Shown piece after piece: positions 1 to 64,000 of a stretch of 64,000 nucleotides of DNA. Source of the DNA: Halanaerobium congolense (GTDB lineage Bacteria; Bacillota; Halanaerobiia; Halanaerobiales; Halanaerobiaceae). The position numbers were made by a program, and so were the translations under genes. Location of the stretch: contig NZ_SOEF01000011.1 in assembly GCF_004366375.1 (NCBI RefSeq), forward strand, positions 1 to 64,000. Direction: 5' to 3'. Below the pieces are notes generated by a model. It saw only the letters and a list, made by a program, of their open reading frames with translations. It searched no databases and was not told the origin of the DNA. The stretch's first letter is position 1; every line of letters begins with the position of its first letter.

Positions 1-183
1 TGTCAATAAATATATTCAACCACTCAAAGAAGGATTCCTCTTTTTATTTAAAAAAATTATCATAATTTTATTTACACAACTTATTATACATTACTGCCAC
101 CTAATATTAATATCTTTTAAAACTCTAAAAAACCTCTAAATATATATCAAATTTTTTGAGATAATCTAAAATTCTAGCTAATT

Positions 184-210
184 AAAAAACCACCCGTACG
201 GGTGGTTTTT
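184..210 (-). terminator. Intrinsic terminator after the BTAD regulator
   Basis: A perfect inverted repeat (ACCACCC/GGGTGGT around GTAC) is flanked by A and T runs on both sides, so it can end transcription in either direction. It lies 19 bases beyond the stop of the regulator gene. The remaining bases 1-183 are AT-rich and show no convincing gene. Confidence 0.85.
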
Positions 211-228
211 AGCAAAATATTATTTTTT

Positions 229-1293
229 TTATTTTATCTCTTTTATATCTAGTGATGGTTTTTGATCTAGATCAAATTTTTTACAAAAATTATTAAATCT
301 TTCTAAGATTATTCCACTACTGCCAAAGTTCATTCCATGAAGCAGTATAAAAATTTTATTATTACAAATAGATATTACATCCCCTGCTCTCAATTGTTTA
401 CCAAAATAGTCAGCTGCTTTTTCAATTATAAATTCATTTTCTATTTCTTCAAAATCCAAATTTAACAGAATAAATGAACTTTTTAAACGTTTAACATGAC
501 GAAACTCAAGCTCATAAATTTTTTCAAAAATATTAAAATCACAACACATTGCACCAGTCTTTACATTAATATCACTTACCAGATGATCTTCAATTTTCAT
601 TGAAAGCTCTCGACTCAACTTAATTCGGTGATAAACATTATTTAACTCCTGACCTGGCAAAAGATCAAGCTCCTCTTTAAGTATTCTCTCACATTTTTTA
701 TAACTGTTTATTGCTTCTGCTATTCTTCCTAGTTTAACTAGAGCCTTGATATAAAGCAGATAAAAATTCTCCCGATAAGGGTCAAATTCTATACCTTTAT
801 GAAGATAATTAACTGTATCCCGATAGTTTTGATTTTGATACAATTTTTTTGTTAATATTTCTATCAGATTCAAATAATTTACCCTTAAATTTTCTCTGTG
901 TATCTCAGTCCAGTCTTCGTATTTTAAATTTGAATAAAAATCTCCCCGATAGAGCTGATATAAAGTTCTTAATTTTTCTATTGAAAAATCTTCTCCTTTA
1001 AGAATTTTATTTACTTCTTCTTCAAAATAATCCCAATCTGTCCAAATCTGATACTTATCATTTATTGAATATCCTCCACTTACAGACTGAACAATATCTT
1101 TAGGAACTCCATCTCTGATTAAAGATCGTCTTAAAAGATATATTGTGTTATAAAGCTTATTTTTTCCGTCATCTAAGTCAGATTCCGGCCAAAAAACATC
1201 AACCAATTCTTCTGCACTAATTTTTCTGTTCTTTTCTAATAATAAAAACATTAACAAATAAAAAGCACGCTTAGAGATCCATTTTTTTCCCAT
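229..1293 (-). CDS. BTAD-type (SARP/AfsR-like) transcriptional regulator with a degenerate GGDEF-like C-terminus
   Basis: This 354-aa protein looks like a cytoplasmic DNA-binding regulator. Residues about 5-85 form an OmpR-type winged helix with the typical ending SVSGGYSIN. Residues about 90-225 are a bacterial transcriptional activator domain rich in TPR-like helices, with the usual LYRGDFY and LELDLLPG-like segments. Residues about 240-354 resemble a GGDEF fold (LRAGD, then CNNKIF where GGDEF would lie, then ILL), so this part should be catalytically dead. A TTG and an ATG are adjacent at the start; I chose the ATG at 1291-1293 behind AGGAT. The gene stands alone between two terminators. 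Its target is unknown; the closest gene is the alcohol dehydrogenase operon upstream. Confidence 0.8.
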   Translation of the reverse strand: MGKKWISKRAFYLLMFLLLEKNRKISAEELVDVFWPESDLDDGKNKLYNTIYLLRRSLIRDGVPKDIVQSVSGGYSINDKYQIWTDWDYFEEEVNKILKGEDFSIEKLRTLYQLYRGDFYSNLKYEDWTEIHRENLRVNYLNLIEILTKKLYQNQNYRDTVNYLHKGIEFDPYRENFYLLYIKALVKLGRIAEAINSYKKCERILKEELDLLPGQELNNVYHRIKLSRELSMKIEDHLVSDINVKTGAMCCDFNIFEKIYELEFRHVKRLKSSFILLNLDFEEIENEFIIEKAADYFGKQLRAGDVISICNNKIFILLHGMNFGSSGIILERFNNFCKKFDLDQKPSLDIKEIK

Positions 1294-1406
1294 CAACTAT
1301 TTTATCCTGAAATTTTAAATAAAATGGACCCAAACCATAAAACCTAATAATTTCCGCTTCCACCAGCAGCACCCCCTAAAATTGAAATGAATACCCGACA
1401 TTTATT

Positions 1407-1440
1407 ATAAAAGGGGCATTTGTCAATTATGCAAATGTCC
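1407..1440 (-). terminator. Terminator after the alcohol dehydrogenase gene
   Basis: On the minus strand GGACATTTG pairs with CAAATGCCC (one internal mismatch) and a TTTTA run follows. It begins 5 bases past the adh stop, which fits the 3' end of the ywlG-SCP2-adh operon. Confidence 0.6.
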
Positions 1441-1445
1441 ATTAT

Positions 1446-2636
1446 TTAAAAAGCTGCTTCTAAAATATTTTTTATATCTTCCCGATTAACCTGACCTGCG
1501 GAATTCAAAATAGCACTATTATGCATCGCTTTATCTACAATATCATCAAATTGGTTCCTTTTCACACCAATTTCTTTGAGAGTAACAGGAATACCAGTTA
1601 AAGAACGAAGTTCATTTAAAATACTGACTACAGCATTAACAGCAATTAGAGCTCTATCTTCTAGCCCTGTCTCAATAAACTTATCTCTTCCCTCCAAGGC
1701 AATTAAAATATCCTGATATGAATTTCTGCAGTAATCAAATTTAAGATTATAAAACATTCCATGAGGTAAAAGAACTGATAAAGCATCACCATGAGATACC
1801 CCAGCAATTTTTTCACAGGCATCACCAACTGCGTGAATAATACCAGCATGAGAGTTCGAAAATGAGATCCCGGCCATAACAGCTGCATTATTCATAGCAA
1901 CTCTGTGTTTCTTATTATTGACATCTTTAACTAATTCGCGCAAATTCTGTCCTATTAGTTTTAGAGCTGCAAAAGCATACGCATCACTAAGTGGATTAGT
2001 CTGAAGACCCGTATAGGCCTCGACAGCATGGACAAGAGCATCTACTCCTGTAGAAGCTGTAAGTCGTGGTGGTAAAGAAAAAGTCATTGTTGGATCTATA
2101 ACAGCAAGATCTGGAATTAATTTACTGGATATAAATTCTAAAACTCTTTTGCTGCTCTCATCATTAATCACAGCAGTTAAAGCAGCTTCTGAACCTGTAC
2201 TGCTTGTGGTGGGAATCACAATAAATGGTTGCATATCTGCATGAGCAGTTTCAATTCCGGCCAAATCTTTCAAATCTTCAACCTGTTCCGAAATCATTAA
2301 ATTGATTCCTTTAGCAGTATCTATAATCGCTTCCCCACCTAATGCAATAATTCCATCACACTCTAAATCTTTATATCTTTGAGAAGCTTTTTTTACAATT
2401 TCAATTGTTGCCTGGTTAGGAATTGTTTTGATAATCTGACGCTGATTTATTGAATCATTTTTTAGATGGGATAATAGTGTATCCAGTATTTTCATTTCAT
2501 CTAAACTTTGATTTGTTAAAATTAGAGGTTTACTAACATGTAAACGATCTAATTCATAATTTAAAGTTGATAAAGCATGTTCTCCTGAAATTATTTTAAC
2601 AGGACTAAAAAATTCAAAATAATCTGAGCTGTACAT
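1446..2636 (-). CDS. Iron-containing (group III) alcohol dehydrogenase
   Basis: This 396-aa protein has the length and motifs of the Fe-ADH family, which reduces aldehydes or oxidises alcohols with NAD(P). The dinucleotide motif is GGEAIIDTAKG at residues 100-110. The metal ligands expected from FucO-type enzymes map to Asp199, His203, His268 and His282 with correct spacing, so the enzyme should be active. Its ATG overlaps the stop of the upstream SCP2-like gene (TAATG), which implies translational coupling. The substrate cannot be told from sequence; fermentative aldehyde reduction (butanol/ethanol dehydrogenase-like) or diol metabolism are both possible. Confidence 0.92.
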   Translation of the reverse strand: MYSSDYFEFFSPVKIISGEHALSTLNYELDRLHVSKPLILTNQSLDEMKILDTLLSHLKNDSINQRQIIKTIPNQATIEIVKKASQRYKDLECDGIIALGGEAIIDTAKGINLMISEQVEDLKDLAGIETAHADMQPFIVIPTTSSTGSEAALTAVINDESSKRVLEFISSKLIPDLAVIDPTMTFSLPPRLTASTGVDALVHAVEAYTGLQTNPLSDAYAFAALKLIGQNLRELVKDVNNKKHRVAMNNAAVMAGISFSNSHAGIIHAVGDACEKIAGVSHGDALSVLLPHGMFYNLKFDYCRNSYQDILIALEGRDKFIETGLEDRALIAVNAVVSILNELRSLTGIPVTLKEIGVKRNQFDDIVDKAMHNSAILNSAGQVNREDIKNILEAAF

Positions 2637-3136
2637 TAAATTTCACCCTTTTCTCTATATAAAAATAGTGCACGGATAATTAACTGCAGCCGAGAGATAT
2701 TTCTTTTAAATTTATAACCTATAATTTTTTCAGAAAATTTTTCTGACATAATATAGGCTTCAACAACCTCAAAAATATAGATTAAAGATACCGCATATTC
2801 CAAATCACCTTCCAAAATTATTTTGTGTTCAGAAAATGCCTGTCTGATACCTTCTTTGGCTCCTAAAACCTCATAGGCAAATTCTTCATCTTTAAAATAT
2901 AACCTCAAATCAATATTATTTGGCTCATAATGATAACCAAAATATTTAAATCTATTGTTTTCTTTTTTTACTATAATAGATGGTGCACCCTCTTCTACAG
3001 CAAATGCTGCTGTAAATTCATCAGGTAAATATGCTAATTCTCTTTTTATAATTGGCTCAGTATCAGTTAAAATGGTGAAAGAGCGGCCTATAAGTGAAAG
3101 AATTAATTTATCAATTAAATGATGCAGTTTTTTCAA
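2636..3136 (-). CDS. SCP2-like lipid-carrier domain protein
   Basis: A protein of 166 aa with the general look of an SCP-2 sterol-carrier-like fold: a compact alpha/beta pattern, a segment reading DLRLYFKDEEFAYEVL, and a glycine-turn segment ILEGDLEYAV before a terminal amphipathic helix. I have set the start at the TTG at 3134-3136 because a strong GGGAGG site (3144-3149) sits 7 bases upstream. A longer reading from 3190 would overlap ywlG and lacks such a site. It lies between ywlG and the alcohol dehydrogenase and is coupled to the latter. The bound ligand is unknown. The family call is moderate. Confidence 0.6.
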   Translation of the reverse strand: MKKLHHLIDKLILSLIGRSFTILTDTEPIIKRELAYLPDEFTAAFAVEEGAPSIIVKKENNRFKYFGYHYEPNNIDLRLYFKDEEFAYEVLGAKEGIRQAFSEHKIILEGDLEYAVSLIYIFEVVEAYIMSEKFSEKIIGYKFKRNISRLQLIIRALFLYREKGEI

Positions 3137-3155
3137 ATTAAAGCCTCCCTTAAAA

Positions 3156-3701
3156 TTAATCTCTATATTTTGCTCTGGCTCCTCCAACAAGTTTTAATCT
3201 TGTCTTGGCAGCTGTAAGATGAGCTTCTCCAACCTGCTTGATTGATAATCTTACTGGCACTGCAACATTCTTAAGATGCATTCCGATTAAAGCATCACCA
3301 ATATCAATACCTAAATCGGCCTCCATATTTTCTACAGTGACAGCTTCGGAAAATTCTTTAAATGCTGCTGTGGCAAAAGCACCTCCAGCACTTCGATGTG
3401 GAATAACATTTACTTCACTAAATGAATATTTTTGCTGACATTCTCTTTCAATAACTAAAGCTCTATTTATATGCTCACATCCCTGAACTGCAAGATACAG
3501 TTTATATTCTTTTAAAATTAAAATTATCCTTCTTATAATCTTGTCGCCTAAATCTACATCAGTTGCTGATCCAATCTTTTTCCCCTGGATTTCACTTGTA
3601 CTTCCACCTAAGATAAAAATGGATCCGGTTTTTGGTTCTACAGTATCTATTAATTCTCTGACGGCTTTTTCAACATCAGTTAATATCTTCTCTGTCTGCA
3701 T
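3156..3701 (-). CDS. ywlG: UPF0340/DUF436 (YwlG) family protein
   Basis: A 181-aa protein that matches the YwlG family along its length. Recognisable blocks are GGSTSEIQGKKIG, VQGCEHINRALVIER, AGGAFATAAF, DIGDALIGMHLK and LVGGARAKYRD. The family is widespread in Firmicutes and has no firmly established biochemical role that I know of. The GGAAGGAG site in front of the ATG is strong. It is the first gene of the ywlG-SCP2-adh operon, 19 bases before the next start, and no function can be inferred from that pairing alone. Confidence 0.9.
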   Translation of the reverse strand: MQTEKILTDVEKAVRELIDTVEPKTGSIFILGGSTSEIQGKKIGSATDVDLGDKIIRRIILILKEYKLYLAVQGCEHINRALVIERECQQKYSFSEVNVIPHRSAGGAFATAAFKEFSEAVTVENMEADLGIDIGDALIGMHLKNVAVPVRLSIKQVGEAHLTAAKTRLKLVGGARAKYRD

Positions 3702-3833
3702 TCAAAATCTCCTTCCTAAACTAGGGTATATATATCTATTTTAACTCAAAATAATCTATATCGCAAATATGTATTTTTTTTTACAAACTAATAATGTAAA
3801 TATATATTATAAATTATTATTTTTCAAAAGAAA

Positions 3834-3851
3834 AACCGGGAATTCCCGGTT
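3834..3851 (-). terminator. Terminator after the 336-aa hypothetical gene
   Basis: A perfect palindrome, AACCGGG-AATT-CCCGGTT, lies 4 bases past the stop. It is followed on the minus strand by a T-rich run and on the plus strand by a weaker one. Confidence 0.8.
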
Positions 3852-3855
3852 GCAT

Positions 3856-4866
3856 TTATTTATTTGACTGAGCTGTAATCTCTTTTTCTATATCAAAATA
3901 ACGTTTTTTGGCAGATTCTGATAATTCTTTCATAATTTTTTCTCTATAACTAAAGGCTAATTCTTTACGATCATGATATTTGCCATCATTTAAGATTTCT
4001 GACCAGTTGATTTTATTGCTTTTGTTAAAAAGATCATAATCAACAAGCCTTTCTCCATCACTATTATATTCAAAAGCAAATAATATTTTTTTTATTTCTA
4101 TAGGCTCAAGGAAAGTAAAGAGCCTTATCTGATAAGCAGTAATTGAAAACAAAGCAAAAGCATGATCTTTAGTCCAGGATTCACCAAGAATGATTCCCGC
4201 TTCTAAATCTGATAAAATTGTGATTAATCTTTTATATTCTAGTTCATATAATTCATCTGAGTCATAAATATTTATTTTGAGCTCAGACCACTGATGATTT
4301 TCTAAGCCATGGGTAATATATCTTACAGCATCCCGTCTTAATTCTTCAAAAACTAAAGTACTGTTCTTTGCAACTAAGATATTGTCTCTAACTTTTTTTA
4401 AAGATTTCAGTCTGGATTTAATAGGTTGATCCGTAAAAGAAATAATTGTACTGTCAGTATTACCTTTATCAATAGCTTCTAGAATTGACATTTCTTCCGC
4501 CTGATAATTTTCTGCAATTTCTTCTATTACTTTTTCACCCTGGTCGGGTATTCGCATAACTAGCTGACCTGGTCCTGTAGTAACTTTCTCAACTGCCTGA
4601 CTTAGTTCATGTTGATTTAAAATCATTGCCAGCAGAGCTGTGGAATTTAGAGGTAGATATAAAATCAAATCAGAATCTTCAACTTTAAAACTATCTTTAT
4701 TGTAATCACTTAAAAAAACAATCACTGATTCTTCTGCAGCTAATTTAATAGCTGTTTGAAAATTTAATTTTTTCAGCTTCGTTTTTCTAGAAAGTTCTTG
4801 ACAAAATAATTTTGGTGATTTTACTTTTAAAAATAAATATCTGGGCCCACTTCTCACAAAATTCAT
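3856..4866 (-). CDS. Unrecognised 336-aa protein
   Basis: I do not recognise this protein. It is 336 aa, soluble, charged (rich in Glu and Lys), and has no signal peptide or membrane segment. The N-terminal third alternates hydrophobic strands and helices (VIVFLSDY, LILYLPLN, QLVMRIPDQG). The C-terminal half is largely helical. There is no Walker motif, metal cluster or helix-turn-helix. Codon use matches its neighbours and it carries its own terminator, so it is a real single-gene unit. The start ATG follows a GGGGATGA site. It is probably lineage-specific to this clade. Confidence 0.75.
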   Translation of the reverse strand: MNFVRSGPRYLFLKVKSPKLFCQELSRKTKLKKLNFQTAIKLAAEESVIVFLSDYNKDSFKVEDSDLILYLPLNSTALLAMILNQHELSQAVEKVTTGPGQLVMRIPDQGEKVIEEIAENYQAEEMSILEAIDKGNTDSTIISFTDQPIKSRLKSLKKVRDNILVAKNSTLVFEELRRDAVRYITHGLENHQWSELKINIYDSDELYELEYKRLITILSDLEAGIILGESWTKDHAFALFSITAYQIRLFTFLEPIEIKKILFAFEYNSDGERLVDYDLFNKSNKINWSEILNDGKYHDRKELAFSYREKIMKELSESAKKRYFDIEKEITAQSNK

Positions 4867-4923
4867 TTAATCATCCCCAAATCATAATATTTTTAAATTT
4901 CTAAAAATTATTTTCAAATAAAT

Positions 4924-4948
4924 AAGCCAGATTATTCAAAACCTGGCT
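4924..4948 (-). terminator. Terminator after the phosphoesterase gene
   Basis: AGCCAG and CTGGCT pair across a 13-base loop, and a T-rich tail follows on the minus strand. It lies just past the stop of the phosphoesterase. Confidence 0.6.
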
Positions 4949-4960
4949 GCTTAAAAATAT

Positions 4961-5596
4961 TTAAATCATATTAAAAGTTTTATATTGCCTTCCCTGGTCA
5001 ACTGTCCATGGATAATTAACTTTAAAGTCTTCTTTAGATGGAAGCAAAATATAATTTATATTTAAAATTCCATTTAAAAATTTATTATCACCTGTGAAAT
5101 CCTGTTGATGATTATGACCAAAAAGATTAATATCAGCATCTAAGGGAAGTTTTTCAGGATAATGTGCTAATCCAATTTTAACTCCATCTAATTCAACAAT
5201 ACTTCCTTCAAACATAATTTCACTTCTATTTATATTTTCTTTAATAACATTTATATCATCATGATTACCTGGGATATAGATAATTCTGGCACTGGTTAAT
5301 TTTTCAAGATTTCTAATAAATTCAGCTGATTTTCTTTGGTAAAGTGGTATAAGTTCATCTCCAGCATCTTCAAGCTTTAAATTATCCACTAAATCACCAG
5401 TATGAATAATCACGTCTGGACTGCTATATCTCAGCATCTTATAAACATGAGAATAAATTGATTCAGGTGTATCACTTATATGCATAATTTTTAATTCATT
5501 GGAATTATGATATTCTTTTGGCAATTTATATCTATTTTTAAAATCATAAATTCCACTACTAAAGTTTTTAATTACTTTCTTTAATACTGAAGTCAT
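4961..5596 (-). CDS. Calcineurin-like metallophosphoesterase
   Basis: A 211-aa cytoplasmic metallophosphoesterase with the ordered metal-binding blocks of the family. These are HISDTPES (first Asp, although the usual DxH is altered to DTP), HTGDLVDN, PGNHDD, LAHYPE and FGHNHQ. The replacement of the first histidine by proline means one metal ligand of the canonical set is missing or supplied differently. It is transcribed alone between two terminator or spacer regions. The substrate is not predictable; small proteins of this class act on phosphodiesters or phosphomonoesters. Confidence 0.85.
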   Translation of the reverse strand: MTSVLKKVIKNFSSGIYDFKNRYKLPKEYHNSNELKIMHISDTPESIYSHVYKMLRYSSPDVIIHTGDLVDNLKLEDAGDELIPLYQRKSAEFIRNLEKLTSARIIYIPGNHDDINVIKENINRSEIMFEGSIVELDGVKIGLAHYPEKLPLDADINLFGHNHQQDFTGDNKFLNGILNINYILLPSKEDFKVNYPWTVDQGRQYKTFNMI

Positions 5597-5728
5597 CTTA
5601 CCACTCCTCTACTTTTCTGCTTTTGACTCCATTTAGATATTTGATTAACTTTAATTATAATACTTTTATTTCCATATTTCAAGTACTATTACCATTTAAA
5701 ATATAAATTCAAGCTCAATATTCTCATA

Positions 5729-6682
5729 TTATAAATTATTCAACGCTTTTCCATTCAGATAATTAAACAATCTTCCTTGATATGTATTTCTTTTATTCAT
5801 TTCCTTAATAATGAGGTCATGAATTTCCCACCAGGGTGTGTCCCAATTAATAAAGATTGATTCTTTTCCAGGAGCTCTGCCAATCAAACGCTGAACAGCA
5901 ATCTCAGGTGATAAATTTTCTAAAAACAAAATTACTCTCTCTATATATTCATTAAGTGAGCAAATTTCTAAATTTCCTGCTTTATATTTTTTTGCAAAAA
6001 CTGAATTTTCTCTAATGTAAAGAGCATGCAATTTTACATGGTCTACTTCTAAAGCAGACAAAATTCTTGCTCCCTCAATTACATCTTCTCGTGTATCACC
6101 TGGTAAATTTAAGATTAAATGTGCTCCTACTTCAACTTCAAACTTTTTAGCTCTTAAAACAGCATCAATAAATTCAGCTAATCCATGCTGTCTATTTACA
6201 CTTTTTAGAGTTTTATAATTAACTGTCTGCAGGCCAAATTCAAATGCTAAACTTATATCAGAATCAACTTCTTCTACAGCATTTTTTAAGGTTGAAATAT
6301 ATTTATCACAAATTGAATCAGGTCGGGTTGAAAAATAAATAGATTTAATTTTCTCTACCGCTGCAGCTTCTTTTACATATTTTTTTAATTTATCTAAAGA
6401 CAAATAAGTATTGGTATAATTTTGAAAGTAGGCAATAAATTGATCTACTCCATAGCGCTCACCAATATAGTCTTTGTTTTCTAAAAGCTGTTTAGTAATT
6501 GACATATCATCAGGCAGCATTTCGAAATCAGCACCTTCTTCACCACAAAAATGACATCCTTCTTTTGCCAAATTGCCATCTCTGTTCGGACAAGTAGTTG
6601 GCAAATTAACCGGTAGTTTGTAGGTCTTTTTGCCATACTTATCTTTTAAAAACTGCGAATATTTATAGTATGGTTCTTCCAT
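5729..6682 (-). CDS. Radical SAM protein, TIGR01212/YhcC-like
   Basis: A 317-aa radical SAM protein with the YhcC-family cluster-binding arrangement: a cysteine in TTCPNRDG and a second pair in GCHFC (residues about 31-46). Other family segments are FIAYFQNYTNTY, STRPDSICDKY, LAFEFGLQT and HLILNLPGD. It should bind a [4Fe-4S] cluster and cleave S-adenosylmethionine; the natural substrate of the family is not settled to my knowledge. Length is normal. AGAGGTG precedes the ATG. The PHP phosphatase gene ends the same direction 10 bases upstream, so the two are probably co-transcribed. Confidence 0.9.
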   Translation of the reverse strand: MEEPYYKYSQFLKDKYGKKTYKLPVNLPTTCPNRDGNLAKEGCHFCGEEGADFEMLPDDMSITKQLLENKDYIGERYGVDQFIAYFQNYTNTYLSLDKLKKYVKEAAAVEKIKSIYFSTRPDSICDKYISTLKNAVEEVDSDISLAFEFGLQTVNYKTLKSVNRQHGLAEFIDAVLRAKKFEVEVGAHLILNLPGDTREDVIEGARILSALEVDHVKLHALYIRENSVFAKKYKAGNLEICSLNEYIERVILFLENLSPEIAVQRLIGRAPGKESIFINWDTPWWEIHDLIIKEMNKRNTYQGRLFNYLNGKALNNL

Positions 6683-6692
6683 TTTTACACCT

Positions 6693-7445
6693 CTAAACTG
6701 TTTTCTTCAATTTATTTAATCTTTTCTGTCTTTGATCTAAATAATTAATTATATTTTCAGCTTTACTATTGATTATCAGTTCACTATCAAAATCTGGACT
6801 TTCAAAAATAAAATTGAGAGTTGAATATTCTCCAATTATATCATAGAAGTGTGCATCACTATTTACAGCAAGCTTAAATCCATACTTTTTTGCTAATTTT
6901 AATAATTTAAGTGATTCAGACTTTATTCCCCTTGTTTTAAATTTATTAGGGTTATAAGAACTTGCATTTAACTCTAAAATAACATTATTTTTGCCTGCAG
7001 CTATAGCTACCCTTTCTAGATCTATAGGATATTCACGCTGAACTGGATGAGTTATCATATCTAAATGAGGATTTTCCATTGCTTTAATTGTTGCTTCAGT
7101 ATAGTCGCTTTTATTATTCAATTTATGTTCTGTTAAACGATGAATTCCCGCTGAAACAAATTCTAAATAACCGAGTTCTTCATCTGTTAAATCTAATCTA
7201 CCATCTTTTAAAATATTTGCTTCTACACCTTTTACAATTCTAACCCCATATAATTTATCAGGTACAATTGAAAAATTTCCAAAATGATAAACATTCGGAC
7301 CACCAGGCATATTGGGACCATGATCAGTAATTGCAAGTAATTTAATACCTTTATTAAAAGCACCTCTAGCCATTTCATCTACTGTACAATATGCATGACC
7401 ACTGGCTACAGTATGAGTGTGTAAATCAGTATTAATTCTAAACAC
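6693..7445 (-). CDS. PHP-domain phosphatase, YcdX-like
   Basis: A 250-aa PHP-family metallophosphatase. Metal-ligand motifs are DLHTHT near the N-terminus, ITDHGPNMPGG, GVEANI, AGIHR, ITHPV and NSDAHF near the C-terminus, in the order seen in YcdX. The start is set at a GTG (7443-7445) 10 bases after GGGGGAG. An upstream GTG at 7479-7481 lies inside a palindromic operator-like sequence and has no ribosome site. It is followed at 10 bases by the radical SAM gene. The physiological substrate is unknown; YcdX-type proteins hydrolyse phosphate esters. Confidence 0.88.
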   Translation of the reverse strand: MFRINTDLHTHTVASGHAYCTVDEMARGAFNKGIKLLAITDHGPNMPGGPNVYHFGNFSIVPDKLYGVRIVKGVEANILKDGRLDLTDEELGYLEFVSAGIHRLTEHKLNNKSDYTEATIKAMENPHLDMITHPVQREYPIDLERVAIAAGKNNVILELNASSYNPNKFKTRGIKSESLKLLKLAKKYGFKLAVNSDAHFYDIIGEYSTLNFIFESPDFDSELIINSKAENIINYLDQRQKRLNKLKKTV

Positions 7446-7467
7446 TATTAAGTTTCTCCCCCTTATA

Positions 7468-7488
7468 TTACTTAGTATCACTAAGTAA
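7468..7488 (-). promoter_or_regulatory. Palindromic operator-like site before the PHP phosphatase
   Basis: TTACTTAGT and ACTAAGTAA form perfect 9-base arms around a 3-base centre. The site ends 6 bases before the Shine-Dalgarno of the PHP gene, and TATAAT-like sequences lie just upstream on the minus strand (7491-7504). Placement between a probable -10 and the ribosome site suits repressor binding. The binding protein is not identifiable. Confidence 0.5.
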
Positions 7489-7565
7489 ATGTTATACTAT
7501 TATATACCATTTATCTGTAAACATTTTAACAGTGATTATCTTTAAAAGCAAATTAAACATAGAAA

Positions 7566-7583
7566 AGCTCCCAAAAGGGAGCT
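7566..7583 (-). terminator. Terminator after the amino-acid ABC operon
   Basis: AGCTCCC and GGGAGCT pair across AAAA, directly after the ATPase stop codon, with a TTTTCT tail on the minus strand. Confidence 0.85.
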
Positions 7584-8321
7584 CTAATTTTGACTTAATA
7601 TTTTTGTTAAAAAGTTTTGGATACGTTCAGATTCTGGATTTACAAATATTTTTTCTGGGACAGTGTCACTTATTATTTTACCGTGATCCATAAAAAACAC
7701 TCTATCTGAAACATCTTTTGCAAAACCCATTTCATGAGTTACAATCATCATAGTAATGTTTTCATCTGCCAAACCTCTGATAACTGTCAAAACTTCTCCA
7801 ACTAACTCTGGATCTAAAGAAGAAGTTGGTTCGTCAAATAGCATTATATCAGGTTCCATTGCTAGCGCTCTCGCAATTGCAACCCTTTGTTTTTGGCCTC
7901 CAGATAATTGTGCAGGATAGCTGTCTTTTTTATCAGTAAGACCAACTTTGTTTAATAATTCTTCAGCTCTTTTTTTTGCTTCTCCCTTTGTCTCACCTTT
8001 TACAACTATTGGTGCTTCAATTAAATTACCCATAACAGTTTTATGTGGAAAAAGATTAAAACCTTGAAAAACCATTCCCATTTTTTCATAAGCTTTTTTG
8101 CCAGATTTTTTTACAGAAATTCCCTCTATAAATAATTTCCCTGAATTAATTTCTTCTAAGCCAATTAGTGAACGTAAAAGTGTGCTTTTACCAGAACCAG
8201 AAGGGCCAATTATTGAAATAACCTCTCCCTGCTGAACGTCAAACGAAACATCCCGCAGCACCTCTAATTCTCCAAAACTTTTATTTATATTTTTTGCCTT
8301 TATCATTTCCAAAATTATCAC
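7584..8321 (-). CDS. Polar amino-acid ABC transporter, ATP-binding protein
   Basis: A 245-aa ABC ATPase of the GlnQ/HisP type that energises amino-acid uptake. It has a Walker A GPSGSGKST, the Q-loop VFQGFNLFPH, signature LSGGQKQR, Walker B ALAMEPDIMLFDEPTS and an H-loop TH. Three in-frame starts lie within six codons: GTG at 8321, TTG at 8312 and ATG at 8306. AGGTG at 8319-8323 best suits the TTG start. It is the last gene of a binding protein, permease, ATPase operon, adjacent to the permease stop. Confidence 0.93.
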   Translation of the reverse strand: MIILEMIKAKNINKSFGELEVLRDVSFDVQQGEVISIIGPSGSGKSTLLRSLIGLEEINSGKLFIEGISVKKSGKKAYEKMGMVFQGFNLFPHKTVMGNLIEAPIVVKGETKGEAKKRAEELLNKVGLTDKKDSYPAQLSGGQKQRVAIARALAMEPDIMLFDEPTSSLDPELVGEVLTVIRGLADENITMMIVTHEMGFAKDVSDRVFFMDHGKIISDTVPEKIFVNPESERIQNFLTKILSQN

Positions 8322-8966
8322 CTATTCGTATACAGAATATTTTTCTTCTAATTTGCGAAAAACTGTAACAATAACTGAGCTAATTATTAAATAAAATACG
8401 GCAGCTATTATAAAAGGGATAATAGAAAAATCCCTAGTTACAGCTACTTTGGCAGCCCGCAATAAATCACCAAGTCCAATTACAGCTACAAGAGCACTGT
8501 CTTTAACCAGATTAATTGCTTCATTACTGGTTGCTGGTAAGACTCTTTTCACAGTTTGAGGAATAATAATTCTACTCATAGTCTGTCGATAATTCATCCC
8601 CAACACCTTTGCTGCTTCATATTGACCATCACCAATAGACTCTATTCCACCTCTAAAAATTTCTGTGAAGTAAGCACCATAATTTACAATAAAAGTCAGA
8701 GCTGCAGCCGGAAAAGGTTCCAAAGTTATACCAAGTACCGGTAGACCATAATAAGCAAAGAAAAGCTGTAATAAAAGTGGTGTTCCTCTGAAAACCCAGG
8801 TGTAGAATGACAAAATAGATTCTAAAAGTGGAATTTTAGAAATTTTTCCTAGAGCACCCAGTACACCTAAAATAACAGAAAAAATTGCTGTTACCAAATA
8901 AAGCTGGAAGGTAACTAAACTACCTTCCAGTACATATCCTGATACGTTTAATATATAATCAAACAA
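8322..8966 (-). CDS. Polar amino-acid ABC transporter, permease
   Basis: A 214-aa inner-membrane permease of the HisM/GlnP family. It has about five hydrophobic segments and the EAA-type loop EAAKVLGMNYRQTMSRIIIPQ at the cytoplasmic contact point for the ATPase. The start is a TTG. It lies 11 bases after the binding-protein stop and abuts the ATPase gene. A single permease gene implies a homodimeric channel. Confidence 0.92.
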   Translation of the reverse strand: MFDYILNVSGYVLEGSLVTFQLYLVTAIFSVILGVLGALGKISKIPLLESILSFYTWVFRGTPLLLQLFFAYYGLPVLGITLEPFPAAALTFIVNYGAYFTEIFRGGIESIGDGQYEAAKVLGMNYRQTMSRIIIPQTVKRVLPATSNEAINLVKDSALVAVIGLGDLLRAAKVAVTRDFSIIPFIIAAVFYLIISSVIVTVFRKLEEKYSVYE

Positions 8967-8977
8967 ATAAATGCCTC

Positions 8978-9772
8978 CTACTTAAGTACAATATCTTCTC
9001 CAAACCATTTTTCTGAGATCTCAGCTGCTGTTCCATCTGCAATCATTTCATCTAAAGCAGCATTAAGAGCCTTTCTGAATGAAACTGCTCCATCACGAAT
9101 ACCAACCCCATACTTTTCGCCACCAAAATCTTCTTCTAAAACTTTAAATTGACCGGGACGCTGACTAATATAATAACGACCAACAATTACATCTAAAACT
9201 ACTGCTTGAACTCTACCTGTTTGCAAATCCATCAGAGCTTCAGTGTTGTTAGAAAACTTGCGCAGCTCTTTAAATGTATCTAACACTTCTGGCTCAGATT
9301 CTACAGCACTTACAGCACTACTTCCAAGCTGAATCCCAACAACTTTGCCGGCTAAATCTGCCTTAGTTTCAATATCACTATCAGCCTGTACTACAATACT
9401 CTGGGAGTTTTCTAGATATGGTTGAGAAAAATCAATGCTTTCTTCTCTCTCAGGAGTGATTGTTAGACCATTCCAAATTGCGTCAATCATCCCATTTTTT
9501 AAGCTTAAAATTACACCATCCCAATCAACAGCTTTAAATTCTACTTCAACCCCCATTCTTTTAGCTGCTTCTTTTGCTAAATCTATATCAAAACCAACAA
9601 TTTCTCCATTTTCATCTCTAAAACCCATTGGTGGAAAACTATCATCTAAACCTACTACCATTTTTCCCTTTTCCTGAATTTCAGCCAAAGAATCTTCTGC
9701 CATTACACTGCCACCAATTAATAATAAAGCCAATAAAACAATAACAAAAATATTTAATAAATTATTTTTCAC
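8978..9772 (-). CDS. Polar amino-acid ABC transporter, substrate-binding protein
   Basis: A 264-aa family 3 solute-binding protein. Residues 1-26 (hydrophobic LLNIFVIVLLALLLIGG) are a signal peptide ending near VMAED. The mature part begins IQEKGKMVVGLDDSFPPMGFRD, a typical family 3 opening, and has the GFDIDLAKEAAKRMG and ITPEREESIDFSQPY blocks. The start is the GTG at 9770-9772 behind AGAGGGGG. A longer open frame to 9892 runs into the promoter and is not used. No lipobox cysteine is seen, so how the protein is retained at the membrane is unclear; the exact substrate is unknown. Confidence 0.92.
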   Translation of the reverse strand: MKNNLLNIFVIVLLALLLIGGSVMAEDSLAEIQEKGKMVVGLDDSFPPMGFRDENGEIVGFDIDLAKEAAKRMGVEVEFKAVDWDGVILSLKNGMIDAIWNGLTITPEREESIDFSQPYLENSQSIVVQADSDIETKADLAGKVVGIQLGSSAVSAVESEPEVLDTFKELRKFSNNTEALMDLQTGRVQAVVLDVIVGRYYISQRPGQFKVLEEDFGGEKYGVGIRDGAVSFRKALNAALDEMIADGTAAEISEKWFGEDIVLK

Positions 9773-9802
9773 TTTATATCCCCCTCTAGTATATTTTCTT
9801 TT

Positions 9803-9831
9803 ATTATACTTTATTACTTTATTATTGTAAA
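9803..9831 (-). promoter_or_regulatory. Promoter of the amino-acid ABC operon
   Basis: On the minus strand TTTACA (9826-9831) and TATAAT (9803-9808) are separated by exactly 17 bases, about 30 bases before the chosen start of the binding protein. This supports the shorter reading frame for that gene. Confidence 0.8.
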
Positions 9832-9885
9832 GTATTAATAGAAAAAAATATATTTTTTTATGAGGTCTAATATAAAAATTAAAAT

Positions 9886-10009
9886 AGAACAAAATGTCCT
9901 TCGGACAATCTGTAATATAGTAAGGTTAAATTTTGTTGATAGCGAAAATTATGAAACTATAAATATTATCCACAACAAACCATCAGGTATAATTTCCTAG
10001 CTAATAAAA
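9886..10009 (+). repeat. 125-bp dispersed repeat, copy 1, with a DnaA box
   Basis: This stretch is nearly identical to 17146-17270: two substitutions and one A insertion/deletion over about 124 bases. It starts AGAACAAAATG and ends CTAGCTAATAAAA. It contains a short hairpin TGTCC-TTC-GGACA, a TTTGTTG/CAACAAA pairing, and the 9-mer TTATCCACA at 9966-9974, a perfect DnaA box. A terminator hairpin follows 3 bases later. It sits between pyk and the ABC operon, both on the minus strand, so it is not part of a plus-strand gene. No terminal inverted repeats or coding frame are seen. Confidence 0.8.
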
Positions 10010-10011
10010 AT

Positions 10012-10041
10012 AATTAAGAGGACAGTTAAGCCCTCTTAATT
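10012..10041 (-). terminator. Terminator after pyk, possibly bidirectional
   Basis: AATTAAGAGG and CCTCTTAATT form a 10-base stem. The minus strand continues with ATTTTTATT and the plus strand reaches a T7 run slightly further on. It serves pyk and also stands directly behind the dispersed repeat. Confidence 0.8.
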
Positions 10042-10065
10042 TAATATATATTTTTTTGATTGATA

Positions 10066-11820
10066 TTATTTTAGATTTGCCTGACCTCTATAGACTAAGC
10101 CTCTAACACCATCTACAGTAAGAATTTCACCATCTTTAAAGTCATCACTAATGTCACCTGTATTAACTACAACAGGAATTCCAATATTAAGACCAACAAT
10201 AGCTGGGTGAGAAGTTAGACCTCCACTAAATGTAACTACAGCAGAAGCTTTCTTCATAGCTGGTACATAATCTCTGTCTGTCATATGGGCAATCATAATA
10301 TCTCCTTCTTCAATTTTTTCATTTGCCTCGTCAGCAGTTCTAACTAATTTAGCTTTTCCAATTGCTATCCTCTTTCCAATACCCTGACCATCAGCAATCG
10401 GCTTACCGACAACATCTACTTTAATTAAGTTTGTTGTACCTGAAATACCAACAGGAGCTCCGGCAGTAATTGTTACTAAATCTCCTTCATTAATTAAACC
10501 ATGTTCTAAAGAAGATGAAATTGCATTATCCATCATTTCATCAGTTGTACTGCTTCTGGCTGCTAATAATGGAGAAACTCCCCAGGTCATTGACAGCTGG
10601 TGCAGCACTCTCTTATTTGGTGTAACAGCAATAATTGGTGTCTGTGGTCTAAATTTAGACACTGTACGGGCTGTTAAACCTGAACCTGTAGAAGTAATTA
10701 TAGCCTCTGCTCCAAGTTCTTCGGCAGTTTGACAGGTTGCAAGTGAAATAGCAGCAGTTACAGATTCAGCTGCAAATTCATATTTTCCTGCAAATTTCTC
10801 TTTATAACTATCAGAATTTTCAACTTCATTTGCAATCTGAGCCATGGTTGCCACTGATTCAACCGGGTATTTGCCAGCAGCAGATTCTCCAGACAGCATT
10901 GTTGCATCTGTTCCATCAAAAATAGCATTAGCAACATCAGATGCCTCAGCTCTTGTTGGACGAGGATTCCTAATCATAGAGTCCAGCATCTGAGTAGCTG
11001 TAATCACAGGTTTTGAAGCTTCATTACACTTTTTAATCATCATCTTCTGAACAATTGGTACCTTTTCAGCAGGAATTTCCACCCCAAGGTCACCACGAGC
11101 TACCATAATTCCATCAGCAACTTCTAAAATGGAATCAAGATTTTCTACACCTTCCTGGTTTTCAATTTTAGCAATAATGAAAATATCTTCATTCCCACTT
11201 TCTTCTAAAATCTTTCGGATTTCAATTACATCATTTGATTTGCGAACAAAAGAAGCTGCAATAAAGTGAATACCCTGTTCTACACCAAAACGGATATCAG
11301 AAATATCCTTTTCAGTTAATGGTGGAAGACTTACTTTAACTCCAGGCAGGTTAACACCTTTACGCGATCCTAATTCACCGCCATTAACCACTCTACAAAT
11401 CACATCACCATTATCAATACTGGTCACTTCTAGCTCGATTAAGCCATCATCAATTAAGATCTTATCTCCAACTTCTATATCTTCTGCTAAATCTTTATAA
11501 GATACAGATATTTTTTCTGGAGTACCTTCAATATCTTCTTTGGTGATTACAATCTCAGCATCTGCCTCTAATTGAATTTTATCACCTTTCATTTCTCCAG
11601 TTCTAATTTCAGGACCTTTGGTATCAAGCATTAAACCAACAGTTTTACCTGTTTCCTTTTCTATTTCTTTTACCAAATCAAATCTATGCTTATGTTCCTC
11701 ATGATCACCGTGAGAAAAATTCATTCGGGCCACATTCATACCTGCTTCAACTACTCGTTTTATTGTTTCTTTATCATTCGTTGCTGGTCCTAATGTACAT
11801 ACTATCTTCGTTTTTCTCAT
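10066..11820 (-). CDS. pyk: Pyruvate kinase with C-terminal PEP-utiliser-like domain
   Basis: A 584-aa pyruvate kinase, which converts PEP and ADP to pyruvate and ATP in glycolysis. The N-terminal barrel has TLGPATND, MNFSHGDHEEH, LDTKGPEIRTG, the catalytic block IIAKIENQEG and MVARGDLGVEIP. After about residue 475 there is an extra domain with GGLTSHPAIVG, like the phosphohistidine domain of PEP synthases but with proline after the histidine. This extension is typical of Bacillus-type enzymes, so the length is normal. It follows pfkA by 21 bases. Confidence 0.97.
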   Translation of the reverse strand: MRKTKIVCTLGPATNDKETIKRVVEAGMNVARMNFSHGDHEEHKHRFDLVKEIEKETGKTVGLMLDTKGPEIRTGEMKGDKIQLEADAEIVITKEDIEGTPEKISVSYKDLAEDIEVGDKILIDDGLIELEVTSIDNGDVICRVVNGGELGSRKGVNLPGVKVSLPPLTEKDISDIRFGVEQGIHFIAASFVRKSNDVIEIRKILEESGNEDIFIIAKIENQEGVENLDSILEVADGIMVARGDLGVEIPAEKVPIVQKMMIKKCNEASKPVITATQMLDSMIRNPRPTRAEASDVANAIFDGTDATMLSGESAAGKYPVESVATMAQIANEVENSDSYKEKFAGKYEFAAESVTAAISLATCQTAEELGAEAIITSTGSGLTARTVSKFRPQTPIIAVTPNKRVLHQLSMTWGVSPLLAARSSTTDEMMDNAISSSLEHGLINEGDLVTITAGAPVGISGTTNLIKVDVVGKPIADGQGIGKRIAIGKAKLVRTADEANEKIEEGDIMIAHMTDRDYVPAMKKASAVVTFSGGLTSHPAIVGLNIGIPVVVNTGDISDDFKDGEILTVDGVRGLVYRGQANLK

Positions 11821-11841
11821 ATTAACCTCCCAATTATTTAC

Positions 11842-12840
11842 TTACATTGATAAAATATTTGCTAGATTATAAATATCCATGTTTATGGTGTCATTTTTCT
11901 TAACTGCATCTTTTATTTCACAAACACCAATAGAATTATCTTTGTAGTTAACCATTTTATCACGTTTTCCTTCTAATAACAATTCTACTGCTTTAGCACC
12001 CATACGGCTGGCGACAATTCTATCTGTAGCTGTAGGACTTCCACCTCTTTGAAGATGACCTAGAATTGTAACTCTTGTTTCCATTCCAGTTCGCTCTCTA
12101 ATCAATTCTCCCATAGCCATCCCAGGACTACCGTTGTATTCATTTAAATCAACAAATGGAGCTTCTACCCCTTCTGCTATAATAATTAAACTGTGTAATT
12201 TACCTCTGTTAAATCCTTGAGTGATTTTGTCACAAACTTCCTGAGGTGTAAAATCAATTTCAGGCAGCAAAATATACTCAGCTCCACCGGCAAGCCCAGT
12301 CATAAGGGCTAAGTAACCAGATTCCCGGCCCATACATTCAATAACAAAAGTTCTTTCATGAGATGTCGCAGTATCTCGAATCTTATTAACTGCATCTAAA
12401 ATTGTATTCATGGCTGTATCTACACCTATTGTATAATCAGTACATGATAGATCATTATCTATTGTCCCTGGTATACCTACAGCTTTGATGTCACTTTCTT
12501 CATTAATTTTTTGAACACCCCGTAGAGAACCATCTCCACCAATTACAACAATTCCATCAATGCCTTCTTCTTTCATATTTGCATAAGCTTTTTTTCTTCC
12601 AGACTCAGTTTTAAACTCGTCACAGCGGGCTGATAATAAAATTGTCCCTCCACGCTGAACAATATCAGCAACTGAACCACGTTCCATGTCAAAAAAATCT
12701 TTTTCAATAAGACCTTTATAACCATGTCTTACTCCAACGACCTCTAAATTTTTATAAATTGCTGTTCTAACTACAGATCTGATAGCCGGATTCATGCCTG
12801 GAGCATCTCCTCCGCTTGTAAGCACTGCTATCTTTTTCAT
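11842..12840 (-). CDS. pfkA: ATP-dependent 6-phosphofructokinase
   Basis: A 332-aa phosphofructokinase catalysing the committed step of glycolysis. The N-terminus LTSGGDAPGMNPAIR, the GGDGSLRG loop and PGTIDNDL are diagnostic. Glycine rather than aspartate after GGD indicates ATP rather than pyrophosphate as phosphoryl donor. It lies between the small protein gene and pyk, consistent with a pfkA-pyk glycolytic operon. Length is typical. Confidence 0.97.
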   Translation of the reverse strand: MKKIAVLTSGGDAPGMNPAIRSVVRTAIYKNLEVVGVRHGYKGLIEKDFFDMERGSVADIVQRGGTILLSARCDEFKTESGRKKAYANMKEEGIDGIVVIGGDGSLRGVQKINEESDIKAVGIPGTIDNDLSCTDYTIGVDTAMNTILDAVNKIRDTATSHERTFVIECMGRESGYLALMTGLAGGAEYILLPEIDFTPQEVCDKITQGFNRGKLHSLIIIAEGVEAPFVDLNEYNGSPGMAMGELIRERTGMETRVTILGHLQRGGSPTATDRIVASRMGAKAVELLLEGKRDKMVNYKDNSIGVCEIKDAVKKNDTINMDIYNLANILSM

Positions 12841-12855
12841 ATCGATTCCTCCAAA

Positions 12856-13032
12856 TTAAAAATTTTTATGTAAACAGGAATAAGCCTCTTCTGCTTCAAT
12901 AGCCGGAACCTTAATCTGATATGATCCAGAACCGGCATCATCAATTTGAAGCATGAAACCTTCTTTTTCCATAATTTTTAAAATATTATCAGCTTCTTCT
13001 TTAGAAGAGGCTATATATACAACCTGCCACAT
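12856..13032 (-). CDS. 58-aa conserved-type small protein (DUF2007-like)
   Basis: A short gene beginning MWQVVYIASSKEEAD and ending AYSCLHKNF, 58 aa. AGGAG sits 7 bases before the ATG, and the stop is 15 bases before pfkA, so it belongs to the pfkA-pyk transcript. The pattern (short strand, helix with a spaced Glu/Ala face, then an IEAEEAYSCL helix) resembles small DUF2007-type proteins often found near pfkA or dnaE in Clostridia. I recall the family pattern but not a defined function. Confidence 0.75.
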   Translation of the reverse strand: MWQVVYIASSKEEADNILKIMEKEGFMLQIDDAGSGSYQIKVPAIEAEEAYSCLHKNF

Positions 13033-13089
13033 TTATAAGCTCCTTTCAATTTCCAGTATATCAATGTTACTGGAAAACAAAGCTGTTAT

Positions 13090-13308
13090 TTACCCTTCAG
13101 AATTAACTTTGCCGTGTTTACTCATTATTTCTGCTTTACCTCTTATTTTCATAGCAGAAACATTTTCAGTAAATTGAGCAGCTAAGATTTCTCCCTTGTC
13201 TAATTTTTCTGTATGATTAAATTTTGTATCTTTTCCTCTTGTTAAGCCAATAATTGTAACTCCATTTTCAAGTGCCTTAATTAAAATATAATCCGCATTA
13301 ACATCCAT
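13090..13308 (-). CDS. mtrB: Tryptophan RNA-binding attenuation protein (TRAP)
   Basis: A 72-aa protein closely resembling Bacillus TRAP. It has the strands DYILIKALENGVTIIGLTRG, DTKFNHTEKLDKGE and AQFTENVSAMKIRGKAEI in the same order and spacing. TRAP forms an 11-membered ring that binds tryptophan and then GAG/UAG triplet repeats in the trp leader RNA to repress trp genes. The trp operon is not in this window and no anti-TRAP gene is visible. The neighbours (dnaE upstream, pfkA downstream) are not tryptophan genes. GGAGG lies before the ATG. Confidence 0.93.
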   Translation of the reverse strand: MDVNADYILIKALENGVTIIGLTRGKDTKFNHTEKLDKGEILAAQFTENVSAMKIRGKAEIMSKHGKVNSEG

Positions 13309-13441
13309 GGTTTTCCTCCTTTATCCACTTAATAATATAATAAGCAAAAAAGAATTGTCAAGAAATTTGTCATAATATATCAAAAGATTACATTAATTTT
13401 TGAATTCATTTGAACATAAGTCAAAAAATATAATTTTAAGT

Positions 13442-16400
13442 TCAGATATATTTATATTCAGATTTTTTCAAAGCTCTTGCTAATTCATCTTTAGTAAGCT
13501 GATTATTATCTATATTATATTTATTCTCAGTAATTATCAGCTTATTATTTCTTTTCAACAGAACAGAAACATTACCTTCTTTTTTTAATAAGTATTTTTT
13601 TAATTTCATAATCCTCTTTTTGGAGAATTCAGAAACATCTATTAAAAGCAGATCACTATTAAGAGAAATGATTTTTTTAGCAATAATCTGTCCCTCAACT
13701 TTTTCCCCATAAACTAAAAGAGCTTTATTTGTTGAGAGATCAAAATTTATTTTTCTAAATATATCAGAAAATATAATTATTTCTATTTTTTCCTCTTGAT
13801 CATTAATAGTTAAAAAAGCCATTTTGTTATTACGTTTAGTTACATGTTCTTTATAATTTGTTAAATAGCCTGCAGTCAACACTTTTCTTCCTTCAGAAAT
13901 ATTCAATGCTTTTTTAATTGGATAAGGTTTGATTTTTTCCAACTTATTTTGATACTGATCTAAAGGATGAGCTGAAAGATAAATGCCCAAAAACTCCTTT
14001 TCCTGCTCAAGTATAGTCTCAGTCTTTAATTCATCTACTTCAGTATAATTTAAATCTTCTTTCATAAATTTATTTTCATCATTAAATAATTCCGCAAATG
14101 ACTGCTGTCCCTGAGCTTTACGTTTGGATAAATTATTATATTTATTATAAAGTTCTTCATAGTTTAAAAGCATTGAAGCTCTACTTTCAGCAATCTGATC
14201 AAAGGCTCCTGCTTTAATAAAAGCTTCTAAACTTTGAATATTAATTGCAGAAATATCAACTCTTTTCAAAAAATCGATTAAAGAAGAAAACTTTTTAACC
14301 TTTCTGGCTTTAATTACTGCTTCAATTGCAGCAGACCCCACATTTTTAATAGCTTTTAAACCATATCTGATTTGTTTATCACTTTCAGCAAAAAAATCAT
14401 GATGGCTATTATTGATATCAGGAGCTAAAATTTTTAAATTTATTTCGCGTGAAGCTTTAATATAATCAGCGATTTTATCATGGTTTCCCATGACAGAAGA
14501 AAATAGAGCAGACATAAATTCAACTGGAAAATGATATTTTAAATAGGCAGTTTGATATGCTAAAAAAGCATAAGCAGTAGAATGCGATTTATTAAATCCA
14601 TAACCAGCAAAATACTCCATTTGATCGAAAATCTCCTGAGCTGCTGCTTCAGTTAATCCTCGCTCAACCGCACCCTTAACAAATTTTTCTCTTTCAGCAG
14701 CAACTAATTTCAACTTTTTCTTTCCCATTCCGCGACGTAAAAGATCAGCTTCTCCCATGCTGTATCCTGCCAGATTACTTGCAATTTCCATAACCTGTTC
14801 TTGATATAAAATCATTCCAAAAGTTTCTTCCAAAATAGGTTTTAATTTAGGATGCAAATACTCTGCCTCCTTTTTTCCATGGCGAATAGCAATAAAATCA
14901 TCAACAATATTACTTCCAAGTGGTCCCGGTCTTCCTAAAGCAAGCATTGCAATTAAATCACTAAAACGATCTGGTTTCATTTTTTTGTTTAAAGATTGAA
15001 ATAAATATGACTCCATCTGAAAAACACCAGCAGTTTTACCTGTGCTTAAGAATTTATAAACCGCACTATCATCAAGGGGAATATTATTGATATCAATAAC
15101 TTTATCTTTACGATCTTCTATTAATTGAAGGGTATTTTTAATTACAGTTAAATTTCGCAAGCCTAAAAAATCCATTTTCAAAAGCCCAAGTGCCTCTAAG
15201 TCTCCCATGGGTAACTGAGTAATTACACTCTCATCTTGTTTCTGTAAAGGGACTATCTGGGTTAAAGGTTCAGCTCCAATAATAACCCCTGCTGCATGTG
15301 TTGAGATATGTCGAGGCAGCCCCTCTACACCTCTCGCATAATCAATTAACTCCTTAATCTCTCCATCATTATGATAAAGCTCCTGCAATTTTTTTTGGTC
15401 TTTCAAAGATTGATTAATTCCTTTTCGGGAAGAAATTAGTTTTGCTACTTTATCTACTTTAGCATAAGGAACAGCAAGTACCCGGCCAACATCTCTAACT
15501 GCAGCTCGAGCAGCCATAGTCCCAAAAGTACCAATTTGAGCAACTCTCTCAGTTCCATACCTTTCTTTAACATATTCAATAATTTGATCCCTGTTTTCAT
15601 CAAAATCAATATCTATATCCGGCATTGTTACTCGTTCTGGATTTAAAAAACGTTCAAAAATAAGTCCATATTTCAAAGGATTAACTTTAGTGATATTTAA
15701 AAGATAAGCGACCAAACTTCCTGCAGCTGAACCTCTACCAGGGCCAACCATAATTTCATTATCTTCAGCATACTTTACAAAATCATAAACTATCAAAAAG
15801 TAAGCAGCATAACCCATCTCAAAAATTATCTTAAGTTCATATTTTAACCGCTCAACAGCCTTTTGATCTGATCCCATTCCTTTGGCCTTTAAACCTTTTA
15901 GACACAGTTTTTTTAATAAATCCTCAGGACTTTTTTCTTGACCTAAATCTGGATATTCTGGCAGGTAAAAATGATTAAAATCTAAATCTACTTCTACCCT
16001 ATCTGCAATTTTAACAGTATTTTGATAAGCAGAATCTAAATCAGGAAAAAGTTCTAGCATCTCAGCAGGAGATTTATAATAAAATTCTTGACCGGTAAAA
16101 GTCATTCTGTTTTCATCAGCTAAAGTAGTTCCGGTTTGTAAAGCTAATAAAATATCCTGTAATTCTGCATCTTCCTTATTTAAATAATGACAGTCATTTG
16201 TAACAACTGTTGGAATGTTTTCTTCTCTACTTAATTTTAGTAGTCCTTGAACCGCTTCTTTTTCCTGCTGCAAATTATGATTTTGTAATTCTAGAAAAAA
16301 ATTATCTTTTCCAAAAATAGCATGATAATCTGAAACTGCTTTTTGAGCAAGATCATAATTACCATTAATTAAAAGCTGAGGAATTTCTCCTTGGATACAA

Positions 16401-16798
16401 GCTGATAAACAAATTAAGCCTTTACTGTATTCAGCCAAAAGTTCTTTATCGACTCGAGGTTTATAATAAAACCCTTCCAACCAAGCCTTTGAAACTAGCT
16501 GAATTAAATTATGATAACCTTCATTATTTTGAGCAAGCAGCACTAGATGATATCTTTTTCTATTTTTTTCAAAACGACTACCTAGACTCAAATAAACCTC
16601 TGCTCCAATAATGGGTTTTATACCTTCTTTTTTAGCTTTTCTGTAGAAATCAATAATCCCATAAAGTACTCCATGATCAGTAATCGCAGCAGCAGGCATA
16701 TCATATTTTTTTGTTTTTTTAATTAACGAATCTACTCTAATTGCTCCATCTAAAAGACTGAATGCAGTATGATTATGAAGATGGACAAAATCGGACAT
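13442..16798 (-). CDS. dnaE: DNA polymerase III alpha subunit
   Basis: A 1118-aa family C replicative polymerase. The N-terminal PHP domain keeps HLHNHT and ITDHG. The catalytic palm has the PDIDIDFDENRDQII block with the metal-binding aspartates. The thumb and finger segments (GPGRGSAAGSLVAYLL, GILYQEQ-like block, GYGFNKSHSTAYA) are intact. A helix-hairpin-helix region follows, and a C-terminal OB fold lies around residue 985. The end is a little shorter than E. coli DnaE. It is transcribed away from the NifU-like gene. It could work beside a PolC located elsewhere, as in other Firmicutes. Confidence 0.97.
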   Translation of the reverse strand: MSDFVHLHNHTAFSLLDGAIRVDSLIKKTKKYDMPAAAITDHGVLYGIIDFYRKAKKEGIKPIIGAEVYLSLGSRFEKNRKRYHLVLLAQNNEGYHNLIQLVSKAWLEGFYYKPRVDKELLAEYSKGLICLSACIQGEIPQLLINGNYDLAQKAVSDYHAIFGKDNFFLELQNHNLQQEKEAVQGLLKLSREENIPTVVTNDCHYLNKEDAELQDILLALQTGTTLADENRMTFTGQEFYYKSPAEMLELFPDLDSAYQNTVKIADRVEVDLDFNHFYLPEYPDLGQEKSPEDLLKKLCLKGLKAKGMGSDQKAVERLKYELKIIFEMGYAAYFLIVYDFVKYAEDNEIMVGPGRGSAAGSLVAYLLNITKVNPLKYGLIFERFLNPERVTMPDIDIDFDENRDQIIEYVKERYGTERVAQIGTFGTMAARAAVRDVGRVLAVPYAKVDKVAKLISSRKGINQSLKDQKKLQELYHNDGEIKELIDYARGVEGLPRHISTHAAGVIIGAEPLTQIVPLQKQDESVITQLPMGDLEALGLLKMDFLGLRNLTVIKNTLQLIEDRKDKVIDINNIPLDDSAVYKFLSTGKTAGVFQMESYLFQSLNKKMKPDRFSDLIAMLALGRPGPLGSNIVDDFIAIRHGKKEAEYLHPKLKPILEETFGMILYQEQVMEIASNLAGYSMGEADLLRRGMGKKKLKLVAAEREKFVKGAVERGLTEAAAQEIFDQMEYFAGYGFNKSHSTAYAFLAYQTAYLKYHFPVEFMSALFSSVMGNHDKIADYIKASREINLKILAPDINNSHHDFFAESDKQIRYGLKAIKNVGSAAIEAVIKARKVKKFSSLIDFLKRVDISAINIQSLEAFIKAGAFDQIAESRASMLLNYEELYNKYNNLSKRKAQGQQSFAELFNDENKFMKEDLNYTEVDELKTETILEQEKEFLGIYLSAHPLDQYQNKLEKIKPYPIKKALNISEGRKVLTAGYLTNYKEHVTKRNNKMAFLTINDQEEKIEIIIFSDIFRKINFDLSTNKALLVYGEKVEGQIIAKKIISLNSDLLLIDVSEFSKKRIMKLKKYLLKKEGNVSVLLKRNNKLIITENKYNIDNNQLTKDELARALKKSEYKYI

Positions 16799-16823
16799 TT
16801 AAATCATCCCTTTAAATTTATGC

Positions 16824-16852
16824 TTGTAAAATCTTGAGTTTTTTAGTATAAT
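16824..16852 (+). promoter_or_regulatory. Promoter of the NifU-like gene
   Basis: TTGTAA (16824-16829) and TATAAT (16847-16852) are separated by 17 bases. AGGAGGTG follows before the ATG at 16884. Confidence 0.8.
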
Positions 16853-16883
16853 ATAATTAAATGTTAATTTAGGAGGTGCAAGT

Positions 16884-17105
16884 ATGAAAGAAGAAGTACA
16901 AAAATATATTGATAAAATCAGACCAAGTCTACAAGCTGATGGTGGAGATGTTGAATTAATTGAAGTAACCGAAGACGGTATCGTTAAAGTTAAGCTTCTA
17001 GGTGCCTGTAGTGGTTGCCCAATGTCAACCTTAACCATAAAAAATGGTATTGAAAGAACACTAAAACAAAATGTTGATGGTGTTAAAGAAGTTCAACCTG
17101 TCTAA
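16884..17105 (+). CDS. NifU C-terminal-like iron-sulfur scaffold protein
   Basis: A 73-aa protein equal to the NifU C-terminal (Nfu) domain. It begins with an amphipathic helix, then [17 protein letters not shown], and carries the CSGCPMS cysteine pair that holds a [4Fe-4S] cluster between two subunits. Such proteins deliver clusters to apo-proteins. It is a single gene on the plus strand and its 3' untranslated region contains the second copy of the dispersed repeat. Confidence 0.93.
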
Positions 17106-17145
17106 TCTTTGACTAAATTAAATAATTAAAAATATTTAAATTAAA

Positions 17146-17270
17146 AGAACAAAATGTCCTTCGGACAATCTGTAATACAGTAAGGTTAAATTTTGTTGAT
17201 AGCGGAAATTATGAAAACTATAAATATTATCCACAACAAACCATCAGGTATAATTTCCTAGCTAATAAAA
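17146..17270 (+). repeat. 125-bp dispersed repeat, copy 2, with a DnaA box
   Basis: This is the second copy of the element at 9886-10009, again on the plus strand. The 9-mer TTATCCACA lies at 17227-17235. A T-to-C change relative to copy 1 (CTGTAATATAG to CTGTAATACAG) turns a G-U into a G-C pair in the possible CTGT/ACAG stem, so an RNA fold would be kept. It begins 40 bases after the NifU-like gene and is followed by a strong terminator. TTGACT at 17109-17114 could be a promoter element but the matching -10 is poor. Confidence 0.8.
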
Positions 17271-17276
17271 GATTTT

Positions 17277-17306
17277 AAAAGCATCCTCTTTCGGGGATGC
17301 TTTTTT
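17277..17306 (+). terminator. Terminator behind repeat copy 2
   Basis: GCATCCTC pairs with GGGGATGC across TTTC, and six T residues follow on the plus strand. The other strand has AAAA/TTTT flanks, so it may also end the YlbF operon. Confidence 0.9.
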
Positions 17307-17344
17307 ATTTACAGATCTTATTTTAAAGATAATATTAATCTTCA

Positions 17345-17731
17345 TTAATTAGATTCTTCTGTGTCATCCTGTACTGTGTCATCCTGTAATTCTTGCTCAG
17401 GTATACCAACTTCAATATCAGAAAATATTATTTTTTGAATATCATTAATCATTTTACTTAAACTATATTCTGCTTCTAAATATTTCTTCACATTATTATT
17501 AATTTCGATAAAATTTTGCAAGTTTTGTAATTTTTCTTTATCTTCTTCACTTAACTCTTCACCTGACATTCTCTTGGTCTGCATCTCCATCATTAAATTT
17601 TGATAGTCACGCAGCATTTTTTTAGATCCTTCTTTGGCCATAACTTTTTTTCTTAACTCTAAATAATTTTGATATTCATCAGAATTCTTAAGCTTTCTCT
17701 GCAGTCTTCTAGCAGTATCTTGTACTGACAT
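17345..17731 (-). CDS. YlbF/YmcA-family helical protein
   Basis: A 128-aa all-helical protein with the YlbF-family layout. It opens with an N-terminal helix DTARRLQRKLKNSDEYQNYL, then a helix containing MLRDYQNLMMEMQTKRMSGEELSEED-type spacing, and a further helix ending in the SDIEVGI segment. The acidic tail is low complexity. In Bacillus, YlbF, YmcA and YaaT act with RNase Y in RNA processing; applying that role here is inference. It overlaps the upstream phosphoesterase stop (TAATG), implying coupling. Confidence 0.8.
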   Translation of the reverse strand: MSVQDTARRLQRKLKNSDEYQNYLELRKKVMAKEGSKKMLRDYQNLMMEMQTKRMSGEELSEEDKEKLQNLQNFIEINNNVKKYLEAEYSLSKMINDIQKIIFSDIEVGIPEQELQDDTVQDDTEESN

Positions 17732-18225
17732 TAAGATTCCTCCTTCAAAATTTTAATTTCAGATTTTATTTCATTACCTATTTCTATTATACCAAATGTA
17801 AATTTTTTTTCCAGACGCTTATCTGTTGGTGAACCAGAATTAAAAAATAATTTATCACTTAACCGTTCATTAAAAGGGCGGTGAGTGTGCCCAAAAACAA
17901 TAATATCACTATCATTAAATGTATAATTTAAACCTTGAAGAATATTTTTGCCTCTAAACTGATGTCCATGAATTACAGAGATTTTTTTGCCTGCTGCTTC
18001 AAAAGTTATTTTATCTTTTAATTTTCTTTTCAGCTGCTGGCTATCTCTATTTCCGGCAACTGTTTTAACTTCTGCAATTGATTTTAACTTATTTAAATAT
18101 CTTGCTTCACAATGATCTCCAGCATGAATAATCAAATCAACCTGCTTTAGTTCATGAATTAAAGCAGCTGGAAAACCAGAACCTGCATTAGGCAGATGTG
18201 TATCTGATATTACTCCAATCTTCAT
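17731..18225 (-). CDS. YfcE-type metallophosphoesterase
   Basis: A 164-aa phosphodiesterase of the YfcE/MJ0936 group. The metal site blocks are all present: GVISDTHLPN, IHAGDHCEA, VAGNRDS, VIHGHQF and FGHTHRP. The start is the ATG at 18223-18225 after GGAGG. A longer frame to 18267 overlaps the DUF362 gene and is less likely. It is translationally coupled to the YlbF-like gene. The substrate is unknown, but related enzymes cleave simple phosphodiesters. Confidence 0.9.
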   Translation of the reverse strand: MKIGVISDTHLPNAGSGFPAALIHELKQVDLIIHAGDHCEARYLNKLKSIAEVKTVAGNRDSQQLKRKLKDKITFEAAGKKISVIHGHQFRGKNILQGLNYTFNDSDIIVFGHTHRPFNERLSDKLFFNSGSPTDKRLEKKFTFGIIEIGNEIKSEIKILKEES

Positions 18226-18241
18226 ATATCTTAAACCTCCA

Positions 18242-19384
18242 TTAGTTTGAAAAAAACAATTTGGCAAGCAGTGGATATTTTATCTCTACTGCATCATAAG
18301 GACATAATTCCTGACAGCAAAAACATCTAATGCATTCGTCTAAATTTACTTTCGGAAAATTATCTATCATAGTTATTGCCTCAGGCGGACAATTTTCAGC
18401 ACAGGTTCTGCAGCCAACACACTTACCTTCTTTAAATACGGGTTTGGGACGCAAAAATTTTTCTAAGATGTCTGACAAAAATTCAGGCATCCTTGAATCG
18501 AGAAGATTATTTTCTTTTTCTATTTTAGGAATTTCAACATTATCTGCAGCAATTACTTTATCTCCTCTAATTTCTAGTTTGTCTTTTTTAATAATTTTGT
18601 CTTCCAAAGCCGCTTTTATTGACGGAACTTTTTCAGCAGGTTCAATTCCTAAAACTTTTACAGCTGCCAAATCTAAATAATAGGGGGAAGTTGAAGCCAA
18701 CAAATAATTAAACTCTCTCGGTTTACCATTAGACGGCCCTTCACCTTCCATTCCAACAACTGCATCCATAATTGTTAGCTCTGGTGCTACAAGTGCTGCC
18801 AGATCATTTAACATCCTAGAAAAATCATGGACTGACTGCATTCTTAGATGATATTCTGCTTTTAAAACCCCAGGAATACAGCCAAAAAGATTTTTAACAC
18901 CACCTGTATACATTGTTAAACCATGTGTTTTTAATTTTGGTAAGTTTATAATGAAATCTGCTTCTTCTAAATAAGAAGCCAGCTGAAAAGATTTATTGAT
19001 TTTACCTTCTTTATAATCATACTTTTTTGAATCTGTATTATAATTTAATTTTATATTTTCTTCAGCTGCCATCTGATAAAGCCCTGATTTTTGATAAGCT
19101 CTTTTTAATAATTTATCGTTAAATAGTCCACCTGGGCTATCTGCAATTGTAACTTCTGCTCCCAAAGCTTTTACTTTTTTAGCAAGAACCCTAATAAATT
19201 CAGGGTTGGTGGTGACTGCTGTTTCAGGAGCTTTTCCCATTAAAAGATTAGTTTTAAATAAAACTTTATCTCCTACTTTAATAAATTCTTCTAAACCTCC
19301 CAATTCAGATAACAAAAGATCTAACTTTTCTGCTAATTCTGCTGTTTGATAACTATAGCATTTCTTTGAGGCTACAATTGGCAT
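18242..19384 (-). CDS. DUF362 protein with two ferredoxin-type 4Fe-4S motifs
   Basis: A 380-aa protein with an N-terminal DUF362 domain (blocks NLLMGKAPETAVTTNPE, ADSPGGLFNDKLL, INLPKLKTHGLTMYTGGVKN). Its C-terminus carries two tetracysteine motifs, CVGCRTCAENCP and CIRCFCCQELCP, expected to bind two [4Fe-4S] clusters. The start is set at the ATG at 19382-19384, which has AAAGAGGG upstream. Members are found widely in anaerobes as electron-transfer or assembly proteins of undefined function. It precedes the phosphoesterase by 16 bases in a common operon. Confidence 0.9.
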   Translation of the reverse strand: MPIVASKKCYSYQTAELAEKLDLLLSELGGLEEFIKVGDKVLFKTNLLMGKAPETAVTTNPEFIRVLAKKVKALGAEVTIADSPGGLFNDKLLKRAYQKSGLYQMAAEENIKLNYNTDSKKYDYKEGKINKSFQLASYLEEADFIINLPKLKTHGLTMYTGGVKNLFGCIPGVLKAEYHLRMQSVHDFSRMLNDLAALVAPELTIMDAVVGMEGEGPSNGKPREFNYLLASTSPYYLDLAAVKVLGIEPAEKVPSIKAALEDKIIKKDKLEIRGDKVIAADNVEIPKIEKENNLLDSRMPEFLSDILEKFLRPKPVFKEGKCVGCRTCAENCPPEAITMIDNFPKVNLDECIRCFCCQELCPYDAVEIKYPLLAKLFFSN

Positions 19385-19420
19385 CTTTAACCCTCTTTCT
19401 TTAGTGACAGAAAAAATTAA

Positions 19421-19440
19421 AACCGGCACTAAGGCCGGCT
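19421..19440 (-). terminator. Terminator between the FmdB-like and DUF362 genes
   Basis: CCGGC pairs with GCCGG, followed on the minus strand by TTTTAATTTTTT. Because the two genes have the same direction, it separates them into two units or attenuates read-through. Confidence 0.65.
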
Positions 19441-19497
19441 TATTTGCGTAATTTTATGGCTCAAATATAAACTGGACTGTCACCAGCCAAAAATAGT

Positions 19498-19740
19498 TTA
19501 AGAAACTTTTTCACCCTTTTTTTCATTACTTTTAGTTGAGCTTTTATTAGAACTGTTGGTTGATTTTTTTTTATCTTGATTAACATAAAAATTAGATCCT
19601 TTAAAAATAATTCCTGGTGAACCAATAATCCTCTTAACCTCACCACTGCATTCCGGACATTCTTCTAAAGCATCCTCACTAATATTTTGAAATTCTTCAA
19701 ATCTACCACATTTTTCACATTCATATAAATATGTCGGCAT
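19498..19740 (-). CDS. FmdB-family zinc-ribbon protein
   Basis: An 80-aa protein that opens with MPTYLYECEKCGRFEEFQ and continues with EECPECSGEVKRIIG, giving the two CxxC pairs of the FmdB putative regulatory zinc ribbon. The tail after residue 50 is lysine and serine rich and probably disordered. The family is common and poorly characterised. AGGAGG stands before the ATG. It follows the small membrane protein by 39 bases. Confidence 0.9.
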   Translation of the reverse strand: MPTYLYECEKCGRFEEFQNISEDALEECPECSGEVKRIIGSPGIIFKGSNFYVNQDKKKSTNSSNKSSTKSNEKKGEKVS

Positions 19741-19779
19741 TTTTATTCCTCCTTCATATCCTGTTTTCGAATTTAGTTT

Positions 19780-20052
19780 TTATTCATTGACAATATTTAA
19801 ATAACCCCAGTAATTATAAAGTTGGATAAAAACAAACAAAGCAGCAATTAACCACTTTGAGTGATAAATAAAATATCCAAGCCCTGCGACCGAAGAAATA
19901 ATTATAGCGGTTAAGACAAATTTTCTTTTTATCTTAATTTTTAAAATCTGCCAGGGTATTAATCCCAATCCAATAAAAACACCAGAATCAACATTATAAA
20001 CCAGGCCTGCAATTCCAACTATCACGAAAATAATTAATAAAAATAAATTCAT
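19780..20052 (-). CDS. Small membrane protein, 90 aa, unrecognised
   Basis: A protein of 90 aa with about four hydrophobic segments: LFLLIIFVIVGIAGLVY, GVFIGLGLIPW, FVLTAIIISSVAGLGYFIY and WLIAALFVFIQLYNYWGYL. I do not recognise the family. The basic loop KIKIKRK is expected to be cytoplasmic. GGAGGTCG lies before the ATG. It heads the operon with the FmdB-like gene and has its own promoter. Confidence 0.7.
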   Translation of the reverse strand: MNLFLLIIFVIVGIAGLVYNVDSGVFIGLGLIPWQILKIKIKRKFVLTAIIISSVAGLGYFIYHSKWLIAALFVFIQLYNYWGYLNIVNE

Positions 20053-20111
20053 AATTCGACCTCCAATTATGGAGTAACATAATTATCAAATATAAATTCC
20101 AACTTTATAAT

Positions 20112-20141
20112 AATATATCATAAGAATACCAGTCTTGACAA
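20112..20141 (-). promoter_or_regulatory. Promoter of the small membrane protein operon
   Basis: On the minus strand TTGTCA (20136-20141) and TATATT (20112-20117) are 18 bases apart, about 60 bases before the first start codon. Confidence 0.6.
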
Positions 20142-20183
20142 GCTTTTTATCAAAAAATTGATACAGTAAGTTGCTTAACATTT

Positions 20184-21536
20184 TTAAATTTTACTAAGCA
20201 GAGCCACAGTCTCCAGATGATAGGTCTGTGGAAAAAGGTCGACTGGCTGTAATTCTACTAATTGATATACTTCCTTTAAATTACCTAAATCTCTTGCCAG
20301 TGTAGCTGGATTACAGGAAATATAAATAATTTGTTCAAGCCCTGCAGTTTTTAATAAATCTATAGTCTTTTCATCCAGACCTTTTCGTGGTGGATCAAAA
20401 ATTATTGTGTCAATCTGATCTTTTTTTAATAATTCAGGCAGTTTATCCTCTACCAACCCCTGCTCAAATTCTACATTGCTGATCTGATTTAGTTGAGCAT
20501 TGGCTCTGGCGTCTTCAACAGCGGATTTTAAAGATTCAACTGCATAAATTTTATCTGCCTGGTCCGCCAGATAAAGGGCAATGCTGCCTGTACCAGAAAA
20601 AGCATCAACTACTCTTGCTCTACCAGCATCTCCCAGATATTTTGCTGCTGTATCATATAACTTTTTGGCCTGCATGGTATTAACCTGAAAAAATGATCTG
20701 GCAGAAATTGAATAAGCTGTCTTACCAATATATTCAGTAATTTTATTCTTACCGGCTAAAAGTAGATCCTCTTTACCAAAAATAACATTTGTATTTTTAG
20801 TATTTATATTTTGAACTACACCTTTTAACTCAGGAATTTTACGCATCAGAGTCCTGGCAATTAAATTTTTATCAATAAAGTCATCACCATTAGTGACCAT
20901 TACCAGCAAAGCCTGGTTGGTACAGGTTCCAACTCTAATTACCAGGTGCCTCAGCAGTCCCTGCAGAGTATTCTCATTGTAGACACTTAACTGAAATTTA
21001 TTTAATTCTTCCAGTGTGATTCTTAAAATTCTGTTGATTAATGGATGCTGAATCAGACAGTCATGATTTGGCACAATCTCATGACTTCCTCTTTTATAAA
21101 AACCGGCAGTTATCTGATTTTCATCATTTAAATCCAGTGGAAATTGAGCTTTATTGCGGTAGCGAAAATCATCATCTGCCGCCAGCACATCCCTTAATTT
21201 AAACTCTTCAATTTTTGCTATCCGATTAATTAACTGTTTAAGATTATTCTGTTTAAATTCTAATTCTTTTTGATAATTAATATGCTGAAGCTGACAGCCT
21301 CCACACTCATTATAAACCGGACAGGGTGCTTTAATCCTACCACCTCCAGCTTCTATAACCTCTATTAACTCAGCAAAAGCATAATCTTTTTTGAGTTTAG
21401 TGATTTTTGCTTTTACAAGGTCTCCAGGTAAAGTTAGAGAAACAAAAACAGCCTTCCCATTTTCTGCTCTGGCTACTCCATCTCCACCATGAGCTAAATC
21501 TTCTATTTTAAAAGTTTTAATTTCATCTTTTTTCAA
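20184..21536 (-). CDS. rlmD: 23S rRNA (uracil-5-)-methyltransferase
   Basis: A 450-aa TrmA/RumA-family methyltransferase that makes m5U in 23S rRNA. Visible parts are an N-terminal TRAM domain (EIKTFKIEDLAHGGDGVAR), a [4Fe-4S] cysteine set in CPVYNECGGCQLQH plus a later NHDC, the SAM site DAFSGTGSIALYLA, the FDPPRKG motif, and the catalytic cysteine in YISCNPATLARDL. The start is TTG at 21534-21536, 8 bases after AGGAG and at the family's normal N-terminus. A GTG at 21596 with weaker GGAG is an alternative. RlmCD-type dual specificity is possible. Confidence 0.93.
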   Translation of the reverse strand: MKKDEIKTFKIEDLAHGGDGVARAENGKAVFVSLTLPGDLVKAKITKLKKDYAFAELIEVIEAGGGRIKAPCPVYNECGGCQLQHINYQKELEFKQNNLKQLINRIAKIEEFKLRDVLAADDDFRYRNKAQFPLDLNDENQITAGFYKRGSHEIVPNHDCLIQHPLINRILRITLEELNKFQLSVYNENTLQGLLRHLVIRVGTCTNQALLVMVTNGDDFIDKNLIARTLMRKIPELKGVVQNINTKNTNVIFGKEDLLLAGKNKITEYIGKTAYSISARSFFQVNTMQAKKLYDTAAKYLGDAGRARVVDAFSGTGSIALYLADQADKIYAVESLKSAVEDARANAQLNQISNVEFEQGLVEDKLPELLKKDQIDTIIFDPPRKGLDEKTIDLLKTAGLEQIIYISCNPATLARDLGNLKEVYQLVELQPVDLFPQTYHLETVALLSKI

Positions 21537-21746
21537 AATTGGCACTCCTCTATAATTATTATTGCTGTCCTGCCTGTCCTTATAAAAGTTTATCACATAA
21601 AACTCCAGCTTAGCAAACTTTACAGCTAGATACTTCTGTGGTAGAATAATTTGATAGAATATTTATGATTTAGAAACAAATTTAATTAAACTTACTTAAT
21701 AATAAAATCTACCGATAACTAAATCTTTTCAGAAGGAGGCAGTACT

Positions 21747-22676
21747 TTGAATTTTCAGGTAGTCATAACCCAAATTATATCATTATTTCTACTAATTGCT
21801 GTCGGTTATTTTCTCAGGCGCAGTAAACATCTAGACAAAAAAGAAACCGGAGCCATCTCTAAACTGCTTTTAGACTTAATCCTACCTGCTATGTTAATTT
21901 CTTCCCTACAAATTGAAATCACAGCTAAAATGCTGGGAGACTTTAAAAATTTATTTTTATACTGGATTGCTTTCTATTTAATTCTAATAGCTGCTGCCTC
22001 ATTAATTTCCAGGTTGTTTCCAATTTCTAGAGACAAAAAAATTGTACTTAAATTTTTCCTGATCTTTGGTAATGTTGGCTATATGGGGCTGCCTGTAATA
22101 GATGTGATATTTCCGGAAAACGGTATTTTCTTCGGCTCAATTGGAGTGGTAGTCTTTAATATCTTTTTATGGACCTATGGAGCCAATCTATTTTTACGGG
22201 GGAAGGAAGAGAAAAAGAGTAATTTAAGAGATATTTTTAATAACGGTGTAATTGCGATTATTATTGGCTTATTTTTAATGCTAACAGGTCTCAAACTTCC
22301 AACTGCAATAATGACAGCTGTTGATATGCTGGCAGAAGCTACTTTCCCGCTTTCAATGCTGGTTATTGGTAGTGGTCTGGCCCAGATTAAAATATCTGGT
22401 ATTTTTAAGGATTTAAATATTATTGCCTATTCTACTTTAAAATTATTAATAATTCCTGCTGCAGCTCTACTGATTTTAAATTATTTTAAGATTGCTGATC
22501 CAATAAGGAGTATTTTAGTTTTACAAATAGCAATGCCGGCTGCTGCCAATGGAGTTATTTTCGCCGAAAGATATGAGGGAAATTATGTTTTTGCAGCTGA
22601 AAGTCTATTTTTGTCTACTTTAATGGCCGCATTCAGTATCCCTGTAATTTCGTATTTAACAACGTATTTTAAATAA
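21747..22676 (+). CDS. AEC-family (auxin efflux carrier-like) transporter
   Basis: A 309-aa integral membrane protein with about ten hydrophobic segments arranged in two halves, and the AEC marks LLLDLILPAMLISSL, FGNVGYMGLPVI and the second-half AMPAAANGVIFAERY. Such carriers export or import organic acids. The start is a TTG 7 bases after AAGGAGG. It is followed at 24 bases by the MATE gene. The substrate cannot be inferred. Confidence 0.9.
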   Translation: MNFQVVITQIISLFLLIAVGYFLRRSKHLDKKETGAISKLLLDLILPAMLISSLQIEITAKMLGDFKNLFLYWIAFYLILIAAASLISRLFPISRDKKIVLKFFLIFGNVGYMGLPVIDVIFPENGIFFGSIGVVVFNIFLWTYGANLFLRGKEEKKSNLRDIFNNGVIAIIIGLFLMLTGLKLPTAIMTAVDMLAEATFPLSMLVIGSGLAQIKISGIFKDLNIIAYSTLKLLIIPAAALLILNYFKIADPIRSILVLQIAMPAAANGVIFAERYEGNYVFAAESLFLSTLMAAFSIPVISYLTTYFK

Positions 22677-22700
22677 TAGATAACTGGAGGCAGTTAAAAA

Positions 22701-24062
22701 ATGGAAAGTAATTCTCAAAAACTTGGTACAGAGCCTATAATTCCTCTGCTGATGCGTCTATCAATTCCCTCAATCATAGCAATGGCTATTCAAGCCTTAT
22801 ATAATGTAGTTGATAGTATCTATGTGGGAAGAATTAGTACAGATGCACTTTCTGCGCTATCCCTTGCCTTTCCTATTCAGATAATTTTAATAGGAATTGG
22901 AGTTGGAACTGGAGTTGGAGCAAGTTCATTAATTTCAAGGCGTCTTGGAGAAAAAGATAATCATGCGGCAGTAAATGCAGCGGAACACAGTATTATGCTC
23001 TCTGTTTTTTATGGAATTATAGTTGCTATTTTTGGTTTTTTATTTTCTGATCAGATTCTTCAGTTATTTACAGGTGAAGCTAATTTGATTAGGTTGGGAA
23101 GTGAATACATAAAGATTATTTTAATTGGCTCTACAGCTATGTTTTTCCCAATGATTAGCAATAATATACTGCGGGGAGAGGGTAATACATTCACACCTAT
23201 GGTAGCTATGCTGATCGGCTCTATTTTGAATATCATTCTTGACCCATTTTTGATTTATGGGCTCTGGATTTTTCCTGAAATGGGAGTAGCTGGTGCAGCA
23301 ACTGCAACAGTAACTGCTCGTCTAATTAGCGGCAGCTTTTTAGTTTATATCCTGCTTTTCAGCAAAAAAAATGAGCTTCAGATTTCTTTAAAAGACTTTT
23401 CTTTTGACTTTCAAATAATTAAGGATATCTATGTGGTTGGTTTTCCCGCAATGGTGATGCAATTTCTGGCAAGTTTTATGCTGGGAGGGATGAATAAGAT
23501 TCTGGCAGGTTTTGGCAGTACAGCAATTGCAGCAGCTGGTATTTATTTCAGGCTGCAGTCCTTTGTTTTTATGCCAGTTTTTGGTCTTAATCAGGGTTAT
23601 ATGCCGATAATGGGGTATAATTACGGCCACAACAACCCTGAGCGGATGAAAAAGACCTTTAAATCTGCTCTTTTAGTTGCTGTAACTTTTACAACTACAG
23701 GCTTTATTATATTTCAAACTGTACCCGAATTATTGATTAAGATGTTTAACAGTGATCCGGAACTGCTTAAGATTGGCACAAATGCTCTGAAGAAAATAAG
23801 TATTGCTTTTCCTGTAATAGGGCCTGCAATAATTATTTCAACTACTTTTCAGGCCCTGGGTAATGGCTTCCCCAGCTTATTTTTCTCATTTCTGAGGCAG
23901 ATTATAGTGCTGCTGCCTGTAATGTATTTACTGGGTCATTTTTTTGGTCTGGAATATCTCTGGTTTGCTTTTCCAATTTCAGAAGCCGCCAATATTTTAC
24001 CGGCCTCAATCTGGTTAAGATTAAAATTTAAAAGTATTTTTGCCAGAATGGAAAAAAAATGA
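22701..24062 (+). CDS. MATE-family efflux transporter
   Basis: A 453-aa multidrug and toxin extrusion-type transporter with about twelve transmembrane segments in two pseudo-symmetric halves (GTEPIIPLLMRLSIPSIIAM opening; the second half begins near DIYVVGFPAMVMQFLASFMLG). The segment GLNQGYMPIMGYNYG is typical of the NorM/DinF superfamily. It is presumably Na+ or H+ driven; Na+ is plausible in a halophile. GGAGG precedes the ATG. It is probably co-transcribed with the AEC carrier. Confidence 0.92.
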   Translation: MESNSQKLGTEPIIPLLMRLSIPSIIAMAIQALYNVVDSIYVGRISTDALSALSLAFPIQIILIGIGVGTGVGASSLISRRLGEKDNHAAVNAAEHSIMLSVFYGIIVAIFGFLFSDQILQLFTGEANLIRLGSEYIKIILIGSTAMFFPMISNNILRGEGNTFTPMVAMLIGSILNIILDPFLIYGLWIFPEMGVAGAATATVTARLISGSFLVYILLFSKKNELQISLKDFSFDFQIIKDIYVVGFPAMVMQFLASFMLGGMNKILAGFGSTAIAAAGIYFRLQSFVFMPVFGLNQGYMPIMGYNYGHNNPERMKKTFKSALLVAVTFTTTGFIIFQTVPELLIKMFNSDPELLKIGTNALKKISIAFPVIGPAIIISTTFQALGNGFPSLFFSFLRQIIVLLPVMYLLGHFFGLEYLWFAFPISEAANILPASIWLRLKFKSIFARMEKK

Positions 24063-24134
24063 AGATGAATACTTAATGGTTTTTTCTTGCTAAATATATA
24101 AGATCTTAAAATATATTAATTTAAACAATTATAA

Positions 24135-24175
24135 AAACCCCGGCCAGAGTTTAATTTGATCTCTGACCGGGGTTT
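24135..24175. terminator. Bidirectional terminator between converging genes
   Basis: AAACCCCGG and CCGGGGTTT form the base, with one mismatch and then CAGAG/CTCTG above it. It lies between the ends of the MATE gene (plus) and the CoA-disulfide reductase fusion (minus) and can serve both. Confidence 0.85.
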
Positions 24176-24195
24176 GAATTTAAATATGTTTTTAT

Positions 24196-26706
24196 TTAAA
24201 TAAATAGACTCATATTTGATTCGTCTGCTGAACCTAAGAAAGTTGCTACTCCCCCAACTTCAACACCTGAAATTAATTCTTCTTTTTTAATACCGAGCAT
24301 ATCCATTGTCATCTGACAGGCAACAAGTCTAACTCCATTATCTACAGCATTTTCGATTAGTTCTTCCAGAGAATCAATACCTTTTTTCTCCATAATGCCT
24401 CTAATCATTTGGGGGCCGATTCCCATCATGTTCATATTAGAAAGAGGGAGTTTCTTGCTGCCCTGAGGCATCATTTTAGCAAACATTTTTTCCATCATAT
24501 TTTTATCAGCTTTAACGGGGCCGTCTTTTCTTAAAATATTTAATCCCCAAAAAGTAAAGAACAGGGTTACCTGATTACCCATTGCAGCTGCTCCATTGGC
24601 AATTATAAATGATGCTATTGCCTTATCCAGTTCACCACTAAAGACAATCATAGATTTCCCTTTCTGAACTGGTTGAGAAGCAGTATTTTTAGCCAATTTT
24701 TTTTCCTGCTGATCTGCAGTAGACTGACCTTTTAAAAGAGTAACTTCTATTTTATCGGCAAGCTCTTCTATTTTTAAAACTGTATTGCCTGTGTTTTTAG
24801 CCCAGGCTTTAATGTCCTGCATAAAACCAGGATCAGTTGCTGTCACTTCCAGAATATCTCCATTTTCCATTTTTTCCATTTTCTTATAAACCTGCATAAT
24901 TGGACCCGGACACTGCAGACCACAGGCATCAAGTTCTACCACTGTACCTCGACTGTGTTTGAGCATATCTTTACTGGCCTGTTTAGCTTCTTCTGGACTT
25001 TCTGCAGAATTATAGCCTGCTTCAGCAGGATCTTCAATAACCTGTTCCTGATCATCTTGAACAGCCTTATATAATTTATAGCCGCCACTTAAGTTGCGAA
25101 CTTTAGAAAAACCATTTTGCTGCATTATTCGCGCAGCTATATAGCCTCTTAACCCAACGGCACAATAAACAATATATTCTTTTGCTGGATCAAGTCGATC
25201 CAAATTATCCCGTAAATCATTTAATGGAATATTAATTGAATCTTTAATACTACCTAATTGGGTTTCAACTTCTTCTCGCACATCTAAAATAACAGTCTCT
25301 TCTGGATTGATATTCTCTAATTCCTGCCAGTAAGCAGTATCTACAACCCCTTTTAAGAGATTACCAGCAGCAAACCCTGCCATATTCACAGGATCCTTTG
25401 CTGAACCAAAGGGTGGTGCATAAGCAAGTTCCAGCTCCTGCAGATCAAAAACATCCATTTCCTGCCTGACTGCTGCAGCCAGAACATCTATTCTTTTATC
25501 AACCCCATCATAACCGACAATCTGTGCTCCCAGTACTCTACCGTTTTCGGGAGCAAAAATTAATTTAATCATCATTGGAACTGCACCCGGATAATAACCA
25601 GCATGATTATTGGAATTCGTATGGATAACTTTATAATCCCATTTTAAATCCTGAAGTTTTTTCTCCGAAACCCCTGTTGAAGCAATAGATAAATCAAAAG
25701 CCTTAGCAATTGAAGTTCCCTGAGTTCCTTTGTATTTTTCTTTTCTGCCGCAGATATTATCGGCTGCTATTCTCCCCTGTTTATTTGCAGGTCCGGCCAG
25801 AGGAATTCGTACAGCCTGACCTGTAACTAAATCTTTGACTTCAATTGCATCACCAATCGCATAAATACTGGGATCAGATGTCTGCAAATATTCGTTTACT
25901 TTGATCCCCTTACTACTTCCAATTTCCAGTCCAGCTTCTTCTGCCAGCTCAGTTCGGGGACTAACTCCAATAGATAAGATAATCATATCTGTTTTTATAG
26001 TTTTACCACTCTGTAGTTTTACTATTTTTCTTTGATCAGCCTCTTCTACTGCTGCAATGCCATCTCCTAAGTGAAGATCAATACCTTTAGTTCTGAGATG
26101 ATTATGCAGCATTGCAGCCATTTCGTAATCTAAGGAACCCATCAGTTGATCCATCATTTCAACCACTGACACTTCGATTCCTCTTTCGTGAAGATTTTCA
26201 GCCATTTCCAGACCAATAAAACCTCCTCCAACTACTACAGCTCTTGTAGGCTTTTTGTTATCTACAAAATTCTTTATTTTATCTGTATCTGGAATATTTC
26301 TCAGTGTAAAAACTTCTGGAAAATCCAGACCAGGAAGAGGTGGCTTGATAGGTTCTGCCCCGGGAGATAAAACTAATTTATCATAGCTTTCTTTATATAT
26401 TTCTCCACTTTTTAAATCTTTTATTTCAACGGATTTTTGCTCACGGTTAATTTTTACAGCCTGATGTTGAATTCTAACATCAATTTTAAATCTTTCCTGC
26501 ATTGATTGAGGAGTTTGAACTAAAAGTTTTTCTCTTTCCTCAATTACTTCTCCAATATGATATGGTAACCCACAATTAGCAAAAGAAATATATTCTCCTT
26601 TTTCTAACATAATTATCTCAAGATCTTCATCCATTCTGCGCAAACGAGCTGCAGTACTTGCTCCCCCTGCAACTCCTCCAACTATAACTACTTTTTTTGA
26701 CATCAT
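24196..26706 (-). CDS. CoA-disulfide reductase-like flavoprotein fused to rhodanese, TusA and DsrE domains
   Basis: An 836-aa four-part protein. Residues 1-450 are an FAD/NAD(P)H pyridine nucleotide-disulfide oxidoreductase with VVIVGGVAGGASTAARLRR and the single redox cysteine in NCGLPYHIG (Cys45), typical of CoA-disulfide or CoA-persulfide reductases. Residues about 465-565 are a rhodanese with active-site CAVGLRG. Residues about 610-680 are TusA-like with DACGLQCPGP. The last ~140 residues are a DsrE/F-like domain. The set implies handling of persulfide sulfur. Two ATGs are adjacent after AGGAGG. An ArsR-type gene lies 48 bases upstream and probably controls it. Confidence 0.93.
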   Translation of the reverse strand: MMSKKVVIVGGVAGGASTAARLRRMDEDLEIIMLEKGEYISFANCGLPYHIGEVIEEREKLLVQTPQSMQERFKIDVRIQHQAVKINREQKSVEIKDLKSGEIYKESYDKLVLSPGAEPIKPPLPGLDFPEVFTLRNIPDTDKIKNFVDNKKPTRAVVVGGGFIGLEMAENLHERGIEVSVVEMMDQLMGSLDYEMAAMLHNHLRTKGIDLHLGDGIAAVEEADQRKIVKLQSGKTIKTDMIILSIGVSPRTELAEEAGLEIGSSKGIKVNEYLQTSDPSIYAIGDAIEVKDLVTGQAVRIPLAGPANKQGRIAADNICGRKEKYKGTQGTSIAKAFDLSIASTGVSEKKLQDLKWDYKVIHTNSNNHAGYYPGAVPMMIKLIFAPENGRVLGAQIVGYDGVDKRIDVLAAAVRQEMDVFDLQELELAYAPPFGSAKDPVNMAGFAAGNLLKGVVDTAYWQELENINPEETVILDVREEVETQLGSIKDSINIPLNDLRDNLDRLDPAKEYIVYCAVGLRGYIAARIMQQNGFSKVRNLSGGYKLYKAVQDDQEQVIEDPAEAGYNSAESPEEAKQASKDMLKHSRGTVVELDACGLQCPGPIMQVYKKMEKMENGDILEVTATDPGFMQDIKAWAKNTGNTVLKIEELADKIEVTLLKGQSTADQQEKKLAKNTASQPVQKGKSMIVFSGELDKAIASFIIANGAAAMGNQVTLFFTFWGLNILRKDGPVKADKNMMEKMFAKMMPQGSKKLPLSNMNMMGIGPQMIRGIMEKKGIDSLEELIENAVDNGVRLVACQMTMDMLGIKKEELISGVEVGGVATFLGSADESNMSLFI

Positions 26707-26754
26707 TTACCTCCTAATTGTTTCATACTAAATAATTTTAACAAATAACCTAAA

Positions 26755-27090
26755 TTATTTGTTTACTTTAAAATCTGCAAGTACTTCTATTATATCCATA
26801 ACTTTTTTATTAACAACATAATAGTTTCTTTCCAAACCATTTCTTTCACTATTTAAAATATCAGCTTCTCTTAACTTGGCCAAATGCTGTGATAGTGTTG
26901 ACTGTGGAATATTTAAACACTGCTGCATTTCTGAAACATTACATCCTTCTTCGGCCATTAAACCTTTAACAATAATTAGCCTTATTGGATGAGCAAGTGC
27001 CTTCAATAATTCTGACTCTTCTTCCAAAATATCTCTATGTCTTTCTAAAATTTCCTTTCCCTTTTCACCTGTAAAAAAAGGCATTTTCAT
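26755..27090 (-). CDS. ArsR-family transcriptional regulator
   Basis: A 111-aa winged-helix repressor with the ArsR recognition helix region QSTLSQHLAKLREADIL and the wing ERNGLERNYYVV. Cys50 (EEGCNVS) and Cys58 (QQCLN) flank the helix-turn-helix. The first lies where metal-sensing members carry ELCVC, but the second cysteine of that motif is absent, so classical As/Cd sensing is doubtful. Given the downstream persulfide-type fusion, sulfur sensing is a reasonable inference. A palindrome in its promoter suggests autoregulation. Confidence 0.9.
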   Translation of the reverse strand: MKMPFFTGEKGKEILERHRDILEEESELLKALAHPIRLIIVKGLMAEEGCNVSEMQQCLNIPQSTLSQHLAKLREADILNSERNGLERNYYVVNKKVMDIIEVLADFKVNK

Positions 27091-27123
27091 ACCTCCAATC
27101 TTAAATTATATTGCTTTATTCAA

Positions 27124-27152
27124 ATAATACGATATATCGAATGCGATGTCAA
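27124..27152 (-). promoter_or_regulatory. Promoter and operator-like palindrome of the ArsR-sulfur operon
   Basis: TTGACA (27147-27152) and TATTAT (27124-27129) are 17 bases apart on the minus strand. The spacer half next to the -10 is the perfect palindrome CGATATATCG (27130-27139), extended by AT at both sides. Binding there would block RNA polymerase, as expected of an ArsR-type repressor. Confidence 0.75.
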
Positions 27153-27222
27153 GCTATTTTAAGAATTATTTAACAAATTTATTTATAAATAATTTTATCT
27201 AGAAAAAAACAGGAAAAACAAG

Positions 27223-27846
27223 CTAATGTTTTAAGATATCAATAAAAGTTTTAGTTATTTCAGCAGTAATTCCCCAAATTACCCTACCCTGATAACGATA
27301 AAAATATATTTGATAATCTCCCTGGCGCGGATTATATCTTTCTCCCTGGGGTAAAAGATGATAAGGAAAATCCTGATCAAACTCACTTTTTAAAACAGCT
27401 GCATATTTTTCAGCCTGGTTATTTAATAAAAACTTTAGAGGCACAGTGAAAATCTCTTCTACTTCATAATTATTAACTTTAATTTCTTCTATAGAATCTA
27501 CATTAATTTTACCAACAAAAGCATAGATTATAAAATTAAAAGGAGTAATTAAATAATCTGTTTCTCCAATCAATTCAATTTTCGATTCAGGAATTAATAG
27601 TTCTTCACTAGATTCTCTTACTGCTGCCTGAGAAAATTCTTCACCTCTCTCAATTCGTCCACCAGGAAAAGAAATTTGACCAGGCTGTGAATTGAGATTT
27701 TGTGATCTTACTTCATAAAGCAGATGTATTTCGCCATCAATTTTAATCAAAGGAATTAAAACTGAAAAATAATGCTGAATCCTGGTTGGACCTGGTATTC
27801 TATTTTTTATTTTAGCTTCTATTTCTTTAAGATTCAAAAAAATCAT
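27223..27846 (-). CDS. Nudix hydrolase, CoA pyrophosphatase (NudL/YeaB)-like
   Basis: A 207-aa Nudix protein. The box is seen as GGRIERGEEFSQAAVRESSEEL, and the preceding QPGQISFPGG is the hallmark of the NudL/coenzyme-A diphosphatase subgroup. It likely hydrolyses CoA or CoA derivatives to phosphopantetheine and ADP. It stands alone between the ArsR operon and gatB. Placing it beside a CoA-disulfide reductase-like enzyme may be coincidence. Confidence 0.88.
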   Translation of the reverse strand: MIFLNLKEIEAKIKNRIPGPTRIQHYFSVLIPLIKIDGEIHLLYEVRSQNLNSQPGQISFPGGRIERGEEFSQAAVRESSEELLIPESKIELIGETDYLITPFNFIIYAFVGKINVDSIEEIKVNNYEVEEIFTVPLKFLLNNQAEKYAAVLKSEFDQDFPYHLLPQGERYNPRQGDYQIYFYRYQGRVIWGITAEITKTFIDILKH

Positions 27847-27938
27847 CCTTAAAATTAGTTATTATTAAGCTAGCCGCTAAAATTATTAGGTTTCAGCAGC
27901 CAGCCATTTTTATTACTTTGTAGTATACAAGTTCAATA

Positions 27939-29384
27939 TCAATCCATTAATTTATCTCTAAGCATCTGATTGACAAGACCAGGATTAGCTTTACCTCTTG
28001 TTTCTTTCATTACCTGACCTACTAAAAATCCAATTGCCCTATCTTTACCATTTTGTACATCTTCGACAGCATCTGGATTATCTGCAATAATTCCATCAAC
28101 TATATTTTCTAATTCATCTTCATCACTAATCTGTTTTAATCCTTCCTCTTCGACAATAGTTTCCGGATCACTGCCGCTATTGTACATTTTCTCAAAAACT
28201 TTTTTAGCAATTTTACCACTGATAATATCCTGATCAATCATTTTTAGCATTTTCGCCAGATTAATTGGACTAACTCCAGATTCGAATGGAGCCTGACCAT
28301 TTTCATTTAATAACCTCAAAAATTCTCCCATCATCCAGTTGCTCAAATTTTTAGGATCATCATAATCAGAAAGTACTTCTTCAAAGAAAACTGCCAGATC
28401 TTTATCTCCGGTTAAAACACCTGCATCATACTCAGGCAGCCCCAGTTCGGAAATGAAGCGTTTGTATTTTTCTCTAGGCAGCTCTGGAATTTCTTTTCCC
28501 ATTTCTTCTTTCCAGGCTGCATCAATTTCTAAAGGAACTAAGTCAGGCTCAGGGAAGTAGCGGTAATCATGTGCTTCTTCCTTACCGCGCATAGAAATTG
28601 TCTTATTTAAAGACTCATCCCAGGTTCTTGTTTCCTGAACTACTTTTTTTCCTTCGTCAAGTAATTCCTGCTGCCTTTTAACCTCATATTCTAAACCCTT
28701 TTCTACAGCACTAAAGGAGTTCATATTCTTCAACTCTGCTTTGATACCAAACTCTTCCTGACCCACAGGCCGCAGTGAAACATTTGCATCACAGCGCAGT
28801 GATCCTTCTTCCATATTGCAGTCAGAAATATCAAGATATTCCATAATCATTTTTAACTCTGTTAAATAGGCTTTGGCTTGAGCTGGAGTCCTCATATCCG
28901 GTTCACTTACAATCTCGATCAGAGGTACTCCAGTTCTATTGTAATCTACTAAACTGCCCTTTGATTTATCAATACTTCCCTCATGAATCAACTTACCTGC
29001 ATCTTCTTCCAGATGAACTCTGGTCACTCCAATGTTGAAAAGCCCTGCTTCAGTTTCTATTTCAATCTCACCATTCTCTGCAATCGGTAGGTCAAACTGA
29101 GAAATCTGATAGGCTTTAGGTAAATCTGGATAGAAATAATTTTTACGGTCAAACTTAGAGTATTCTGCAATATCACAATTTAAAGCAAGTCCTGCCATAA
29201 TTGCATAATCTACTACTTTTTTATTTAAAACCGGTAGAGTCCCTGGTAATCCCAGACAGACCGGACATGTATTTTCATTTGGCTCTTTTCCAAATTCTGT
29301 ACTGCAGCCGCAGAAAATTTTGGAATCTGTATTTAACTGGACATGGACTTCAAGTCCAATTACTGTTTCATATTTAGTGGTCAT
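27939..29384 (-). CDS. gatB: Asp-tRNA(Asn)/Glu-tRNA(Gln) amidotransferase subunit B
   Basis: A 481-aa GatB. It begins [15 protein letters not shown], holds the zinc cysteines in FCGCS and CPVCLG, the block [15 protein letters not shown], and the C-terminal YqeY-like tRNA-binding tail [20 protein letters not shown]. It phosphorylates the mischarged tRNA and works with GatA and GatC. It is the last gene of the DUF123-pcrA-ligA-gatCAB operon. Confidence 0.97.
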
Positions 29385-29405
29385 TTTTTCACCTCTCTCA
29401 ATGAT

Positions 29406-30848
29406 TTATAGTTCTGCTCTCTTTTCGTTAATATTTAATAATTTCTCTAAGGTATAAGCTGCCTGAATTATTTTCCCCTCACCAAAATGGGGTCCGATTA
29501 ACTGCAGACCAATTGGCATCTCACTGCTGTCAAAACCACAGGGAACAGACATTGCAGGTACACCAGCTATATTTACTGGTACTGTAAAGATATCTGTATG
29601 GTACATTTCTAAAGGATCACTTTTTGATTCCAGTTCAATCGCTGTTGAAGGCGCGGTTGGAGTTAGGATCAGATCAAAATCATTAAAGATACGGTCAAAA
29701 TCATCTTTAATCAGGGTTCTAACCTTCTGTGCCTTAAGATAGTAGGCATCATAGTAACCTGAACTTAAAGCATAAGTACCAATCATAATTCTTCTTTTAA
29801 CCTCTTCTCCAAAACCCTCATGACGAGTATTTGTAAACATTTCATTAACATCAGAAGCATGCTCACTGCGAAGTCCATAGCGAACTCCATCATAGCGGGC
29901 CAGGTTAGAACTAGCCTCAGCTGGAGCTATTACATAGTAAGCTGCTAATGCATAAGAGGCATCTGTCATATGTACTGTTTCTACTTCAGCACCCACTTCT
30001 TTTAATTTTTCCACCGCTGCCAGGACACTGGCTTTAACTTCTTCATCAAATTCCAAATTGAAATATTCTTCGGGAATTCCAATTTTCATCCCGCTTACAT
30101 CTTCTTTTAGATATTTAGTATAATCCTCTTTTTTACCTGCAATAGAAGTCGAATCCTGTGGATCATGACCTGCAATTACATTCATTAAAATTGCACTATC
30201 TTCAACATCTTTAGTAATTGGTCCAATTTGATCTAAAGAAGAAGCAAAAGCAACTAAACCATAACGGGAAACCATGCCATAGGTAGGTTTTAAACCAACT
30301 ACACCACAGTAGGATGCAGGCTGTCTGATCGAGCCACCTGTATCAGAACCTAAAGCTGCTGCACACTCTCCGGCCGCAACGGCTGCAGCTGAACCTCCAC
30401 TCGATCCACCAGGAGCATGATTTAAGTTCCAGGGGTTATGAGTAACAAAAAAAGCAGAGTTTTCAGTAGAAGATCCCATAGCAAACTCATCCATATTTGT
30501 TTTTCCTAAAATTACCGCTCCAGCTTCATTTAATTTTTCGACTACTGTGGCGTTATATGGTGGTTTGTAATTTTCCAGCATTTTGGAAGCACAGCTAGTT
30601 TTAATACCATCAGTTGACATATTATCTTTAACTGCAATTGGAATCCCAGCCAGCATTTTCTCTTTTTTGTTCTCATAGTCTTTTAGTTGGGCTTCTGCCA
30701 GCTCATAAGTCACTGTAATATAAGACTTTACTTTATCTTCTACATCATTAATTCTATCTGCGAAAGCTTTTTTTATTTCGCCAGGAGTTAGCTCCCCAGC
30801 AGAAATTTTTTCTTTTAATTCGTGTATTGTTAGATCATAAATATTCAT
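29406..30848 (-). CDS. gatA: Asp-tRNA(Asn)/Glu-tRNA(Gln) amidotransferase subunit A
   Basis: A 480-aa amidase-signature protein. The Lys-cisSer-Ser triad is visible as [20 protein letters not shown] and [12 protein letters not shown]. It hydrolyses glutamine to supply ammonia for transamidation on the tRNA bound by GatB. It lies between gatC and gatB with short spacers. Confidence 0.97.
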
Positions 30849-30873
30849 TTTATTATTTTACCTCCTTAGCTGC

Positions 30874-31161
30874 TTAATCTGACATAATTTTTGGAGCTCT
30901 AAACTGTCCATCTTTTTCATCTGGTGCATTTGCCAGTGATTTTTCGCGTGGTAGAGATTTTTTTACCTCATCCTTACGCAGAACATTTTTCATAGGTACA
31001 GTATAGGCTGTTGGAACAACATCATCTGTATCTAACTCACTCAGCTTATCTACATAATCTAAAATTTCCCCAATCTGTTCAGTATACTTTTCTTTTTCTT
31101 CTTCATCAAGCTTAAGGTGTGCCAGACCGGCTGCATATTCAACATCTTTTTTATCAATCAT
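30874..31161 (-). CDS. gatC: Asp-tRNA(Asn)/Glu-tRNA(Gln) amidotransferase subunit C
   Basis: A 95-aa GatC, the small belt-like subunit that stabilises GatA on GatB. It has the family opening DVEYAAGLAHLKLDEEEKEKY, the ILDYVDKLSELDTD block and the C-terminal FRAPKIM. It lies 39 bases after ligA and 25 bases before gatA. Confidence 0.96.
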   Translation of the reverse strand: MIDKKDVEYAAGLAHLKLDEEEKEKYTEQIGEILDYVDKLSELDTDDVVPTAYTVPMKNVLRKDEVKKSLPREKSLANAPDEKDGQFRAPKIMSD

Positions 31162-31200
31162 TTAAATTCCTCCTCACTTTTAGGATAGTTACTCTTAAAT

Positions 31201-33228
<2,028 letters not shown>

Positions 33229-35376
33229 CTATACTTTTTGAATTGGCGCAAATTCCGCCAATAAATTTCTAGTTTTGCCCTGTTCAAAGGCAATCTTTAA
33301 TTCTGGATTTTTATCGCCTCTTATTGATAATATAGTACCAATTCCCCAGCGAGGATGAACAATTCTCTGTCCAATAGCATATTCAGTTCCAGAGTTGTCA
33401 GAATGAATCAACTTTTCTTCCTCTGCCATTTCAGAACGTTTATCAGCTGTCCCAGCTAAAAGTTCTTCAGGAATTTCTTCAATAAATTGAGAAGGAGGAT
33501 TCATCTTTCTCTCTCCAAAACGGAGCCTGACCTGAGCCCTGCTTAAATATAATCTTTCTTCAGCCCGAGTCATTCCAACATAGCAGAGGCGTCTTTCTTC
33601 TTCCATTCCTTTTTGTTCAAACATTGAATTAGAATGAGGAAAAATACCTTCCTCCATTCCAACTAAAAAGACAACTGGAAATTCTAATCCCTTAGCTGAA
33701 TGAATAGTCATTAAGGTAACTGAACTCTGCTTTTCATCCATTGAATCAATATCTGACATTAGAGTTACTTCTTCCAAAAATCCGGCCAGTGTATTATTAT
33801 CACTATTTTTCATATATTCGTTGATAACCGAAAATAATTCTTCAATATTCTCCAATCTATTTTCAGCTTCAGCAGTTTTTTCTTCTTCTAAATTGTGTCG
33901 ATATCCACTTTTATCTAAAAGTTTTTCAGTCAGTCTTGCTAAAGCAATTTCATCCTTTTCTGATCTCAATTTTTCGATAATTTCTGTAAAGTGAAGTACT
34001 CTCTTAGCGTAAGTTCCACTCAAAGCAGGATTGGCTTTAGATTTTAAAGCAGCTTCATATAAATTTAATCCCTCTGCCTCTGCAAAATCTTGAACTTTGC
34101 CCAGAGTTCCAGCACCAATACCTCTTTTAGGCCGATTTATTATCCTTAAAAAACTAATATCATCGGCTGGATTATAGATTAACCTTAGATAAGCCATAAT
34201 ATCTTTGATTTCCATCCGCTCATAAAAACGAACTCCTCCAACAATTTGGTACGGTATTCCATATTTCATCAGCATATCTTCAAAAGCACGGGACTGAGAA
34301 TTAGTCCGATAAAGAACAGCCAGATCATCAAAAGTAAGTTCTTCTTTTTTAGTCAGTTCTTTAGCTGTTCGGCAGACAAAGTCTGCTTCTTCTTTCTCAT
34401 CTTTTGCTTCATAAAGTTTCAGTTTAGGACCCTCACCCTGATCTGTCCAAAGTTCCTTCTCCTTCCGAGAAGAATTGTTTTTAATTACAGACTGTGCTGC
34501 TTTTAAGATATTTCCTTTAGAACGATAATTCTGCTCCAAACGAATAGTTTTAACGTCAGGATAATCGTCTTCAAAGTTTAAGATATTTCGGATATCTGCA
34601 CCTCTAAAACCATAAATCCCCTGATCAGGATCACCCACAACACAAATATTACGGTAGCGCTCTGCCAGCAAATTCACCAGCTGATATTGAGCATGATTAA
34701 CATCCTGATACTCATCAACCAGAATATACTCAAATCGCTCCTGATAGTGCTCTAAAACCAGTGGGAATTCTTTAAAAAGTCTTACTGTCTGCTGAATTAA
34801 GTCATCAAAATCCATCGCATTATTTTCTTTAAGTCGTTTTTGATATTCTTCATAAATATCAGCAGCGGTCTTATCAAAAAAACTGCCTGAGAGTGAACTC
34901 ATCTGTTCTGGCGTTTTTAATTCATTTTTAGCACTTGAAATTTTATTTAAAACTGATCTTGGTTTTATTTTTTTAGGATCAAGATTTTTTGACTTCAAAA
35001 CCTCTTTCACAAGTTTCCGTTGGTCAAGGCTGTCAAAAATAACAAAATTTTTATTATAGCCCAGTTTTTCAGCCTCCCGACGCAGAATTCGTACACAAAA
35101 AGAATGAAAAGTACTAACCCAGAGACTGCTGTTTACCCCACCAACCATCTCTTTTACTCTTTCCTTCATCTCATTTGCTGCCTTGTTGGTAAAAGTAACA
35201 GCCAAAATATTATAAGGGGAGACTCCGTAATGATTGATTAAATAACCAATTCTTCTGGTTAAAACCCTTGTTTTACCACTGCCGGCACCCGCAAGTACCA
35301 GTTCCGGTCCCTGATGATGTTTTACAGCTTCTTTTTGAGCCTGATTAAGATTTTTCAGTATTTCACTATCTTCCAC
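33229..35376 (-). CDS. pcrA: ATP-dependent DNA helicase PcrA (UvrD family)
   Basis: A 715-aa superfamily 1A helicase. Motifs in order are LAGAGSGKTRVLTRR (Walker A), TFTNKAANEM, DEYQDVNHAQYQL (Walker B), VGDPDQGIYGFRGAD, LEQNYRS, TIHSAKGLEFPVVFL and YVGMTRAEERLYL. A C-terminal Tudor-like RNA-polymerase-binding segment (RIVHPRWGIGTI) is present. The start is a GTG after AAGGAAG. The pcrA-ligA order is classic for Firmicutes. Confidence 0.97.
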   Translation of the reverse strand: MEDSEILKNLNQAQKEAVKHHQGPELVLAGAGSGKTRVLTRRIGYLINHYGVSPYNILAVTFTNKAANEMKERVKEMVGGVNSSLWVSTFHSFCVRILRREAEKLGYNKNFVIFDSLDQRKLVKEVLKSKNLDPKKIKPRSVLNKISSAKNELKTPEQMSSLSGSFFDKTAADIYEEYQKRLKENNAMDFDDLIQQTVRLFKEFPLVLEHYQERFEYILVDEYQDVNHAQYQLVNLLAERYRNICVVGDPDQGIYGFRGADIRNILNFEDDYPDVKTIRLEQNYRSKGNILKAAQSVIKNNSSRKEKELWTDQGEGPKLKLYEAKDEKEEADFVCRTAKELTKKEELTFDDLAVLYRTNSQSRAFEDMLMKYGIPYQIVGGVRFYERMEIKDIMAYLRLIYNPADDISFLRIINRPKRGIGAGTLGKVQDFAEAEGLNLYEAALKSKANPALSGTYAKRVLHFTEIIEKLRSEKDEIALARLTEKLLDKSGYRHNLEEEKTAEAENRLENIEELFSVINEYMKNSDNNTLAGFLEEVTLMSDIDSMDEKQSSVTLMTIHSAKGLEFPVVFLVGMEEGIFPHSNSMFEQKGMEEERRLCYVGMTRAEERLYLSRAQVRLRFGERKMNPPSQFIEEIPEELLAGTADKRSEMAEEEKLIHSDNSGTEYAIGQRIVHPRWGIGTILSIRGDKNPELKIAFEQGKTRNLLAEFAPIQKV

Positions 35377-35406
35377 CGAACCACTTCCTTATTTAAAATT
35401 ATTTTT

Positions 35407-35850
35407 TTATTTACTAAATTCATTAAAATCTTTTTCCAAATTTCTGTTTTTTATTAATTCCTCTACAATCTTATTGCCTACCGCTGCTGAAAAATATATT
35501 AAATGACTGCTGCAGCTGCAGTCACTGGCACCAAAACCATCAATCAAAGTTTTTCCACCATTATCTATTAAAATCCGGGCTAGAAAACATTCTCCCGCCC
35601 CCGGCAGTTCAAAAACAAAATCACTTTCTATATCTGCTTCAGCTAAAAAATAATCTATATGCCAGTGATAATTTTTATCAGAACTGTAATGACGATCAAT
35701 TCTTGCCTTAAGATTGCGCTGAGCTGTTCCTGCATAAAAGTAATATCCGGGAGGAAAAATCTTTTTCCCCAAAGCTCCAATCTTAATTTCTATTTTCTTT
35801 TCTAATTTTATTTTTAAAATATAAACTCCACCATCAGGGTAGTTCTGCAT
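35407..35850 (-). CDS. DUF123 (GIY-YIG-like) protein
   Basis: A 147-aa protein matching DUF123 throughout: GGVYILKIKL, IGALGKKIFPPGYYFYAGTAQRNLKARIDRH in pieces, WHIDYFL and the cysteine-rich DCSCSSHL. In archaea the same domain is fused to endonuclease III, hinting at DNA repair. Whether it cuts DNA is unproven. It is the first gene of the operon leading to pcrA and ligA, with 30 bases between it and pcrA. GGAGTG precedes the ATG. Confidence 0.88.
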   Translation of the reverse strand: MQNYPDGGVYILKIKLEKKIEIKIGALGKKIFPPGYYFYAGTAQRNLKARIDRHYSSDKNYHWHIDYFLAEADIESDFVFELPGAGECFLARILIDNGGKTLIDGFGASDCSCSSHLIYFSAAVGNKIVEELIKNRNLEKDFNEFSK

Positions 35851-35919
35851 CTAAATCACTCCACTAAATAGTCATATTCTGGATTTAATCAACATTCTCC
35901 TGCATATTTAACAGAAAAA

Positions 35920-35937
35920 ATGCCGGTATCCCAGCAT
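35920..35937 (-). terminator. Hairpin with T-run at the very start of the DUF123-pcrA transcript
   Basis: On the minus strand ATGCTGG pairs with CCGGCAT across GATA (one G-U), followed by TTTTTT. It lies immediately downstream of the promoter at 35942-35970, so it would be the first structure of the mRNA. It could act as an early attenuator or as a 5' stabilising hairpin. Confidence 0.55.
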
Positions 35938-35941
35938 CTCA

Positions 35942-35970
35942 ATTATAATACATTTATTAGTTTTTATCAA
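35942..35970 (-). promoter_or_regulatory. Promoter of the DUF123-pcrA-ligA-gatCAB operon
   Basis: TTGATA (35965-35970) and TATAAT (35942-35947) are exactly 17 bases apart on the minus strand, about 90 bases before the DUF123 start. Confidence 0.75.
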
Positions 35971-36020
35971 TTTTTTCACTTAATGCCATAACTATATCGA
36001 ATAGAACATCAATTACTAAA

Positions 36021-36129
36021 GATAAGAAATAACCACTCAATACCCTTATCTGTGGTTAGTAAATAAAAAATAACCCAATTTTGAGTACCTAAGAATGACA
36101 AAAAGATGCTCAGGGGAGAGCATCTTTTT
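36021..36129. ncRNA. Candidate structured RNA: pseudoknot-like fold plus terminator
   Basis: GATAAG (36021-36026) can pair with CTTATC (36045-36050), and TAACCAC (36030-36036) with GTGGTTA (36052-36058). This is the interleaved order of an H-type pseudoknot. GGTTA (36054-36058) can instead pair with TAACC (36071-36075), giving an alternative fold. A 12-base stem terminator (36100-36111 with 36118-36129) with T5 tails on both strands follows. No convincing promoter or dependent gene is adjacent; hflX begins 500 bases later. Direction is undecided. Confidence 0.4.
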
Positions 36130-36635
36130 GCATAGAGTATATTTTAGCATTTGGGCAAATTTATTATAAACCTCTATTAATAATTTAAATTTAGAGGTCT
36201 ACTTATTTTATTAATTTTAGCATTTTTTCTTTTCAACTTTACCAATAAATGAAAATTTTATTATTTTGTGAATAAAGTAACATGAATTTACAAAAAATTA
36301 TTTACACATCTAAGTAAATATTTAAATTATATCTTGTACTCATAGAATAACATAATAATCTTATTATTTCAAACAGTAAAGTGTTTGATTTCACATTTTA
36401 TTTTCTTTTAAAATTTGATTAGCTTCTTTATACTCTGTTATATCCTATTTTTACTTACTAAAATCAATTAATCTTTATTTTTACTAAATCGTTAAATAAT
36501 AATTTATTGATTTTAGATTCTTTAAAAAAATGTTATAATATAAATAAGAACTAATCAATAAGTATTAATTCTTAAGACTTAAATTTAGGAGATGATAATA
36601 TTAATAATAAATTTGAAATTAATGAAAATAATAAT
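36130..36635. other. AT-rich intergenic stretch before hflX
   Basis: About 500 bases without a credible reading frame. It holds a weak ACCTCT/AGAGGT hairpin near 36170-36200. A possible hflX promoter is present, TTTAGA (36512-36517) and TATAAT (36534-36539) 16 bases apart. AGGAG lies at 36587-36591. Otherwise I see nothing in it. Confidence 0.6.
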
Positions 36636-37865
36636 ATGTATCAAATACAAGAAATGCAGGAAAAAGCAGTTTTAGTTGGTTTAAATGAGGGAGAATTAAA
36701 AGAACTCCAGCTGCTTATTGAGACTGCAGGTGCTAAAACTATTTTAAAAATGACTTATCATGACCGCAAAATTGATCCCGCTTATTATATCGGCAGTGGT
36801 AAGGTAAAAGAAATTAAAGAGGCTGCAGAAACAGTTGCTGCTAATTTAATCGTTTTCGATAATGAACTTTCCCCTGTTCAGCAGCGTAATTTGGAAGATA
36901 AGATTGAGATTAAAGTTATAGATCGAGCCCAGGTTATCTTAGATATTTTTGCCAGGCATGCCCACAGCCGCGAAAGTAAAATCCAGGTCGAATTAGCTCA
37001 ATTAGAATATCGTCTTCCACGGTTACAGGGACGAGGTATAGAAATGTCAAGACTAGCAGGTGGGATTGGCACCAGAGGTCCTGGTGAGACAAAACTTGAG
37101 GTTGATCGACGCCGCATTGAAAAGAAAATTTATCGCCTTAAAGAAAATTTAAAAGAGATAAAGGCGAGTCGAGAAGTTCAACGAAGCAGCCGTCAAGACC
37201 CAATTGCAGCACTTGTGGGTTATACAAATGCTGGAAAGTCAACTCTGATGAACAAACTAACTGGAGCTGGAAGCCATACAGCCGATAAATTATTTGCTAC
37301 TTTAGATTCTACAATGCGACAACTTCAACTGCCAGTAGGACAAAATATTATTTTAAGTGATACTGTTGGATTTATTAATAAACTACCCCACCAGTTAATT
37401 GCTTCTTTTAGAACCACTTTAGAAGAAGTTGAAAATGCTGATATAATTCTTCATCTAATTGATGCTTCAAATTCTGAAATGGAAAAAAACATGAGAATCG
37501 TAAATAAAGAAATTAACGAACTTGTAGATCCGAGCTGTAAAATAATTAAAGTATTCAATAAAATTGATTTAATTGAACAATCTAAACTTAATGATTTGAA
37601 AATAATTTATCCTGATTCCCTTTTCATTTCTGCTTTAAAAGAAATTAATATCGATACTGTAATTAATAAATTAAATGAAATTATTAGTAATGAAATGATT
37701 GAAATGGAACTTGATCTTCCTTACTCTGAAGCCAAATGGATAGAAAAGATTCATAATACAGCTAAAGTTTATGAAGAAAAATATCAAAAAAACAATATAT
37801 ATCTAAAAGTTTTAATACCTAAAAAAACAGCTTCAAAATTAAAAAAGTACCGCAGAGAAAGTTAA
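36636..37865 (+). CDS. hflX: GTPase HflX
   Basis: A 409-aa ribosome-associated GTPase. The N-terminal HflX domain has DPAYYIGSGKVKEI and FDNELSPVQQRNLE. The linker has LPRLQGRGIEMSRLAGGIGTRGPGE-type sequence. The G domain carries GYTNAGKST (G1), DTVGF (G3) and NKID (G4). It splits stalled or heat-damaged ribosomes in other bacteria. The ATG at 36636 lacks a close ribosome site. AGGAG at 36587-36591 is positioned 8 bases before an in-frame ATT at 36600, which would add 12 residues, so the true start is open. Confidence 0.95.
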   Translation: MYQIQEMQEKAVLVGLNEGELKELQLLIETAGAKTILKMTYHDRKIDPAYYIGSGKVKEIKEAAETVAANLIVFDNELSPVQQRNLEDKIEIKVIDRAQVILDIFARHAHSRESKIQVELAQLEYRLPRLQGRGIEMSRLAGGIGTRGPGETKLEVDRRRIEKKIYRLKENLKEIKASREVQRSSRQDPIAALVGYTNAGKSTLMNKLTGAGSHTADKLFATLDSTMRQLQLPVGQNIILSDTVGFINKLPHQLIASFRTTLEEVENADIILHLIDASNSEMEKNMRIVNKEINELVDPSCKIIKVFNKIDLIEQSKLNDLKIIYPDSLFISALKEINIDTVINKLNEIISNEMIEMELDLPYSEAKWIEKIHNTAKVYEEKYQKNNIYLKVLIPKKTASKLKKYRRES

Positions 37866-37876
37866 TCCTCTGCGGT
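37849..37876. terminator. Terminator between hflX and hslO
   Basis: ACCGCAGAG and CTCTGCGGT form a 9-base stem overlapping the last hflX codons, followed by TTATTTT on the plus strand. Confidence 0.8.
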
Positions 37877-37898
37877 TTATTTTGATTATTATTTAGTT

Positions 37899-38840
37899 TT
37901 ATTTATTATTTTCTTTTTCAAATATTATTTCCTCAGTATTAACCTCTGGTATTTCATTTTCTTCTATCTCTAGCTCAGATATAATAGTTTCTACATCTTC
38001 TTTTTCAAAAGTATAAGTATTGTTACAGAAATGACAGCGAACTTCTATTTCTCCCTGTTCAGCTAAAGTTGATTCAATTTCTTCTTTGCCCAGGCCGGCT
38101 ATTAACTCAAAACTTCTTTCTCTACTACATCTGCATTTAAATTCAACATCTTTACGAGCCATAATTCTATAATCCATATCTCCTAAAAGTTCCTCTAACA
38201 ATTCTTCTGGAGTCATACCGGATTCAATTAATTTACTGACAGATTTTACTTTTGTTAAATTATATTCCAGCATTTGGATGGTTTCTTCAGAAGCATCAGG
38301 CAATAACTGAATAATAAATCCTCCAGCAGCTTTAACACTAAGATCAGTATCAACCAGAACACCTAATCCTACTGCAGATGGAACCTGTTCTGATGCAGTA
38401 AAATAATAAGTTAAATCCTCACCGATTTCACCTGAGACTAAAGGAACACTGCCTGTATAGGGTTCTTTCATTTTCATGATTTTTGTCAGTGAGAGTTCAC
38501 CCGCGCCAACAGCTTTTGCTACATCAAGCTTACCAGAATCGGTCTGATATAAATCCAAATTTGGATTTTCAATATAGCCGCGTACTTCCCCTTTTTGATT
38601 TGCGTCTGCAACAATTTTGCCTGCAGGTCCTGTACCCTCTATTTTTAAAACAACTTCATCTCCAGACTTAACCAAAGAACCAGTCAATAAAGCCCCTGTG
38701 ATCACTCTACCTAAAGCTGCAGTTGCAACAGGTGTAGTTTGATGTCTTTCCTGAGCTTCTTTGACAATATCAGTAGATTTAACTGCTAGAGCTCTAATTT
38801 CTTTATTAGTTGTTATTACCCTAATTAAATAATCTTTCAT
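37899..38840 (-). CDS. hslO: Redox-regulated chaperone Hsp33
   Basis: A 313-aa Hsp33. The N-terminal substrate-binding domain has ALGRVITGALLTGSLVK and the glycine-rich IEGTGPAGKIVADA. The C-terminal redox switch has CRC near residue 237 and CHFC about 30 residues later, the four zinc-binding cysteines. Oxidation with unfolding releases zinc and activates the holdase. The glutamate-rich tail is longer than usual. Convergent with hflX. Confidence 0.96.
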   Translation of the reverse strand: MKDYLIRVITTNKEIRALAVKSTDIVKEAQERHQTTPVATAALGRVITGALLTGSLVKSGDEVVLKIEGTGPAGKIVADANQKGEVRGYIENPNLDLYQTDSGKLDVAKAVGAGELSLTKIMKMKEPYTGSVPLVSGEIGEDLTYYFTASEQVPSAVGLGVLVDTDLSVKAAGGFIIQLLPDASEETIQMLEYNLTKVKSVSKLIESGMTPEELLEELLGDMDYRIMARKDVEFKCRCSRERSFELIAGLGKEEIESTLAEQGEIEVRCHFCNNTYTFEKEDVETIISELEIEENEIPEVNTEEIIFEKENNK

Positions 38841-38936
38841 TGTATAATCTCCTCCAACTTAAATTATATCAAAATTAAATTCCACTCATTTACTCATACA
38901 TTATTTTATTAAACTGAGTTCTAAAGTCAAATTATT

Positions 38937-39221
38937 TTAATTTAAAGCAAAAAAATTATTGAAAATTCCCAGGTATTTAACTTCACTATCTGATTTTTCT
39001 AGAACAAAAATTGTAAAAAATACAAAATCATCTGCTTTTGTTTGCAGTTCCAACATAGGTGCTGCAACTGCTCCTCCAAAAATTCTTTCAATATCAGTTT
39101 CTGCTTCTGATTTTATTTCGGCAACACCCCAATTAATAAATTCTTCCCGGGTAGGATTAGTAATAGCTGCAGAAATTAAAATAATTAAAATAATAATTAC
39201 AGTAATTAAAAGCTTTTGCAC
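38937..39221 (-). CDS. Small membrane-anchored protein (DUF4359-like)
   Basis: A 94-aa protein with one N-terminal hydrophobic segment (LLITVIIILIILISAAITNPT), which could be an anchor or uncleaved signal. The segment just after it, NPTREEFINWG, and the remaining small soluble domain recall DUF4359. It overlaps nothing and follows the comB-like gene directly (39222), so the two are co-transcribed. The role is unknown. Confidence 0.7.
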   Translation of the reverse strand: MQKLLITVIIILIILISAAITNPTREEFINWGVAEIKSEAETDIERIFGGAVAAPMLELQTKADDFVFFTIFVLEKSDSEVKYLGIFNNFFALN

Positions 39222-39929
39222 TTAATTCACCTCTTTCTTTTTTAATTGATAAATGTCCTCTGCTATTTTTACAGCTCTGATGACAAAATTAAAACAATTG
39301 ATCTTTAAAGAATACTCAAAATCTTCTTTTGGCATCTCCGATTGAGCTGATTCCACAAAAAATCTGTCTCCAGCTGGACTTCGAAGTTTATCTTTGATTT
39401 CAGCTTCACTCAAAATACTATTTCCAATTAAAAGTTTATTTAATTCCTGCATATATAGATTATCTTCTTCAGCCTCAGCTGTTCCATTATTACCCATTGC
39501 TACAATTGAAAGTAATTCCGGCCTTTTATTTTTAATATATTCTGCTGCAGCATTGATATTAACAAAACTACCTGCAATAATTTCTTCTGCATTTTTAGCT
39601 GCAATTATACCTTTAGTTCCTGCACTGGTACTTAAAACTATTTCTTTACCAGAAAAATCGTTTTGAGAAATAAAGTAAGGTGAATTATTATAATCAAATT
39701 CTGCAATTTTTATTCCTTTTCTTTCTCCAATTAAAACTGGTGAATTCAATTTTCTTTTTAATTTTTTAGCTGTTTCAATTTTACTAACTATATAAATTTT
39801 ATCCGCCTTACTACTGAAAAGATAAGCAGCAGTTGTATAAGCTCTAAAAACATCAACAATAACTGTTAATCCTTCTGCTTTTTTTGCTCCTGTTAGTAAT
39901 TTTAAATTTTTTATTTTAATTTTTATCAC
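39222..39929 (-). CDS. 2-phosphosulfolactate phosphatase (ComB)-like protein
   Basis: A 235-aa member of the ComB family. The family blocks are VIVDVFRAYTTAAYLFS, VLIGERKG, VLSTSAGTKGI, VAMGNNGTAEAEEDNLY. In methanogens ComB removes phosphate from 2-phosphosulfolactate in coenzyme M synthesis; the bacterial homologues have unclear substrates. No other coenzyme M genes are visible here. It lies between recJ and the DUF4359-like gene. Confidence 0.88.
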   Translation of the reverse strand: MIKIKIKNLKLLTGAKKAEGLTVIVDVFRAYTTAAYLFSSKADKIYIVSKIETAKKLKRKLNSPVLIGERKGIKIAEFDYNNSPYFISQNDFSGKEIVLSTSAGTKGIIAAKNAEEIIAGSFVNINAAAEYIKNKRPELLSIVAMGNNGTAEAEEDNLYMQELNKLLIGNSILSEAEIKDKLRSPAGDRFFVESAQSEMPKEDFEYSLKINCFNFVIRAVKIAEDIYQLKKKEVN

Positions 39930-39980
39930 TCTCCTACTTTGCTTTAATTGAATTTTTAAAAATAAAGCAGATCAGCTTTT

Positions 39981-42278
39981 TTATTTTGCCACTAAATTAC
40001 TAATAAAATTCTCAATTTTAGCAGCATCTTTATTTTTAATAAACCTTTTAAAAGCAGAGCTTTCTTTTAAAAGATTCTTTAAATTTTTTTTATTTAAATT
40101 TGCCTGCCCTAAATTTTTTTCTCCGTTTTTAGTGATTAAAACTTCTCTGTGTGATATATATTCATAGCTTATAAATGCTTCTGCTCTTAGAAAATCTAGA
40201 GCTCGTTTAATAGTGATTTCTTCAACCTCAAGAGCAAGTGCTGCCTCTTCTAAATTAAAGATTCCATTTTTATTTTTTAGACTGTATTTTAATAAAGACA
40301 ATACTTTTTTTATAAAATCATTAAAAGTTATAACATCATTTCTTGAATTTATTAAAATTAACTTTTCTGCAGCAGTTGAAAGTAAAGCCTCTTTTAAAAC
40401 AGCAGGAGAAGATGGTAATGTAATTAAAACTAACTTTTCTGCTTTTCGATAATAATTTCGATTCACAAGTGGATAAAAATTATATTCCTGCAGTCCCTCT
40501 GCAAAATAAACAGTATTGACAGATCTAGTTTGAATTTCAGAAATATTTTTTTCTCTCCAATCAATAATTTTTATTGAATTTTTCTTTTCTTTTTTAAAAT
40601 GAAAGTTTTTAGCTTTCTCTTTTAATGGCTTTAAAGCTTTAAGCACAAGCTGTAAATTTTTATTCCCTCTATAATTATTTTCAGTTAAATTACAGGCTGC
40701 TTTTTGAGTGTAATTATTTTCTACTTCCCCACTCCACCACCAAAGAGCAGTTATTCGATTATCATCACTGCTTAAAATAAGTCGTTTATGCCTGCCAGAA
40801 GAAATCTTACGGCTGCTGATAACATCTGCCTCCAAATAAAATAGTGGTTCTGGATTCGACTCACCAAAAGGCGCAAAGCGTCGTAAAGATTGATAAAATT
40901 CTTCATTAATTTGACAAAGCTCTAAATTTAAATCTGTTTTAATTTTAAAATCTGATTCAAGCTTATCTAGTTCCTGATCAATAAGCCGCTGAAGCCTTAA
41001 TTTAAATTTTTCTAAACGATCTTTTTTTAAAGAAAAACCTGCTGCTGCAGCATGACCACCATGTTTCTCTAAAAGATCAGAACACTCAGAAATTAAATTA
41101 TTAATATTAATACCTTCTATTGAACGCGCTGAACCTGTTATAAATTCTCCGTCCAAAGTAGATGTCATTAAAACTGCAGGGATCTGATAGTTTTCAGTTA
41201 CTCTTCCAGCTGCAATTCCAATTACTCCTTGATGCCAATCAGAATTATAACTGATTAAAGCCTTTCTTTTTTGAGGATTAATTTCTTTTTCAAGTTCTAA
41301 ATAAATTTGCTGACTTATTTTTTTTCTATAATCATTTATTTGACTTAATTCAGCAGCTAAACCAGCAGCTTTACTTTTGTCTTCTGCTAAAAGTAATTCC
41401 AATCCTTTTTCAGCACTATCAACTCTACCGGCCGAATTCAGTAGAGGACCAATTTGAAAACCAAGTGTTTTTTCGTTTATCTCTAAAGGATTAATGTCAA
41501 GTTCATTATATAAAGCTTTTAAACCAATTCTTTCTGTAAATTGTAATTTTTTTAAACCTGTTTTAAATAAATAACGATTTTCTCCTTTTAATGGTACTAC
41601 ATCTGCTATTATTGCTAGTAATAATAAATCTAAATAGTCTTCCTCTTCTCCCGTTTTATCTGCTTTTTCAAAGATTGCTTTGATTAAAAAATATGCCATT
41701 CCAGCTCCAGGCAGCCAATAGCCCTGATGATCCTCTGGTAATAATCTAGGAGAAATCACATAATCAGCAGGTGGTAATTTATCTGGTAAATCATGATGAT
41801 CTGTAACAACAAAATCCATACCTGCTTCTTTTGCAAATTTCACTTCGTCGTAGTTGCTGATTCCACAGTCACAGCTAATAACTAAATCCATTTCAGCTTG
41901 ATACCCAGCCAAAACTTTTTTATTAAGCCCATATCCTTCTTTAAATCGGTCCGGAATATGATAATTAATTTGATCACTCAGCTGACTGAGAGCACCAAAT
42001 AGGATTGAAGTTGATGTGATTCCATCAACATCATAATCTCCATAAATTAAAATTTTACTGCCATTTTTGATATGCTGTAAAATAAAATCAGCAATTTTAT
42101 ATATTTTTGGAAAATCATCTAAATTTAGGGGAATATATTTGTCTATCTCTAAAAACTGGATTAGTTTATCTTTTGTATCTAAGCCTCTTTTTTTTGCTAA
42201 ACAAGCGAGTTTTTTGCTTTTTAAATATTCCACCAATTCAGCTGAGGGTTCACATTCTTCCGCTTTAATTATTTTCAT
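39981..42278 (-). CDS. recJ: Single-stranded-DNA-specific exonuclease RecJ
   Basis: A 765-aa RecJ with the DHH phosphoesterase motifs YGDYDVDGITSTSILFG, ISCDCGISN, TDHHDLP and the DHHA1 block GGHAAAAGFSL near residue 410. An OB-like region follows. The last ~200 residues are an extra lysine-rich segment that ends in a small winged-helix-like part (LEEAALALEVEEITIKRALDFL), as in other Firmicutes RecJ. It degrades ssDNA 5' to 3' in recombination and repair. Confidence 0.95.
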   Translation of the reverse strand: MKIIKAEECEPSAELVEYLKSKKLACLAKKRGLDTKDKLIQFLEIDKYIPLNLDDFPKIYKIADFILQHIKNGSKILIYGDYDVDGITSTSILFGALSQLSDQINYHIPDRFKEGYGLNKKVLAGYQAEMDLVISCDCGISNYDEVKFAKEAGMDFVVTDHHDLPDKLPPADYVISPRLLPEDHQGYWLPGAGMAYFLIKAIFEKADKTGEEEDYLDLLLLAIIADVVPLKGENRYLFKTGLKKLQFTERIGLKALYNELDINPLEINEKTLGFQIGPLLNSAGRVDSAEKGLELLLAEDKSKAAGLAAELSQINDYRKKISQQIYLELEKEINPQKRKALISYNSDWHQGVIGIAAGRVTENYQIPAVLMTSTLDGEFITGSARSIEGININNLISECSDLLEKHGGHAAAAGFSLKKDRLEKFKLRLQRLIDQELDKLESDFKIKTDLNLELCQINEEFYQSLRRFAPFGESNPEPLFYLEADVISSRKISSGRHKRLILSSDDNRITALWWWSGEVENNYTQKAACNLTENNYRGNKNLQLVLKALKPLKEKAKNFHFKKEKKNSIKIIDWREKNISEIQTRSVNTVYFAEGLQEYNFYPLVNRNYYRKAEKLVLITLPSSPAVLKEALLSTAAEKLILINSRNDVITFNDFIKKVLSLLKYSLKNKNGIFNLEEAALALEVEEITIKRALDFLRAEAFISYEYISHREVLITKNGEKNLGQANLNKKNLKNLLKESSAFKRFIKNKDAAKIENFISNLVAK

Positions 42279-42288
42279 CTTTAACCTC

Positions 42289-42500
42289 TCAATCTCTATA
42301 CTTAAAAATTATATCAGAATTAAGATATCTAAAATATCTTCTCTTTTTATCTTTAAGTTCTTTACGATCAAGCACAGACCCATCCCAACTATTAAAAAGA
42401 TCATCATATTGATCTAAATTAAGTTCAATTAAAAAGCATTATTATGTCGATTTGTATGATAAATATAACGAAGCTGATAATCATCTTGATTTTTAAACAT
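42289..42500 (-). pseudogene. Small ORF broken by a one-base frameshift
   Basis: Reading from ATG at 42498-42500 gives MFKNQDDYQLRYIYHTNRHN and continues NAF to a stop just after a run of five T (complement of A5 at 42431-42435). One extra T would continue in frame as LIELNLDQYDDLFNSWDGSV and on to a stop at 42289, for 70 aa in total. The downstream part looks coding: charged, with a DYxxLFNxWDxS pattern. No strong ribosome site is seen. It is either a decayed gene, a programmed slip on the T run, or a sequencing error. The function is unknown. Confidence 0.5.
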
Positions 42501-42582
42501 AAATTATTGAATAATTTTTTTAAATTTATTCTTAAAATTAACCTCATATTAAATAATTACTATAATCTTGTTTTTGTAGCTT

Positions 42583-43380
42583 TTAAAATTCCATTTCTTC
42601 TACTGAGTCCCAGTCAAGATTTAATTTTAAATCATCCTCAATTATTTCTTTATTTTCAGTAGTTTTTCCTCTACAAATTGGTCTGTATTCACAAAAACGA
42701 CATTTATTTAAGTCATCAGTTAATGAAAATTCATTTTCATTTAAAATTTCATTGATTAATATTTCAAAATAGTTTTTATCCTTTTTAAAATCATCTTTAC
42801 TGTATTCTATTTTCACTTTTTCTTTTGGATAACGAGGATTCCAATAAATTAGTATAGGCATATTCTTTAATTCATATCGATTTAAAAAATATTTATAACC
42901 AGCTTCAAATAAAAGAAATAAATAGAAACGACTCTGCATTGACTTCTCAATATCTTTTTCAGTCAAACTTTTTTTATCAGTTTTCCAGTCAAAAATTATA
43001 AATTTCTTTCCTTCATAATCATATTTTAAAAGATCATATTTTGCCAGTAATTTAAGATTATTCTTTTGAAAACGCAATTCCTGTTCTGCAGAAACTACAT
43101 TTTTAGCTGCCGCAAAAGATTTTAATCTATTCAGCCAGGACTGCAGCAGTTGGTTAGAATTTAGAACAGTTTCTCCCATAGTTTCACTATAATATCTTTC
43201 AGCTAATAGGTGAAAAAGCTTTCCCTGTTTAAGATCTTTTTTTACTTCTTCATTCATCCCCCATTCAGCAGGCCAATATAAACCGTCTAAATAACGATAT
43301 TTAAAACGCCTTCTACATTTATTAAAAATTGCCAAAGCAGATTGAGAAAAATAAAGATCATTTAACGTGCTTAATGGCAT
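42583..43380 (-). CDS. PD-(D/E)XK nuclease, RecB/Cas4-like with Fe-S cysteines
   Basis: A 265-aa nuclease of the RecB C-terminal type. The catalytic region reads IIFDWKTDKK near residue 130, preceded by a LLAKYDLLKYD strand. Four cysteines, Cys22 in FNKCRRRF and the C-terminal CRFCEYRPIC, match the iron-sulfur staple of AddB/Cas4 nucleases. As a separate polypeptide it would supply the nuclease for the two helicase-like neighbours. Its start directly abuts the stop of the UvrD-like gene. Confidence 0.88.
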   Translation of the reverse strand: MPLSTLNDLYFSQSALAIFNKCRRRFKYRYLDGLYWPAEWGMNEEVKKDLKQGKLFHLLAERYYSETMGETVLNSNQLLQSWLNRLKSFAAAKNVVSAEQELRFQKNNLKLLAKYDLLKYDYEGKKFIIFDWKTDKKSLTEKDIEKSMQSRFYLFLLFEAGYKYFLNRYELKNMPILIYWNPRYPKEKVKIEYSKDDFKKDKNYFEILINEILNENEFSLTDDLNKCRFCEYRPICRGKTTENKEIIEDDLKLNLDWDSVEEMEF

Positions 43381-45588
43381 TTAATCAGCTCCCTGCTGCT
43401 TTTCTTTTTTTCTATTATTGATAAACTTATCTAAAGAACTAAAAATAAATGCAGGATCCTTTTTCCATTTTCCATGTTTTAAATGCGTACTTAAAAAAAG
43501 ATTGCTGCGGGCTCTAGTAATTCCCACATATAAAAGACGTACCCTTTCAGCTATCAGTTCCTGTCTTGCTTTATAATCTACATTTCTTTCTTTTTTTTCA
43601 TTCAAAATATATTCTAATTCTGCTCTAGCAGAAGCTTTTGGATTTTTTATTTCTTCATTTAGATAAAATTTTTCTCCCATAAAATAGTCATCATTATCAT
43701 GCTGAAAATGACTTGATGTCAGGCTGCCAATAAAAACAGTATCCCATTCCATACCTTTAGCTTTATGAATAGTAGACAAAGTTACCTGATCTGGTTTTGC
43801 TTCAAAACCTTCCATTTCAGTTAAAGTTTCAGCAAATTGCTTAATTCGATCCCTTATTTCAGGAAGTTCTGCTGTTAATTGATCCAAGCGCCAGGCCGGA
43901 TTATCTTTTAAAAGTCTGCCGAATTCTAAGGCTAAATTTTGAGCTAAAGCCAGTTTTTTACCTGTAAGTCCGATTCTTTCAGCTAAAAACAATACCAACT
44001 CATCTGGTGGTAATTCCATCGAAGCCTGAAGCCACCCTTGAATTTGCAGTAAACTCTTATAAAAATCTTCAAAACCATCTTTTTTTCTAAATTCAAGTTC
44101 AAAATTATCTCGATTTAAACCTGATAGAGGAAAAATTAATTCTTGATTTTCATTTTTGTCTAAGCTGGTGTCTAATAGCTGTGTCAATTCTGGCTTTTCT
44201 TTACTAAAGAGTTCAGCAAAAACCAATTTTAAATTATCCTCTGAGGCAGGAGAGGTTAAAAATTTTAATACTATCTCTATTTCTGTTAAAAAAGCATTTC
44301 TCGAGCTGCTGCCAGCAAGCTGGAACTCTCCCCCCAAACTATTTATTTCTCTGGCAATTTCTTCTAACTGCCACCCTGTAGGCATTAACACTGCTGTAGT
44401 TGCTTTAGTATTTTCATTGGCTTTACGCAGAGCCTGGCGAGCTATAAATTTTTTTTCTGTTTTCCAAGTTTTAAAAGCACGACTCCCAATTCTATACCCT
44501 TTCGGCTGAGGATTAGGCGCTGGATCATCTTTAGAAACTGCTTTTATATATTTAGATTCTAAAGGCTCAATTTCTCTTTCGGAAAATTCTTCCTGACTCC
44601 AGTCAATAAGGTAATTAGCTAAATCAATAATATCCTGGCTGCTGCGGCTGGAAACAGCCATAGTTTCTACCTCAACCTCTTCTTTTTTACAGTAACTACG
44701 AAATATTTCTGGATCAGAAAGAGTAAAAGTTCCTGTAATCGCCTGGTTGCTGTCCCCAACTCGAACTAAATTATTATTATCACCTGTAAGTAAATAAAGC
44801 ATTTCCTCTTGAGCTTGATTAGAATCCTGTGCTTCATCTTCAAAAACATATGCATACTGAGAAGCAATACGCTCAGCAAAATCAGCGTCTTCTTTTAATA
44901 ATTTTAAGCTCTGCTGAACAAGATCATCAAAATCTAAAAGTCCAGCTTGAGCCATTTTAAATTCATACTCAGAAAAAATATCTACTGCTGGCGTTAAAAT
45001 ATTTGCAGATTTAAGATCCGAATATTTAACCATATTTTTTAATTCTTCCCCATTTAAAAGCTTAAGCTTGAAATATGAAATCATAGAACCTACAAAAGCT
45101 GGAAAATCTTCCTCTTCCCATTTTTTTAGATATTTTTCAAATTTATAACTGTTTTTTTCTAAATTGAAAAAATGCTGGAGCAGTTTATTATTTTCTCCTG
45201 CCCATCTGCGGCATAAATCTTTTATCCAGCGATAACGCTTACCTGATTCAATTAATTGAAAATCTTGATTAATTAATCTTGACTCAGGTTTTTCTTTAAT
45301 AATGCCAAGAGCAAGAGAATGTAGAGTTTTAACACTATAACCCCTACTGCGGGGTAAACCTTTTTCTGCCAAAAAATCTCCAATTCTTTTACGGAAATTT
45401 GCTACAGCAGAATTCATATAGGTTACTATTAATATTTTTTGATTATTATTTAATTTTTTCTCAATCAGCTCTGCTGCAAGATGTGCAAGAACTGTTGTCT
45501 TACCTGCTCCTGGAACAGCAGGTACAGCAAGCTGTCCACCTTGATATTCTAAAACTTCTTTCTGTCCAGATCTCGGTTTAAAATTCAT
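43381..45588 (-). CDS. UvrD/AddA-like superfamily 1 helicase
   Basis: A 735-aa helicase. Motifs are VPAVPGAGKTTVLAHLA (Walker A), GLLDFDDLVQQ, EDEAQDSNQAQ (Walker B), VGDSNQAITGTF, STIHKAKGMEWDTVFIG and LLYVGITRARSNLFL. It lacks the C-terminal nuclease of full AddA/RecB, which the next gene appears to supply. It starts 3 bases after the RecC/AddB-like gene. It is distinct from the housekeeping pcrA at 33-35 kb. Confidence 0.9.
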   Translation of the reverse strand: MNFKPRSGQKEVLEYQGGQLAVPAVPGAGKTTVLAHLAAELIEKKLNNNQKILIVTYMNSAVANFRKRIGDFLAEKGLPRSRGYSVKTLHSLALGIIKEKPESRLINQDFQLIESGKRYRWIKDLCRRWAGENNKLLQHFFNLEKNSYKFEKYLKKWEEEDFPAFVGSMISYFKLKLLNGEELKNMVKYSDLKSANILTPAVDIFSEYEFKMAQAGLLDFDDLVQQSLKLLKEDADFAERIASQYAYVFEDEAQDSNQAQEEMLYLLTGDNNNLVRVGDSNQAITGTFTLSDPEIFRSYCKKEEVEVETMAVSSRSSQDIIDLANYLIDWSQEEFSEREIEPLESKYIKAVSKDDPAPNPQPKGYRIGSRAFKTWKTEKKFIARQALRKANENTKATTAVLMPTGWQLEEIAREINSLGGEFQLAGSSSRNAFLTEIEIVLKFLTSPASEDNLKLVFAELFSKEKPELTQLLDTSLDKNENQELIFPLSGLNRDNFELEFRKKDGFEDFYKSLLQIQGWLQASMELPPDELVLFLAERIGLTGKKLALAQNLALEFGRLLKDNPAWRLDQLTAELPEIRDRIKQFAETLTEMEGFEAKPDQVTLSTIHKAKGMEWDTVFIGSLTSSHFQHDNDDYFMGEKFYLNEEIKNPKASARAELEYILNEKKERNVDYKARQELIAERVRLLYVGITRARSNLFLSTHLKHGKWKKDPAFIFSSLDKFINNRKKEKQQGAD

Positions 45589-45591
45589 TAA

Positions 45592-47571
45592 TTACTCTCC
45601 TCTCACATCAAACCAGCGATAAAGTGGTCCTTCTTGCTCTCTACCACTGCTGTTCAAAAAACTATCTGCTACATAAATACCTTTTTTTACTTTATAAATC
45701 AAACTAATCAAAAAGTCACTAAGTTGATTTAATCTGATTTGCTGATCAATTTTATCATCCCAGGCTGCCTGTTTTTTCCACTGATCCGTATAAATATAAG
45801 GATTAACTAGTTCCTTGGCAATACTCTGCATCCATTCATTACTTGAAATATCAAGCAAAAATAAATAATCTACTCCTTTTAATTCAGGTGAAAATAAAAA
45901 TCTATAGGGAGAAGCAAGAATCACTCCTTTGTCTTTTTCCTGACCCTTAAAAAGAGTTTCAGCAGCAAGAGTCCCCTCATAAATCATATTAATGTAACGC
46001 TCACTCAAATCATCTTTTTCCTGATGAAAATTTTCGACTGTCTGATGAAAACGTGCTACTGATTCAATCATTTGTCTGCAGGCAAAAACATCTTCCTCAG
46101 AAGGATTTAAAGGAGCTAACAGTTCACTAAAAACTAGTTGAAAAAAATCTTCTATTTCTAATTTATTTTCTTTTTTGTCCTGGAGCCAATCTCTTAAATA
46201 ATCATATTTTTCTGCAGAATGAAAATTAATTTTTCCTCGTAAGTTTGATTGATCAAGATCAATTAAATTCATTCCAGAAGCAGCGATTTCTTCCGCTAAG
46301 ATATATGATCTTAAAGGATCAAGTTCTAAAAGAAGACTTAAAGCCTGCTGCAGTGATGAAATGCCAACAATATTTGTCTTACCACAATAAAATAAATATA
46401 AAATTAAAAGTGCTCTGGCGAAAGGAATATCAATTAATCTTTTAGATCGATTAAAATTGCTTAACTGATATCCATTTTTTTCTAGAATTTGTTCTAAACT
46501 AAAACTTAACACCTTATCAATATTAGGAGAAATCACTGCTATTTGATCAGCTTTTGTACCTTTTTTAAGTAAAGTAATAATTTCCTTAGCTACTTTAATT
46601 AGCATTTCTCCTCTTAATTCACTATCTATTTCCGCTAACAAAAGTTTTGATTTTAGTGTATTTTTTTCTCTTTCCTGGACAACCTCCTTTATTTGCTCTG
46701 CTAATTCAACGCTGGCACTTGAAGATGTATAGTTTGCTTTTAACTGAATTATCGCTGCCTCTGAATTAAAAAACTTTTTTTTAGCTGCAGCTGGATTACC
46801 CCCAAAGAATCTATTAAAACCACCACTTTCATTAAAAGTAAAAATTCCTTTCAATCTATTTTCTGTTAAAGTTTTAATTAAACTTTGACCGGCAGGAACA
46901 AGTTTTTCTAAATCATCCACTAAAAGATAACTATAACTATTATTTAAATTATTAAGATATTCTGAGTCAGATAAGAGATACTGATTAAATAAAGTCACTG
47001 CAGCTGAATAATCAAAAAGCCTATAATTTAGAGAAAATTTCCTAAATGTTTTCATTATTCTAATTGACTGCTCAGCATATTCTCTTCGTTCTTCATCATT
47101 TTGAGTCCAGCTTATTAGTCTCTGCCTAAGTTCTTCGAAATTAAGCATGTTAAAAGCTGCTAAATTCAAATTATCTATTAGCTGTACTGCAATCTGGACC
47201 GGCCTTGCTTTTATATTTCTAAAATAAGCTTTTTCCTCTCTATATTTGGCTACATAGTTGCTCATCAAAAAATGGGAAGTTTCTATGTTCATAAAAGTAG
47301 GTTCAATAATCTCATTTTCTCCACTATATCTTCTCTCTACTGCTGGCCAGTTCTTATTTAACTGCTGATTTACAAAGCCAAAATAAGTATAAACATTTAA
47401 GTTACCAACCATTTCTAAGTTTATTTCTTCTCTGAATTGGCTGACAGAACGAGCTGAATTCAAAAATAATAGTATTTCTTCACTTCCAATTTTAGAAGCC
47501 AGCTTCTGATATTCTTTTTTTAATTTAAAACTTTTACCACTTCCTGTACTTCCACTATATATTTTGTACAC
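45592..47571 (-). CDS. RecC/AddB-like protein with an N-terminal Walker A
   Basis: A 659-aa protein. Residues 5-15 carry SGSTGSGKSF, a good P-loop, and YLLVDDLEKL near residue 215 resembles a Walker B. Later helicase motifs are weak, so it may be a structural or translocation-poor subunit like AddB N-terminal or RecC. The cysteine and nuclease motifs of AddB are missing. It heads the three-gene set with the UvrD-like helicase and the nuclease. The family call rests on context plus the P-loop. Confidence 0.75.
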   Translation of the reverse strand: MYKIYSGSTGSGKSFKLKKEYQKLASKIGSEEILLFLNSARSVSQFREEINLEMVGNLNVYTYFGFVNQQLNKNWPAVERRYSGENEIIEPTFMNIETSHFLMSNYVAKYREEKAYFRNIKARPVQIAVQLIDNLNLAAFNMLNFEELRQRLISWTQNDEERREYAEQSIRIMKTFRKFSLNYRLFDYSAAVTLFNQYLLSDSEYLNNLNNSYSYLLVDDLEKLVPAGQSLIKTLTENRLKGIFTFNESGGFNRFFGGNPAAAKKKFFNSEAAIIQLKANYTSSSASVELAEQIKEVVQEREKNTLKSKLLLAEIDSELRGEMLIKVAKEIITLLKKGTKADQIAVISPNIDKVLSFSLEQILEKNGYQLSNFNRSKRLIDIPFARALLILYLFYCGKTNIVGISSLQQALSLLLELDPLRSYILAEEIAASGMNLIDLDQSNLRGKINFHSAEKYDYLRDWLQDKKENKLEIEDFFQLVFSELLAPLNPSEEDVFACRQMIESVARFHQTVENFHQEKDDLSERYINMIYEGTLAAETLFKGQEKDKGVILASPYRFLFSPELKGVDYLFLLDISSNEWMQSIAKELVNPYIYTDQWKKQAAWDDKIDQQIRLNQLSDFLISLIYKVKKGIYVADSFLNSSGREQEGPLYRWFDVRGE

Positions 47572-47657
47572 TGTCAGCCTCCTTTGCTTTTGTGCTAAGC
47601 TTGATGTTTAATCTATTCGCAGGTTTAATATAATTAAAAGATATTTTAATACACTTC

Positions 47658-48137
47658 TTAGTAGATTTCTATAAAGAACCATACCATTAAAAAGATCTGC
47701 ATAGCTAATCTAACTGCTGTACTAGTTAAAAATGCTAATATGCTGCCCACTGCAAGTCTAAATGAATCTTTTTTATTTCTACTCTGCCAGTATTCTGTGA
47801 CAAAAATTAAAATAAAAGGTGCAATTATAAATCCTAATGGTCCTAAAAATATTGTTCCAAATATCATACCAATGACAGCTGCAAATATAGTTTTATTATT
47901 GCCACCACGTTTTTTAATAAAATAAGCATTTGCTAAGTAATCAGCAAAAAAGATGAGTACAGTTATCAAAATCGCTCCAGTCCAAAAATATGGAGAATAA
48001 TTAATACCATTTTTAATTATTTTATATAAAATGATAGCAGACCAGAAAAAAATAGAATCTGGCAGTACTGGTAAAAATATTGCAGCGATTTCAATTACAA
48101 ATAAAATTACTACCATAATTATTAAAAATATATCCAA
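47658..48137 (-). CDS. DUF456-family membrane protein
   Basis: A 159-aa membrane protein of the DUF456 type. The markers are the AIFLPVLPDSIFFWSAIILY opening and the central glycine-rich IFAAVIGMIFGTIFLGPLG turn. About four to five hydrophobic segments are seen. The start is set at the TTG at 48135-48137, behind AAAGGAT. A longer frame to 48185 also starts at TTG but has no ribosome site. The role of the family is unknown. Confidence 0.85.
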   Translation of the reverse strand: MDIFLIIMVVILFVIEIAAIFLPVLPDSIFFWSAIILYKIIKNGINYSPYFWTGAILITVLIFFADYLANAYFIKKRGGNNKTIFAAVIGMIFGTIFLGPLGFIIAPFILIFVTEYWQSRNKKDSFRLAVGSILAFLTSTAVRLAMQIFLMVWFFIEIY

Positions 48138-48252
48138 GCTTTTCACATCCTTTGAAAATAATATAATTAGTTTTTTGATATCCAAACAATATTTAATTTT
48201 TCTTTAAGCCTGAAATTAATTATAACATAAATAACAAAGAGCAAGCAAAAAA

Positions 48253-48276
48253 CCCTGTTTATTATAATAAACAGGG
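48253..48276 (-). terminator. Terminator after the peroxiredoxin gene
   Basis: A perfect 24-base palindrome, CCCTGTTTATTA and its complement, followed by six T on the minus strand. Confidence 0.85.
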
Positions 48277-48379
48277 AGTTCACTTACTCTTAAAATTAGT
48301 TTTAGAATAAATCAATTATTAACTTTTTCTCTATTTTACTTTGAATAACAGGAATCTTGAATTTTATTTTTAGTAGAAA

Positions 48380-48838
48380 TTAATTATTTTTTACAGCAGT
48401 TAATACTTCATTTATATCAGGTAGTTCAGGAATATCATATTCTTTAATCCAAAGAACTTTTCCCTGATCATTGACTAAAATATTTACTCGACCAGATATT
48501 CCTTTTTCTTCAATAAAAATACCTAATTTAGAAGCGAATTCTCCGTGAGGCCAAAAGTCAGATGCTAATTTTAAATTTTTTAAACCTATATTTTCAGCCC
48601 AAGCTCTCTTAGATGGAACAGGATCAACACTAATTCCAATTGGAACTGTATTATTTTTTTCGAATTCTTTATAATTATCTTCTAGTGCCTGCATCTGATT
48701 ACGACATACACTTGTCCAAGCTAAAGGATGAAATGACAAAAGAACATTCTTTCCTTCAAATTTGTCTAATGTAATTTCTTCATCATTGTGATCTCTTAAA
48801 TTTATTTCTGGAATCTTAGCTCCTACTTCAATCTTCAT
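48380..48838 (-). CDS. Peroxiredoxin (AhpC/TSA family)
   Basis: A 152-aa thioredoxin-fold peroxidase. The peroxidatic cysteine is Cys45 in FHPLAWTSVCRNQ, corresponding to the PxxxTxxC motif although the proline pattern is shifted (HPLAWTSVC). No second conserved resolving cysteine is seen, so it may be a 1-Cys or AhpE-like enzyme using an external thiol. It would detoxify peroxides in an anaerobe. It stands alone, with its own terminator. Confidence 0.9.
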   Translation of the reverse strand: MKIEVGAKIPEINLRDHNDEEITLDKFEGKNVLLSFHPLAWTSVCRNQMQALEDNYKEFEKNNTVPIGISVDPVPSKRAWAENIGLKNLKLASDFWPHGEFASKLGIFIEEKGISGRVNILVNDQGKVLWIKEYDIPELPDINEVLTAVKNN

Positions 48839-48995
48839 TAAATATACCCCCTATTAATTATATTTAAACCTGAGTTATTAACTTGTATTAATTATATATA
48901 AATTGAAAATAAATATCAAGTTAAAATTTAACAAAATCGATAATTATTTTCTTTTTTTTTATAATAAATTATGATATAATATTTTATAATATCCG

Positions 48996-49072
<77 letters not shown>

Positions 49073-49100
49073 TTATTTTAAAAACCAATAATTTGCAAAC

Positions 49101-49148
49101 AAAAAAGCAGCAAACTCAATCTTCAGAGACTGAGCTTACTGCTTTTTT
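49101..49148. terminator. Bidirectional terminator after tRNA-Pro and the FAD oxidoreductase
   Basis: AAAAAAGCAG pairs with CTGCTTTTTT, with CTCA/TGAG above it. It lies between the tRNA (plus) and the end of the flavoprotein gene (minus). Confidence 0.85.
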
Positions 49149-49164
49149 AATTATATTTTATATT

Positions 49165-50568
49165 TTAGATATTTTTTTCTAACTTTTTCATAATTGAGCG
49201 AGCTATTACAATTCCAGAAACAGAAGCCTGCATCAGACCCCTTGTTATTCCAGCCCCATCTCCACCAAAGAATAGATTTTCTACTTTACTTTCCAGCTTG
49301 TCATTAACATTTAAGCGTGAAGAATAAAATTTAACCTCTACTCCATAAAGCAGTGTATCTCTTCCATAAATTCCTGGAGTTATTTTATCCAGAGCCTTTA
49401 ACATCTCGATAATCCCTGTCAGATGTCTGTGCGGCAGTACCAGTGATAGGTCTCCTGGAGTTGCATCTTTAAGTGTTGGCTCTGTAACCGATCTAGCCAA
49501 CCTCTCTTCGGTAGTTCTTCTACCTTCAAGCAAATCACCCAGTCGTTGAACTAAAACCCCTCCAGCCAGCATATTAGCAAGTTTGGCAATGTCTTTACCA
49601 TATTTAATCGGCTCGTGAAAAGGTTCAGTAAAAGTCTTACTAACCAACAGAGCAAAATTAGTATTATGAGTTTTAATATCAGAGTGGCTGTGTCCATTAA
49701 CAGTAATTAAGCCCTGATTATTCTCACTTACTACCTCACCATATGGTGACATACAAAAAGTTCTTACCTTGTCCTCAAAGGTGGGAGTATGATAAATCAA
49801 TTTTGATTCGTATAAATTATCAGTCATATATTCCGTTATTGCAGCCGGACATTCGACCCTAACTCCGATGTCTACTGGATTAATTGCAGTCTGAATATCT
49901 AATTTTTTTGCCTGATTGGTTAACCATTCTGCATTCTCTCTTCCGGCTGCAGTCATTACAAAATCCGCTGTAATTTCATCTCCGTCAGCAGTCTTAACAG
50001 CTTTAATTTTATCATCTTCAACTATAAACTGCTTAACATTAATCCCAAATCTAATTTCTACCCCATTTTCTTCCAAATAATCCTGCATATTCTGCAGAAC
50101 CACCTGACTGTAGCCGGTTCCTAAATGTCTTAAACTGGCAGGGATAAATTTCAATTCAGCTCTTACAGCTTTTTTTCTAATTTCATCCTGCTGATCCTCA
50201 GCAACTCCAAAAACACGGTCAGGTGCACCAAATTCCATATAAATATCATCTGCATAGGAAATATTATCAATCAGTTCCTGTCTTCCTATATAATTTTCCA
50301 GATTCCCTCCAATATCAGGAGAAAGTGAAAGCTTACCATCACTATAGGCTCCAGCTCCACCCCAACCTGAAACTATTGCACAACTGGGACAGTTGACACA
50401 GCCCATACCAGGGTTCTCTTTCATTGGACAAACCCTTTTTTTTAAATTAGTTCCTTTTTCTATAATTAGAATATCTAAATCTGCTTCCTTTTTAACAAAT
50501 TCTACCGCAGTAAATATTCCAGTTGGTCCAGCTCCAACAATAATAACATCATAATTTTTTTTACTCAT
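49165..50568 (-). CDS. FAD-dependent dehydrogenase (COG2509-like)
   Basis: A 467-aa flavoprotein. The N-terminal FAD site is DVIIVGAGPTGIFTAVEF. A cysteine-rich stretch CPMKENPGMGCVNCPSC and the SGWGGAGAYSDGKLSL block that follows are typical of the COG2509 group. The C-terminus has a second nucleotide segment (NLFFGGDGAGITRGLMQAS). The family is common in anaerobes and its substrate is not established. It is a single gene with its own terminator. Confidence 0.88.
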   Translation of the reverse strand: MSKKNYDVIIVGAGPTGIFTAVEFVKKEADLDILIIEKGTNLKKRVCPMKENPGMGCVNCPSCAIVSGWGGAGAYSDGKLSLSPDIGGNLENYIGRQELIDNISYADDIYMEFGAPDRVFGVAEDQQDEIRKKAVRAELKFIPASLRHLGTGYSQVVLQNMQDYLEENGVEIRFGINVKQFIVEDDKIKAVKTADGDEITADFVMTAAGRENAEWLTNQAKKLDIQTAINPVDIGVRVECPAAITEYMTDNLYESKLIYHTPTFEDKVRTFCMSPYGEVVSENNQGLITVNGHSHSDIKTHNTNFALLVSKTFTEPFHEPIKYGKDIAKLANMLAGGVLVQRLGDLLEGRRTTEERLARSVTEPTLKDATPGDLSLVLPHRHLTGIIEMLKALDKITPGIYGRDTLLYGVEVKFYSSRLNVNDKLESKVENLFFGGDGAGITRGLMQASVSGIVIARSIMKKLEKNI

Positions 50569-50692
50569 TAATTTTTTAACCTCCAGGTTTTTAAATAAAG
50601 TCTAATTAATTTCTTTAGACAAACCAATATTATAATTTCTAGACAAATATCTAAATTCCTGCTTTTAATTTATTTTTTTCTTTCACAAATAA

Positions 50693-50715
50693 AAACCGGC
50701 CCTATAGACCGGTTT
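50693..50715 (-). terminator. Terminator of the osmolyte ABC operon
   Basis: AAACCGG and CCGGTTT pair around a 9-base loop. It lies 34 bases past the binding-protein stop, at the end of the four-gene operon, with a T-rich tail on the minus strand. Confidence 0.8.
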
Positions 50716-50748
50716 ACAAAAATATACATGTTATACATATATAATAAT

Positions 50749-51753
50749 TTATTTAATGTGTTCTTCTAAATCACTTATTTTTTCAATACTCATTTCTTCT
50801 GCCTTATCTTCCTTCATCAGCAGACAAAAAGTATTATTGGCTTCTGCATAATCCAGCCAGATAATATTATTATTTTCTTGATCCCATTCTTTTACTGTCT
50901 GATAAGCCTCTTCAGATTCTATAATTTCTTCTTCATATCCCATGGTTGTCATTAGAGTTGTTCCAGTATACTCCCAGTACATATCAACTTCTCCTGATTC
51001 AATAGCAGGTCTTAAAACTGCAGTTTCCCCAAGACTTGTTCTATCATCTACTGGATAACCATGACTTTCAAGCAGCATTATAGTCATATTTCCTAATATC
51101 AGCTGTTCTGTCCAGGGTTTTGAAGCAACTGCGATTGTCGGTCCATCTTTTTCTTCAACATTTTCAGCTAAAAGATTATTTGCTTTTAGAAAATCTTCAG
51201 CAACTTTTCCAGGGGATTCTTCTTCAACAGCTACTCTTTTATTTAAATCAATCTGGGTTTCTTGATCAAGCAGAGGTGGCAGCTCATTGATTAAACTTTC
51301 AAGCTCTGGGTAACTCGCTAAAATTTCCTGTCTGATAGTTGGTGCCGGATTATATACTGGAAAAAATCCTTCGTCATCTTCTAGAATTCTAAGATCCATA
51401 GAAGCAATTCTTCCATCAGTTGCAAAACCAATTGCTACATCAACCTTATTGGAGTCCAGGGCTTCATAACCAAGTCCTACCTGCATTGTATTTACATTAT
51501 CATCATTAAATTCAAACCCATATGCCTCCTCTAAACCACTAAGACCATCCTTTCTCTCATAAAAATCTATAGTTGTTGCCAGTCTAATACCTTCTGGTTC
51601 TGCCGAGCTTTCCATTTCAGCAGCTGTTTCTGTATTCTGAGACGTCTCTTGAGCCTGATTCTGAGCTCCATCCTGTCCACAGCCAGTTAAAACTAAAGCA
51701 AAGACCAGTGAAAGAATCATTAAATAAAATAAAACTTTTTTCTTTTTTAACAT
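50749..51753 (-). CDS. Glycine betaine/choline-type substrate-binding lipoprotein, circularly permuted
   Basis: A 334-aa lipoprotein; the lipobox LTGC puts the lipidated cysteine at 25, followed by a Gln/Glu/Ala linker. The two OpuAC halves are in unusual order. Residues about 55-195 (DFYERKDGLSGLEEAYGF, GFATDGRI, LEDDEGFFPVYNPAPTIRQE) correspond to the part that normally comes second. Residues about 203-334 (IAVASKPWTEQLILGN, ESGEVDMYWEYTGTTL, NNTFCLLM, ISDLEEHIK) normally come first. The protein thus looks circularly permuted. It is last in the operon and would bind quaternary-ammonium osmolytes. Confidence 0.88.
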   Translation of the reverse strand: MLKKKKVLFYLMILSLVFALVLTGCGQDGAQNQAQETSQNTETAAEMESSAEPEGIRLATTIDFYERKDGLSGLEEAYGFEFNDDNVNTMQVGLGYEALDSNKVDVAIGFATDGRIASMDLRILEDDEGFFPVYNPAPTIRQEILASYPELESLINELPPLLDQETQIDLNKRVAVEEESPGKVAEDFLKANNLLAENVEEKDGPTIAVASKPWTEQLILGNMTIMLLESHGYPVDDRTSLGETAVLRPAIESGEVDMYWEYTGTTLMTTMGYEEEIIESEEAYQTVKEWDQENNNIIWLDYAEANNTFCLLMKEDKAEEMSIEKISDLEEHIK

Positions 51754-51810
51754 ATTTTCACCCTTCCTAAATTTTTTAAATTTAGATTACTCCAGTTTGA
51801 ATATTTCTAA

Positions 51811-52437
51811 TTAATTATTCTGCAGCATTTTTTCTATCAGATCAAATAAACGATCAATTATTATGGCGATTATTGCAGATAAAATAGAACCCAGTAAAAT
51901 TTTTTGTGTATCAAATCTGACAAGACCAGTAAAAATAAGCTGACCTAAACCTCCTGCGCCAATCAAGTTGGAAATAACTGCTGTACCTACACTGATAACA
52001 GCTGCAGTTTGGATACCTGCAATAATTATTGGTAGAGCAAGAGGTAATTCAATTTTATATAAAACCTGAAAAGGAGTCATTCCCATTCCCCGAGCCGCCT
52101 CTATTATCTCATCTTCTACATTATTTATACCAGCTATAGTATTCCGTACAATTGGTAAAAGTGCATAAATAGTAAGTGCAGTCACAGCTGGAAAAAAACC
52201 GATACCCAAAAGTGGGAGAAAAAGAGCAATTATAGCCAGACTTGGTAAGCCCTGAGCTACATTAAAAACTGCAATGATTTTACCTGAATAATCTCTCATA
52301 AGATCTCTACTTAAAAGAATACCTGCAGGAAGTGCAATTATAATTGCAGCTGAAACAGCAATTCCAACTAATTGTAAATGTTCAATCATTAAATAAATAC
52401 CTTCATCAATAAAAATTTGCCAGATCTCATTCCACAT
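51811..52437 (-). CDS. Osmolyte ABC transporter permease (OpuCB/CD-like), second
   Basis: A 208-aa permease with about five transmembrane segments and the EAA loop DEIIEAARGMGMTPFQVLYKI. The residues SVGTAVISNLIGAGGLGQLIFTGL are a hallmark of the ProW/OpuCB family. It abuts the other permease (52438) and should form a heterodimer with it. Confidence 0.92.
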   Translation of the reverse strand: MWNEIWQIFIDEGIYLMIEHLQLVGIAVSAAIIIALPAGILLSRDLMRDYSGKIIAVFNVAQGLPSLAIIALFLPLLGIGFFPAVTALTIYALLPIVRNTIAGINNVEDEIIEAARGMGMTPFQVLYKIELPLALPIIIAGIQTAAVISVGTAVISNLIGAGGLGQLIFTGLVRFDTQKILLGSILSAIIAIIIDRLFDLIEKMLQNN

Positions 52438-53103
52438 TTATTTTCCCTCCCCGGCTGAATCCTCTTTTAATAAACCAGGTGAGACTAAAATCCTTTTTAA
52501 AATCTCCATCATAATATCAACAATAATTGATATTAGTGAAATTAAAATAGCGCCGGTAACAATCATTTCTGTTTTAGTTCTAACAATTCCCTGATAAATT
52601 AGCTGGCCTAAGTTACGCTCACCTATAAAAACTGCCAGAGTAGCAATTCCAACCATCATTACAAGCGCAACCCTTATTCCAGCTATAATGACCGGCATCG
52701 CCATCGGCAGCTGCACCTTCCACAGAATCTGTTTTTCTGTCATCCCCATTCCTTTAGCCGATTCCAAAATGGCTGGGTCTACTTCGTTTAAAGAAGTATA
52801 AACATTTCTAACAATTGGAATCATTGAATATAAAACCAGTGCAAAAATTGCACTTCTCATATTAAGACCAAAAGCCGGTAATGTCATTAATATACCATAA
52901 AGTGAGACACTGGGGACAGACATAATCAGGCTGCCAAACCCCAGTAATGATTTTGCGGTTTTTTCCCTGTTTCTAATTATAATTCCTACACTTACCCAGA
53001 GAATTAAGGAAAGTATAATTGAAATTGAAATCAAATAAAGATGTGCTAATGTATATTCTAAAATTTTATCCGAATTTTCAAAAAAATATTCAATTACAGC
53101 CAT
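52438..53103 (-). CDS. Osmolyte ABC transporter permease (OpuCB/CD-like), first
   Basis: A 221-aa permease paralogous to the next gene, with EAA loop PAILESAKGMGMTEKQILWKV and the VGIATLAVFIGERNLGQLIYQGI block. It ends with a charged tail (KEDSAGEGK). It lies 12 bases after the ATPase gene and directly abuts the second permease. Confidence 0.92.
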   Translation of the reverse strand: MAVIEYFFENSDKILEYTLAHLYLISISIILSLILWVSVGIIIRNREKTAKSLLGFGSLIMSVPSVSLYGILMTLPAFGLNMRSAIFALVLYSMIPIVRNVYTSLNEVDPAILESAKGMGMTEKQILWKVQLPMAMPVIIAGIRVALVMMVGIATLAVFIGERNLGQLIYQGIVRTKTEMIVTGAILISLISIIVDIMMEILKRILVSPGLLKEDSAGEGK

Positions 53104-53115
53104 CTTAATCCCCCT

Positions 53116-54231
53116 TTATTCTTCCTGATTATATTCATCACTAATATAATTTTGAATAATCTCCATTGTAATTGTTGCTTTCAGATTATTATCACTGTCA
53201 ACTATAGGAATTAAAGTTACATCATTTTCTATCATTTTATTTAAGACGTCTTTTAAAGAGGCATCCTCTTCTATCACAGGAGTCATTTTTATATGTTTTT
53301 CCCAGTCAGACTCCTCATTTTCTTTGAGTCTTTTTAAATTAACATAACCCATTAATTTTCTTTTATCTGCAGTTACAAGAATATACTTCTGTTTTGATTC
53401 TTCCAGTTTTTTTATTACCTGTTCATAACTTTCAGATCTATCTGCTTTATAAAATTCTTTTTCCATTACTTTTTTAGCCTTTAAAAGATTTAAGACTTTT
53501 AATCCTCTATCTGAACCAATAAAATCTTCAACAAATTCATTTTTGGGGTTAAATAAAATATTTTTTGGAGTATCATATTGAACTAATTTCCCCTGATTCA
53601 TTATGGCAATTTTGTCCCCCATTTTAATTGCTTCATCAATATCATGAGTAACAAAACAGATAGTCTTATTAATCTTTTTCTGCAGTCTAAGAAATTCATT
53701 CTGGAGATCAGCTCTAGTAATAGGATCAACAGCCCCAAAAGGCTCATCCATTAACATAATTGGAGGATCTGCTGCCATTGCTCTGGCCACCCCCACTCTC
53801 TGCTGCTGACCCCCTGAAAGCTCATTAGGATATTTATCCAGATGGTTATCAGGATCCAGTCCAATAGTTTTTAGTAATTCTTTTACCCTCTTGTCAATTC
53901 TTTCAGGATCCCATTTTAATAATTTTGGAACAGTGGCTACATTTTCTTTAACTGTTAAATGCGGAAAAAGACCAATTTCCTGAATTACATAACCAATCTC
54001 TCTACGCAATTCACTTTTCTCCAATGAAATAGCATCTTTTTGATTAATATAAATTTTCCCGGAAGTTGGTTCAATTAATCTATTGATCATTTTAAGAGTA
54101 GTTGTCTTACCACAGCCAGAAGGGCCTACAAAAACGCAGATTTCGCCTTCTTTAACTTCTAAATTTAAATCAGAAACTGCCTCTTCTTCAGCAGTAAAAT
54201 ATGTTTTTGATAAATTTTCTAATTTAATCAA
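53116..54231 (-). CDS. opuCA: Osmolyte ABC transporter ATP-binding protein with tandem CBS domains
   Basis: A 371-aa ATPase of the OpuA/ProV type. Walker A is GPSGCGKTT, the signature LSGGQQQR, Walker B PPIMLMDEPFGAVD and the H-loop THD. Residues about 245-371 form two CBS repeats (KQKYILVTADKRKLMGYV and VTLIPIVDSDNNLKATIT), which in OpuA-type proteins sense ionic strength or cyclic-di-AMP. The start is a TTG 8 bases after AAGGAGG. It is the first gene of a four-gene operon importing betaine- or choline-type osmolytes, consistent with a salt-adapted cell. Confidence 0.94.
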   Translation of the reverse strand: MIKLENLSKTYFTAEEEAVSDLNLEVKEGEICVFVGPSGCGKTTTLKMINRLIEPTSGKIYINQKDAISLEKSELRREIGYVIQEIGLFPHLTVKENVATVPKLLKWDPERIDKRVKELLKTIGLDPDNHLDKYPNELSGGQQQRVGVARAMAADPPIMLMDEPFGAVDPITRADLQNEFLRLQKKINKTICFVTHDIDEAIKMGDKIAIMNQGKLVQYDTPKNILFNPKNEFVEDFIGSDRGLKVLNLLKAKKVMEKEFYKADRSESYEQVIKKLEESKQKYILVTADKRKLMGYVNLKRLKENEESDWEKHIKMTPVIEEDASLKDVLNKMIENDVTLIPIVDSDNNLKATITMEIIQNYISDEYNQEE

Positions 54232-54270
54232 TTAACATCCCTCCTTAAAAAGAAAAAAGCGTCTCCTATT

Positions 54271-54300
54271 GTATTATTCTAAATTTTAGAAATTAATCAA
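54271..54300 (-). promoter_or_regulatory. Probable promoter of the osmolyte operon
   Basis: TTGATT (54295-54300) and TAATAC (54271-54276) are 18 bases apart on the minus strand. TCTAAA-T-TTTAGA (54278-54290) is a palindrome within the spacer. The site may lie inside the left end of the IS110 relic. Confidence 0.45.
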
Positions 54301-54310
54301 ACTAAATAAT

Positions 54311-54339
54311 TTGTACTTCATTTTGTCTTTTGATATAAT
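54311..54339 (+). promoter_or_regulatory. Promoter of the IS110-associated RNA
   Basis: TTGTAC (54311-54316) and TATAAT (54334-54339) are exactly 17 bases apart, with TG one base before the -10 (extended -10). The predicted start, about 54346, falls on the first base of the first long hairpin. Confidence 0.8.
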
Positions 54340-54345
54340 TTACCT

Positions 54346-54590
54346 GGGATGGAGTATATTGCGGCTCTTTTAAAAGAGTAACGCTCTAACATTTGTGTAC
54401 TCCGTCCCATTTTCTTTTGTTTTATAAATTTGTTCATAATAGGTGGATTAGGCTAGTATCCTCCTTGCGGCTCTATCTTACTAGAGTAACGCTTTATACG
54501 AAACTGCCATCCACCTATTTTATCATCAGAGACGTTAAATAGGACGCTGCGAATCAACGCTAATCCAAATAGGGCACGCCCTGATGATAA
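54346..54590 (+). ncRNA. Candidate IS110 bridge RNA with three looped hairpins
   Basis: Hairpin 1: GGGATGGAGTA (54346-54356) with TACTCCGTCCC (54398-54408), 11 pairs including a U-G that only works in plus-strand RNA. Hairpin 2: 54438-54448 with 54509-54519, 11 perfect pairs. Hairpin 3: TTATCATCAG (54520-54529) with CTGATGATAA (54581-54590). The inner cores are GCGG-CTCT...AGAG-TAACGCT in hairpins 1 and 2 (54361-54385, 54467-54493) and a shorter GCG...AACGCT in hairpin 3 (54549-54561). Long base stem, internal loop, inner stem matches the loop design of bridge RNAs. Position upstream of an IS110 transposase supports this. Confidence 0.65.
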
Positions 54591-54622
54591 TTTAAATAAA
54601 TCTAATTAAGTAGCTGATCACT

Positions 54623-55122
54623 GTGGAACATCAAAACTACGTATTTGTCGATGTTGATACTCACAAAAACCAGCATACCGCCTATGTCTTAAACTGTTTT
54701 CATCAGAAAATAGTATTAACTCAAACCCCCAATAATCCAGCCAGTTTTGAAAGTTTTATTCAGGATATTAGTTCTTTCAAAACTCCTGATAAATCTGATG
54801 AAATTGACGCTGAAGCCAGAAATACTATCATCAAGAGCACAATTGAACACCTGAGATTACTTGCAAAATCTCTTGAGAAAATAAATAAGCAACTTAAAAA
54901 GGCAGTTGAGAAAAGTCAGTATCAGCTAACTACTATGCCTGGTATTAATTTTAAACTGGCTGCATTATTTATTTCCAATTAAACCATGCTTTTTATATGC
55001 TTGCATTCAAACAGGTAGGTAAAACCAAAAATAGCAAAATTAAAAATCCTGTTTCCTACAAGTACTACCAGAAAACATTGATTATGAAGTACTTGATAAA
55101 ACTGGTTAATTTAAATTTCTAG
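54623..55122 (+). pseudogene. IS110-family transposase, deleted and frameshifted
   Basis: From a GTG at 54623 the frame reads NYVFVDVDTHKNQHTAYVLN, the RuvC-like first-aspartate block of IS110 transposases. It then jumps to KSDEIDAEA, the second acidic block, and to LTTMPGINFKLAALFISN, the Transposase_20 entry. It stops after 119 codons, where intact proteins have roughly 400. The C-terminal remnant continues in another frame (54979-55122) as HAFYMLAFKQVGKTKN and NPVSYKYYQK, ending in a TAG. At least one internal deletion and one frameshift therefore inactivate it. Confidence 0.85.
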
Positions 55123-55306
55123 CAAATTTTAAAAAAGCTAATATCTAATCACTGAAAATTCTTAACTTAAAAACCAATCCCATTTTCTTTCATGGAATTT
55201 TTTAACTTTACATAGGATGTCTCGTATAATATAGTTAGTGACATTAAAAATTTATCACCATTTAAAAATAAATTTAATTGTTTCTATTAAGTTTGGATTT
55301 AGTCCC
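55123..55306. other. AT-rich stretch between transposase remnant and right-side structure
   Basis: No coding frame is supported. It contains TCGTATAA (55222-55229), an 8-base complement of TTATACGA in the right side of hairpin 2 of the upstream RNA. An ATGTC/GACAT pairing lies around it. Both may be chance in AT-rich DNA. Confidence 0.5.
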
Positions 55307-55449
55307 TGATATAATAATATTTAAAGATATCTAGGGTAGATTTAGCGTCTCCTTGTAGCATGTAAATACATGACTACTTTAAAAGTATGATCCCATGAAG
55401 CTGATATGAACTCCTTTTAATAAGTAGACACTTTCTAATCTATAGATTA
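55307..55449. ncRNA. Bridge-RNA-like loop structure at the right side of the IS110 relic
   Basis: TGaTATAAT (55307-55315) is again an extended -10. TAGATTTAG (55337-55345) pairs with CTAATCTA (55435-55442) with one bulge, and GTCT (55347-55350) with AGAC (55426-55429). Inside, CTCCTTG (55349-55355) is followed by the hairpin GTAGCATGTA...TACATGACTAC and CTTTA, the same order as CTCCTTG, inner hairpin and CTTTA in hairpin 2 upstream. It could be a relic of a related element or a leader RNA of the osmolyte operon read on the minus strand. Confidence 0.35.
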
Positions 55450-55555
55450 TTTATATTTTTAATAGCTTACTCGATTGAATAAAGCATAACATATTATCAG
55501 AAAAGTTTCAAAATTGCAAATCTGTGCGCAATTTAAATAAGTTAATTTTTAATAT

Positions 55556-55858
55556 TTAATCTGCTGTTTTGTTTTCTTCTAAACGAGCCAAAATTAAATT
55601 ATAGCCATCTTCACCATATTCTAATGAACGTTTAACACGGCTGATAGTCGCTGTACTAACACCAGTCTCATCTACAATATGATCATATGTATAGCCTTCT
55701 TTAAGCATTTTAGCTACCTCAAGCCGCTGCCCTAAGGCCTTAATTTCTCCAATAGTAGCTATATCCTGAAAAAAATTATAACATTCCTCTTTACTTTCCA
55801 GTAACAAAATAGCCTCAAATAGCTGTTCAGTAAATTTGTCTTTTATAGTTCGGGCCAA
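55556..55858 (-). CDS. YerC/YecD-type TrpR-related DNA-binding protein
   Basis: A 100-aa protein of the YerC family, related to the TrpR helix-turn-helix. It has FLLLESKEECYNFFQDIATIGEIKALGQR-type helices and the DNA-binding segment GYTYDHIVDETGVSTATISRVKRSL. The ligand is not known for the family. It follows guaA by 23 bases and is probably co-transcribed with it. Confidence 0.9.
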   Translation of the reverse strand: MARTIKDKFTEQLFEAILLLESKEECYNFFQDIATIGEIKALGQRLEVAKMLKEGYTYDHIVDETGVSTATISRVKRSLEYGEDGYNLILARLEENKTAD

Positions 55859-55881
55859 AGTTTACACCTCTTTTCTAAAAA

Positions 55882-57423
55882 TTACTCCCATTCTATTGTT
55901 CCAGGAGGTTTTGATGTTATATCATACACAACCCTATTAACTTCTTCAACCTGGTTAACAATTCTATTAGAAATAGACTGCATAAGCTCATATGGAAGTC
56001 TTGCCCAATCAGCAGTCATAGCATCATCACTATTTACTGCTCTTAAAATAATAGGATAACCATAAGTTCTTTCATCACCCATAACTCCTACGCTTCTTAA
56101 ATCAGGTAGAACCGCAAAAGACTGCCAGATATCTCTATAAAGACCAGCATCTCTTATTTCTTCTTGAACAATTGCATCTGCATTTCTTAAAGTTTCTAGT
56201 TTGTCCCAGTCAACATCTCCAATAATCCTAATTGCTAAACCAGGTCCAGGAAATGGCTGTCTCCAAACAATCTCTTCTGGTAAACCTAAAACTTCACCTA
56301 TTTTCCTTACCTCATCTTTAAATAGAAAGTGAAGAGGTTCAACAAGTTCAAGATTCATCTCTTCTGGTAAACCTCCAACATTATGATGACTTTTTATTGT
56401 TGCTGCTTTATCAGTTCCTCCACTTTCTATAACATCAGAGTAAATAGTTCCTTGAACTAAGTAGCGAACATCTGACAAAGTTTCAGCTTCTTCATCAAAA
56501 ACCTGAATAAACTCATCACCAATTATTTTTCTTTTTTCTTCTGGGTCTTTTACTCCAGCTAATCTATCTAAAAATCTTTTTTTGGCATCAACATAGATTA
56601 AAGGAATATTAAATTCTTCCCCAAAGGTTCTTTTTACTTGTTCAGCTTCTCCTTTACGCAAAAGACCGTGATCAACAAAAATACAGGTCAACTGATCACC
56701 AATAGCTTTATGTACTATAGCTGAAGCCACAGCAGAATCTACTCCCCCAGAAAGCCCACAAATAACTTTTCCGGTACCAACTTGACTTCTAATTCTCTCA
56801 ACTTCTTCATTGATATAATCTGACATATTCCAATTAGCCTTAACTTTAACAATCCTAAATAAAAAGTTATGCAGTATTGTTTTACCATGGATAGTGTGAT
56901 TTACCTCTGGATGAAACTGAACTCCATAAAAATCACGTTCAAAATCTGCCATAGCAGCTGCCTCAGTTAGTTCTGTTTTAGCAATTATCTCAAAGCCTGC
57001 TGGCACTTTTTTTACATGATCACCATGACTCATCCAAACTTGTGAATAATTATCTATTTCTTTAAATAATTTTTTTTGTGTAAACAACTCTAAATTAGCT
57101 TTTCCATATTCTCCGTGCTCTGCTTTTTCAACCTGACCTGCTTCTAATAATTGTGCCATTAATTGCATTCCATAACAAATACCTAAAATAGGAATTCCTA
57201 ATTCAAAAACACCCTGATCAACACCAGGTGCTTTGGATGCTGTTACACTATCTGGTCCTCCAGAAAAAATTATGGCTGCTGGATCAATTTTTTTAATTTC
57301 TTCTAACTCAATATCATGTCCTCTAATTACAGAATAAACATTAAATTCTCTTACCCTTCTGGCAATCAGCTGACTATATTGACCTCCAAAATCAAGAATA
57401 AGTATTTTTTCGTAATCCATCAA
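55882..57423 (-). CDS. guaA: GMP synthase (glutamine-hydrolysing)
   Basis: A 513-aa GMP synthase converting XMP to GMP. The class I glutamine amidotransferase domain has the nucleophile Cys83 in GICYGMQLM and the FHPEV histidine. The ATP pyrophosphatase domain has [12 protein letters not shown], and the dimerisation domain ends with [13 protein letters not shown], the normal C-terminus. No purine riboswitch is visible in the 170-base upstream gap. Confidence 0.97.
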
Positions 57424-57520
57424 ATTCCCCTTCCACTTTTATTTACTAAAGTATACAGGTTAAAGACTGCAGTTGTCAAGCATAATAAAAGCAATAAGAT
57501 TAATCTTCCTCAAACAGTAA

Positions 57521-57559
57521 AACTCCCTTCTATTAGCTTAAAATAAATAGAAGGGAGTT
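57521..57559. terminator. Terminator after ppdK
   Basis: AACTCCCTTCTATT and its complement AATAGAAGGGAGTT form a 14-base stem, followed by a TTTTA tail on the minus strand. Confidence 0.85.
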
Positions 57560-57593
57560 AAATAATTTAACAGTTCGATTAAAAATTTATTTT

Positions 57594-60218
57594 TTAACTG
57601 TGTTTGATTGCAGACTGTGCTGCTGCTAGACGAGCAATTGGAACTCTATAAGGTGAACAGGAAACATAATTTAGATTGTTTTTATGACAGAATTCAATTG
57701 ATGAAGGTTCTCCACCATGTTCTCCACAAATACCAATCTTCAATTCTGGTTTTTCTTCTCTTCCCAACTTAACGGTATTTTCAATTAGTTTTCCTACACC
57801 ATCTTGATCCAGAACCTGGAAAGGATCTTTAGCAAATATTTCCTGGTCCAGATATTCACTAATAAATTTACCAGCATCATCACGTGAAAATCCATATGTC
57901 ATTTGAGTTAAATCATTAGTACCAAAAGAGAAGAAGTCAGCAAATTTAGCAATTCTGTCAGCTAAAAGTGCAGCTCTCGGAATCTCAATCATAGTACCAA
58001 TAGTATAATGAATTTCTGTATCAGTATTGTCTAATAACCCTGCAGCTACTTTTTCTGATTTTTCTCTTATAATTTCAAGTTCTTTATCAGTTCCAACAAG
58101 AGGAATCATAATATCTGCTTTAACATCATAACCATCCTCTTCTTTCACTTCAATAGCTGCGGAAATTATTGCTTTAACCTGCATTTCATAAATTTCAGGA
58201 TAGCTAATACCTAAACGACAACCGCGATGGCCTAACATTGGGTTCATTTCTTCTAAATCGCTAATTGTACGTCTTAATTCCTCAACAGAGATTGATAATT
58301 CTCCAGCTAGATTTTTAATATCTCTCTCATTTTGAGGTAAAAATTCATGTAATGGCGGATCTAATAATCTTACAGTTACATTCATATCCTGCATAACTTT
58401 AAAGATGCCTTTAAAGTCTTCTTTTTGATAAGGAAATAATTTATCCAGAGCTTTTTTACGTTTTTTCTTGCTATCAGCAACAATCATTTCACGTACTGAC
58501 ATGATTCTTTCACTATCAAAGAACATATGCTCTGTCCGGCAGAGACCTATACCTTCCGCTCCAAAATCTACTGCTACCTGAGCGTCATTTGGAGTATCTG
58601 CATTAGTATAAACACCCATATCACGATACTCATCTGACCATTCCATTAACATTTTAAAATTATCTGTTAAATGAGCATCGGTTGTTTCTACAATTCCGGC
58701 ATAAACTTCTCCAGTACTACCATTAAGAGAAATATAATCACCTTCATTAAATACTCGGTCATCTACAAAAAACTGTCTTGTACTTTCATCAACTTGGATA
58801 TCACCAGCACCGGCAACACAACATTTACCCATACCTCTAGCAACTACAGCTGCATGTGAAGTCATACCACCACGAGAAGTCAAAATACCATTAGATTTAA
58901 CCATACCTTCAATATCTTCAGGTGAGGTTTCTTTACGTACTAGGATTACATCTTCACCATCAGCAGCAGCTTCAGCCGCATCTTCTGAATTAAAGTAAAT
59001 CTTACCAATTGCAGCACCAGGAGAAGCTGCTAGACCAGTTGCCAATAAATCAGCTTTTTCTAACTCATCTTCTTTAAAATTAGGATGTAGAAGCTGACTA
59101 ATATCTTCAGGGTCAATCCTCATAATTGCAGTTTCTTTGTCGATCAAACCCTCTTCTTCCATATCTACAGCAATATTAATTGCTGCATCTGCAGTTCTTT
59201 TACCAGTTCTTGTCTGCAGAAGGAATAAGTCTCCTTCTTGAATTGTAAATTCAATATCCTGCATATCCTTATAATGCTGTTCCAGTGTTTCTGTAACTTC
59301 CATAAACTCCTCATAAACTTCAGGCATTAAGTCCTTTAATTCACTAATATTTTTAGGAGTTCTAATACCAGCTACTACATCTTCGCCTTGAGCATTTAAT
59401 AGGAACTCACCAAACACTTTATTTTCTCCAGTAGCAGGGTTACGAGTAAAAGCAACACCTGTACCAGAATTATCACCTATATTACCAAAAACCATAGTCT
59501 GAACATTTACTGCTGTACCCAAATCATGTGGAATATCATTGTGATTTCTATAAGAAATAGCTCGATTATTATTCCAGGAACTGAATACGGCTTTGATAGC
59601 CATTAATAATTGTTCCTCTGGCTTTTGTGGAAATTCTATGTCTTTTCTATTTTTAATTAAAGCTTTAAAGTCCTTAATGATATCTTTTAAATCATCAACT
59701 GTAAGATCAGTATCATTATCATAATTCTTTTTCTCTTTTTTTCTTTCTAGATAGTTATCAAATTCATAACCTGGAATTCCAAGAACAACATTACCAAACA
59801 TTTGAATCAATCGTCTATAACTGTCATAGGCAAAACGAGGATTGGAAGTCTTTTTAGCTAGTCCTTCTACACTCTTATCATTCAGACCTAAATTCAAAAT
59901 TGTATCCATCATACCGGGCATAGAAATTACTGCTCCAGATCTTACGGATACTAAGAGAGGATCATTTACATCACCAAAATCTTTACCTATTGCATCTTCT
60001 AAATCTGATAAATGTTCAAAAATACTTTCTTTTAAACTATCTTCTAATTTTTCACCAATTTCAATATAGTGAATACAGGCTTCTGTAGTGATTGTAAATC
60101 CTGGAGGTACCGGTAATCCGATTTTACTCATCTCCGCAAGATTGGCACCTTTACCACCCAACAATGACTTCATTTCTTTTTTTCCTTCTTCAAAAGCATA
60201 AACATATTTCTTCAACAA
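57594..60218 (-). CDS. ppdK: Pyruvate, phosphate dikinase
   Basis: An 874-aa PPDK that interconverts PEP, AMP and PPi with pyruvate, ATP and phosphate. The nucleotide domain opens GGKGANLAEMSKIGLPVPPGF. The phosphohistidine is in GGMTSHAAVVARGMGKCCVAG. The TIM barrel carries ICGEHGGEPSS with the catalytic cysteine. Length is standard. The PDRP gene lies 14 bases upstream, so synthesis and regulation are coupled. Confidence 0.97.
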   Translation of the reverse strand: MLKKYVYAFEEGKKEMKSLLGGKGANLAEMSKIGLPVPPGFTITTEACIHYIEIGEKLEDSLKESIFEHLSDLEDAIGKDFGDVNDPLLVSVRSGAVISMPGMMDTILNLGLNDKSVEGLAKKTSNPRFAYDSYRRLIQMFGNVVLGIPGYEFDNYLERKKEKKNYDNDTDLTVDDLKDIIKDFKALIKNRKDIEFPQKPEEQLLMAIKAVFSSWNNNRAISYRNHNDIPHDLGTAVNVQTMVFGNIGDNSGTGVAFTRNPATGENKVFGEFLLNAQGEDVVAGIRTPKNISELKDLMPEVYEEFMEVTETLEQHYKDMQDIEFTIQEGDLFLLQTRTGKRTADAAINIAVDMEEEGLIDKETAIMRIDPEDISQLLHPNFKEDELEKADLLATGLAASPGAAIGKIYFNSEDAAEAAADGEDVILVRKETSPEDIEGMVKSNGILTSRGGMTSHAAVVARGMGKCCVAGAGDIQVDESTRQFFVDDRVFNEGDYISLNGSTGEVYAGIVETTDAHLTDNFKMLMEWSDEYRDMGVYTNADTPNDAQVAVDFGAEGIGLCRTEHMFFDSERIMSVREMIVADSKKKRKKALDKLFPYQKEDFKGIFKVMQDMNVTVRLLDPPLHEFLPQNERDIKNLAGELSISVEELRRTISDLEEMNPMLGHRGCRLGISYPEIYEMQVKAIISAAIEVKEEDGYDVKADIMIPLVGTDKELEIIREKSEKVAAGLLDNTDTEIHYTIGTMIEIPRAALLADRIAKFADFFSFGTNDLTQMTYGFSRDDAGKFISEYLDQEIFAKDPFQVLDQDGVGKLIENTVKLGREEKPELKIGICGEHGGEPSSIEFCHKNNLNYVSCSPYRVPIARLAAAQSAIKHS

Positions 60219-60232
60219 AACCCCTCCTTTTG

Positions 60233-61042
60233 TTAGTTAAGATCATTTATGATATCAATGACTAAATTTGCTGCTTCTTCAACAGCTTTTTTAGTCATAT
60301 CAATTACTGGACAGCCAAGTTTCTTCATTATTTTTTGAGCATATTCCAATTCCTCATAAATCTTTTCAATTGACACATAATCTACACTATTATCAAGTCC
60401 CAAAACTTTAATTCGTTCACGTCTAATTTCTATTAGATCAGATGGATCAATCATCAAACCAATTATTTTTTTTCTTGGTACTTCAAATAATTGATCAGGA
60501 ACTTTAGAACCTGTCACAATTGGAATATTAACTACTTTGTAATTTTTGTGGGCTAAATACATACTCAAAGGAGTTTTAGAAGAACGAGAAACTCCAATCA
60601 ATACTATATCAGCCTTTAATATCCCCCTGGGGTCTTTACCATCATCATATTTTACTGCAAATTCTACAGCTTCAACTCTTTTAAAATAATTTTCGTCTAA
60701 TTTGCGAATAACTCCAGATTCTCTTAATGGTTCCTGGTTTAAAAAACTACTAAATTTGTCTAAACTGGGAGCCATGATATCAATATATGTTATATTTTTT
60801 TGATCACAAACTTTTTTAAGATATTCAGAAATTTCCTGATTAACTATTGTGTAAACAAAAATTGAATTTTTAACATCTACATTATCAATAATATTATCAA
60901 TTTTAACTACACTCTCAACATAGGGATATTTTTTGATTTCATAATCTGTATTCTTATACTGTTCTGCTGTAGCTCGAGCAACCTGCTCAGCCGTATCACC
61001 TACTGAATCTGATAATACATATATCACAAAACTCTTTTTCAT
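60233..61042 (-). CDS. PPDK regulatory protein (PDRP, DUF299)
   Basis: A 269-aa bifunctional kinase/pyrophosphorylase of the DUF299 family (YqfL in Bacillus). It opens with YVLSDSVGDTAEQVARA. The P-loop-like GVSRSSKTP motif is at 150-158. The C-terminal block is CPVIDMTKKAVEEAA. It switches PPDK off by ADP-dependent phosphorylation of a threonine next to the catalytic histidine and on by Pi-dependent removal. The target threonine is present in GGMTSHAA of the adjacent PPDK. AGGTGA precedes the ATG. Confidence 0.94.
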   Translation of the reverse strand: MKKSFVIYVLSDSVGDTAEQVARATAEQYKNTDYEIKKYPYVESVVKIDNIIDNVDVKNSIFVYTIVNQEISEYLKKVCDQKNITYIDIMAPSLDKFSSFLNQEPLRESGVIRKLDENYFKRVEAVEFAVKYDDGKDPRGILKADIVLIGVSRSSKTPLSMYLAHKNYKVVNIPIVTGSKVPDQLFEVPRKKIIGLMIDPSDLIEIRRERIKVLGLDNSVDYVSIEKIYEELEYAQKIMKKLGCPVIDMTKKAVEEAANLVIDIINDLN

Positions 61043-61111
61043 CTAATCACCTACCCTACACACTTTTTTATTTAAAAAAATATTTATCTATCACCACCTG
61101 TATTATTTTCT

Positions 61112-61149
61112 ATTTTTTGCAAAAAAAGTATTTACTTTTCGCAAAAAAT
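61112..61149 (-). promoter_or_regulatory. Large palindrome upstream of PDRP-ppdK
   Basis: ATTTTTTGC (61112-61120) and GCAAAAAAT (61141-61149) are inverted arms, with AAAAGTA-TT-TACTTTT nested inside. It lies 70 bases before the PDRP start and resembles a two-site operator. The regulator is not known. Confidence 0.45.
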
Positions 61150-61163
61150 TATGAATTTTTAAA

Positions 61164-61191
61164 TTAAAGTCGTATTATTAAAGTCGTATTA
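61164..61191. repeat. Tandem duplication of a 14-base unit
   Basis: TTAAAGTCGTATTA occurs twice head to tail with no spacer or mismatch. Confidence 0.9.
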
Positions 61192-61389
61192 ATTTATATA
61201 AAAATAAATTAGCCTTTTTAAAGAATATTAAATACTGTGGTTAATATAAAGATAAAACTTTAATTTAATCCTTCATATTAATATATATTTTCTCTTATAA
61301 TATTTATTCTCTATTAATCAAAAAAATCCTTTTTTAAAAGAAGAAAATCTCAATTTATAATTTATATTTAAATTAAATTAAAATATAAA

Positions 61390-61424
61390 AAGGTGTATGA
61401 CTTTTTAAAAGAGCCATACACCTT
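61390..61424 (-). terminator. Terminator of the groES-groEL operon
   Basis: AAGGTGTATG and CATACACCTT form a 10-base stem, 34 bases past the groEL stop, with TTTTTA behind it on the minus strand. Confidence 0.85.
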
Positions 61425-61457
61425 GATAATTTATTTACTTAAAATGGTGTTTCGGGC

Positions 61458-63113
<1,656 letters not shown>

Positions 63114-63201
63114 CTAAATCCCTCCTGTATATTTAAACTGAGTTATTTTTTATTAAATAAACATTACAAAATTTCTAATCAAATCTATTTAACAGTAAAA
63201 T

Positions 63202-63221
63202 AAATTAGCATCTGCTAATTT
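63202..63221 (-). promoter_or_regulatory. Intercistronic hairpin between groES and groEL
   Basis: AAATTAGC and GCTAATTT pair across a 4-base loop, 8 bases past the groES stop, within an unusually long 116-base spacer. No strong T run follows, so it is more likely an mRNA processing or stability element than a full terminator. Confidence 0.5.
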
Positions 63222-63229
63222 ACAATTAT

Positions 63230-63523
63230 CTATTCAATTACTGCTAAAACATCATCAATTGATAAAATTATATATTCTTCAGAATCAATCTCTACTTTGG
63301 TTCCAGCATATTTGTCAAAGATTACTGTATCTCCCACAGCAATTTCTGCTTCTCCGTCTTCTGGAGCAATGTTTTTACCTACAGCAACAATTTCTGCCTG
63401 CTGTGGCTTCTCATCCTTTTTGGCTGTGTCAGGAAGAACAATTCCTCCTTTTGTTTTTTCTTCACCTTCATCTTTTTTTACATACTGTACTACAACTCTG
63501 TTATCTAGTGGTTTAATACTCAT
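63230..63523 (-). CDS. groES: Co-chaperonin GroES
   Basis: A 97-aa co-chaperonin. It begins IKPLDNRVVVQYVKKDE, contains the mobile loop EEKTKGGIVLPDTAKK and ends with IISIDDVLA-like sequence. It caps GroEL. The start follows AAGGGGG. It is the first gene of the heat-shock operon. Confidence 0.97.
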   Translation of the reverse strand: MSIKPLDNRVVVQYVKKDEGEEKTKGGIVLPDTAKKDEKPQQAEIVAVGKNIAPEDGEAEIAVGDTVIFDKYAGTKVEIDSEEYIILSIDDVLAVIE

Positions 63524-63561
63524 TTAAAAATAACCCCCTTCTAATATTATATTTTTTTATG

Positions 63562-63588
63562 TTAGCACTCAATCAAAGTGAGTGCTAA
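63562..63588 (-). promoter_or_regulatory. CIRCE operator (HrcA-binding)
   Basis: TTAGCACTC, nine bases, GAGTGCTAA: an exact CIRCE element, 39 bases before groES. It implies HrcA repression that is relieved by heat stress. Confidence 0.97.
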
Positions 63589-63602
63589 CAAGCACTGTAA
63601 AT

Positions 63603-63631
63603 ATAATATCTAAGTCAGAAGCGAAAATCAA
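63603..63631 (-). promoter_or_regulatory. Promoter of groES-groEL
   Basis: TTGATT (63626-63631) and TATTAT (63603-63608) are 17 bases apart on the minus strand. The start would lie near 63596, just ahead of the CIRCE element. Confidence 0.75.
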
Positions 63632-63755
63632 ATCCTTTAATTCGTCTTTAAAAGTCTTTAAAGACGATTATTGTTTATTAGAGTTGATTAATTAGTTCAT
63701 TCTCTAATTAACGACTGATAAATCTTTTAAATTCTTCGAGTTAATAATTAAAAAT

Positions 63756-64000
63756 TTAAATTAATACAATTTCTGCTTCAAATTCATCTTCAAGCTCACT
63801 ATAATGATTACCCAATAGATCATTTCCATAATAATCATAAATTATTTTTGGCAGTATTATTCTATCAACTTTTATATCTGCTGTTCTTAGTGTTTGAATC
63901 AAATCACTATTACATAGTAAACCAGCAGCAAAAATTGATCCGCCAAAAAACAAGTTATTAGACTTTAATATAGTTAAGTTAAAATCTTGATTTAAATAAG
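63756..64000 (-). CDS. DUF512-family protein, C-terminal part (cut by the window end)
   Basis: The frame stays open to base 64000, reading YLNQDFNLTILKSNNLFFGG and then SIFAAGLLCNSDLIQTL before ending in EFEAEIVLI. The NxFFG...AGLL pattern and the following VDRIILP block match the end of DUF512 proteins, Fe-S/radical-SAM-related proteins often found near der in Firmicutes. The apparent TTG start inside (63953) is not a real start; the rest of the gene lies outside the window. Confidence 0.75.
   Translation of the reverse strand, partial: YLNQDFNLTILKSNNLFFGGSIFAAGLLCNSDLIQTLRTADIKVDRIILPKIIYDYYGNDLLGNHYSELEDEFEAEIVLI

What the first reader, a model, noticed from the sequence alone, without database searches (positions are those of the whole stretch)
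54311..54590. Intact-looking bridge RNA upstream of a dead IS110 transposase
A 17-base-spaced extended -10 promoter starts transcription exactly at the first of three long-stem hairpins, and an IS110 transposase remnant follows. Two hairpins have a base stem, unpaired flanks and an inner stem with the shared core GCGG-CTCT...AGAG-TAACGCT. IS110-family elements are known to encode a bridge RNA with target- and donor-binding loops upstream of the transposase. Here the RNA is preserved while the protein is lost, so it may be used in trans by another copy or may have been co-opted.
Basis: partly seen in the sequence, partly recalled or inferred. Interest (0 to 1): 0.85.

Follow-up and report, generated by a model that had tools for sequence, protein, structure and literature searches.

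The report
IS110 bridge RNA in dead, nested transposon
The three hairpins are a genuine IS110-family bridge RNA, the RNA that tells this kind of jumping element where to insert, left behind in a recently broken copy sitting inside the remains of a second IS110 element; it is a new example of a known system, and it suggests that these guides often read ribosome-binding sites.

Summary
Window 54346-54590 is a real IS110-group bridge RNA. Nine related elements share it. The stems covary: 23 of 71 pairs show compensatory change and 0/500 shuffles match. Hairpin 2 is the target-binding loop: its right target guide matches each element's own right flank in all six elements testable (1/720 permutations). 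Hairpin 3 is the donor-binding loop: its guides covary with the element's own ends. Hairpin 1 is the accessory 5' stem-loop.

The transposase is dead (two deletions and an early stop). I found no intact relative in the held genome. dN/dS of 0.17 says most divergence predates death, so the RNA's preservation needs no co-option.

Unexpectedly, the right flank is the left end and target loop of a second IS110 family (B), with at least seven copies in one relative. B's guide matches the present left flank (shared 10-mer AGCGTCTCCT). The window element therefore appears to have inserted at B's left-end junction.

Left ends of this family sit directly before gene starts: 32/41 sites have an ORF start within 20 nt, against 9% of random positions. 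Many guides read Shine-Dalgarno-type sequence. IS900 is a precedent.

The parts
54263..55222 (+). IS110-A element remnant, left end (starts CCTATTG at 54265) to right end, with CT core at 54263-54264 and 55221-55222
   Evidence: Ends shared with intact relatives
54314..54339 (+). Putative bridge-RNA promoter: TTGTAC, 17 nt, TATAAT with TG before the -10
   Evidence: Sequence; -10 region conserved in relatives; not reported by the consensus scan
54346..54408 (+). Hairpin 1: accessory 5' stem-loop
   Evidence: Fold, covariation; absent from intact element G004
54438..54519 (+). Hairpin 2: target-binding loop
54454..54462 (+). Left target guide TAGTATC-CT; poor match to the present left flank (1 of 7)
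54493..54502 (+). Right target guide TTTATACG-AA; 7 of 8 complementary to the right flank CGTATAAT, one mismatch at the core
54521..54590 (+). Hairpin 3: donor-binding loop
54537..54546 (+). Left donor guide AAATAGGACG, matches the right end of the element (55210-55219)
54565..54573 (+). Right donor guide CCAAATAGG, pairs with the left end CCTATTG; carries a one-base insertion relative to all relatives aligned
54623..54982 (+). Dead IS110 transposase remnant, 119 codons, two internal in-frame deletions, C-terminal part lost
55221..55415 (+). Remnant of a second IS110 family (B): left end and target loop of its own bridge RNA
55341..55353 (+). Left target guide of element B, TTTAGCGTCTCCT; shares AGCGTCTCCT with the left junction at 54258
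53116..54231 (-). Host gene downstream of the left end: ATPase (ABC_tran and CBS domains) of an Opu-type uptake operon

Best explanation
54346-54590 encodes the bridge RNA of an IS110-group insertion sequence (5' stem-loop, target-binding loop, donor-binding loop), transcribed from a promoter inside the left end. In intact relatives, the DEDD recombinase would use hairpin 2 to pair with both strands of the target around a CT core, and hairpin 3 to pair with the element's own left and right ends in the circular form, and recombine at the CT. The window copy inserted at the left-end junction of an older IS110-B element in the leader of an Opu-type operon, then lost its transposase recently. The RNA here is a fossil guide, probably no longer in use. 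Shown: architecture, homology to intact elements, covariation, guide-to-flank and guide-to-end matches, the broken protein. Inferred: transcription, RNA-protein binding, the recombination steps, the order of the nested insertions, lack of present function.
For: Same RNA upstream of intact IS110 transposases in several genomes. Covariation: 23 compensatory pairs, 88% of cells paired, 0/500 shuffles, slid controls 35-48%. Right target guide matches own right flank in six of six elements, 1/720 permutations; left target guide P 0.00065; donor guides covary with element ends. Intact relative has both IS110 domains and matches solved IS621 and ISCro4 recombinases. Nested second IS110. Recent death: dN/dS 0.17.
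Against: No transcript data. The window copy's own left target guide fits its present left flank badly (1 of 7) and is explained only by a reconstructed loss of one CCT unit. Guide registers were set by eye before the permutation test, and only six elements have both flanks. The -35 is weak.
Confidence: 0.93

Rival explanations
1. The bridge RNA is kept because another transposase copy in the same cell uses it in trans, or because it was co-opted for another job.
For: The RNA region is more similar to the H. saccharolyticum copy (97-98.5% in hairpins 1 and 3) than the dead gene is (84%). The assembly is in 93 contigs, so a collapsed repeat could be missing.
Against: No intact A-type transposase in the held genome; only two A-type RNAs there, the other fused by deletion. 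The hairpin-3 region is conserved among living elements anyway, and dN/dS of 0.17 shows recent death. The window copy has two one-base insertions in hairpin 3, one in a donor guide. Other genomes also have bridge RNAs without a transposase, as expected from decay.
Confidence: 0.05
2. The hairpins are ordinary subterminal inverted repeats or an attenuator of the transposase gene, not a guide RNA.
For: They lie between a promoter and the transposase start.
Against: Guide-to-flank matches are element-specific (1/720) and donor guides covary with the ends; no terminator found.
Confidence: 0.02

Closest known systems
IS621 bridge RNA and recombinase (IS110 group; Durrant et al. 2024, PMC11208160; Hiraizumi et al. 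2024, PMC11208158)
   Same: RNA in the left end upstream of the recombinase gene; 5' stem-loop, then target loop, then donor loop; guides on both sides of each loop; CT core; recombinase with the same two domains.
   Different: Longer RNA (about 245 against 177 nt); hairpin 1 shares its inner core with hairpin 2; a complete promoter lies inside the left end besides the one expected at the RE-LE junction; targets are gene-start sequences rather than REP elements; here the recombinase is dead.
IS900 (IS110 family by my own knowledge; 'targets translation initiation signals', Doran et al. 1997, title cited in PMC8141618)
   Same: Insertion at translation start signals of genes.
   Different: Different lineage; I did not compare its RNA or ends, and did not read the 1997 paper.
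IS1111-group elements with seekRNA (Siddiquee et al. 2024, PMC11187229)
   Same: RNA-guided target choice by a DEDD recombinase.
   Different: In IS1111 the RNA lies downstream of the gene; here it lies upstream.

Membership tests
IS110-group bridge RNA (IS621 type) | Non-coding RNA in the left end, upstream of a DEDD/Tnp20 recombinase gene | tested here: met
   Intact relatives; remnant in the window:
[quoted passage not shown]
   G004 lacks the 5' stem-loop; G277 folds differently in hairpin 2 on its own
IS110-group bridge RNA (IS621 type) | Target loop pairs with left and right target | tested here: met
   Right guide 1/720 permutations, left guide P 0.00065 across elements; the window's left guide alone fails (1 of 7)
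IS110-group bridge RNA (IS621 type) | Donor loop pairs with the element's own ends | tested here: met
   Right donor guide 6-8 of 8; left donor guide 7-11 of 12; both covary with the ends
IS110-group bridge RNA (IS621 type) | Short core shared by LE and RE junctions | tested here: met
   CT at most junctions, TT in G023
IS110-group bridge RNA (IS621 type) | RNA is transcribed and bound by the recombinase | not testable with these tools
   No RNA or binding data
Functional IS110 element (this copy) | Intact recombinase | tested here: not met
   Two deletions and loss of the C-terminal part
IS1111 group | RNA in the right end | tested here: not met
   RNA lies upstream of the gene
Known Rfam family | Match to an Rfam 15 covariance model | tested here: not met

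The most novel reading that the evidence does not exclude
Two IS110 families in Halanaerobiales use bridge RNAs whose left target guide often carries a CCTC/CCCT stretch that reads the Shine-Dalgarno sequence in DNA. The left end is built so that after insertion its terminal AGG joins the core AG to rebuild a Shine-Dalgarno and places a -10-like box (TAGAAT) just upstream; this makes insertion tolerable and leaves left-end scars as gene leaders. In addition the window element's guide reads the other family's left end, so one RNA-guided element homes onto another.
Probability: 0.4. Interest if true: 0.72.

Novelty: new member of a known kind. Interest (0 to 1): 0.5.

Why it matters
It adds a clear bridge-RNA family with readable target and donor guides. 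It gives natural support for the two-loop model, because guides and element ends change together. It suggests that RNA-guided transposons in salt-loving Firmicutes home to ribosome-binding sites, which are abundant, conserved and lie outside coding sequence. It also corrects the idea that an intact-looking bridge RNA beside a dead transposase implies a new function.

Tried and rejected
Co-option from conservation: rejected as evidence, since dN/dS is 0.17 and window-unique changes (12 nonsynonymous, 10 synonymous) resemble those of the intact copy (12 and 13). Hairpin 1 as a guide loop: no large internal loops, no visible match to flanks (by eye only), and absent from G004. CorA match of the remnant (E 1e-4, below cut-off): taken as chance similarity. 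C40 IS110 as trans donor: 51% G+C contig and unrelated protein, so likely contamination. Short scars (TAGAATAACACAATAGG) as a plain host promoter motif: judged unlikely because there are only 0-6 exact 14-mers per genome, the reversed-pattern control found 1 in 38 genomes, and the variant tends to follow the local element's left end (AATATCACAACAGG with CCTGTTG), though G023's own A copy has a different end; not excluded for the shortest scars, some of which lie inside operons. The first empty-site comparison of the operon (G005) looked unrelated until the B remnant was recognised.

Full report
Observation. The segment 54346-54590 folds into three hairpins far more stably than shuffled sequence (z -4.6). 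An extended -10 with a hexamer 17 bases upstream precedes hairpin 1, though the -35 is weak and the consensus scan does not report it. An IS110 transposase remnant follows.

Relatives. The same left end and RNA lie upstream of intact IS110 transposases: G008, whose sequence is Halanaerobium saccharolyticum contig NZ_SNWX01000009.1 (L009, L021), G004 (76% identity), G023 (62%), G076 (63%) and G277 (44%), and of partial genes in G035 and G037. The G008 protein carries both IS110 domains and matches the solved IS621 and ISCro4 recombinases. Rfam has no model for this RNA.

Structure. On an alignment of nine RNAs, 88% of cells pair, 23 of 71 pairs have changes on both sides, and none of 500 shuffles reaches these values; slid versions pair in 35-48%. 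The weak part is the set of pairs inside the hairpin-2 internal loop, which is what guides should look like. The shuffle control does not keep relatedness, and G277's hairpin 1 is misaligned in it.

Target loop. In hairpin 2 the ten bases before ACTG are complementary to the core and right flank of the same element: window TTATACGA, G008 TAAAAG, G004 GTGTTAG, G076 TATTAAG, G277 TACAAG, G023 TATCAA. Own pairs give 33 matches of 48 against a permutation mean of 20.3, and only the true assignment of 720 reaches it. The bases before CCTTGCGG match the left flank (P 0.00065, nine elements). The window copy itself fails on the left side (1 of 7).

Donor loop. Hairpin 3 matches the element's own ends and changes with them. 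Right donor guides CAATAGG, CAACAGG and CACAATAA face left ends CCTATTG, CCTGTTG and TTATTGTG. Left donor guides ATAGGACG, ATAGGGAGTT, ATTGAACG and ATAGAACGT match the right ends of the same elements (sequences). By inspection, joining RE (TTGACA) to LE would also create a promoter, as described for IS621 (PMC11208160). Hairpin 1 has only small internal loops and is missing from the intact element G004. It corresponds to the 5' stem-loop of IS621, whose removal lowers binding and slightly reduces recombination (PMC11208158). All three hairpins share a TGCG...AACGCT core.

The dead protein. Against G008, the window gene has lost two internal stretches, each between short direct repeats (CCTGATAAA; GCTGAAGCC), and then stops at 54982. 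Identity to G008 is 97% in the 5' stem-loop, 98.5% in the donor loop (plus two single-base insertions), 85% in the target loop, 84% in the gene remnant and 77% in the right end. dN/dS of the remnant against G008 is 0.17, so most divergence arose while the protein was under selection. The preserved RNA therefore reflects recent death, not proven new use. The only other copy in the held genome, G000:C13, is also broken and has lost the sequence between the cores of hairpins 1 and 2. No intact A-type transposase was found, and the RNA model finds only these two copies there.

Nesting. The right flank from 55221 is repeated elsewhere in the genome. In G006, G007 and G009 it is the left end and target loop of a second IS110 family, B, followed by an IS110 transposase in G006 (PF01548 and PF02371) and a frameshifted one in G007. 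G009 has at least seven copies. The B guide in the window, AGCGTCTC-CT, shares the 10-mer AGCGTCTCCT with the present left flank of element A; this 10-mer occurs nowhere else in the window. So B most likely inserted first, guided to AGCGTCTC-CT; A then inserted at the junction, its right guide pairing with B's left end CGTATAA. If the junction originally read GCGTCTC-CT-CCTATTG and lost one CCT unit, A's left guide (GTATC-CT) would have faced GTCTC-CT. This last step is a reconstruction. The native leader resumes at about 55419, where it matches the element-free leader of the G005 ortholog. The host gene is the ATPase of an Opu-type uptake operon.

Target class. Left ends of family A and their scars lie within 20 bases of the start of an ORF of at least 60 aa at 32 of 41 sites, against 8.8% of random positions; most carry Shine-Dalgarno-like sequence at the junction. 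The B copies also have left flanks that read as the complement of a Shine-Dalgarno, most with a start codon. Guides are often of CCTC/CCCT type, and elements with other guides (G023, G004, G037) are not at a Shine-Dalgarno, so the RNA rather than the protein would set the target; this rests on few elements. At carB the scar-free orthologs have an ordinary Shine-Dalgarno where G000 carries TTTAGAATAACACAATAGG. The 41 sites are not all independent, since some scars are shared by orthologs. A left-target test on ten B copies, which used the reconstructed left flank for the window copy, gave P 0.01. IS900 was reported to target translation initiation signals (Doran 1997, cited in PMC8141618), so the target class has a precedent.

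Verdict. A genuine bridge RNA of an IS110 lineage that I did not find described, in a dead nested copy. The kind is known; the guide-to-ribosome-binding-site link and the nesting are the interesting parts and are partly inferred.

Noticed in passing
L020 (G000:C40): A 51% G+C contig with an unrelated intact IS110 and what looks like another transposase pair, against 33% for the window; likely contamination of the assembly.
   Followed up: partly
window 55221-55415; L192, L194, L199, L200, L204, L207, L209, L212, L213: A second IS110 family (B), with at least seven copies in one relative, all with left flanks like a Shine-Dalgarno complement.
   Followed up: partly
L052 (G000:C6), L092 (C9), L095 (C26), L100 (C19), L104 (C32) and others in the genus: Left-end scars of about 17-80 nt with no element attached, flush against the Shine-Dalgarno of genes such as carB and gcvH, some inside operons. 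The -10-like TAGAAT faces the gene.
   Followed up: partly
L193 and L200 (G006:C7:1045-1485): The left end and target loop of family B are duplicated in tandem, the second copy starting at a CT inside the first copy's RNA: perhaps a self-insertion or core-to-core recombination.
   Followed up: no
L022 (G004): An intact family-A element without hairpin 1, with a two-base shift (CT-AG) both at its left-end junction and (CT-AT) in its target loop.
   Followed up: partly
L188 (G037:C51) and L190 (G023:C35): Bridge-RNA remnants without a transposase next to them in other genomes: decay seems to spare the left end generally.
   Followed up: partly
window 54273-54300 (-): A promoter-like site (TTGATT, 16 nt, AATAAT) in the left end facing the Opu-type operon, whose native leader is split by about 1.15 kb of nested IS remains.
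   Followed up: no
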